In this document: positions 1 to 35,153 of the stretch, one piece after another
How the letters are laid out: each line of letters opens with the position of its first letter
How positions within the stretch are numbered: position 1 is the first letter of the stretch
Assembly: GCA_007695115.1 (NCBI GenBank)
Contig: REEK01000063.1
Location: 1-35,153, forward strand
Direction: 5' to 3'
Source of the DNA: Sphaerobacteraceae bacterium
GTDB lineage: Bacteria > Chloroflexota > Chloroflexia > Thermomicrobiales > Thermomicrobiaceae
Length of the DNA: 35,153 nt
Position numbers and translations under genes: made by a program
The notes under the pieces: model-generated
The model's database searches: none
What the model saw: only the letters and a program-made list of their open reading frames with translations
What the model was told of the DNA's origin: nothing

Positions 1-1
1 G

Positions 2-193
2 TGGCGCTGGACGGGTGGCGAAGGAGGAGGTGACTCCTCGGGCTACTGCGATACCAACTGGTCCCGACTTCACCGAAACGGCGCCTGGACCGTCGAGACG
101 CAGGAGCATGGCGGAAATCATGTAGTGCCGTTTCGCGGCCCAATGTCAAAATTGGGAGATCTTATGGATGCGCATTCACATGAATTTCGCTAG
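2..193 (+). CDS. Possible 3' end of a CDS entering from the left
   Basis: Frame 2 is open from the window edge to a TAG at 191-193, about 63 codons with no clear internal start. The translation contains GYCDTNWSRLHRNGAWTV and NHVVPF, which looks more protein-like than random sequence, and the first 40 or so codons favour G or C in the third position. I do not recognise a family. The stop lies about 30 nt before the LuxR-type gene, as expected for a co-directional upstream neighbour. It could also be a chance open frame, so the sequence left of the window is needed to decide. Confidence 0.35.
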   Translation, partial: WRWTGGEGGGDSSGYCDTNWSRLHRNGAWTVETQEHGGNHVVPFRGPMSKLGDLMDAHSHEFR

Positions 194-224
194 CCTTGGG
201 GCGCATCAGTAGGGAAATGTGAGT

Positions 225-3158
225 ATGCGTGCATTCGTTGGACGCGAACGGGAACTGAACACACTGAGGCGATCGATGGATCGGATGATCCAGAGCAAGG
301 GTTCCCTGGTACTCGTCAGTGGCGAAGCCGGAATCGGCAAGACGTCGCTGGTGCATGAGTTGATCAGTGAAGCACGGGAACAGGAAGCGATTGTCCTCAC
401 TGGCCAGTGCTATGACCTGAGCGCGACATCACCATACGGTCCGTGGCTGGAACTGTTCGAGCGATATCACCCTCATGACGGACTCCCGGATCTCCCGGTG
501 GTACTGAAGCCGGGCACCGGCATTGGAGATCTTTCCAGCCAGGCGGCACTGTTCGAGGTTGCGCTTGATTTCGTGGTCGCTGTCTCAGAAATGCATCCAC
601 TCGTGCTGGTGCTCGAAGATCTGCACTGGTCGGACCAGGCCAGCCTGGATGGGCTTCGGCACATAGCGAGGTGGATTGGCGAAAAACGTGTGCTGATCAT
701 TGCTACATACCGGGACGACGAGATCTCCCGGAAGCACCCGCTGTTTCGGCTTCTGCCTCCCCTCGTGCGTGAGTCACGGACGGAGCGGATCGACCTGCGT
801 CCGCTGGACTTGCACGCGATTACCCAGCTCATCGAGAGCCAGTTCGACCTCGTCCCGGGCGATCACAATGCGCTGGTCAGCTATCTGATGGAGTGGTCGG
901 AGGGCAACCCACTCTTCAGCGATGAGCTTTTGCGCACGCTGGAGCGGGAAGGTATTGTGCGGCAAGTTAGTTCTGGCTGGCGACTGGCCAATCTTTCCGA
1001 TGCGCCGATCCCAAGCCTGATTCAGCAACTGATCGAACTGAGGATGGAGTCGCTAGACGAGTGGGCCAGATCAGCGATTCGTGTGGCCGCAGTGATCGGC
1101 CAGAAGGTGCCGCTGGCGATCTGGGAACGACTGACTGACCCGGCGATACTCGGCGAAGCGATTCAGGAAGCCGGGACTGCTGGGTTGATACGAGAAGCGA
1201 GCGAGATAGCCGGGGTTACGTTCCGCCACGCGCTCGTCCGGGAGGCGATCTACGCAACAGTCCCATTGCATGAGCGGCGGGAACTGCATCGTAAACTCGC
1301 GGAACTATTCATGAATATGTCCCGGCAGCATCTGGAGTCCGTCTCATTCCACCTGAGAGAGGCGAGAGACGAGCGTGCTGCCGAATGGCTCATTCGTGCC
1401 GGCGAGAAAGCTGAGCGCACATTCGCCTGGCATGAAGCGTTTGCCCGGTACAATGAAGCACTCGACGTTCTTTATGGGACGCCAGACAGCGAACCGACTA
1501 TCGCTGGTCTGATGCTGAAAACTGCGCGGCTCCTTCGCTTCCTCGACCCAGAACGGGCTACAGACTATCTGAATACCGCAAAGCAACTGGCGCTGGATTG
1601 CGGTGAGTCGGCCATCGCGGCGGCGGCACAATTCAACATCGGGACGAATCTGTGCAATCTGGGTGATTTCACGCGCGGGTTGCGGGAGATGACGGAAGCT
1701 GTCGAGACTCTGAGTAGTTCGCCCGAGGAGGCGGCCCGGATAACGCGGTGGACCCAGACATCGCTCTCGGCGAAAGCCGACCCGATCCAGGCCTGGTTTG
1801 GTTCCCTCACGATGAACCTGAGCACGGCCGGTCGATTCCACGAGGCGATCGAGATGGCGCAGCGCAGCTTGCGCGTTAATTGGGGAGACATCCACAAGCC
1901 GGAGATCGTTGCACAGCTATCGGAGCACACGCATAGCTCACTGGACGCCTACGAGGGTCTCGGTGTGGCGATGGCCGCGCTCGGGAGACCGGATGACGCC
2001 AAGATTGCGTTCGATTTCTCTCAGGAGATTCACCGGAAGCTCAACTATGGCCCGGCCCGGGTTATCGTCTCCAGTCTCGACCTCACTATGAACCACTTCC
2101 CCTATCGAGCGAAACACCTGGGCGAACGCGCCCGTCTGGCTCAGATCATCGAAGATCATGCCCACGTGTCCAACGAGATGGTTGGCGATCAGAACAGCAT
2201 GTGGGGGTATGAACACTATCTGGTGTACACGGGCCGCTGGAACGAGCTTCGTGCTCTGATTGACTCGGACTTCACCCCAACTCTTGTGGAGTACCAGTTC
2301 ACCAGCAAGAGCGCCCGAGCGCGACTGCACTGGTATCAGGGGAATCAGGACAGGGCCTGGGAGGAACTAAACGAGATTCTCAAGAATGGTTCGAGATCGA
2401 ACCCGAGAGAGCATGTGTTTATCCTTCCAGCCGAACCGCTCCGGATTGCCGCTGGCCTTGCGCTGGATGCCGGTGATTCTGAACTGGCCCGGGAATGGAT
2501 GAGTGCCCATGATTCCTGGCTAGAATGGAGCGGAGCAGTGCTCGGTGTTGCTGACGGTCTGCTGCTCTGGGCGAAGATCCATCATGCAGAAAACAGTGAT
2601 GAGGAATCCGCCCGGCTGGCCTCAGATGCCCTTGAATGCGCCAGACAGCCTGATCAGCCGTTCGCCCAGATTGCGATTAACCGTTTCCTGGGAGACTTGT
2701 ACAGGCAACGGGGAGACTTCGAAACGGCCGGGACGCATGTGCGGACATCCCTCGAGTTGGCGGAGGCGTGTGACCTGCCCTACGAGCGCGCTTTGACGCT
2801 TCTTGCCAGCGCTGAGCTGGAAATCGCGAAGGACAACCGGGGAGAAGCGGTGGACTTGCTCGGAGAGGTACGCCGAGTTGGAGCTGAGCTGGGCGCGTAT
2901 CCGATGCTTGAGTGGGTAGACACACTGGCGCCACCGGTGGCAACATCTCGAACCACCGATTCCCGCTATGGTCTCTCGGCCCGCGAGCTCGAGGTTTTGC
3001 AGCTGATGGTGAAGGGCCGCTCCAACAAGGAGATTGGCGATGAGCTATTCATCTCACACCGAACCGCTATGCAGCACGTCTCCAGCATTCTTCGTAAGCT
3101 GGAGGTGGAGAACCGCTCGGCAGCTGCAGCCCGGGCGGTGCGTGAGAACCTGACCTAG
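225..3158 (+). CDS. LuxR-family transcriptional regulator with AAA ATPase and TPR-like middle
   Basis: A 977-residue STAND-type regulator. The N-terminus (FVGRERELNTL) leads into an ATPase with Walker A GEAGIGKTSL near residues 33-42 and a Walker B-like stretch LVLEDLHWSD near residue 130. A long helical, TPR-like region follows. The last 65 residues are a LuxR/GerE helix-turn-helix (LSARELEVLQLMVKGRSNKE) ending close to the C-terminus, as usual in MalT/LAL-type regulators. Such proteins bind an inducer through the middle region and activate sigma70 promoters in an ATP-dependent way; the ligand here cannot be read from sequence. ATG 225 is preferred because AGGG at 211-214 sits 10 nt upstream. 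The in-frame GTG at 219 is too close to that site. No terminator with a U-tract follows; an 8-bp hairpin lies at 3199-3223. Confidence 0.93.
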   Translation: MRAFVGRERELNTLRRSMDRMIQSKGSLVLVSGEAGIGKTSLVHELISEAREQEAIVLTGQCYDLSATSPYGPWLELFERYHPHDGLPDLPVVLKPGTGIGDLSSQAALFEVALDFVVAVSEMHPLVLVLEDLHWSDQASLDGLRHIARWIGEKRVLIIATYRDDEISRKHPLFRLLPPLVRESRTERIDLRPLDLHAITQLIESQFDLVPGDHNALVSYLMEWSEGNPLFSDELLRTLEREGIVRQVSSGWRLANLSDAPIPSLIQQLIELRMESLDEWARSAIRVAAVIGQKVPLAIWERLTDPAILGEAIQEAGTAGLIREASEIAGVTFRHALVREAIYATVPLHERRELHRKLAELFMNMSRQHLESVSFHLREARDERAAEWLIRAGEKAERTFAWHEAFARYNEALDVLYGTPDSEPTIAGLMLKTARLLRFLDPERATDYLNTAKQLALDCGESAIAAAAQFNIGTNLCNLGDFTRGLREMTEAVETLSSSPEEAARITRWTQTSLSAKADPIQAWFGSLTMNLSTAGRFHEAIEMAQRSLRVNWGDIHKPEIVAQLSEHTHSSLDAYEGLGVAMAALGRPDDAKIAFDFSQEIHRKLNYGPARVIVSSLDLTMNHFPYRAKHLGERARLAQIIEDHAHVSNEMVGDQNSMWGYEHYLVYTGRWNELRALIDSDFTPTLVEYQFTSKSARARLHWYQGNQDRAWEELNEILKNGSRSNPREHVFILPAEPLRIAAGLALDAGDSELAREWMSAHDSWLEWSGAVLGVADGLLLWAKIHHAENSDEESARLASDALECARQPDQPFAQIAINRFLGDLYRQRGDFETAGTHVRTSLELAEACDLPYERALTLLASAELEIAKDNRGEAVDLLGEVRRVGAELGAYPMLEWVDTLAPPVATSRTTDSRYGLSARELEVLQLMVKGRSNKEIGDELFISHRTAMQHVSSILRKLEVENRSAAAARAVRENLT

Positions 3159-3552
3159 CCCCCATCATTCATGACATGACAATGAGGCATCGACCTGGTG
3201 GTTGAATCAGGGAGCTTCAACCATTCTGATCACCGCCTCTTTCTGCTTCTCTCGCCAGTACCTGTATCATCCGCTGCGGCAGCCCCCAGCAAACAATAAC
3301 GACTCTGCTCCGTCCCGGTAACAGCGATAGTAACCGGGGCGTGATCAGTGTGCTGCGCCGACTGGGCCTCCGTGAATTGTGCAGACTAGGTGGAACTACT
3401 CATACCTGTTCAGCCACTAGGTGATCTGACTAGTTCCCTCTGACGCTCATCTGAATACGTGACCTGCACGATGTTGCCCGGGTCCGAATCGATCATGCTC
3501 GTATCAGATTCGCGAGAGACGCGAAGATCGATTTACTCACAAGGAGGTAGCC
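3159..3552. other. 394-bp intergenic region upstream of the DNW-repeat gene
   Basis: No credible gene. It contains a perfect 8-bp hairpin at 3199-3223 (TGGTTGAA / TTCAACCA, no U-tract) and an imperfect inverted repeat at 3314-3338 (CCCGGT / ACCGGG, extended past an A-A mismatch). ACTAGGTG occurs twice as a direct repeat, at 3385-3392 and 3416-3423. The region ends in a strong ribosome binding site, AAGGAGG, at 3541-3547. No convincing -35/-10 pair was found. A 108-codon open frame starting at 3459 overlaps the next gene out of frame and is treated as a shadow. Confidence 0.5.
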
Positions 3553-4659
3553 ATGCAGGCACAGGTTCAGTTGAGTACCCCGACCCGACAGAAGTTGATC
3601 GCAGCGGCTGTGGTCGCGTTTCTGGCGGCAATGGCGATGGTCCCCGCGGCACGGGCGACGTCACTCATTCCGGAAGGGGAGGTCGCGACCGGGGAAGCAT
3701 CGGCCCGATCAGGCGCATCGAATCCCGAATTGAGCCGGGATCAGATGCAGTTCCTCGAGGACAACTGGTATTTCAATGTCAGTGATGTCGAGGTCAGCGA
3801 CAACCCGGCGGCAGCCCAGCCAGACACTGACGGTCAGGCTGATGAGTACCGACCTCAGAGCGTAGAGGAGTTCGAGGCGATGGAGCGGGCCCCAGGTCTA
3901 TATACAGTCTCGCCTGAGGCTGGCGACAACCCCTATGTCGTCATGCCATATGGTGGCGACAACCCGGCGGCAGTGGAGCCGGGTACGGACGATCAGGCTG
4001 ACGAGCACCGACCTCAGGGCGTAGAAGAGTTCGAAGTGATGGAGCGGGCCCCGGATCTCTATACCGAAGCGCCTTATGCTGGGAGTCCAGCCACGGATGA
4101 CTCGATCGATGCCGGGCTCTCGCACGACGAAATGAAGTTCTTGCACGACAACTGGCACCTGGCCCCCGGTATCTTCATCATCGAGGAAGAAGATGGTGGC
4201 ACAGCCCCTGGCAACCCCTCGCTGTCGCAAGAGCAGATTCAGTTCCTGGAGGACAACTGGTATATGGATGCCGGAGCGCTGATGCAGGATGACGAACTGA
4301 CCGACGACGAATCCGAAGGCCGCGCGCAAACCCGGGAGGGGATTCAGTTCAATGAAGACAACTGGAACTTCGATAGCGGTGAGTCCCTCTCCGAAGATGA
4401 TGCCGGCGCAGCCGCAGGCAACCCCTCGCTAACCCGGGAGGAGATCCGGTTCAATGAAGACAACTGGAACTTCAATCTTGGTGAGGCCATCTCTGAAGAG
4501 GATGTGGACGAAACGGGGCCGGAGCCGTCCTCCGGAAACAACACGGACCGCGCCGACGCGTTGGCCGAACTCCAGAGTGACGACGATGAAGCTGATGATG
4601 ACCGGTCACACGATGAGCTGACATATCCCTGGGGTGGCTTTCTGGAGCATGACTACTAG
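3553..4659 (+). CDS. Secreted acidic protein with repeated F-x-x-DNW motif
   Basis: 368 residues, function unknown. Residues 14-36 form a signal peptide (KLIAAAVVAFLAAMAMVPA, likely cleaved after ARA). The mature protein is very acidic and has five copies of a 15-residue motif, consensus L-S/T-x-D/E-Q/E-M/I-x-F-L/N-E-DNW-Y/N: residues 60-74, 189-203, 224-238, 259-273 and 293-307. A longer repeat of about 36 residues (DNPAA...QADE.RPQ.VEEFE.MERAP.LYT) occurs at 83-118 and 136-171. The C-terminus SHDELTYPWGGFLEHDY may be a decayed further copy. There is no lipobox, LPxTG or C-terminal membrane segment, so it is probably released or bound noncovalently. The start is fixed by AAGGAGG five nt before ATG. 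It is monocistronic, followed by a terminator. It resembles no family I know; a calcium- or surface-binding repeat protein is a guess. Confidence 0.88.
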   Translation: MQAQVQLSTPTRQKLIAAAVVAFLAAMAMVPAARATSLIPEGEVATGEASARSGASNPELSRDQMQFLEDNWYFNVSDVEVSDNPAAAQPDTDGQADEYRPQSVEEFEAMERAPGLYTVSPEAGDNPYVVMPYGGDNPAAVEPGTDDQADEHRPQGVEEFEVMERAPDLYTEAPYAGSPATDDSIDAGLSHDEMKFLHDNWHLAPGIFIIEEEDGGTAPGNPSLSQEQIQFLEDNWYMDAGALMQDDELTDDESEGRAQTREGIQFNEDNWNFDSGESLSEDDAGAAAGNPSLTREEIRFNEDNWNFNLGEAISEEDVDETGPEPSSGNNTDRADALAELQSDDDEADDDRSHDELTYPWGGFLEHDY

Positions 4660-4706
4660 GTGATGTTGTCAGCGATTCAGCACAGACGTTTTCTCCTCCA
4701 CACCTG

Positions 4707-4748
4707 GAGCGAGTCTCGATACTTCGGGGCTCGCTCTCTCTATTTTTT
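4707..4748 (+). terminator. Rho-independent terminator of the DNW-repeat gene
   Basis: The stem GAGCGAGTCTCG / CGGGGCTCGCTC (12 pairs, two of them G-U, loop atactt) is followed after a few bases by a run of six T at 4743-4748. It lies 48 nt past the stop codon. Confidence 0.85.
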
Positions 4749-4785
4749 GCATGCTGATATGGGGCAACGATCTTACGAACAACAT

Positions 4786-4820
4786 GAAAACGCCCCGGCA
4801 CTCATAGAGCGTCGGGGCGA
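4786..4820 (-). terminator. Probable terminator of the PP2C-like gene
   Basis: The inverted repeat CGCCCCGGC / GTCGGGGCG at 4791-4819 (one G-T pair) lies just beyond the minus-strand stop at 4844. Read on the minus strand, the stem is followed by TTTTC. The short U-tract lowers confidence. Confidence 0.6.
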
Positions 4821-4843
4821 TCTGAATTCGGAGAAGCGCTGGA

Positions 4844-7285
4844 TCAGTCCTCGCGGGGAGGTCCTGGCAGGCGAACCTGCAGCAGAGCGGTGTCGGTCAG
4901 AACGTAAGCTGAACCGAGTGCGTCGTCAACCGCAATATGCTGAATGTTCTCCATCGGCGGCGCATCAGCCTCACTCATGAACTGCTGCACGACCTGACCT
5001 TCACGGGTCACCCGGAGAATCCGGTCATGGGCGTCGGCCACGTAGAGATGACTTCGGTCCGGCTGATAGGAGAACGCAACGGCGTTATCGATCTCGGGCG
5101 CCGCTTCGATCACTGCCGTTTCGTCCAGCGCACCGCGATAGAAGTCATGAATGCGCCCGTCAGCGGTGAGCACGTAGATCCGGCCATCGATCATCATATC
5201 GACACCCGCAGCGAGCTCCTCAGCTGCTGAACCGCCGGTCCAGTCTTCTGGCAGGGCGTCGAACTGATCACCGTGATACCGGAGAATCTGTCCGGCCTGC
5301 GGGCTGAGCAGGTAGAGATTGCCGATGTAGCCGCTGATGGCGGTGATATCGGAATACTCACTACCGAACGAACCAAGTTCGTGTGGTGTCCAGGTCATGC
5401 TAGTGGAGTCGTAGGTGTAGACGTTTCGTCCATCCATCACCATTGGGCTACCTTGCCCCCACGCAGCACCCTGGAGATCGCCAACGGTCTGCCCATTGAT
5501 CTCATCGCCGGGGCTGATCAACCGCATCAGGCGTGACTGGTCTGGATCGAGCTGATAGAGCCCATCGGTAAACACGTAGAGCTGGCCGTTGCCAAAGAAC
5601 AGGTTTGGTGACACACCCTCAGGTGCCGGCGGAACGCCACCCAGTACCTGGACGTTGCCGATTCGTTCAATGCCGAGCGAGGCATCGCGGGCTTCCACGA
5701 TTGCTGCCTGCTCGGTCAGGATAACCTCATCATCGACTCCGAGGGCTGCGGCTTCTTCGAGCCGGGCTTCTGACGCTTGCAGGAATGATTGTGCAGCCGC
5801 GGGGTCGGATGCCTGCACCGCGTTCTCACGGGCGGCAACTGACTGGTTCATCAGCGCTTCAAACTCTTCGGTCCGCTCGCGATCGCGGCTGGAGGAGATC
5901 GAATAGATCAATCCTGCGGCAAGGGCGAACACCAGGCCGACACTGACGAAACCGGCATATTTGTTGATTGGAGCGCGAGGTAAACGCCGACGGACCCCGG
6001 TGAAATCGGGGCCTTGCATCGAATTATCGTAACGCTGAAGGCGCGGGAGGCCGAAGGTGCTCTCGTCTTCGCGAGGACCTTCCATTGAGCGGTCACGATT
6101 GACTGCCAGTTGCCATATCCCGATAATTGCCGCTACCAGCGCCAGGACGGCGCCGGCCACTATCTCGATCAGCGTCCGTTTCCCTTCCCGGGTCTGACCC
6201 TCATTCTCAACTGTCTGATAATCGCCACTCTCGTCGTGCGATCGGACAGCTTCGGCGTCCCATTGCCCCTGAGGATTCCAGTACTCGTAGTCCTCAGCTT
6301 CATCTTGTGAAGAATTATACGCTGTCGCGTTATGGTCAGCCGATGGCATGGACCAGTCTCCATGTTGAATGGTATCAACTGAAGGCTGTTTGCCATCAAC
6401 GCCCTTCCCTCTGTAATTGTTAGTGTGACCCGTCAGTGTCTCCCTGTCAACCTCTGCAGTTGTCGAAGCTGAGCGTCGGCGCAACCGCTGGGCCGTATCT
6501 TCGGGGAGAAATGAGCCAGCGGCGCTTGCTACCATGCGCAAAAACGCAAGATCGCTCCGCCGTCTGGTTTGTTTCGGCGGTGATCCGACCGCAATCGCTA
6601 CCGACGACGCATTGTCAACGTTATAGGCTTCGGTCAATTCCTGAAGGTGAGTTATTGCGGCGCTGGCATCACTCTGAACGAACACATCCTGCGGTTCGCG
6701 CTGAATGACCCGGGCCAGCGACCCGGAGCAGAGCACGATCAGATCCCGAGGTTCGATTCGGGTGTGATAGAGATCTGGTTCGATCTCTTCGTGAATGCCC
6801 AGTGGTTGTTCCAGCGACATCTCAGGCTCGCTGCGCCGGCTCCAGTGCCAGCTATCGAGTTCCGGGAAGACATGCAGCGCACCATCTTGCGAGATCAGGA
6901 TCTGGCTGGGTAGCACTTGTGCAATGTAGAGATCATCTTCACGGGTGAGGCCACAGGTAAGACCGAAGTAGAGGCGATCATCTTCCTCACGCCCCTGATT
7001 GTAGAAATAGAGCTCGGCATTGACCGCTTCCACCGAGGCGCTGATTGCTGCCGTTGCGGTGACTTTCTGTCGGGTTGCAAGCTCCTGTTCGAGCCGCTCC
7101 AGAATCAGCGGGGCAAGATCGGCAATCTCCGGATGCAGGCTCATCGGTTCCAGAATGGCAAAGAAGCTGTTGACTCCCGGTGCGCCGATCTGTTCACATC
7201 CGGCTGTTCGAACGAATGGTGTATCGCCTGTGCGCATTCCATTCTCGATGGAAAGCGTCACCAGCGGATGCTGGAGTTGCGGCAT
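4844..7285 (-). CDS. Membrane protein: degenerate PP2C-like domain plus coiled coil and beta-propeller
   Basis: 813 residues. Residues 1-235 follow the PP2C/SpoIIE fold pattern: FFAILEPMSLHPEI (44-54) aligns with the usual FAVADGMGGHxxG, RDLIVLCSGSL (180-190) with LLLCSDGL, and YNVDNASSVAIAV (221-233) with SxDNxTVVVV. Two metal-binding aspartates appear lost (DG to EP, SDG to SGS), so catalysis is doubtful. A low-complexity linker follows, then transmembrane helices near 373-396 and 443-462, a helical stretch at 465-545, and an NHL/TolB-like beta-propeller region to the end (repeats such as LYVFTDGLYQLD, IYVLTADGRIHDF, LYVADAHDRILRV). Family knowledge suggests a sensor/transducer coupling a propeller to a phosphatase-fold module; topology is ambiguous because positive residues flank both helices. 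GGGAG precedes the start. The TPR gene lies 244 nt upstream on the same strand. Confidence 0.85.
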   Translation of the reverse strand: MPQLQHPLVTLSIENGMRTGDTPFVRTAGCEQIGAPGVNSFFAILEPMSLHPEIADLAPLILERLEQELATRQKVTATAAISASVEAVNAELYFYNQGREEDDRLYFGLTCGLTREDDLYIAQVLPSQILISQDGALHVFPELDSWHWSRRSEPEMSLEQPLGIHEEIEPDLYHTRIEPRDLIVLCSGSLARVIQREPQDVFVQSDASAAITHLQELTEAYNVDNASSVAIAVGSPPKQTRRRSDLAFLRMVASAAGSFLPEDTAQRLRRRSASTTAEVDRETLTGHTNNYRGKGVDGKQPSVDTIQHGDWSMPSADHNATAYNSSQDEAEDYEYWNPQGQWDAEAVRSHDESGDYQTVENEGQTREGKRTLIEIVAGAVLALVAAIIGIWQLAVNRDRSMEGPREDESTFGLPRLQRYDNSMQGPDFTGVRRRLPRAPINKYAGFVSVGLVFALAAGLIYSISSSRDRERTEEFEALMNQSVAARENAVQASDPAAAQSFLQASEARLEEAAALGVDDEVILTEQAAIVEARDASLGIERIGNVQVLGGVPPAPEGVSPNLFFGNGQLYVFTDGLYQLDPDQSRLMRLISPGDEINGQTVGDLQGAAWGQGSPMVMDGRNVYTYDSTSMTWTPHELGSFGSEYSDITAISGYIGNLYLLSPQAGQILRYHGDQFDALPEDWTGGSAAEELAAGVDMMIDGRIYVLTADGRIHDFYRGALDETAVIEAAPEIDNAVAFSYQPDRSHLYVADAHDRILRVTREGQVVQQFMSEADAPPMENIQHIAVDDALGSAYVLTDTALLQVRLPGPPRED

Positions 7286-7529
7286 ACGTTCGGTCTCCCC
7301 TCGTGCTGTGGCGTGTGCGGTGCTCCCGTATCAGGCAGTGGCGCGGCGAAACCGATCCCCCCAGATCACAACACGGGCCGTTCCCGGTTGCGGTTTCGCT
7401 CACGTTGGGCCAGCAAAAGTGTCAGAGCACAAGTGACTGCCTGGCACAGCCAGTCTAGCACAGGGATGTACGTACGTCTAGGCAAGAGTTATGGTGAGGC
7501 GGCATTCGTACGCGTGTACGGTCGAAACA

Positions 7530-9629
7530 CTACCCCCGGTCGTCCGAACGATATCGCGAGAAGTCGTCGCGGAGCGCCATTTCGCCGATCAGGAGGTCCT
7601 CATCGAGCGGGGAATCCTCCCGAGATTGTGTCTCGGGAGTCACCCAGGCAAGCAGTTCGTTGGCTGCGTCGGCGGTCTGGTAGTCGCCAATTCGCATGGC
7701 GAGCTCAGCCGCGCGGCTGAGGAATTTGTAGGCGGGTTCGTCATCGTGCTGATCGTAGAGCAGGGCACCGGCGTTGTAGTTCAGTGCCATCTGGGTTCGC
7801 TGATCGCCAGCGGTCTCGGAAAGTTCGATACCTCGCTGATAAGAGGCAATCGCTTCTTCCACTTTGCCGGCGGCATCCTGAACGCCTGCCAGGCCCTTGA
7901 TCGCCCGGAGCATGATGTCGGTGGATCCGACCTGCTCGGCTGCCTCGAGTGCGACGGCAAACTCGACTTCGGCCTGATCCATGTCTCCGGCACCCTGATA
8001 CCAGCGCGCCATTCGACCATGCAGCCGGGCACGAACATCAGCCGGTGCGAAGAGGTCAGCCAGATCAACAGCTTCCTGAAGATATCGCTGTGCTTCTATC
8101 GCACGACCCTGCTTGCTGGACGAGTAGACCATCATCTCCAGGTAGCGAAGCTGGGCTTCGCGGTCTCCGCTTTCCCGGGCAACCTTCAGTGCGTGACGCA
8201 AGCAGTCTTCGGCTTCTTCCATACGACCTTCCGCCATATAGATCGAGCCTCGAACAGCCACCGCTCGCCCCTGGAGAGACTGATCGCCGATTTCCACAGC
8301 AATCTCGCCGCAGCGTTCGGCGGCCAGCATGGCATCATCCAGTCGACCGAACTGCACCAGCGCTTCGCCGAGTCCAGCCAGCCAGCGGGCTTCGCCAGCG
8401 GTGTCACCGGCTCGTGCGGCGTACTGTGAGGCATCTCCCAGGTGGCTGATTGCCTCGTTGACCCGGTCCATTCCGGCATAGATCATCCCGATAACGCCGA
8501 GACAGCGGTGGAACAGGCGAGGATCGTCGATCTCGGCCAGCATCGGACGAGCTTCTTCAGCAATGTTCAGCGCTTCCCGAGTCTGGTGGCTCTCCAGAAG
8601 CAGTTCGGCGGCATCGACCAGTGATCGAGTTGCGGCCGTTCGATTGCCGAGGCCGCGTTCCAGTTCGGCGAGTTCCTGGTAGTGCTTGGCTGCGTCAGCC
8701 GGACGGCCAGCCTGGCGCTCGATCCGGGCGAGCCCGGTGAGGCTGCGGGCTTCCATCGTCAGATCTTCGATGTTGCGGGTCCGCTCCAGCGCGACCTTCA
8801 GCTGCTCGCGAGCCTGCTGGTACTGTTTGCGCTCGGCCAGCATGATGCCGGACTGAATCGCGATCTCCGACTGCAAGCGAGTATCGATGGTCCGTTCGGC
8901 CGCTTCCTGCGCCTGTTGAAGCACCAGCATGGCGGCTTCATTGTCGCCAGCTTTGCGGTGCAGGCTGAGTTGGCGCATCAGCGCGTCGACCATCCCCGCG
9001 AAGTGTCCGATGCGCTTGGCGCTCCGGGATCCGCGCAGGTAGTAATCATGAGCGGCGTTGGTGTCGCCTTCTTCATAGGCGATATCCCCGAGCATCACTG
9101 CGGTTTCGACATCTTCTGGCGCGTCGGTCTCTTCACGGCCGACTTCCAGTTGTCGATGCAGGAGCTCTTTGGCGTGTTCGGTATTACCTTGATCGAGCGA
9201 GAGCCGGGCAAGCCGGGAGAGTGCTCGGCGCTGACCGCCCGTGTTGGCGATTCGCTCTGCGGCGTGCATCGCCTCGCGGAGATGCAACTCCTGCTCACGG
9301 GTGTTCTCCTGCTCGCCGAGCAGATCCGATGCGCGCAGGTTGAACTCAACCAGCAGGCGATCGAACCCCTTATAGCGGGCAGCCAGAATGACCATCCGGG
9401 TGAGGATGAGGGCGTGCTCCTGATCAGACTCTGCGGCACGAGCCACTTCGGCATCGAGCTCCCAGAGATCACCATCGGCCAGACTCCCCAGAATGGAGGG
9501 GTTCTCGACCATCTGATAGGCGCGTTCCACCGAGATCTGGCCGTCCATGACCTCGCTGGCCAGACGGTAGATCGGATTGCGTTCGACACCTTGCTGACGG
9601 CGTAGCCAGCGTCCGAGCTGTTCAAACAT
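7530..9629 (-). CDS. Large tetratricopeptide-repeat protein
   Basis: 699 residues made almost entirely of TPR helices, with recurring patterns such as A..Y......A....G and repeated AxxxGD, EAxxxY and AIxxYxxGIELSE segments. I estimate 13-15 repeats from about residue 90 to 680. There is no signal peptide or membrane segment, so it is cytoplasmic. TPR arrays are protein-protein scaffolds; nothing here identifies a partner. ATG 9629 is chosen because GGGAG lies 8 nt upstream; the TTG one codon earlier is less likely. It starts 37 nt after the threonine dehydratase stop on the same strand and probably shares its transcript. The PP2C/propeller gene follows 244 nt downstream, so the TPR protein is a plausible partner for that receptor, though this is inference. 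Long open frames on the opposite strand here are shadows. Confidence 0.9.
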   Translation of the reverse strand: MFEQLGRWLRRQQGVERNPIYRLASEVMDGQISVERAYQMVENPSILGSLADGDLWELDAEVARAAESDQEHALILTRMVILAARYKGFDRLLVEFNLRASDLLGEQENTREQELHLREAMHAAERIANTGGQRRALSRLARLSLDQGNTEHAKELLHRQLEVGREETDAPEDVETAVMLGDIAYEEGDTNAAHDYYLRGSRSAKRIGHFAGMVDALMRQLSLHRKAGDNEAAMLVLQQAQEAAERTIDTRLQSEIAIQSGIMLAERKQYQQAREQLKVALERTRNIEDLTMEARSLTGLARIERQAGRPADAAKHYQELAELERGLGNRTAATRSLVDAAELLLESHQTREALNIAEEARPMLAEIDDPRLFHRCLGVIGMIYAGMDRVNEAISHLGDASQYAARAGDTAGEARWLAGLGEALVQFGRLDDAMLAAERCGEIAVEIGDQSLQGRAVAVRGSIYMAEGRMEEAEDCLRHALKVARESGDREAQLRYLEMMVYSSSKQGRAIEAQRYLQEAVDLADLFAPADVRARLHGRMARWYQGAGDMDQAEVEFAVALEAAEQVGSTDIMLRAIKGLAGVQDAAGKVEEAIASYQRGIELSETAGDQRTQMALNYNAGALLYDQHDDEPAYKFLSRAAELAMRIGDYQTADAANELLAWVTPETQSREDSPLDEDLLIGEMALRDDFSRYRSDDRG

Positions 9630-9666
9630 CAACGTTACTCCCGGATCCTCTCAGGCTGCTCTCGCA

Positions 9667-10656
9667 CTATGCAGACTGCTGCTGATGAATTCCCTGGGAA
9701 AATGCCCAGCGGAATGTATCCAGCGTAATATTGCCACCACTGACGATAATTCCAACGTTCTGCCCCTGCAGTTCCGGCGCGAGCTTCGTGGCTGCGGCGG
9801 TTGCCGCTGCCCCAGCTCCCTCGGCGACCAGATGGGCACCTTCGACCAGGTCGATGATCGCCTGGCACATCTCCTGTTCGGTTACCAGCTGGATGTCGTC
9901 CACCAGTTCATGGATGATCTTCAGCGGCAACTCGAATGCCACCCGGGCTGCCAGCCCATCGGCAAAGGTCGTGCCTTCGTCCAGCGACACCAGCCGGTTC
10001 TCTTTCCATGACGTGTAGACCGCCGGAGTACCGGTCGATTGCACTCCGATGACCTTAATGTCCGGGTTGATCGCCTTCATGACGATCGCGGTTCCACAGA
10101 CACCACTTCCGGCCCCGACGGGAACGATTACTGTATGGAGGTCTGGCGCTTCTTCGATCATTTCGAGTGCGTAGGTTCCGACGCCAGCGATCAGGTCTGG
10201 TTCATTGGCGGAGTGGACGAAGCGGGCGCCGGTACTGTTGGCGCGCTCTTCTGCAGCCATTCGGGCCTCATCGAAGTCCTTGCCAGTCAGAACCACCTCG
10301 GCGCCGAGGCGTCGCATGGATGCGACCTTGAACTCATTGGCGCCTTCCGGAGCGAAGATCGCGGCCGGGATGCCGTTCATCTGTGCAGCGTAGGCGATCG
10401 ACTGGCCATGATTGCCGGTTGAGGCGGAGACCACGCCAGCCTTGCGCTCCGCATCCGAGAGCCGGCTCATCAGATAGATGCCGCCTCGAATCTTGAATGC
10501 GCCAATCGGCTGCAGGCTCTCGCACTTGAGATACGCGTTGAACCCGAGTTGCTCGCTCATCGCGGCAGGATTGAGGAGGGGCGTCGGCGGCAGATACTGC
10601 TCAATCACCTTCCGTGCCCGGAGCACATCCTGAAATGTTGGCGGTACGAGCGACAT
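9667..10656 (-). CDS. Threonine/serine dehydratase, PLP-dependent, no ACT domain
   Basis: 329 residues of the fold-type II PLP family. The Schiff-base lysine is K55 in LQPIGAFKIRGG. The substrate loop STGNHGQSIA is near residue 80, the phosphate-binding glycine loop VGAGSG is near residue 185, and the C-terminal SGGNI is near 308. It deaminates L-threonine to 2-oxobutanoate and ammonia, and probably also serine. The regulatory ACT domain of biosynthetic IlvA is absent, so it resembles catabolic TdcB-type enzymes or serine racemase; sequence alone does not separate these. The start MSLVPP at 10656 has AAGGAG 6 nt upstream; the longer frame to 10725 has no ribosome binding site. An 8-bp inverted repeat lies in the leader (10672-10697). 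It heads a probable operon with the TPR gene. Confidence 0.92.
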   Translation of the reverse strand: MSLVPPTFQDVLRARKVIEQYLPPTPLLNPAAMSEQLGFNAYLKCESLQPIGAFKIRGGIYLMSRLSDAERKAGVVSASTGNHGQSIAYAAQMNGIPAAIFAPEGANEFKVASMRRLGAEVVLTGKDFDEARMAAEERANSTGARFVHSANEPDLIAGVGTYALEMIEEAPDLHTVIVPVGAGSGVCGTAIVMKAINPDIKVIGVQSTGTPAVYTSWKENRLVSLDEGTTFADGLAARVAFELPLKIIHELVDDIQLVTEQEMCQAIIDLVEGAHLVAEGAGAAATAAATKLAPELQGQNVGIIVSGGNITLDTFRWAFSQGIHQQQSA

Positions 10657-10671
10657 CGAATCTCCTTCTCG

Positions 10672-10697
10672 TGAACAGTTCCAATGAATACTGTTCA
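10672..10697. promoter_or_regulatory. Inverted repeat in the threonine dehydratase leader
   Basis: TGAACAGT (10672-10679) and ACTGTTCA (10690-10697) are perfect 8-bp arms separated by 10 nt. The site lies 16 nt upstream of the dehydratase ATG, next to its ribosome binding site, and about 30 nt from the divergent pyrF promoter. It could be a repressor operator or an mRNA hairpin affecting translation; the sequence does not say which. Confidence 0.45.
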
Positions 10698-10727
10698 TTC
10701 TGACATATCCCGGTCCCGGCGGCATTA

Positions 10728-10756
10728 TTGCTGAGCGTGCTCGCCTGGGTTATTAT
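10728..10756 (+). promoter_or_regulatory. Candidate sigma70 promoter for pyrF
   Basis: TTGCTG (10728-10733), a 17-bp spacer and TATTAT (10751-10756, 5 of 6 consensus). It lies about 45 nt upstream of the preferred ATG, which argues against starting translation at the TTG at 10728. Confidence 0.55.
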
Positions 10757-10802
10757 TCATCAGTTTGCCTTGCTCACGGCTCGATCAAAGGAATCAGGTG
10801 TC

Positions 10803-11627
10803 ATGACCTTCACCGAGAGACTTCAGCATGCCAGTCAGACCAACAATTCGCTGCTCTGTATCGGACTGGATCCAGATCCGGCCCGGATTCCGGCTCACCT
10901 GGGATCGGGTGCCCATGCGATCGTTGCGTTCAATAAGGCGATCATCCGGGCGACACAGGACATTGCTTGCGCCTACAAACCCAACCTCGGATTCTACATG
11001 GCGTACGGACACGATGGCATCCGCGCTCTCCAGGAAACCCGCCGGGCAATTCCCGATCATATTCCAGCGATCCTCGACGCCAAAGTCGGCGATATCGATG
11101 TGACGTCGAACGGGTACGCACAGGGGTACTTCGGTGAAATGGGATTCGATGCGGTCACCGCCCAGCCATATCTCGGCGTGGATGGACTCGAGCCGCTCCT
11201 GAGTTGGGAAGACCGTTGTGTCTTCATTCTTGCCAAAACCTCGAACCCCGGTAGTGGCGATCTTCAGGATCTCAAACTCGCCAGCACCGACCCTGAACGT
11301 ACAGTGTACGAACATGTTGCCAGCCGGACGGCCGAATGGCAAGGTCGATTCGGAACCTGCGGACTGGTCGCTGGAGCGACTTATCCGCAAGAGGTCGAAT
11401 CGATCCGCGCGCTGGCGCCAGACGTGCCGATGCTGATTCCTGGCGTCGGATCTCAGGGCGGAAATCTGGAAGCGACAGTCAAGGCCGCGATTGGCCATGG
11501 TTCCGGCCCGATAGCGATCAATGCCTCCCGCTCGATCATCTACGCCGGTGAAGGAATGGACTATATCGAGGCGGTTCGGGCGGCGGCGCTGGAGCTGCGT
11601 GATCAGATCAACGCAGCGCGCGCATAA
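10803..11627 (+). CDS. pyrF: Orotidine 5'-phosphate decarboxylase (type 2)
   Basis: 274 residues. It converts orotidine 5'-phosphate to UMP, the last step of de novo pyrimidine synthesis, in the cytoplasm. The active-site signature DAKVGDID follows the early motif LCIGLDPDPARIP and AYKPNLGFY. SNPGSGDLQD and the C-terminal phosphate-binding region PMLIPGVGSQGG with ASRSIIYAG complete the barrel. The arrangement and length fit the longer type 2 subfamily found in actinobacteria, myxobacteria and Chloroflexota. ATG 10803 has AAAGGA 10 nt upstream; an upstream extension would run through the promoter. It stands alone between its own promoter and a strong terminator, with no other pyr gene nearby. 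Confidence 0.96.
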   Translation: MTFTERLQHASQTNNSLLCIGLDPDPARIPAHLGSGAHAIVAFNKAIIRATQDIACAYKPNLGFYMAYGHDGIRALQETRRAIPDHIPAILDAKVGDIDVTSNGYAQGYFGEMGFDAVTAQPYLGVDGLEPLLSWEDRCVFILAKTSNPGSGDLQDLKLASTDPERTVYEHVASRTAEWQGRFGTCGLVAGATYPQEVESIRALAPDVPMLIPGVGSQGGNLEATVKAAIGHGSGPIAINASRSIIYAGEGMDYIEAVRAAALELRDQINAARA

Positions 11628-11663
11628 GTCTCGGGCAATTTCAAAATTGGATGAAAATTGGAG

Positions 11664-11693
11664 ATGCCCGGGGATTTCTCCCCGGGCATTTTT
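11664..11693 (+). terminator. Rho-independent terminator of pyrF
   Basis: A perfect 11-bp stem (ATGCCCGGGGA / TCCCCGGGCAT) with a tttc loop at 11664-11689, followed by a run of T to 11693. It is 36 nt after the pyrF stop. Confidence 0.93.
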
Positions 11694-11737
11694 CCGTCTT
11701 GTGACGTTCGATGATCGCTGGCTGATTCCGGCCTGGC

Positions 11738-12583
11738 TTACTTCTCCGCGTCTTTACCCCGGTAGGTTGGCTCAGACGGTGCAGGAGTTGCCGGGTCCGT
11801 AACAGTATCCGTGTCGTCAACCGCATCATCATCTACCGCGTCATCGTCATCGGCGACCTCGGTATCGTCGGTGACGTCGGTGTCGTCAACCGCATCGTCA
11901 TCTACTGCGTCATCATCATCGGCTACCGCATCATCGGCTTCCGGATCTGGCCCTTCGACGATGATCGTGCCGAGCATTCCTGCGTCCTGGTGTGGGTAGC
12001 AGAAATATATGTACGTACCCGGAACATCCAGAGTGATACTGAATGATTCATCCGGATTGATACTGCCGGAGTGCCACGGTTCAGCACCTTCTGGCAGCTC
12101 GACATGAGACTCATCGGTGGCGATCTCAGGATCCGCCGACGCCGTGTGAACCTCATCGGTCATGTTGACCCAGGTTACGGTGTCTCCCGGCGCGATCGTG
12201 ATCTCGGCCGGCGAGAACTCGTTGTCGTCTGTCAGTTCGATGATGTGTTCGACAGGTTCGGCGACTTCGTCTTCGTCGTCCAGTGCATCGTCGGTCGCTT
12301 CGGCGTCGTCCGTCGCGTCATCGACTTCAGCATCGTCGGTGGTGTCGTCAGTTGCGTCGTCAGTTGCGCTGTCGTCACTCACACTATCGTCAGCGCTATC
12401 GTCGATGGCGTCGTCATCATCGACAACGGCGTCATCGGCATCATCCGTTTGCTGGGAATCCATGACGGGTGTTTCGCTAGGGTCGACATCCCCGGCGTCA
12501 TCGGCATCTTCCGCCGATATCGAGCAGGCCGCCAGCATCGCTACAAGCATGAGAACTGGCGCAAGAATTCTTAGCGCGCGCAT
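11738..12583 (-). CDS. Cupredoxin lipoprotein, Met axial ligand, Asp-rich flanks
   Basis: 281 residues. The lipobox is MLVAMLAAC (Cys20). An extremely Asp-rich linker (about 25-108) is followed by a plastocyanin/halocyanin-like domain at about 110-210 and a second Asp-rich tail. The copper ligands are H146 (DEVHTAS), C195, H198 and M203 (FCYPHQDAGMLG), with exact plastocyanin spacing (C+3, H+5). The tail has a perfect 17-residue repeat, VADDDDAVDDDAVDDTD, at 220-236 and 243-259. It is probably a membrane-anchored type 1 copper electron carrier on the outer face. MRALRIL at 12583 is the start: a GGGGGAG box lies just upstream and the signal peptide begins there. Its own promoter lies at 12636-12664. 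Two paralogues follow in this window. Confidence 0.9.
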   Translation of the reverse strand: MRALRILAPVLMLVAMLAACSISAEDADDAGDVDPSETPVMDSQQTDDADDAVVDDDDAIDDSADDSVSDDSATDDATDDTTDDAEVDDATDDAEATDDALDDEDEVAEPVEHIIELTDDNEFSPAEITIAPGDTVTWVNMTDEVHTASADPEIATDESHVELPEGAEPWHSGSINPDESFSITLDVPGTYIYFCYPHQDAGMLGTIIVEGPDPEADDAVADDDDAVDDDAVDDTDVTDDTEVADDDDAVDDDAVDDTDTVTDPATPAPSEPTYRGKDAEK

Positions 12584-12635
12584 AGCATAACTCCCCCGTG
12601 TGTTACGCAAACACAAATTGCGAATTACCTTCGTT

Positions 12636-12664
12636 ACCGTACCCTGTTCCTGACCAGTTGTCAA
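12636..12664 (-). promoter_or_regulatory. Candidate promoter of the Met-type cupredoxin gene
   Basis: On the minus strand, TTGACA (12659-12664) is followed by a 17-bp spacer and TACGGT (12636-12641). The -35 is perfect and the -10 is weak (3 of 6). It lies about 50 nt upstream of the start codon. Confidence 0.5.
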
Positions 12665-12861
12665 CTCCGAATACCAACTAACTGACATGCTGTCACCTGC
12701 CAAATGCTGTGACTGCGGGGCACACCCCTTTACACATGCGGAATACGTACAGCCTCGTGGTTGCTCTGCCGGGTTATGGTCGGCGGGAGTGGCAAGGAGT
12801 CACAGGAAATCATGACGATAATGTCAATCGAGGGTGTACGGACTGTGACTCTGCGTCGGGC

Positions 12862-12904
12862 AAAAAGCGCTTGAGCCACTCCGACAAATGGGAGTGGCTC
12901 AAGC
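12862..12904 (-). terminator. Rho-independent terminator of the Gln-type cupredoxin gene
   Basis: A perfect 14-bp stem at 12869-12904 (GCTTGAGCCACTCC / GGAGTGGCTCAAGC, 8-nt loop). On the minus strand it is followed, after a short GC, by TTTTT at 12862-12866. Confidence 0.9.
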
Positions 12905-12931
12905 AGGGAAAGGGGGCGTGTTGCGGTCCAG

Positions 12932-13576
12932 CTAGAGGTAGTCGTCAGTCTCGTCATCGTCCTGATCGTCGTCCGAGCTGTCATCGTCGGAAGATTCGGG
13001 CGGCGTTTCGCCTTCTTCGAGGACCGTTATGGATCCGATCTGGCCCAGAACCTCGTGCGGACGACAGAAATAGACGTAGTCTCCGGGCACTTCCAGCGTG
13101 ATGCTGAACTCATCTCCCGGATCCAGATCGCCGGAATCCCACGGTTCAGCGCCTTCGGGCAGTACCGCGTTGTCCGGATCGCGAACGATCTCCGGATCGA
13201 GCGTTGCTGTGTGGTTGATGCGCCCGGTGTTGATAAAGGTAATGGTGTCCCCGAGTGCGATGACCACCTCGTCGGGATCGAAATCGTGCGGGTCCTGGAT
13301 CTCGACGATGTGCTCGACTGGCTCCCCGTTCTCCGCTGTCCCTGGGGTTGCCGTCTCTTCCGGCTCGGCATCGGGCTCAGCCGTCGCGGTTGGATCTGGT
13401 TCAGCGGTTGCGGTCGGGGTCGGATCGGCTTCATCCGGGGTGGGCGATGACTCGGCGGCCACCGCATCATCGCTGGAGTCGTCGGTTGCGCGGTCATCGG
13501 ACGACTCGGTTGAAGCGCAGGCGGCGAGTAGCGCGAAGATTAGCAATGAAACAAGAACGACGGACAGTCTGCGCAT
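12932..13576 (-). CDS. Cupredoxin lipoprotein with Gln at the axial-ligand position
   Basis: 214 residues. The signal peptide ends in lipobox ALLAAC (Cys20). Then come a Pro/Thr/Glu-rich linker to about 85, a cupredoxin domain at about 87-186 and an Asp-rich tail. The ligands read H122 (INHTATL), C171, H174 and Q179 (FCRPHEVLGQIG). Gln takes the place of the usual Met, as in stellacyanin, where it lowers the copper redox potential. It shares LPEGAEPW.SG with its paralogues. GGAGG lies 6 nt before ATG. It has its own TTGACA-17-TATTGT promoter and a strong terminator, so it is monocistronic. Its probable role is electron transfer at the outer membrane-facing surface; the partner may be the neighbouring flavoprotein, but this is inference. 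Confidence 0.9.
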   Translation of the reverse strand: MRRLSVVLVSLLIFALLAACASTESSDDRATDDSSDDAVAAESSPTPDEADPTPTATAEPDPTATAEPDAEPEETATPGTAENGEPVEHIVEIQDPHDFDPDEVVIALGDTITFINTGRINHTATLDPEIVRDPDNAVLPEGAEPWDSGDLDPGDEFSITLEVPGDYVYFCRPHEVLGQIGSITVLEEGETPPESSDDDSSDDDQDDDETDDYL

Positions 13577-13626
13577 GTGTACCTCCTCATGTTTAGTTGA
13601 CGTGAATCGAAAGGGTAGCTGCCTCT

Positions 13627-13655
13627 ACAATACGGAGACAGGGTGAGTATGTCAA
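13627..13655 (-). promoter_or_regulatory. Promoter of the Gln-type cupredoxin gene
   Basis: On the minus strand, TTGACA (13650-13655), a 17-bp spacer and TATTGT (13627-13632, 4 of 6), about 50 nt before the ATG. Confidence 0.7.
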
Positions 13656-13732
13656 CCATAGTAGCTTCGCTTCTGCAAGTTTCGGACGCGCAGTGATCCC
13701 AGCAGGTTTAGATACATGAAGAAGCGCCCGGC

Positions 13733-13751
13733 GGGGGTTAGACCGGGCGCT
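13733..13751 (-). terminator. Probable terminator of the flavoprotein-cupredoxin gene
   Basis: The arms AGCGCCCGG and CCGGGCGCT are perfect. On the minus strand the stem is followed by TTCTTC, a poor U-tract. It lies 35 nt after the stop. Confidence 0.55.
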
Positions 13752-13785
13752 CGCGACGGAGGAGTTGTAGGAAGGGTGAGCGAGA

Positions 13786-16020
13786 TTACTCTTCGACGGT
13801 AATCGATCCGACCTGGCCAGCTACCTCATGCGGAATGCAGGCATAGGTGTAATCACCGGCGACCTCGAACGTGTAGGTCCACGCTTCACCGGCTTCCAGG
13901 TTGCCGGAGTGCCAGGCTTCGGCCCCATCCGGCATCTGAGCGTTGACTTCGTCAAAGGCGCGATCCGGATCACAGGTGGCGGTGTGCATCATCTGTCCGA
14001 CGTTGACGAAGGTGATGCTGTCGCCGACCCGGATGTCGATGTGCTCTGGATCGAAGGTCAGATCATCCTTGATCTCGACGGTATGGTCCTGTGGTTCAGC
14101 AGCCACATCGTCATCATCGTCGTCGTCTTCTTCGACTTCATCCTCCTCTTCGTCCGGCTCGTCGACATCATTAGCGTCATCATCTTCTGGCTCTTCTTCA
14201 TAGCCTTCGTCTGGTTCATCGTCGTCTGACGGTTCGATGTCGTCGGTAACGCTGAGTCCGGCGATGTATCCAAAGGTCAGGGCCGGCCCGAGAGTGCCAC
14301 CGGCGGCCCAGTATGCTTGCCCTGCCGGCGAGGCAACGCAATTCCCTGCGCCATAGAGGCCCGGGATGGGATTGCCAGCTGCATCGAGCACCTGCGCGTT
14401 CTCATTGATCTTCGGTCCCCCCTTTGTATCGAGCGCACCGGCACAGACGATCACACAATAGTATGGACCTTCTTCGGAAAGCGGGTGCATCATCTGGTTT
14501 GGGTAGTCGTGTTCTGGGGCTGGCCCATAGAGGTTATGGAAACTCTCTTCGAATGGCACTTCGCCGCGATGAAACTGGCGGTCTTCACCAGTTTCAGCGA
14601 ACAGATTGAACTGGTTCAACGTACCGTGCAGGTTGGAAAGAAATTCTTCATCGAGTGCGACCCCACCAGAGCTCATCTCTAGCTCTTCGAGGCGCGACTG
14701 GAGATTAGCCTCAAGGTCTTCAAGTGTTTCGCCCCGGATTACATAACTGTCGTCAGCGTCAGGTTGGGAAATTGGATACCATCCGGCGAACTCATCAGCG
14801 GTTCGCTGATCATAGACCATGAACAGGAGCAGGTTCGTGTACTCGGCACGCACCGGATCCCAGTTGAAATGGATCTGACTGCGCTCGTTGTACTGCATTT
14901 TTTCGTTCATAACTCGATGACCGAATCGGTTCACCTGGAGAACACTGTCCCCGGGAGTTTGCCAGAGAGTCTGAGGAACGGAGGACTGATCAAGAACCTG
15001 TTCGTATACGACCTGGGTCCACCAGGCGTTCTGCATATTGCCGAGCTCTGCACCCGCTGATGCCCCAATGTAGACGAAATCGCCCTCAGCGCTCGGGACG
15101 GCACATCCACCATAAATTGGTCCACGAAGGAACTCGCGTCGCAAAGTGGAATTGTGAGTAAAGCCACCGGTACCAAAGATCACACCGGCGCTCGCACCGA
15201 AATACAGAGTTTCGTCGTCTGGAGTTTGCACCTCAACACCGACGACCGCCCCGTCCTCATCCTGAACCAACCGCGTCACTCGATGTTCCAGCAGAATCGG
15301 GATGTCACGATCCTCAACAGCGGTTCGAAGCTGCACAATCAACTCTCCACCGCTTCCTGAGCCGCCTTCTTCAGTTTCTGGGTTCATTTCACGCCCGAAA
15401 GGAGCTGCATTTTCAGGAAGGTGTGCGTGGTAATCAGGAGATTCGAGATCCACTATTGATCTAACTGCGCCCATTTCGTCTAGCGCGTCGATCGCATCCG
15501 AAGCCTTGTCGTAAAAGGCTTCGATCAAACGGAAATTGTGTTCGGAAAGACCAAGATTTTCGGCTTCTGGATGATACATGTGCGGATAGGAGAGCCGGGC
15601 CATGTACCGAATCGCGTCTTCGCGGGGATCGTCCAAACCTGCGGCACGCATCTGAGAGTTGTTCGGGATCCAGTACGTACCGCCTGAAACGGCTGTTGTC
15701 CCCCCAAAGGACTCAGTCTTCTCCAGTATTGCAACTGACGCGCCACTCTCGTGTGCTGTCACTGCGGCTGATCCAGCTGCGGCACCACTACCAACAACGA
15801 CGACATCGAACTCATCGTCCCACTCGAACTCGTCTTCGTCTTCCTGAGCCAGGACGATCGGCTCGGTGTCCTTCGGGTTCAGTGCCCCGCCATGGAAGTT
15901 GGCCACTGCGGCGCCAGCCGCACTTGCGCCGGCCGCTTTCAGCAGGCCCCGACGTGAGAACATCGAACGAAGTCGACTGGGAGTATCTTCCTGTGCCACG
16001 AACTGGCTCCATTCCATCAT
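13786..16020 (-). CDS. Tat-exported KstD/fumarate-reductase-like flavoprotein fused to a C-terminal cupredoxin
   Basis: 744 residues. The twin-arginine signal SRRGLLKAAGASAAGAAVA lies at 22-40. The FAD-binding site VVVGSGAAAGSAAV starts near 74, followed by SFGGTTAVSGGTYWIPNN, typical of the 3-ketosteroid-delta1-dehydrogenase / fumarate reductase flavoprotein group. The flavoprotein part ends near 590 with GAGNCVASPAGQAYWAAGG and TLGPALTFGYIAG. An almost wholly acidic linker of about 45 residues leads to a cupredoxin domain (641-744) with H679, C728, H731 and Q736, again Gln at the axial position. The flavin could oxidise an organic substrate outside the membrane and pass electrons to the tethered copper. 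The substrate is not readable; steroid-like is only a family suggestion. The ribosome binding site is weak. It has a clear promoter and a divergent TetR gene. Confidence 0.92.
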   Translation of the reverse strand: MMEWSQFVAQEDTPSRLRSMFSRRGLLKAAGASAAGAAVANFHGGALNPKDTEPIVLAQEDEDEFEWDDEFDVVVVGSGAAAGSAAVTAHESGASVAILEKTESFGGTTAVSGGTYWIPNNSQMRAAGLDDPREDAIRYMARLSYPHMYHPEAENLGLSEHNFRLIEAFYDKASDAIDALDEMGAVRSIVDLESPDYHAHLPENAAPFGREMNPETEEGGSGSGGELIVQLRTAVEDRDIPILLEHRVTRLVQDEDGAVVGVEVQTPDDETLYFGASAGVIFGTGGFTHNSTLRREFLRGPIYGGCAVPSAEGDFVYIGASAGAELGNMQNAWWTQVVYEQVLDQSSVPQTLWQTPGDSVLQVNRFGHRVMNEKMQYNERSQIHFNWDPVRAEYTNLLLFMVYDQRTADEFAGWYPISQPDADDSYVIRGETLEDLEANLQSRLEELEMSSGGVALDEEFLSNLHGTLNQFNLFAETGEDRQFHRGEVPFEESFHNLYGPAPEHDYPNQMMHPLSEEGPYYCVIVCAGALDTKGGPKINENAQVLDAAGNPIPGLYGAGNCVASPAGQAYWAAGGTLGPALTFGYIAGLSVTDDIEPSDDDEPDEGYEEEPEDDDANDVDEPDEEEDEVEEDDDDDDDVAAEPQDHTVEIKDDLTFDPEHIDIRVGDSITFVNVGQMMHTATCDPDRAFDEVNAQMPDGAEAWHSGNLEAGEAWTYTFEVAGDYTYACIPHEVAGQVGSITVEE

Positions 16021-16193
16021 CGCGCAGATGTGCTGCGCACTTCATGTAAGACGCACGGGGAGCTTTGTGCTGCAGGTCTCCCACCTCGATCTCTGATGCT
16101 TCACCTGGCCAGATGCCGCGAGTTGAAAATTTCGCCTGTGCGATACTCAGTGCGTCACCGGGGACACAGCGAGCCAGAGATGTTGCTCCTGTG

Positions 16194-16222
16194 ATCTTAT
16201 TGGCACTGAGTGTCATTGTCAA
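16194..16222 (-). promoter_or_regulatory. Promoter of the flavoprotein-cupredoxin gene
   Basis: On the minus strand, TTGACA (16217-16222, perfect), a 17-bp spacer and TAAGAT (16194-16199, 4 of 6). The spacer contains the near-palindrome at 16201-16215. It lies 174 nt from the start codon, leaving a long leader. Confidence 0.72.
16201..16215. promoter_or_regulatory. Candidate TetR operator inside the promoter spacer
   Basis: TGGCACTGAGTGTCA is a 15-bp palindrome around a central G with one mismatched pair (6 of 7 pairs match). It lies exactly between the -35 and -10 of the minus-strand promoter, in the divergent region shared with the TetR gene. Related half-sites (GAGTGTCA, GTGTGTCAT) occur up to about 16236. 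Confidence 0.5.
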
Positions 16223-16298
16223 CAGAGTGTGTCATCCTGAAGGCGTATTCCGTGCAATGAGAGATTCATCATCAGATCTGCTGAGGGAGCGTGGCAGC

Positions 16299-16889
16299 GT
16301 GAATCAAACAAATCACCCCGGGAATATGCAGGAGCGCAAACACCAGTTTGCATTGGCAGAAATCCAGGGAGTTGCCTTCGATCTCTTCCTGGAGAAAGGG
16401 TACGACGGGACAACTGTCGATGAGATCGCAGCGGGAGCGGGCATCTCACGACGGACGTTCTTCCGATACTACGAGACTAAAGAAGACGTGGTCATGGTGG
16501 CGCTTTCGCAAAGCGGGGAGTTCCTTGAGTCGTTGATTTCGCAACGTCCGGCCGATGAACCTCCGCTGGTCGCGTTTCAACGCGCGATGCGTGATTTTCT
16601 CAGCCACTATCAGGCGGCGGATCCGAAAGCGTGGCGGATTCTGGATCTGATCCAGTCAACGCCACGGTTGCGCGCACGTTACCTGCTGGAGCGGCAGAGC
16701 TGGATGCCCCAACTGACCCGGGTGCTCAGCGATCGGGCAACCAGCGAGAACAATGCCGAGATCGCGGCGATAACCGGGCTGGCCATTCTGGCGTTTGTCT
16801 ATGATCGCTGGCAACAGAATCCGGATATTGATGTCGGTCAGGCGGTGATCGATGCCTTTGAGACGCTACAGGATTTGCTTGGCGCCTGA
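16299..16889 (+). CDS. TetR-family transcriptional regulator
   Basis: 196 residues, usual TetR size. The N-terminal helix-turn-helix is near residues 22-66: AFDLFLEKGYDGTTVDEIAA then GISRRTFFRYYETKED, the classic TetR signature. The C-terminal helical domain (67-196) is the ligand-binding and dimerisation part and is not family-specific; it resembles the MftR-like group with a bulky aromatic C-terminus. GTG 16299 is chosen because GAGGGAG lies 9 nt upstream; an ATG at 16257 would give a longer tail without a ribosome binding site. It is transcribed divergently from the flavoprotein-cupredoxin gene, which it probably represses through the near-palindrome in that promoter. The inducer is unknown. 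Confidence 0.92.
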   Translation: MNQTNHPGNMQERKHQFALAEIQGVAFDLFLEKGYDGTTVDEIAAGAGISRRTFFRYYETKEDVVMVALSQSGEFLESLISQRPADEPPLVAFQRAMRDFLSHYQAADPKAWRILDLIQSTPRLRARYLLERQSWMPQLTRVLSDRATSENNAEIAAITGLAILAFVYDRWQQNPDIDVGQAVIDAFETLQDLLGA

Positions 16890-16893
16890 CATG

Positions 16894-16922
16894 AAAACGG
16901 AGCCAGGCATTGCCTGACTCCG
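16894..16922 (-). terminator. Probable terminator of the DJ-1/PfpI gene
   Basis: CGGAG-c-CAGGC / GCCTG-a-CTCCG at 16898-16922 (one mismatch, 3-nt loop). On the minus strand it is followed by TTTT at 16894-16897. It sits between convergent genes, 4 nt after the TetR stop, and may serve both. Confidence 0.7.
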
Positions 16923-16955
16923 AAATTCGAACCTCTTATGCGGACCTGCGGGTGT

Positions 16956-17486
16956 CTACGCGGTGACACCGGCCAGCGCGTTGGCGATGCCTTCGTTGAA
17001 CTGTGGCAGGTCGCTCGGAATCCGGGATGAGATGATGTTCTCATCGACTACCAGCGCCTCATCGACATAGTTGGCACCAGCGTTCTTCACGTCGTCGCGG
17101 ATCGTCTTCACGCAGGTGATCGTCTTGCCGCGAAGCACATCGGCCGAGATCAGCAGCTGCGGGCCGTGACAGATCGATGCCACTGGCTTGCCGCTCTGAA
17201 CGAACTGGCGGGTGAAATCGAGCACATTGTCGTGAACTCGGAGTTGTTCCGGAGAGCCGCCGCCGGGGATCACCAGTGCGTCGAACTGATCAACCGTTAC
17301 GTTATCGACCGCAACGTCAGGTTTCAGCGTTGCACCCTTCTTGCCGGCAACTTCTTCCAGATCGAGTCCGATCACCGTGACGGTTGCGCCATGCTCTTCG
17401 AGGTAGTTCTTTGGATCAACGGCTTCGGAGTCTTCAAAGCCACGGGCAACGATCATTGCGACGTTCTTGCCATTGAGGTGTGCCAT
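16956..17486 (-). CDS. DJ-1/PfpI superfamily protein (YhbO/PfpI type)
   Basis: 176 residues. The nucleophile elbow ASICHGPQLL places the reactive cysteine at C106 followed by H107. The partner glutamate is E18 in ARGFEDSEA. VIPGGGSPEQLR is the usual glycine-rich loop. PfpI/YhbO-type members are stress proteins reported as protease, glyoxalase or deglycase; the exact activity is disputed and not readable here. The start MAHLNGK at 17486 has AAAGGA 9 nt upstream; an upstream open frame would run back through the thiamine promoter and riboswitch and is rejected. It is divergent from the thiamine unit and convergent with the TetR gene. Confidence 0.93.
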   Translation of the reverse strand: MAHLNGKNVAMIVARGFEDSEAVDPKNYLEEHGATVTVIGLDLEEVAGKKGATLKPDVAVDNVTVDQFDALVIPGGGSPEQLRVHDNVLDFTRQFVQSGKPVASICHGPQLLISADVLRGKTITCVKTIRDDVKNAGANYVDEALVVDENIISSRIPSDLPQFNEGIANALAGVTA

Positions 17487-17582
17487 GTTCGGTGTTCCTT
17501 TCCGGTCTGGTTCGTCCCAGAAATGCGTTTCACGAAACCGGGATAGATTTCCGCACTGACTGTGCCATGCACTGCCGTAGTG

Positions 17583-17610
17583 TTGACAACCTGTCTGACT
17601 TCGGTATGAT
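17583..17610 (+). promoter_or_regulatory. Promoter of the thiamine-salvage operon
   Basis: TTGACA (17583-17588), a 16-bp spacer and TATGAT (17605-17610, 5 of 6). Transcription should begin near 17617, just before the riboswitch. Confidence 0.8.
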
Positions 17611-17626
17611 TCCCGGAACAAACGAA

Positions 17627-17730
17627 TTGTAGGTACTGACCGGGGGCTTGGGCGAGCCAGGCTGAGAGGGTAACCATGAACCGTTACCGACCGGAGAACC
17701 TGACCTGGGTAATGCCAGCGTAGGGACAAC
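17627..17730 (+). ncRNA. TPP riboswitch (THI element)
   Basis: The conserved core is unmistakable: GGGGGCTT near 17642, GGCTGAGAGGG at 17660-17670, GAGAACCTGACCTGGGTAAT at 17694-17713 and GCCAGCGTAGGGA at 17714-17726. TTGT (17627-17630) and ACAA (17726-17729) can close P1. It binds thiamine pyrophosphate. The terminator directly downstream shows that it acts by transcription attenuation: TPP bound, operon off. It controls the five genes from 17848 to 22604, fitting their thiamine-salvage role. Confidence 0.96.
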
Positions 17731-17747
17731 GGCCTTGATCCATGATC

Positions 17748-17782
17748 AACACGCTGTCACCTTCGGGCAGCGTGTTTTGTTT
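17748..17782 (+). terminator. Riboswitch expression-platform terminator
   Basis: The stem AACACGCTG / CAGCGTGTT (9 bp, 17748-17756 and 17768-17776) runs into TTTTGTTT at 17775-17782. A competing TTGATC / GATCAA hairpin at 17736-17749 overlaps its left arm and may be part of the antiterminator. Confidence 0.88.
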
Positions 17783-17847
17783 GCTCCGGCATCTGACGAT
17801 ACCTCTGGTTCTCCCGGCCCCCGGTTCTTCAGGGAGAGGTGGGCGCC

Positions 17848-19131
17848 ATGCCCGATGTGAGCCGAGCAGCAATCCGACAGGCGATACGCGAACGCTCCAG
17901 CGAGCTGGTTGACCTGGCCAGCCACCTGATTCGCTTTCCGACACTCAGTCCGCCCGGCCGAAATACGGTCGACCTCCAGGCCGAGGTGGCCCGTTATCTG
18001 GGCGATGCCGGCTTCGAGACAGACACCTTCGAGGTCTTTCCGGGCGATGTCGATGTGGTCGGCACCCGTCGGGGTAGTGACGCCGATTCCCATGCTTCCA
18101 TTATCTTCAACGGTCATGTCGATGTGGCCGAGATCGGCGATCCAGCTGCCTGGACCCATGATCCGTTCGATCCGGTGGTGGATGGCGACCGCCTCTATGG
18201 ACGTGGTGCCTGCGACATGAAAGGCCCGCTGGCTGCGGCGATGTTCGCGGCAAGAGTAGTTGGCGATCTCGGAGTCGAGCAGCGGGGCGATCTGATTATT
18301 CAGTCGGTCATCGGCGAGGAGATGGGCGAGGCCGGAACCCTGACGGCGAACGAGCGCGGCTATCGGGCCGACTATGCGATCGTCCCCGAACCGATGGAGT
18401 TCCGGATTTGCGGCCAGGGTGGCGTGATTACTGGCTGGATCGACATCCAGAGTCCGGAGACGCTGCACGACGGCGTTCGCGCCCGGACGATCCACGCCGG
18501 CGGTGGTCTCGATGGGGCCAGTGCGATCGAGAAGATGACGAAGATCGTCAGCACGCTGGGCGATCTCGAGCGCCACTGGGCCGTGATGAAGCACTATCCC
18601 GGTTTCCCGCCCGGCACCACAACGATCAACCCGGCGGTGATCGAAGGCGGCCGCCATCCTGCGTTTATCGCCGATGCCTGCAGCCTCTGGATCACGGTGC
18701 ATTTTTACCCGGACGAGACATGGGAATCAGTGACGCAGGAGATCGAAGATCACGTGATGCGGGCTGCATCCGCCGATCTCTGGATGCGCAACAACCCACC
18801 GACGTTCCGCTGGGGCGGGCGATCGATGATCGAGGACAGGGGCGAGATCTTCCCGGCCTCGGCCATCCCGGAGAGCCACCCGGCTACGCACCTGCTGGAA
18901 GCGATTCACCAGGACGTTCTGGGGAGCGACCCCGTTCACGAGATGACCACCACGGTGACGGACTCTGGCTGGCTGGAATCGGCCGGGATTCCCACCGTCA
19001 TCTACGGCCCGGGAAGCCTGAATCAGGCGCATACCATCGATGAATGGATATCTATTGAAGAGCTGACCACCGCGGCCGAGATCTACGCGGTGATGATTGC
19101 CGAGTGGTGCAACCGGGAGAAACCGAGCTGA
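17848..19131 (+). CDS. M20-family amidohydrolase, probable formylaminopyrimidine deformylase (YlmB-like)
   Basis: 427 residues of the ArgE/DapE/ACY1 family. The metal-site residues are H90 and D92 (FNGHVDV), D123 (GRGACDMKG) and the catalytic pair E157-E158 (GEEMGEAGT), with the C-terminal ligand histidine in LNQAHTIDEW. Context names the substrate: it lies directly behind a TPP riboswitch and ahead of a ThiXYZ-type transporter and TenA. This is the setting of Bacillus YlmB, which removes the formyl group from N-formyl-4-amino-5-aminomethyl-2-methylpyrimidine, a thiamine breakdown product. Residue-level proof of that specificity is not available here. ATG 17848 is used because AGGGAGAGG lies just upstream; a GTG at 17839 falls inside that site. 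Its stop overlaps the next start (TGATG). Confidence 0.88.
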   Translation: MPDVSRAAIRQAIRERSSELVDLASHLIRFPTLSPPGRNTVDLQAEVARYLGDAGFETDTFEVFPGDVDVVGTRRGSDADSHASIIFNGHVDVAEIGDPAAWTHDPFDPVVDGDRLYGRGACDMKGPLAAAMFAARVVGDLGVEQRGDLIIQSVIGEEMGEAGTLTANERGYRADYAIVPEPMEFRICGQGGVITGWIDIQSPETLHDGVRARTIHAGGGLDGASAIEKMTKIVSTLGDLERHWAVMKHYPGFPPGTTTINPAVIEGGRHPAFIADACSLWITVHFYPDETWESVTQEIEDHVMRAASADLWMRNNPPTFRWGGRSMIEDRGEIFPASAIPESHPATHLLEAIHQDVLGSDPVHEMTTTVTDSGWLESAGIPTVIYGPGSLNQAHTIDEWISIEELTTAAEIYAVMIAEWCNREKPS

Positions 19132-19952
19132 TGGCGGTGAACCATCCTCCCGAGGCAGCGTTGATCGTCGATAGAGTCAGCAAGACCTTTCCGGATCGCT
19201 CGGGAAGCGTCGACGCGCTGAATGACGTCAACCTGAGCGTCGGGTTCGGCGAGTTCTTCAGCATCGTTGGTCCCAGTGGCTGCGGGAAGAGCACGCTGTT
19301 GAACATCATCGCCGGTCTGGAAGCCGAAGATGCCGGATCGATTGATGTCGGGGAGAACGGGGCGTCTTCCCGGGATGAATCCCGACTTGGGCAGGTCGCT
19401 TACATGCCCCAGAAGGATTTACTGCTGCCGTGGCGCACCGTTCGACAGAACGCTGCACTGGGGCTGGAGTTGACTGGGGTGAAGGCATCGATTGCCCACG
19501 AACGGGCCGATACGCTGCTCCAGCAGTTCGGACTCGCCCGGTTTGCCGATGCCTACCCGGCCACGCTCTCCGGCGGCATGCGCCAGCGAACCGCATTCCT
19601 GAGAACGGTGCTGACTGATCGCCCGGTGATGCTCCTGGATGAGCCGTTCGGCGCTCTGGATGCCCTCACCCGTCGGGCGATGCAGGAGTGGTTGCTGGAT
19701 GTCTGGAGCGAGATGCAGCGAACCGTGCTCCTGATTACCCACGACGTTGATGAGGCCATCTTCCTTTCGGATCGGGTTGCTGTGATGAGTCAGCGTCCGG
19801 GGACGTTGATCCACACCCATCCGGTCGATCTGCCGAGACCGAGAACCGCCGAGATCGTTACCGAGCCGGCGTTCATGGAGATCAAGCGAGACGTGCTGCG
19901 AGATCTGCAATCGAGCATGAGCCTGAACGAGGGTCTCAATGCATCTCAGTGA
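19131..19952 (+). CDS. thiZ: ABC transporter ATPase for thiamine pyrimidine precursor
   Basis: 273 residues of the nitrate/sulfonate/taurine (SsuB/TauB) ATPase group. Walker A GPSGCGKST (47-55), Q-loop MPQKDLLLPW (Q94), signature LSGGMRQR (146-153), Walker B VMLLDEPFGALD (166-177) and switch histidine H204 in LITHD are all intact. It powers import of formylaminopyrimidine through the adjacent permease and lipoprotein; the substrate is inferred from the riboswitch, the deformylase and TenA. The start ATG overlaps the previous stop, with GGGAGA 10 nt upstream. A longer GTG/ATG frame from 19104 would overlap the deformylase further and is less likely. The gene overlaps the permease start by 14 nt, indicating translational coupling. 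Confidence 0.9.
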   Translation: MAVNHPPEAALIVDRVSKTFPDRSGSVDALNDVNLSVGFGEFFSIVGPSGCGKSTLLNIIAGLEAEDAGSIDVGENGASSRDESRLGQVAYMPQKDLLLPWRTVRQNAALGLELTGVKASIAHERADTLLQQFGLARFADAYPATLSGGMRQRTAFLRTVLTDRPVMLLDEPFGALDALTRRAMQEWLLDVWSEMQRTVLLITHDVDEAIFLSDRVAVMSQRPGTLIHTHPVDLPRPRTAEIVTEPAFMEIKRDVLRDLQSSMSLNEGLNASQ

Positions 19953-20733
19953 TCGTGGTCTGGAGCGACTGGCCTCCGGCATTCAGTGGGTTGTTCCTGC
20001 GGTCCTGCTGGGGTTCGGGCTCGCCATCTGGGAAGTGCTGGTGCGTGTTCGGGACACGCCGGCCTGGATGCTTCCACCACCGTCGGCGATTGGACAGTCG
20101 CTGATCGACGATCGAGCAATGCTCTTCGAGCATACGCTGGCAACGGCGCAGGCCGCGTTGATTGGCTTCGGGGTCGCCTTCCTGGTGGGTGTTGGCTCGG
20201 CGATCGCGATCACCTCGACCCCGATTCTGGAGCGGTCGCTCTATCCGGTGATCATCGCTACGAATGCGATTCCGGTGATCGCCATTGCGCCGTTGCTATT
20301 GATCTGGTTCGGCTATGGATTGACGCCGAAGATCATCGTCGTCGCGCTGATCTGTTTCTTCCCGATCGCGGTCAACACCATCGATGGGCTGCGCTCGGTC
20401 GACCGGGAGATGGTCAACCTGCTGCGCAGTCTGGGGGCCAGTCGCTGGGCGACATTCCGACTGGTGCGATTTCCGATGTCGCTACCATACGTGTTCTCCG
20501 GTACCCGGATCGCCGCAGCGGTGAGCGTGATCGGCGCACTGGTGGCGGAGTGGGTCGGGTCATCATCCGGGCTGGGCTATCTGATGATCCGGTCGGCATC
20601 CCAGTTTCTGACCGACCGTGTGTTTGCCGCAATCTTCATTGCCGCGTTGATGGGAATCACGATGTTCGTTGCGATCAGTTTGCTGGAGCGCTGGCTGCTA
20701 CCGTGGCGCCGGCTTGAACGAGAGAGGAACTAG
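19939..20733 (+). CDS. thiX: ABC transporter permease for thiamine pyrimidine precursor
   Basis: 264 residues with about six transmembrane segments (near 15-36, 62-88, 98-118, 124-145, 190-212 and 232-252). The inner-membrane component signature is at LLRSLGASRWATFRLVRFPMSLP, the EAA-like loop that docks on the ATPase. It belongs to the SsuC/TauC/ThiX family (BPD_transp_1). It is encoded between the ATPase and the binding protein, overlaps the former by 14 nt and is 4 nt before the latter. Substrate assignment rests on the riboswitch-controlled context. Confidence 0.9.
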   Translation: MHLSDRGLERLASGIQWVVPAVLLGFGLAIWEVLVRVRDTPAWMLPPPSAIGQSLIDDRAMLFEHTLATAQAALIGFGVAFLVGVGSAIAITSTPILERSLYPVIIATNAIPVIAIAPLLLIWFGYGLTPKIIVVALICFFPIAVNTIDGLRSVDREMVNLLRSLGASRWATFRLVRFPMSLPYVFSGTRIAAAVSVIGALVAEWVGSSSGLGYLMIRSASQFLTDRVFAAIFIAALMGITMFVAISLLERWLLPWRRLERERN

Positions 20734-20737
20734 CACG

Positions 20738-21839
20738 ATGAAGCATGCGTTGGAGACGATGGTTCGGCGGACACGTCAGAGTGTAGCGGTGGCGCTGATG
20801 CTGACTGTTGCGCTGGCCCTGGGACTGGCTGGCTGCGCTGACCGTATTGGTGGGGATGACCCCGATGAGGTCTCGCTGGCCCTGGACTGGTATCCGTGGG
20901 CGAATCACTCGCCGTTCTTTCTAGCCGACGAGCGCGGATACTTCGACGAAGAAGATCTGGACGTCGATATCCACGTTCCGGCAAACCCGGAGGACGTCCT
21001 GATGCTGGTTGGCTCGGGCCGGGACACGTTCGGTATCAGTTACCAGACATCTGTGCTGCAGGCCCGGCAAGAGGACATCCCGGTGCAGTCGGTGGCGGCA
21101 CTGGTGCAGTATCCACTGAATTCGATCATGACGCTGGAAGGCTCCGGGCTTGAGAGTCCGGGTGGTGCAGTATCCGCTGAATTCGATCATGACGCTGGAA
21201 GGCTCCGGGCTTGAGAGTCCGGGGGACCTGGCCGGCATGCAGATCGGCTATCCGGGGATCCCCAGTAATGAAGCGCTCCTGGAGACGATGCTGGAGTCCG
21301 AGGGGTTGACGCTCGATGATGTCGAGCTGGTCAACGTCGGCTTCAACCTGGTTCAGGCGCTTATCGCCGAGCAGGTGGATGCGATCATCGGCGCCTACTG
21401 GGTGCATGAGTCGATCCTGGCCGAGAACGAAGGCTTCCCGGTGAACATCATGCGGGTCGAAGATCACGAGGTCCCGATCTACTATGAACTAGTGCTGGTG
21501 GCCAGTGATGAGACGATCGAGGATAACCCGGAGATGGTCGAGCGGTTCGTTCGGGCGATGCAGCAGGGCTATCACGAGGCGATGGACGATTTCGATGCCG
21601 CAACCGACGCGATGATGGAGGAGTATCCGGATACCGATCGGGCGCTGGAATCCGACTCGATCGTCATGCTGGCCCCGCTCTGGACCGAAGGCGCCGACTA
21701 CTTCGGTCAGCAGACCACCGAGCGCTGGCAGGACTTCGCGGACTGGATGATCGATGGCGGGTTGCTCGATCCCGACACCGATGTAGAAAACGCGTTTACC
21801 AATGAGTTTGTCGAAGCAGCGACTGAGGACGACGAGTAG
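20738..21839 (+). pseudogene. thiY: Substrate-binding lipoprotein of the ThiXYZ transporter, frame broken by a 61-bp duplication
   Basis: An NMT1/THI5-like periplasmic-binding lipoprotein. The signal peptide has lipobox LGLAGC, then LALDWYPWANHSPFFLADERGYF, typical for pyrimidine-precursor binding proteins. The frame runs from 20738 but ends at a stop at 21212-21214. The remainder (QYPLNSIMTL...EAATEDDE) is read in another frame to 21839. The cause is a tandem copy of 61 bp (21102-21162 and 21163-21223), identical apart from one A/G. Removing one copy gives a continuous 346-residue protein of normal length. As shown, only a truncated protein would be made and transport should fail. Assembly error, strain mixture or real reversible duplication are all possible. 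The start has AGAGGAA 9 nt upstream. Confidence 0.88.
21102..21223 (+). repeat. 61-bp tandem duplication inside the binding-protein gene
   Basis: Copy 1 is 21102-21162 and copy 2 is 21163-21223. They differ only at one position, CCA versus CCG for the same proline codon. The unit is 61 nt, so it adds one base modulo 3 and shifts the frame. Confidence 0.95.
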
Positions 21840-21859
21840 CCTGGTCCTGACTCTTCTCC

Positions 21860-21898
21860 CCCCTCTCTCAGTATTGGGAGAGGGGCCGGGGGTGAGGG
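21860..21898. repeat. REP-like palindromic element
   Basis: CCCCTCTCTCA (21860-21870) and TGGGAGAGGGG (21875-21885) form an 11-bp stem with one T-G pair and a gtat loop, followed by CCGGGGGTGAGGG. This family of CTCTCCC...GGGAGAGGG...GGTGAGG repeats is widespread between bacterial genes. It lies between the binding-protein stop and tenA and may stabilise mRNA or attenuate transcription. Confidence 0.65.
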
Positions 21899-21926
21899 CT
21901 GACGCTTCATAAGAAAGGACACACCT

Positions 21927-22604
21927 GTGACCACCCGCTTCACTCAGCAACTCTGGCACGACATCGAACCGATCTGGAGCGCGATCCAGGCGCACCCGTT
22001 CCTCACCGGACTGACAGATGGCTCGCTGCCCGAAGACATCTTCCGGCAGTACGCGGTTCAGGATGCGCTCTACCTGCAGGCTTATGCCCGGTCACTGGCG
22101 GCGGCATCATCCAAAGCCACGAAGGACGAGTGGTGCGAGATGTTCGCCGATCACGCCCGGGGAATCCTGGTCGATGAGCGCGCGCTACATGCCTCGTTCT
22201 TCGGCAAGTGGGGCATGACGCCAGAAGACGTCTACAACACCGAAGCCCTTCCGACCACTGAGGCGTACAACTCCTACCTGCTGCGGGTAGCCTATGGGCA
22301 TCCGTTCGAAGAGATTCTCGGCGCCATCCTGCCCTGCTACTGGATCTACTGGGAAGCTGGCAAAGTGCTCGGGCAGAACGGCTCGCCGAATCCGGACTTC
22401 CAGCAGTGGATCGACACCTACTCGGCCGATGAGTTCGCCGACGTCGTCCAGTCCGTCATCGATTGCACCGATGAAGTCGCCGCCAACCTCCCGGACGAGC
22501 GCAAAGCCCTCATCCGCAAGCACTTCATCACCACTTCTCGGTATGAGTACCTGTTCTTTGATGCAGCCTGGCAGAAGGAAAGCTGGGCAGTGGGGCCACG
22601 GTAG
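21927..22604 (+). CDS. tenA: Aminopyrimidine aminohydrolase (thiaminase II)
   Basis: 225 residues. It converts 4-amino-5-aminomethyl-2-methylpyrimidine, the deformylase product, to hydroxymethylpyrimidine, which re-enters thiamine synthesis; it can also hydrolyse thiamine. The active-site residues match Bacillus TenA with a constant shift of two: D46 (YAVQDALYL), C137 (ILPCYWIYWEAG) and E207 (SRYEYLFFD). The length is normal. The start is GTG 21927 with AAAGGA 7 nt upstream. It is last in the riboswitch operon, after a REP-like palindrome, so its level may be tuned separately. No terminator is seen immediately downstream. Confidence 0.95.
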   Translation: MTTRFTQQLWHDIEPIWSAIQAHPFLTGLTDGSLPEDIFRQYAVQDALYLQAYARSLAAASSKATKDEWCEMFADHARGILVDERALHASFFGKWGMTPEDVYNTEALPTTEAYNSYLLRVAYGHPFEEILGAILPCYWIYWEAGKVLGQNGSPNPDFQQWIDTYSADEFADVVQSVIDCTDEVAANLPDERKALIRKHFITTSRYEYLFFDAAWQKESWAVGPR

Positions 22605-22961
22605 AGGCCGAGCGATCAGCAGTTGTAACGCTGTTCACCACCACCACCTGATCCCGGTGGATAGCTCGGGGCAGTATTCAATGCTGTGACGTTTCAGTTT
22701 GCTGAATTCGGGTCGCAGCGTTCTCATCTGCTGCAGTACATTCGCTACTGGGCTCGGATTCCGTCCCGGGACCACAAGTTCAAATTCGAAGTTTCCGGAG
22801 ATGAGCATTACCTGGTTATTGCCTTCGAACCGATCGATGCGGGCTGCTTATGTTCACGCGATGTTGCGCTGATTACGGTAAGATGAGCAACATTCAGCCA
22901 GCCGGGACAAACAATGTGCGGTTCAGCAGGTGCACTGCTCCAACAGAAAGTATGGGCTCCC
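22605..22961. other. 357-bp intergenic region between tenA and the first OYE gene
   Basis: No recognisable gene, promoter or terminator. A 66-codon open frame (22686-22886, GTG start, no clear ribosome binding site) overlaps nothing on either strand, contains RYWARIPSRDHKFKFEVSGD and could be a decayed or very small gene; I have no family for it. The last 48 nt could encode an N-terminal extension of the OYE gene from 22914. Confidence 0.4.
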
Positions 22962-24317
22962 ATGGAAGCAGACTCCATCTTTCAGCCGTTGCCGTTTCAC
23001 TCGCTCACTCTCCGCAACAGAATACTTCGCGCAAATATCGCTGGTCGGTTTGACAACGCGGATGGTTCAGGAAATCGAGCCAGAATCAACTGGGAACTGA
23101 AGTTTGCGAAAGGCGGAGTGGGAGCAATCATTTCGGCATTCGCACCGGTGGATGTTCGCGGCCGAATAGTGCCGAACTATGCGGCTATTGATCGCGATGA
23201 GTTTGTGCCCTTCTGGCGCGAGCTCGGTCGTCAGGTTCACGAATACGACTGCAAGTACATCGTTCAGCTTGCTCACGGAGGTCGTCAACGTGACATCCGC
23301 GGAATCGAATACGCAAAGGGGCTCAGTTCAACAGACAAGCCGGACCCGGTCCACGGGTTCGAAGCCGAACGTATGAGCCTCCAGGATATCCATGACGTCA
23401 CGAGGTCATTCGCGAACGCTGCACGCCGGGCTCGGGAAGCGGGCCTCGATGGAATTGAAATTCATGGTGCCAATGGATACCTGTTCACGCAGTTCCTGAG
23501 TTCGGCAATCAACGACCGGGACGATGACTACGGTGGATCACTTGAAAACAGAGCAAGGTTATTGCTGGAGGTTGTCCAGGCGATTCGCTCCGAAGTTGGT
23601 CGAGATTTCCATCTTCAGGTCAAACTCAGCACAACCGAATACGCCAATGTGCTGAATCCATGGGCGGACCGGGGAAACACGATCGAGGATTCCGTCAAGG
23701 TGTGTCAGTGGCTGGAAGCAGCCGGAGTGGATGCAATTCATGTCTCGTCGGGCAGCATGTTTGCACATCCGAGAAATCCCGCCGGGTCGTTTTCTGTGAA
23801 AGAGGTGGCGAAGACCTACGACACGCTTCTTGGAAGTGGAAGGTACGCATTCCGAAATTACGTGCTTTTCCAGATCTGGCCATTCAACGCGCTCTTTGGG
23901 CGGTTATGGCGGCGTCAGGGGTTGAGCCTGGACAGGGTCGAAGGGGCAAATCTGAGTGACGCCGCGGCGGTGAAACAGGCAGTCTCGATTCCAGTTCTGT
24001 GCACGGGTGGATTTCAGAGGGCGTCACTTATTCGACAGGCACTCGACAAAGATCAGTGCGACGCCGTGACGATTGCTCGGCCGCTTGTCGCGAACAACGA
24101 CCTCGTCAAAATGTTCGAGCAGGGATTCGATCAACCTCCTGTTCCATGCACCTACTGCAACAAATGCCTTTTCAATGTCTTGAAGAACCCGCTGGGTTGT
24201 TATGACGAAAGCCGGTACTCCTCACACCAGGAGATGCTCGATCAGATCATGTCAGTCTACGACCCGCCTTCATTTTCATCGGCGGATAACGATCAGATCG
24301 AACGACCCAGCGCCTGA
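22962..24317 (+). CDS. OYE-family NADH:flavin oxidoreductase with C-terminal Cys cluster (paralogue 1)
   Basis: 451 residues. An FMN-binding TIM barrel of the old yellow enzyme class: QLAHGGRQ near residue 102, GLDGIEIHGANGYLFTQFLS with the usual DDYGGSLENRARLLLE, and the phosphate-binding TGGFQRASLI. Near the end CTYCNKC plus GC after ten residues (CxxCxxC-x10-C) resembles the 4Fe-4S site of 2,4-dienoyl-CoA reductase-like OYEs, but the FAD/NAD(P) domain those carry is missing. It should reduce activated C=C bonds; the substrate is unknown. MEADSIF at 22962 lines up with the paralogue's start, though its ribosome binding site is poor; ATG 22914 is the alternative. It shares about 60% identity by eye with the next gene, so a tandem duplication is likely. 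Confidence 0.88.
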   Translation: MEADSIFQPLPFHSLTLRNRILRANIAGRFDNADGSGNRARINWELKFAKGGVGAIISAFAPVDVRGRIVPNYAAIDRDEFVPFWRELGRQVHEYDCKYIVQLAHGGRQRDIRGIEYAKGLSSTDKPDPVHGFEAERMSLQDIHDVTRSFANAARRAREAGLDGIEIHGANGYLFTQFLSSAINDRDDDYGGSLENRARLLLEVVQAIRSEVGRDFHLQVKLSTTEYANVLNPWADRGNTIEDSVKVCQWLEAAGVDAIHVSSGSMFAHPRNPAGSFSVKEVAKTYDTLLGSGRYAFRNYVLFQIWPFNALFGRLWRRQGLSLDRVEGANLSDAAAVKQAVSIPVLCTGGFQRASLIRQALDKDQCDAVTIARPLVANNDLVKMFEQGFDQPPVPCTYCNKCLFNVLKNPLGCYDESRYSSHQEMLDQIMSVYDPPSFSSADNDQIERPSA

Positions 24318-24397
24318 CGCCGCGAGATCAGCATGACTGCGGCCAGCACCCAGGTGATGTACAAATGCCCATTTATCAACTATAGTGAAACCATTCG

Positions 24398-24428
24398 TTG
24401 ACATTCATCCGACCTCCGGGTCGATAAA
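24398..24428 (+). promoter_or_regulatory. Weak candidate promoter before the second OYE gene
   Basis: TTGACA (24398-24403), a 19-bp spacer and GATAAA (24423-24428, 4 of 6). The spacing is longer than ideal. It lies in the 201-bp gap between the paralogues, about 90 nt before the start. Confidence 0.3.
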
Positions 24429-24518
24429 CGTGCACGCCTGATGGGTTGAATCCTGTCGTGCGGTGCGCGGGATTTTCAATACATAGACTTTCACGAGAAT
24501 GATTCAGGGGGAAGCGTA

Positions 24519-25865
24519 ATGTCTGCTACTTCGTCGAACGTGATCTTCACCCCACTGGAGTTTCGCAAGCTGACAATCAAAAATAGAATTCTCCGTTCCA
24601 GTCTCTCAGGCAGGTTCGATAACTACGATGGGTCCGGCACCGAGACCAGAATCAACTGGGACACGCGTTTCGCCGAGCAGGGTATTGGCGCGATCATTTC
24701 TTCCGGGGCGCCAATTCATCGCCGCGGATTGATCGTCCCCAACTACGCGTTCATCGATCATGATGACCGAATCCCATTCTGGCGAGAGATCGGTCAGCGT
24801 GTTCACGAGTTCGACTGTAAGTACATCGTTCAGCTGGTCCATGCCGGGCGGCAGCGCGACCTTGGCGGTCTGGACTACGAGAAGGGGCTCAGTTCGACGA
24901 ACAAGCCCGACCCTCTGCATGGGTTCGAAGCCGAGCGTATGACCCTTCCGCAGATCTACCAGACAATAAAAGACTTTGCGGACGCCGCACGGAGAGTCCG
25001 GGAGGCGGGCCTTGATGGAATCGAGATCCATGCTTGTAATGGCTATCTCATAACTCAGTTTCTCAGCTCAGCAATCAACGATCGCAAGGATCAGTATGGC
25101 GGATCGCTGGGAAACCGTGCCCGTTTTCTGCGAGAGATTGTCAAGGCTATTCGTGCTGAGGTGGGTGACGATTTCCATTTGCAGGTCAAGATCAGTACGA
25201 CCGAATATAACAATGCGTTGTTCCCCTGGCATAAGGAGGGGAACTCGCTGGATGAGTCTGTTCAGATTTGTAAATGGCTCGAGGAAGATCGAGTTGATGC
25301 GATTCACGTCTCCACCGGGAGCCTGTTCCCGCACCCCCGGAATCCGGCGGGTGACTTCCCGTTGAAAGACCTTGTCGAGACCTATAACACCGTCATTTCC
25401 AGTGGGCTCTACACGCTGCGCAACTACCTTGCGTTCCGAACCTGGCCGCTTGGTCGACTTGCGCAGCATCAGTGGGAAAAAGCTCGCGGAGATCGTATTG
25501 AAGGTATCAGCCTGCCGGATTCGCGGGTTGTGAAACAGGCAGTGAACATACCAGTCATGGTTACTGGCGGGTTCCAGACTGCGTCAGTTATCAGCGGAGC
25601 GATCGATCAAGGGGCCTGTGATGCAGTCACCATGGGTCGCACGATTCTGGCGAACCCCGACATTGTGAAACTCTTTGCCGACGGACATGATGAGCCACCA
25701 CTCCCCTGCACGTACTGCAACAAATGTCTGGTGAACTTCATTGAGCACCCACTTGGATGCTACGACGAAACCAGATTCCACTCCCGCGAGGAGATGTTGC
25801 GCCAGATTTACTCTGTCTATGACGGGCCATCATACCGGGAGCAACACTCTTCGGCTGCGGACTGA
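24519..25865 (+). CDS. OYE-family NADH:flavin oxidoreductase with C-terminal Cys cluster (paralogue 2)
   Basis: 448 residues with the same layout as the upstream paralogue: IKNRILRSSLSGRFDNYDGSG at the N-terminus, QLVHAGRQRDL near 105, GLDGIEIHACNGYLITQFLS, DQYGGSLGNRARFL, TGGFQTASVISGA and the Cys pattern CTYCNKC...GC near 410-425. It too lacks the C-terminal NAD(P)-binding domain. An unusual central insertion (RNYLAFRTWPLGRLAQHQW) separates the barrel's later strands in both paralogues and could be membrane-associating or substrate-shaping. GGGGGA precedes ATG. A lipase gene follows after 27 nt and a phosphoesterase after that, suggesting an operon. Function beyond ene reduction is not known. 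Confidence 0.9.
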   Translation: MSATSSNVIFTPLEFRKLTIKNRILRSSLSGRFDNYDGSGTETRINWDTRFAEQGIGAIISSGAPIHRRGLIVPNYAFIDHDDRIPFWREIGQRVHEFDCKYIVQLVHAGRQRDLGGLDYEKGLSSTNKPDPLHGFEAERMTLPQIYQTIKDFADAARRVREAGLDGIEIHACNGYLITQFLSSAINDRKDQYGGSLGNRARFLREIVKAIRAEVGDDFHLQVKISTTEYNNALFPWHKEGNSLDESVQICKWLEEDRVDAIHVSTGSLFPHPRNPAGDFPLKDLVETYNTVISSGLYTLRNYLAFRTWPLGRLAQHQWEKARGDRIEGISLPDSRVVKQAVNIPVMVTGGFQTASVISGAIDQGACDAVTMGRTILANPDIVKLFADGHDEPPLPCTYCNKCLVNFIEHPLGCYDETRFHSREEMLRQIYSVYDGPSYREQHSSAAD

Positions 25866-25892
25866 TAGCCGATCACCAGAACAGGGTCTCCA

Positions 25893-27182
25893 ATGCCGCC
25901 AGACACCGGCGATACTCGAGAATCGCATGTGGAGGTGCCAGAGAACACCTCTCACGGAATTGCGACATACCTTCCGCTGCCGTTCGCGCAGCGGAAGGGC
26001 ATTGCGCTTTGCCTCTCAGGTGGAGGATACAGGGCGGCGTTGTTTCATCTGGGATCATTGCGCCGTCTCAACGAACTGGGGATTCTGGGCCAGGTGGACA
26101 CGATCACCTCGGTTTCCGGAGGCAGCGTTTTCGTTGCACACCTGGCGAAGCACCTGATTTCATCGCGAAGTCACGAGCCCACGCAAACCGACGTGATTCC
26201 CGATTGGGAAACCGGAGTAGGGGCTCCGCTGCGCGCCTTCGTCCGTTCCAACATTCGTACGAAAGCGGCTCTGGCTCGCTACGATCCGAGAAACTGGACA
26301 CTGCGTGGACCGGTATTCGAACCACTCTCAGAGACCTATTCGGAACACGTTACCGATGCTCGTCTCGACGAATTGCCGACCAGCCCTCGATTCGTTATCT
26401 GTGCAACTGAGATGGAATTCGGCTCGCAGTGGGTGTTCGATTCCGGGAATCGCCGGATTGGAAGCAGATCGGTGGGATTCGCAAGTCCGCTCCCGGAGGA
26501 CTGGACGATAGCACGAGCGACAGCCGCCTCGTCGTCGTTCCCTGGAGCATTTCCCCCAATTCCTGTGTCCACGGATCCAGACCTGTTTGCCCACGGTCTC
26601 TACCGCGAGTCGGATCGACGCAGGAGGATCGCCCGGATCGAGCTCACCGATGGGGGAATGTACGACAATCTGGGCCTGGAACCGGTCTGGAGGGACCACG
26701 AGACGCTGCTCGTGTCCGATGGCGGTCCCACCTTCACGTCCTGGCAATCTCGCAGCTGGCTCTGGCGCGGATTGAGGCACCCGGTCATCCTGCTTGACCA
26801 GGTTACTGACCTGCGAAAGCGCTGGCTCGTATCGAATTTCCTGAAGGGTGAGATGCAGGGCGCATACTGGGGCATAGAGGGCAGCCCTGAAAATTACGAA
26901 CTCGAGCACGAACCAACCGCCTATTCTGACCGCATCATTCAGCAACGGATCGCCAGGATCCGGATCGACTTCGATGCGTTCAGTGAGGCGGAGATCAAGG
27001 TGTTGGAGAACCACGGCTATTTGATGGCTGATATTGCTGTACAGCGTCATATGCGGCAATTGGTGCGCCATGATCGTCCAGTCGATATCCCGCACCGTGA
27101 CTGGATGAACGAACGGCTCGTCAACTCCGAACTCAGAATGAGCGATCAGATTTCAATCCTGGGGAGAGGGAAGAGGATTTAG
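25893..27182 (+). CDS. Patatin-like phospholipase
   Basis: 429 residues. The oxyanion-hole loop LSGGGYRAALFHLG is at 41-54, the nucleophile elbow SVSGGS at 73-78 (serine 75) and the catalytic aspartate in TDGGMYDNLG near 252. Together they form the Ser-Asp dyad of patatin/cPLA2-type acyl hydrolases. There is no signal peptide, so it is cytoplasmic or membrane-peripheral. It probably releases fatty acids from lipids. The start has AGGG 6 nt upstream. It lies between the OYE gene (27 nt) and the phosphoesterase (56 nt), all in the same direction, which supports a lipid-linked operon. The large middle region (80-240) is subfamily-specific. Confidence 0.92.
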   Translation: MPPDTGDTRESHVEVPENTSHGIATYLPLPFAQRKGIALCLSGGGYRAALFHLGSLRRLNELGILGQVDTITSVSGGSVFVAHLAKHLISSRSHEPTQTDVIPDWETGVGAPLRAFVRSNIRTKAALARYDPRNWTLRGPVFEPLSETYSEHVTDARLDELPTSPRFVICATEMEFGSQWVFDSGNRRIGSRSVGFASPLPEDWTIARATAASSSFPGAFPPIPVSTDPDLFAHGLYRESDRRRRIARIELTDGGMYDNLGLEPVWRDHETLLVSDGGPTFTSWQSRSWLWRGLRHPVILLDQVTDLRKRWLVSNFLKGEMQGAYWGIEGSPENYELEHEPTAYSDRIIQQRIARIRIDFDAFSEAEIKVLENHGYLMADIAVQRHMRQLVRHDRPVDIPHRDWMNERLVNSELRMSDQISILGRGKRI

Positions 27183-27238
27183 ACAGTCTTTGACAATGCC
27201 TGTTGGATGAATTTGTTACCAGTGGATTGGAGGAGCGT

Positions 27239-28189
27239 ATGTCCGAGGCGGCCACACGTCGTAGAACAAAGCGGCGCCTGAGTCAGGTCTTTGCCTCCGC
27301 CAGAAAGAACCCGGTGACGTTCGATGATACGTCCCGGATCGTGATTTTTAGCGATTGTCATCGTGGCGACAACAGTTGGGGCGATAACTTTGCGCCGAAC
27401 CAGAGCCTGTTCTTCCACGCTCTGCGGTATTACTACCAGCAGGGCTTTACCTATATAGAGGCGGGAGATGGTGACGAGCTCTGGCATCATGCCGACTTCA
27501 ACAACATTCGACGCGCTCACGATCACGTCTTCTGGCTCATGAGCGAGTTCCACAAGAGTGGTCGCTTGCACATGGTCTGGGGCAACCATGACATCCAGCG
27601 CAAAGATGTGGAGACGGTCCGGAGTCAGTTGCACGAGTACTATGATGATCGCGAAGAGAAGGTAAAGCCGCTGCTGGACGGAATCGAAATGAGCGAGGGC
27701 CTGGTGCTCAAACATCGGGAGTCAGGCGATGAGATTCTCGTTGTCCATGGTCATCAGGGAAGCAAGGTTAACGACCGATACTGGAGAGTCGGAATGTACG
27801 CTGTTCGGTATATCTGGAGCCGGCTACAGGCGTTCGGCATCAAAGACCCGTCTCGCACGTCACAGCATCCGGTCAAACAATTTGAGGTCGAGTCACACAT
27901 CAAGTCCTGGATCAAGAGTCATCAGAATCAGATGGTGATCTGTGGACACACGCACCGGACAGCATTCCCGAATCCAGGCGAGCCAAGCTACTTCAATTGC
28001 GGATGTTGCGTTCACCCGCGGTTTATAACTGGCATTGAACTGGACGAAGGCAAAATCAGCCTGATCAAATGGTGGCTAGCACCGGACAACCCTGTAAAGA
28101 AGCAAGGCCCGCTCTATGTGACGCGGGAAGAAATCCGGGGCCCTGTGGAGTTGAAATCATTCTTCGCTGAAACCGAGCCAGTGACATAA
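27239..28189 (+). CDS. Calcineurin-like metallophosphoesterase
   Basis: 316 residues. All five metal-binding motifs are visible: D39-x-H41 (FSDCHRGD), GDGDELW (76-82), GNHD (115-118), VVHGHQG near 180 and GHTH near 240. This is the two-metal phosphoesterase fold, of the YbbF/LpxH-like branch. The substrate may be a phospholipid or nucleotide derivative; the sequence does not tell. The early segment is basic (TRRRTKRRL), suggesting contact with membrane or nucleic acid. ATG 27239 has GGAGGAG 3-5 nt upstream; a start at 27203 lacks one. It ends 4 nt before the convergent GMC gene stop, leaving no room for separate terminators. Confidence 0.92.
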   Translation: MSEAATRRRTKRRLSQVFASARKNPVTFDDTSRIVIFSDCHRGDNSWGDNFAPNQSLFFHALRYYYQQGFTYIEAGDGDELWHHADFNNIRRAHDHVFWLMSEFHKSGRLHMVWGNHDIQRKDVETVRSQLHEYYDDREEKVKPLLDGIEMSEGLVLKHRESGDEILVVHGHQGSKVNDRYWRVGMYAVRYIWSRLQAFGIKDPSRTSQHPVKQFEVESHIKSWIKSHQNQMVICGHTHRTAFPNPGEPSYFNCGCCVHPRFITGIELDEGKISLIKWWLAPDNPVKKQGPLYVTREEIRGPVELKSFFAETEPVT

Positions 28190-28193
28190 TGAG

Positions 28194-29969
28194 CTACTTG
28201 CTGACACCCGGGTCGGTCTCACCGCCGGATCGTTGATCCGATGAACTTGCTGCAGCATCGGCAATCACGCCGTCTGCGAATCGACTTGCCACGGCCGCAA
28301 TCGTTAGAGACGGGTTCGGTCCGACGGGCCCCGGCATCACGGAACCATCAGCCACGTAGAGGCCGGGATATCCGAACACTCGGCCGTGCGTATCTACTAC
28401 ACCCTCATCCCGATTCCTGCCCATTGGGCATCCACCGAGCGGATGTACGGTAATTACGCGGCTCAGACCCCAGATGGGATTATCAACGAACTTGCCTCGC
28501 AACGTCTTCGCGATGCGACGCATCGTCTTCCGGAGCCGACGGAAGTACGGTTTTGATTCGGCAATGGTCCAGTCGGAATTGAGATATCGCCCGTCGAGCC
28601 ACAACCGCCCATCCGGAACGTCTCGGCCCATTCCGAGCATTGGAAGCGAGGAGGATGATAAGGCCCCTGTTCCAAACACTCGGGAGATTTCACCGCTCAG
28701 GTTGCTTGCAGGAATCCCGAGAACAACATTCCAGAGACGCCTGACAACCATACGGCCAACTCTACGAACCGCGCTGGGGGCATTCATCTCGATGATCCAG
28801 CTGAGAAACGCCGGATAACCGGCATCCTCGATGTAGAAGCCTCGTCCCGGGCCTCCATCCAGTTCATCTTTCGAGCGCAAGTAACTCGTGATTGCCGGCC
28901 CCCGGCTCGGGTCCATGATCCGGGGGACTAGCTCCCCGTCCCTGTTCTCACGGCAATTGACCATGAAGCTGAGCAGGTCACCATTTCCGGAGAATCGTGT
29001 ACCCAGCTGTTCACTCAAGTTGGGAAACTGATCTTTCATCCTGAGGAGCAAGTAGGTACTGCCGAGCGTTCCTGCCGAGAGTATCAGGCGATCGGCGGTG
29101 ATCGTGTGCTCGGGTAGTTTGGACGTATCCATTTGAACGCCCTGGCGAGTCTGCGGCTTGTGCTCAACAAACGTAATCGTATACCCGTCGTCAGAACCCG
29201 AAATTCCCGGGCGGAACGTTCTCACTTCAGACAGGGTACTGATTTCTGCTCCCAGTCGCTGAGCGTCTGAGAGGTAATTGAAGTCCAGGGTGTTCTTGCT
29301 GCCGTAGTTGCAGCCGATATCGCACTCACCACAAAGCCGGCAGGTATAGCGCTCCTTGTGATGCAGGTTCGGTTGTTCCTCGTGGATAGCCACACCAGGA
29401 ATTGGGGGCTCGTTCTTGTTGCCAAAGGTCACCGCCAACGGCGGAAGCCCCCACTCAAGTCCCAGGTGCGACCCAAGACGGCGAAAAACCTCAGTCTTCG
29501 ACGTCGCGTTGTACGGTTCATACTCCTCGAACGGGTACCGTTGAGCGCCCAGCATTTTCTCAGCTTCATCATAGTGAGGCTCAAGATCATCTCGCGTGAT
29601 GGGCCAGTATTCATAGCCGCCGTTTTCGAGGTCTTCCTTGACGAACCAGCTTCGGTCCTTGCGAAGCAAGACATTGGCGTATATGAGGGAGCCTCCGCCA
29701 AGTCCGCTGCCAACGACTGCTTCTATACCTTTTAGTGACCAGCGACTGCCCCGGAACGTCCAGACGTCGAACATGCCATAGAGCCCCTCGCTGGGATCCC
29801 AGAAGTTCGTGCTCATCTCGTGAGGGCTTCGAGGAAACGAGAATGGAGGATAGATCTTTCCTCGTTCGAGAACCCGCACCCGCAAGTTGGCACGGGCCAG
29901 TTTGTAGGCCATCACTGATCCACCAAAGCCAGAACCAACCACCACCGCGTCGTAATGAGTGTTTGTCAT
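28194..29969 (-). CDS. GMC-family flavin oxidoreductase, cholesterol-oxidase-like
   Basis: 591 residues. The FAD-binding GxGxxG motif is VVVGSGFGGSVMAYKLARA at 9-27, followed by VGSGLGGGSLIYANVLLR (the FAD-attachment region). The C-terminal HPLGGCPMGRN near 525 carries the GMC active-site histidine, and GLYVADGSVMPGPVGPNPSLT closes the fold. CRLCGECDIGC near 213-223 (CxxCxxCxxxC) is seen in the bacterial cholesterol-oxidase-like subgroup. These enzymes oxidise sterol or related alcohols with FAD; here the substrate is unproven. No signal peptide is visible, so it acts in the cytoplasm. It is convergent with the lipase/phosphoesterase operon and shares its strand with the small membrane protein upstream. 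The ribosome binding site is poor. Confidence 0.93.
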   Translation of the reverse strand: MTNTHYDAVVVGSGFGGSVMAYKLARANLRVRVLERGKIYPPFSFPRSPHEMSTNFWDPSEGLYGMFDVWTFRGSRWSLKGIEAVVGSGLGGGSLIYANVLLRKDRSWFVKEDLENGGYEYWPITRDDLEPHYDEAEKMLGAQRYPFEEYEPYNATSKTEVFRRLGSHLGLEWGLPPLAVTFGNKNEPPIPGVAIHEEQPNLHHKERYTCRLCGECDIGCNYGSKNTLDFNYLSDAQRLGAEISTLSEVRTFRPGISGSDDGYTITFVEHKPQTRQGVQMDTSKLPEHTITADRLILSAGTLGSTYLLLRMKDQFPNLSEQLGTRFSGNGDLLSFMVNCRENRDGELVPRIMDPSRGPAITSYLRSKDELDGGPGRGFYIEDAGYPAFLSWIIEMNAPSAVRRVGRMVVRRLWNVVLGIPASNLSGEISRVFGTGALSSSSLPMLGMGRDVPDGRLWLDGRYLNSDWTIAESKPYFRRLRKTMRRIAKTLRGKFVDNPIWGLSRVITVHPLGGCPMGRNRDEGVVDTHGRVFGYPGLYVADGSVMPGPVGPNPSLTIAAVASRFADGVIADAAASSSDQRSGGETDPGVSK

Positions 29970-30075
29970 GATGCCCTACCCCGAACAATTCATTACTGTC
30001 GACCGAAGACCGACAAATCACTGATCAAAATACTGGCGATGCATCGATCCGGCCATGTGAGTGGCTGCCGGCTTC

Positions 30076-30435
30076 TCAGACGACCCATGCCAGAAAGAAC
30101 AACACTCCCGCGAGAAAAAAACCGGTCTGAATATAGACGAGGTGTCCCAGCAGAAAAGAACCGAGGACACGATAGTGAAACACGCTCTCCAGGTCGTTGT
30201 TCGCGTCTGTCCAGGGCAGCACTTCTACGAGCGAAGCAAGCGAACGGACAACAAGGATGGAAGCGATTACGGAGAACGCAAACGCGGCAATCGCCAGTGT
30301 GAGAAACGCAGACTCGATCGCATCGCGCTGCAGGACAACAACGCAGCCGGTCGCCGCCGCAAAGTCGAGACCGATCAACCACTTGCTCCAGTCGCGCAGG
30401 GAATCGATTGCCTTCTGCTGGCGAGTTTCATCCAT
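30076..30435 (-). CDS. Small membrane protein of unknown function
   Basis: 119 residues with three hydrophobic helices (about 19-36, 42-64 and 90-118), the last two long. The N-terminus MDETRQQKAIDSLRDWSKW looks cytoplasmic. I do not recognise a family. It lies 106 nt upstream of the GMC oxidase on the same strand and could be its membrane partner, but nothing shows this directly. No Shine-Dalgarno site precedes the ATG. A nested inverted repeat lies 40-78 nt upstream (30475-30513) and may be part of its promoter region. Confidence 0.7.
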   Translation of the reverse strand: MDETRQQKAIDSLRDWSKWLIGLDFAAATGCVVVLQRDAIESAFLTLAIAAFAFSVIASILVVRSLASLVEVLPWTDANNDLESVFHYRVLGSFLLGHLVYIQTGFFLAGVLFFLAWVV

Positions 30436-30853
30436 TGATGCATCGATTCGTAGATCTTGCGTGCAGATGCTGCCCAGTATTCATCCGGTATGTACCGAAC
30501 GCCGTGAATACTGACAAACAAATTATGCGCAGAGCAATTCCATTCTAAATGGTCAGACTTGAACCATCAAGCCTGTGCGTGATATTCAGAGAATCTGTCA
30601 TCCCATGAGGCGCGTGTTCCAGGTCGAGACTCATATCCTCACCGACCCGGAAACCGCCAAGCCGATTTTTGAGCCATATGCGAGCCGGCGATCCGGATGA
30701 AGAGAACAACGATTCTTGAGCAGCCAGTAAAGCATCGGAGGTGCAGTCTCAGTGGCTGCAACTACGTCCGCCGAGCTTCGGGATCGCGAACGTTACACTA
30801 GCGCTTCTGCCTGCGATTCAATGGAGTACCAGTCGTTGGAGAAGGGGATTCTC
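30436..30853. other. 418-bp region between the membrane-protein gene and the ferritin fragment
   Basis: It contains the nested inverted repeat at 30475-30513. A 31-codon frame at 30605-30700 (MRRVFQVETHIL...) looks protein-like and may be another gene fragment. No promoter or terminator is recognised. An open frame from 30752 runs into the ferritin start and is read as leader. Confidence 0.4.
30475..30513. repeat. Nested inverted repeat
   Basis: The outer arms CAGTATTCA (30475-30483) and TGAATACTG (30505-30513) are perfect. Inside them CGGTA-tg-TACCG (30486-30497) is a second perfect hairpin. It lies upstream of the small membrane-protein gene; an operator or structured RNA is possible. Confidence 0.55.
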
Positions 30854-30997
30854 ATGTTCCGACGCCATCAATCAGGGGGTCAATCCCCGAATCAGCCAAC
30901 TCTGGACGCGATGAATGAGCAAATCAACAATGAATTTGCATCTGCCTATGAGTACCTGTCGATGTCCGTTTACTGCGGATCTGCCAGGGATTCATAG
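30854..30997 (+). pseudogene. Ferritin, N-terminal fragment
   Basis: From ATG 30854, with AGAAGGGGA a few nt upstream, the frame encodes TLDAMNEQINNEFASAYEYLSMSVYCGS, which is helix A of a bacterial non-haem ferritin including the ferroxidase glutamate in NNEFASAY. It stops at 30997 after 47 codons, where a full ferritin has about 170. The sequence then changes to a GH51 reading in another frame, so this is a deletion or rearrangement remnant rather than a short gene. Confidence 0.75.
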
Positions 30998-31702
30998 ACC
31001 AGGTTCGCTATGTGCAGGGGATCGAACACGATATCAAGATCGCCTACGATGAATGGAATGTCTGGTTTCGGACCAGGTCGCTGGAAGCTCGGCAGGGGGA
31101 TCGAAGAGCACTACAATCTCTCAGACGCGCTCGCCGTGGCGTTCTATCTGAATGTGTTCATTCGCCAATGCCGCACGGTCGGGATGGCCAGTTTCGCCCA
31201 GATGGTCAACGCAACCGCGCCGATCTTCACCAACCCGGAGGGACTCTTCCGGCAGACCATTTTTCATCCGCTCAAGCTGTACTCCGATCATCTGCAAGGA
31301 CCCGCGCTCGATATACATGTCGATTCCCCGACGTATAACCTCACAGCCGAAAATGAGACATCGCCGATTCCGCATCGCGTCGCCGATCTCAGTCCATTCA
31401 CGATGCTGGATGCAACGGCTACGCTGAGTGATTCCGGCAAGGTCGTCGCGATCGGCGTGGTCAATCGGGACCGTGACAATGACCACGAGACGGTGATCGA
31501 TCTGGTCTCGGAACGTTCTATCTCCCGTGTCTCGGCGTATGAAGTAGCGGGAAATGATCCTGATATCAAGAACTCGTTCGAGGAGCCGGACAATGTAGAC
31601 GTCGTCTCCAGAGATGTCCCGACGGAGAGTGAGGCCACGCAGATCAGCTACTCATTCCCACGACATTCAGTGACCGTCTTGCGGATCGAGCTGGCTAACT
31701 GA
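30985..31702 (+). pseudogene. Alpha-L-arabinofuranosidase (GH51), frameshifted C-terminal fragment
   Basis: Only the last ~240 residues of a ~500-residue GH51 enzyme remain. One frame gives FIDQVRYVQGIEHDIKIAYDEWNVWFR up to about 31075. The reading then moves to another frame for GIEEHYNLSDALAVAFYLNV..., ATAPIFTNPEGLFRQTIFHPLKLY and the C-terminal beta domain ending SFPRHSVTVLRIELAN at 31702. The catalytic acid/base half is missing and the frame changes between the two parts, so the fragment cannot be functional. It removes arabinose side chains in intact homologues. Confidence 0.8.
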
Positions 31703-31759
31703 GTATCAGGCGGATGCTCAACCATACCGACGCCCTCATCGGCTACCTGGTGGACGCTG

Positions 31760-31858
31760 CCAACTACGCTCGGACCGGGACTGGAGATCGATGAAGATGT
31801 CATTCGGGAACACCCTCAGCAAGAGGTGTTTTTCAATCTGTTTGCCGAGGATTGGTAA
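31760..31858 (+). pseudogene. Possible enolase-superfamily C-terminal tail
   Basis: The frame ending TAA at 31856-31858 reads PTTLGPGLEIDEDVIREHPQ and on to FAEDW. PGLEIDEDVIREHP resembles the C-terminal end of mandelate-racemase-like sugar-acid dehydratases. Only about 32 codons remain and no start is visible. It lies 57 nt after the GH51 remnant, consistent with a decayed sugar-catabolic cluster. Confidence 0.35.
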
Positions 31859-31902
31859 CTGCGACAGTCTCAACTTGAGGGTTCCTGATCTGTACACGGA
31901 CG

Positions 31903-31931
31903 AGCCCGCGGCCAGATGATGGCCGCGGGCT
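31903..31931. terminator. Strong hairpin downstream of the U32-family gene
   Basis: A perfect 11-bp stem AGCCCGCGGCC / GGCCGCGGGCT with a 7-nt loop, 20 nt past the stop of the minus-strand U32 gene. Neither strand shows a U-tract, so intrinsic termination is uncertain. Confidence 0.4.
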
Positions 31932-31951
31932 GGATTGCAGGACTCGCAACT

Positions 31952-32884
31952 TCAGACCTCAACTGGTATCGCCAGACCTTCCGCTCTGAGCAATGACATC
32001 GTCGCCTCCGGGTAATACCGTTCCAGCAGCTCAAGGCCCATGTACGCGCGCCGTACTCGTTCACGCGTCAGGCTAATAGCGGTTGTTTCCAGGTGGCTGC
32101 CGCATGGGTAAATGTTTGGAGCATTCCGCAACCCGAACTTGATGTACACGGGAGCGGCGATTCGCACGATCTCCGGGATCTCGTACATCCGGATGAACCC
32201 GCCGAGATCATCAGGTGCTTCAACATAAATGTCGAGCGGGACATCCACGGCCTGACGAACGGCGGCTATCTGAGCCAGGCTCAAATCAGTCGGGATATTG
32301 ATCGTATCTGCACCCAGGCGCTCGAGGAGTTGGATCGATGCCGGATTTGCCGATCCAATCATCACTGAGATCTTGAATTGCAGATCCCGGGGCAACTCTC
32401 CCTTGTTACGCATTTCATTGAGGACCCACAGGAGCCCTTCGTCCGCTACCAGAACTGAACGAATCCCCAGCTCACAGGCTCGTCGCACATCCTCGATGGC
32501 ATGAACAACCTGTTCCTGGCCTCGAAGGCGAGGTGCGATGATGCCTCCGCCAGAGGCTCGGGCCATTGCGCTGGTATCCCACGCGGCGTTTGGTCGGGCG
32601 AACAGGCTCACTTCCATTCCACGGGTTCGTGCCTGCTCATTCATCTGGAGGATTTCGTCGTCGGTCTGCAACATTACCCCGCTTCCCTGAGAGATGCGGT
32701 GGATTGTGATACCGAAGCGCTCGGCATCTTCAATAACGGCTGCCAGAGCCTGAGGACCCTCAGTACTGGGAATCTCGACTCGATACTGTGCGCCATCGGG
32801 GAAACGCTTGCTGCTGGTGGGCAAATCGTGGGCGTCTCCCGATGGAAGCCCGATACTCTTCAGAAATCCCCGAGTCTTTTCCAT
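31952..32884 (-). CDS. Peptidase U32-family protein
   Basis: 310 residues with the TIM-barrel-like U32 pattern: QYRVEIPSTEGPQALAAVI near 33-51, RACELGIRSVLVADEGLLW near 136, FKISVMIGSANPASIQLLERLGADTINIP near 170-198, and a later IYVEAPDDLGGFIRMYEIPE. Family members include collagenase-like peptidases and the O2-independent hydroxylation proteins UbiU/UbiV. The Cys cluster that binds 4Fe-4S in UbiU/V and relatives is absent; only two cysteines are present (RACELG, YPCGSH). A role in proteolysis or RNA/cofactor modification is not decidable from sequence. AAAGGGG lies 7 nt upstream. It is monocistronic. Confidence 0.85.
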   Translation of the reverse strand: MEKTRGFLKSIGLPSGDAHDLPTSSKRFPDGAQYRVEIPSTEGPQALAAVIEDAERFGITIHRISQGSGVMLQTDDEILQMNEQARTRGMEVSLFARPNAAWDTSAMARASGGGIIAPRLRGQEQVVHAIEDVRRACELGIRSVLVADEGLLWVLNEMRNKGELPRDLQFKISVMIGSANPASIQLLERLGADTINIPTDLSLAQIAAVRQAVDVPLDIYVEAPDDLGGFIRMYEIPEIVRIAAPVYIKFGLRNAPNIYPCGSHLETTAISLTRERVRRAYMGLELLERYYPEATMSLLRAEGLAIPVEV

Positions 32885-33446
32885 GCCGTACCCCTTTCAA
32901 AAGCGTTCAGTCGAAGCCCCCGTAGACACAGTATCAATATCTAAGATTGCCAGAGTCTGCACGCATTCCGAGTTCAGTAGAGAACCTGATTTGCGACCTC
33001 TTCCCCATTGAATGGGCAGTGTCGAGTAATCTGGTCGGAAAAAGTCCAGATCGCGATAGAGAAACTTGTCCTCGTGTATTTAGCAGGATATCCGCTGTAA
33101 CCTCAACCTACAACTGGCATCAAAACAGGAGCGCTTGGCTCCTCGATCCCATAGTCGAGGTAGCTCGACCCCCCTTCTCCTCTCCTGAATGCTCGCCTCG
33201 AACTATTGGTGGGTGGAAGAGAGCATGACGATATGGACAATGAAGGTCGACCCCAGGCGACCTCTTGAGTCGGCTGGGGGGCGCTCTGCTGCATCGGCTC
33301 ATCTCCCCAGGCCCGCCACGATCTCGATCTATGCACGGGTGGCACAGAATGTGACGGTGTGGACATTGAAGGTCGATCCCATCGGCTCCCTGAATTGGCT
33401 GCGCACTCCCTGCTGGCTCTCGCTAGCGAACCCACAGGATGCATTA
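32885..33446. other. 562-bp intergenic region between U32 and MscS genes
   Basis: No gene recognised. It holds the minus-strand leader of the U32 gene and, at 33225-33254 and 33348-33377, two copies of a 30-bp direct repeat (25 of 30 identical) that encode similar peptides MTIWTMKVDP and VTVWTLKVDP in the frame that runs into the channel gene. An open frame from 33189 reads through both copies but has no ribosome binding site. No clear promoter was found. Confidence 0.5.
33225..33377 (+). repeat. Two 30-bp degenerate direct repeats
   Basis: The copies are at 33225-33254 and 33348-33377, offset 123 bp (a multiple of three), with five mismatches. Both keep the reading WTxKVDP, which suggests a former coding duplication, possibly two decayed gene starts. 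Confidence 0.6.
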
Positions 33447-34403
33447 ATGGACCTGTTTCCACCCTATACATGGCTCGAGCAGGCGCTTGGCCTTCCGCCT
33501 GACATTCAAGGTCAGATCTTTCGCTCGATAAGCGCTATTCTCATTCTCTGGTTGATCCACTGGATCATACTGACCGTCGCGTTTCGACGGGTCGAGGACC
33601 TTGCGCTGCGATATCGACTGCGGAAGAGCCTCACCTACGCTACCGTTGTCGTCGGCGCGCTCCTGGTTGGGCGAATCTGGTTCGTCGGGATCCAGCCGAT
33701 CGCCACATTTCTCGGCCTTCTGTCAGCTGGTGTTGCCATCGCGCTTCAGGACCTGGTCGCCAGTTTTGCAGCCTGGGTTTTTCTTCTCTGGCGCCGACCC
33801 TTCGAGGTCGGAGATCGTATCCAGATCGGCGACCATGCCGGTGATGTGATCGATATACGAGTGTTCCAGTTCACGATTCTCGAGATCCAGAACTGGGTTC
33901 ACGCCGATCAGCCGACCGGCAGAATTATTCACATCCCCAACAACAAGATCTTCAAAGAACCCCAGATGAACTTCAGCCGGGGGACACGGTACATCTGGAA
34001 CGAGTTGCCGATTCTGCTTACCTTTGAGAGCAATTGGGAAGCAGCCAAGGGGATTCTGAACGAAATCGTGCATCGTCACAGCGATGTCGATGCCTCGTCA
34101 GTAAAGCAGGAGTTGATTCGTGCGAGCGCGCGATTCCGCTTGCCGCAAGTTGACTTCGAACCACGAGTGTTCACGAGCGTTGAAGACAGCGGAGTACTGC
34201 TGACACTCCGCTATATCTGCGAGCCGCGCCGTCGTCGTGGCACTACAGAGGCGATCTGGGAAGACGTACTCCGTGCCTTCGCCGAGCGTTCCGACATCGA
34301 CTTCGCGTATCCAACGGTCCGCTACTATCACAATCCCGTCGAGGGCAAACAGGATGCGAAAGCCGATCCCTCCCCCGCAAACAGTTCCCACAGACCGTTC
34401 TGA
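33447..34403 (+). CDS. MscS-family mechanosensitive ion channel
   Basis: 318 residues. Hydrophobic helices near 24-44 and 58-80 lead to the pore helix TFLGLLSAGVAIALQDLVASF (about 89-109), the MscS TM3 signature. RRPFEVGDRIQIGDHAGDVIDI begins the cytoplasmic beta domain, followed by HIPNNKIFKEPQMNFSRG and the alpha/beta C-terminal vestibule. It opens under membrane tension to release solutes during osmotic down-shock. ATG 33447 has AGGA 7 nt upstream; the longer frame from 33189 crosses repeated sequence without a ribosome binding site and is rejected. It is shorter at the N-terminus than multi-helix MscK types. It converges with the HAD gene 50 nt away. Confidence 0.92.
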   Translation: MDLFPPYTWLEQALGLPPDIQGQIFRSISAILILWLIHWIILTVAFRRVEDLALRYRLRKSLTYATVVVGALLVGRIWFVGIQPIATFLGLLSAGVAIALQDLVASFAAWVFLLWRRPFEVGDRIQIGDHAGDVIDIRVFQFTILEIQNWVHADQPTGRIIHIPNNKIFKEPQMNFSRGTRYIWNELPILLTFESNWEAAKGILNEIVHRHSDVDASSVKQELIRASARFRLPQVDFEPRVFTSVEDSGVLLTLRYICEPRRRRGTTEAIWEDVLRAFAERSDIDFAYPTVRYYHNPVEGKQDAKADPSPANSSHRPF

Positions 34404-34453
34404 GCCGTGATGTTATCCCGAGAGTTCAACCGTGCCGATGCGGAGTGCGCTCA

Positions 34454-35119
34454 TCACTCGATTCCCAGCACTCTGGGGACACCGGTCAGGTCTGGCAGTT
34501 CGTCATATGGGCCATACGCCTGATCCCCCGGAATCCCACGCCGGTTGATCCAGATTCGCCGCAAACCGAGTTGTGACGCCGGAACGATGTCGTAGTCGAA
34601 CCCTTGTGCGATGTGAACGACCTCGGACGGTTCGGCGCCGATCTGATCGAAGGTATATCGAAACACATCCAGAGACGGCTTGTACCCTCTCGCCTGTTCG
34701 GCAGTTATGACGTGGTCGATTGGCACGCCGAGTTTCTCGATGTTTCCGGCTATCAGGTCGTCCTCGGTGTTCGAGATGATCACCAGTTTGTAGTGCTGCC
34801 GGAGTTGTTCGAGTACCGGCGGGACGTCAGGAAAGGGCCCGAACGTCGGGACCGCAGCGATGAGAAAATCGCCGTCAGAATCGTAATACTCGATCCCGTA
34901 TCGCTCCATTGAACGTTTCAGGCTCGCCCGCAGTACCTCGCGATATGGTCGGTACGGCCCGAGTACTTCCTCGAAGCGGTCACGGGCGCAAACCTCCAGG
35001 AATTCATCGAGATCGAGAGCATGTGCCCGGTCTCCCAGTGTTTCGACGATCGCCCCCGGCAAGTCGAAGTCGACCAGCGTCCCATACGCATCGAATGTCA
35101 ACCATTTCGTCGCAGCCAC
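34454..35119 (-). CDS. HAD-superfamily haloacid dehalogenase (type II-like) hydrolase
   Basis: 221 residues. The HAD motifs are motif I FDAYGTLVDFD with nucleophile Asp near residue 9, motif II VIISNTEDD near 118, the lysine in RGYKPSLDVF near 146 and motif IV AQGFDYDIVPASQLGLRRIW near 172. These fit L-2-haloacid dehalogenases and related phosphatases; the hydrophobic cap after motif I is of the C1 type. The true substrate cannot be set from sequence. GTG 35119 is preferred because GGGAGG lies 4 nt upstream; a TTG at 35137 has no such site. The gene begins 35 nt from the window edge and appears complete. Confidence 0.9.
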   Translation of the reverse strand: MAATKWLTFDAYGTLVDFDLPGAIVETLGDRAHALDLDEFLEVCARDRFEEVLGPYRPYREVLRASLKRSMERYGIEYYDSDGDFLIAAVPTFGPFPDVPPVLEQLRQHYKLVIISNTEDDLIAGNIEKLGVPIDHVITAEQARGYKPSLDVFRYTFDQIGAEPSEVVHIAQGFDYDIVPASQLGLRRIWINRRGIPGDQAYGPYDELPDLTGVPRVLGIE

Positions 35120-35153
35120 GCTGCCTCCCTTCAACAACTTTCGACGGACATCC

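Follow-up and report, generated by a model that had tools for sequence, protein, structure and literature searches.

A predicted Tat-exported flavoprotein of the ketone desaturase type with its own plastocyanin-like domain in a Sphaerobacteraceae bacterium

Organization of the fusion gene and its surroundings

The window analysed here is a stretch of 35,153 nucleotides from a Sphaerobacteraceae bacterium (contig REEK01000063.1), and its minus strand carries, from position 16020 down to 13786 with the stop codon included, one uninterrupted frame of 744 codons, the plus strand being full of stops over the same interval. The encoded protein of 744 amino acids bears the twin-arginine motif SRRGLLK (aa 22-28; 15937-15957), an FAD_binding_2 flavoprotein domain (aa 72-577; 14290-15807), an acidic linker in which 36 of the 58 residues are Asp or Glu and which is predicted to be disordered (aa 591-648; 14077-14250), and a plastocyanin-type cupredoxin domain (aa 649-743; 13792-14076), all on the minus strand. 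Both Pfam domains score far over the curated cut-offs, with E 1.2e-52 and 180 bits against 20.4 for FAD_binding_2, and E 3e-13 and 50 bits against 21.2 for Copper-bind (PF00127), and the two-domain fusion is confirmed far beyond chance. The original prediction had located a flavoprotein and a cupredoxin in a single frame at 13786-16020, with an RR signal, an acidic linker between the domains and the copper-site residues H679, C728, H731 and Q736, and it is borne out in all these points; the strand, which it had not given, is the minus strand. A structure prediction had been proposed as a route to the distance between flavin and copper. The AlphaFold2 model, obtained with a 42-row alignment of the window protein and proteins from the fetched loci, does contain two confident domains, with pLDDT mostly >90 for the enzyme block and ~97 for the cupredoxin, but that distance cannot be read from it because linker residues 606-639 are predicted to be disordered (pLDDT <50).

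Three cupredoxin genes or domains lie side by side on this strand, the fused domain being followed downstream by cup2 (12932-13576) and cup1 (11738-12703), both of them lipoprotein cupredoxins with the lipobox LAAC; cup2 has Gln as axial ligand and is 54% identical to the fused domain, and cup1, whose probable start is at MRALRIL, inside the listed ORF, has Met in this position and is 45% identical. A terminator-like hairpin of 15 pairs with a T-run (12868-12905) separates the two lipoprotein genes, and a GC-rich inverted repeat, terminator-like by eye and unlisted by the scan, is found downstream of the fusion gene (13722-13767, minus strand). On the opposite side, a gene of the TetR family (TetR_N, TetR_C_14; 16326-16889, plus strand) is divergent from the fusion gene and is its probable regulator. 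Further along the plus strand, positions 17630-22604 contain a TPP riboswitch (RF00059; E 9e-10; 53.4 bits, just missing the gathering score of 54.3), then an M20-family hydrolase gene, an ABC transporter with an NMT1/THI5-like binding protein, and TenA, an arrangement that looks like a thiamine-precursor salvage operon. Inside the NMT1/THI5-like gene, a 61-nt tandem duplication (21102-21223, plus strand; copies 98% identical), which may be a true mutation or an assembly slip, shifts the frame and splits the gene into the ORFs 20669-21214 and 21150-21839. Two genes of the Old Yellow Enzyme type (Oxidored_FMN) stand in tandem at 22914-24317 and 24519-25865 of the plus strand, and may be a pair that handles enones; the gene of the ketone desaturase is not far away.

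Affinities of the enzyme and of the copper domain

The closest solved relative of the window protein by sequence is the cyclohexanone dehydrogenase of Alicycliphilus denitrificans (AdCDH; PDB 8AM3, 8AM6 and 8AM8), with E 3e-129 and 41% identity over 558 aligned residues, and the same structures take the top rank in Foldseek, with a TM of 0.90 on the target. The catalytic residues of AdCDH, Tyr195, Tyr376, Tyr570 and Gly574 (PMC10966990), are all kept as Y197, Y377, Y570 and G574, four positions nearly invariant across 17 aligned homologues. The residues that close the mouth of the AdCDH site are Trp113, Tyr415 and Phe496, and a W113A variant of that enzyme has a wider substrate range (PMC10966990); in the window protein Y415 and F494 are kept, and T115 replaces W113. 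An N-terminal twin-arginine leader is likewise present in the AdCDH sequence, but a cupredoxin is not. The 3-ketosteroid delta1-dehydrogenases (KstD1, 4C3X; AcmB, 7P18) have the same fold and a related catalytic scheme but are farther away, at 26-27% identity and with no copper domain, and the fumarate reductases are farther still, at ~22%; among the latter, flavocytochrome c3 (1QJD; 22% identity) also combines a related flavin domain and a redox domain in one chain, but its extra domain is an N-terminal haem domain and it works in the reductase direction. The protein stays below the NCBIfam equivalog cut-offs for the steroid and cyclohexane-carboxylate enzymes that were listed, and also below that of TIGR01813 (flavocytochrome c/fumarate reductase; 140.7 vs 285.45 bits), and the domain search found no haem-binding domain in the protein. 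Identity and catalytic residues favour the CDH type, so that an identity as fumarate reductase is rejected and the enzyme half is assigned, on sequence grounds, to the CDH/KstD-type ketone desaturases. The class originally proposed, ketosteroid dehydrogenase/fumarate reductase, stands as a superfamily; its fumarate-reductase part does not. RR motifs or a Tat leader occur also in several unfused homologues, which means that export would predate the fusion and is not special to it.

In the C-terminal domain, the four copper-site residues align with the ligand positions of plastocyanin, Gln standing in place of the axial Met, and this spacing (two His, Cys and the axial Gln), together with the cupredoxin fold, points to a type-1 copper site of the plastocyanin family. 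The score of the domain against the plastocyanin equivalog TIGR02656 is 52.3 bits, short of the cut-off of 87.85, and the domain is best described as a predicted relative of plastocyanin, not as plastocyanin itself. With no start codon or signal peptide of its own, it would have to be exported by means of the enzyme's Tat signal. Among the 32 domains of a phylogenetic tree it forms a long branch next to the cup1/cup2 pair of the genus but outside it, with weak to moderate support (85/78); a recent origin by copying of the adjacent cupredoxin genes is rejected on these grounds, and the fused cupredoxin is most readily taken as an old, diverged relative of the lipoprotein cupredoxins downstream. 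An axial Gln is rare in this set (3 of the 32 domains), being found in the fused domain, in cup2 of this genome (G000) and in cup2 of the congener G012.

Age and distribution of the junction

In a congener, G013, the flavoprotein is unfused and stops shortly past the enzyme domain; it is 61-62% identical over residues 321-605, its upstream part being lost at the contig end, and the comparison with G000 gives a dN of 0.29 and a saturated dS of 3.2. Directly behind its stop, at ~12143 on the minus strand of locus L045 (G013:C95), lies an out-of-frame relic of the linker/cupredoxin junction, which reads EEDEDVAAERQDRTVEHQ where the window counterpart reads EDDDDDDDVAAEPQDHTVEIKDD. The two are identical in 38 of 48 nt (79%; pairwise E 4e-8), a score reached in 0 of 2000 shuffles, and 8 of the 10 mismatches fall on the third base of a codon in the frame of the window (P 0.003), a bias indicating that the junction had been translated and under selection before decaying; beyond the 48-nt relic, nothing of the cupredoxin is left. 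In a second congener, G012, a cassette of 3.1 kb comprising the TetR gene and the fusion (13768-16884, no strand assigned) is absent between two flanks that are 93% and 91% identical. The inverted repeat that follows the fusion gene is retained there, which suggests that the cassette was deleted in G012 rather than inserted here. Judged from these comparisons, the most economical history would place the fusion in an ancestor of the genus, the domain having disappeared later in G013 and the gene in G012; the assemblies are 70-98% complete, and the absence of a gene means correspondingly less.

An assembly or frame artefact joining two genes would agree with the single intact example, with the short-contig assembly and with the lack of an intact fusion in G013 and G012, but it is largely refuted and scarcely credible, since the linker DNA is without a near-identical copy elsewhere in the genome (the best other match is 84% over 49 nt), the cupredoxin lacks its own start and signal peptide, and an independent congener has the junction relic in the corresponding position. 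The combination of an assembly join and a lack of any homologue of the fusion, which the original prediction had named as one ground for its refutation, is therefore not what was found. The fusion can be regarded as real and older than this genome, given the relic at the same place in G013, and as dispensable, given the losses in G013 and G012.

Searches of about 1,200 different genomes yielded no further intact fusion; they covered 61 genomes from the order, 158 from the class, 400 from the phylum, 292 from a haloarchaeal class and 396 from a different phylum, to which an Actinomycetes locus had led, together with a plasmid collection. These searches scored the best candidates per genome only, so that rare fusions could escape, and the majority of species lies outside them. 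As to whether the fusion recurs, a question raised originally for Chloroflexota, the order, class and phylum sets gave the relic of G013 alone. A scan of genome contigs with the fusion protein returned two loci only, both matched through the cupredoxin part alone. The best unfused homologues (43-50% identity) end shortly after the enzyme domain, and no cupredoxin gene was detected in the six neighbourhoods of unfused homologues fetched outside the genus.

In the same class, long frames that include a cupredoxin are frequent. In some 25 such ORFs inspected, from the order or class and from one haloarchaeon, none has a recognised flavin domain, and the partner modules are beta-propellers, nitrite-reductase-like modules, multicopper oxidase domains and P-type ATPases with heavy-metal-associated domains. 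P-type ATPases of this kind with a C-terminal cupredoxin are encoded at L113:477-3347 and L124:178-3282, and a propeller of the PQQ alcohol-dehydrogenase type with a C-terminal cupredoxin in one chain at L112:15-2228 (G041:C417), in the same order. This last protein resembles the fusion in being a dehydrogenase-type module followed by a cupredoxin, but it differs in its cofactor (PQQ, not FAD), in its unrelated catalytic fold and in its cupredoxin, which is only ~34% identical. The joining of a catalytic or transport module to a cupredoxin is a habit of the lineage, and the flavin dehydrogenase as partner is the new element. Nothing relevant was found in the literature on cupredoxin-flavoprotein fusions, and the earlier statement that no described enzyme has such a layout is uncontradicted in the literature and structures searched; each half is known, and their join appears to be undescribed as far as the literature, structures and genomes searched show.

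A possible copper outlet for the flavin and its alternatives

The reading that we prefer, and consider probable though by a measured degree, is that of an exported FAD ketone desaturase in which electrons run from the flavin to the tethered copper, on to other carriers and to an oxidase; copper loading, the direction of flow, the substrate and the partners are what we infer in it. A Tat-exported FAD dehydrogenase of the CDH/3-ketosteroid-delta1-dehydrogenase group would desaturate a cyclic ketone, or a similar carbonyl compound, beside the carbonyl at the conserved Tyr/Tyr/Tyr-Gly site, and the two electrons on FAD would be passed singly to the type-1 copper of the plastocyanin-like domain, held near the enzyme by the flexible, highly acidic linker. 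The tethered copper could then dock with the membrane-anchored cup1/cup2 or with another carrier, and the electrons would finish at a haem-copper oxidase; four COX1-type (haem-copper) oxidase genes are present in the genome. Type-1 copper potentials are well above those of flavins, and the potential is lowered when Gln replaces Met as the axial ligand, as in stellacyanin; flavin to copper would thus be the downhill direction. Several points count against the preferred reading: there is one intact example only, and the linker is modelled as disordered, so that a flavin-copper contact does not follow from the model; the unfused homologues manage without a detectable cupredoxin gene in the fetched flanks; and W113 of AdCDH is T115 here, which bears on the substrate. 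The tether would moreover not be essential, as shown by G013, where the enzyme persisted without the cupredoxin.

The loss of the domain in G013 and of the whole gene in G012, the fetched flanks of the unfused homologues with no detectable cupredoxin gene, and the long branch of the fused domain would also suit a cupredoxin that serves as a docking or localisation module, or is a decaying passenger, the flavin being re-oxidised by O2, a quinone or another carrier with the copper off the path. We regard this as a serious but clearly less probable account, in view of four ligand positions that are all intact despite the long branch, a cupredoxin fold that AlphaFold2 predicts with confidence, and the past selection on the junction indicated by the third-position bias of the relic. 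The domain could instead mainly bind or buffer copper or another metal outside the cell, with no catalytic role, in agreement with the fusion of cupredoxins to P-type ATPases with heavy-metal-associated domains in the same class; the full type-1 ligand set is, however, of the electron-transfer kind, and no copper-resistance gene is recognised nearby, so that such a role is improbable. At least as improbable is a flow in the reverse direction, with the cupredoxin feeding the flavin of an exported enone- or fumarate-type reductase in the manner of flavocytochrome c3: haem-fed fumarate and urocanate reductases do belong to the same superfamily, but the Tyr/Tyr/Tyr-Gly set found in the active site is that of CDH/KstD-type dehydrogenases, and type-1 copper potentials are, in general, too high for enone reduction.

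As to the flow from flavin to copper in its most specific form, namely a natural flavo-cupredoxin dehydrogenase whose own Gln-ligated copper is the main outlet, evolved once in one genus and already lost in some of its species, we hold the chances to be evenly balanced. Cellobiose dehydrogenase, in which a flexible linker joins an electron carrier to a flavin dehydrogenase, is similar in principle to the fusion, but it is fungal and has haem b and an unrelated GMC flavin domain, where the fusion has copper instead. To our knowledge, only haem- or FeS-linked flavin dehydrogenases have been described so far, and no published flavin-copper dehydrogenase was found in the literature searched. If the copper takes the electrons of the flavin, the protein would amount to a flavin dehydrogenase wired by nature to a copper outlet, and to the copper counterpart of the haem-tailed flavin dehydrogenases. 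AdCDH has been assayed with the artificial acceptor DCPIP, a dye, and the fusion provides a clean way to test how exported enzymes of the CDH/KstD type dispose of their electrons, as well as a ready-made scaffold for electrode-wired ketone desaturation. Both the gain and the loss of a redox domain may be followed here within one genus, relic included.
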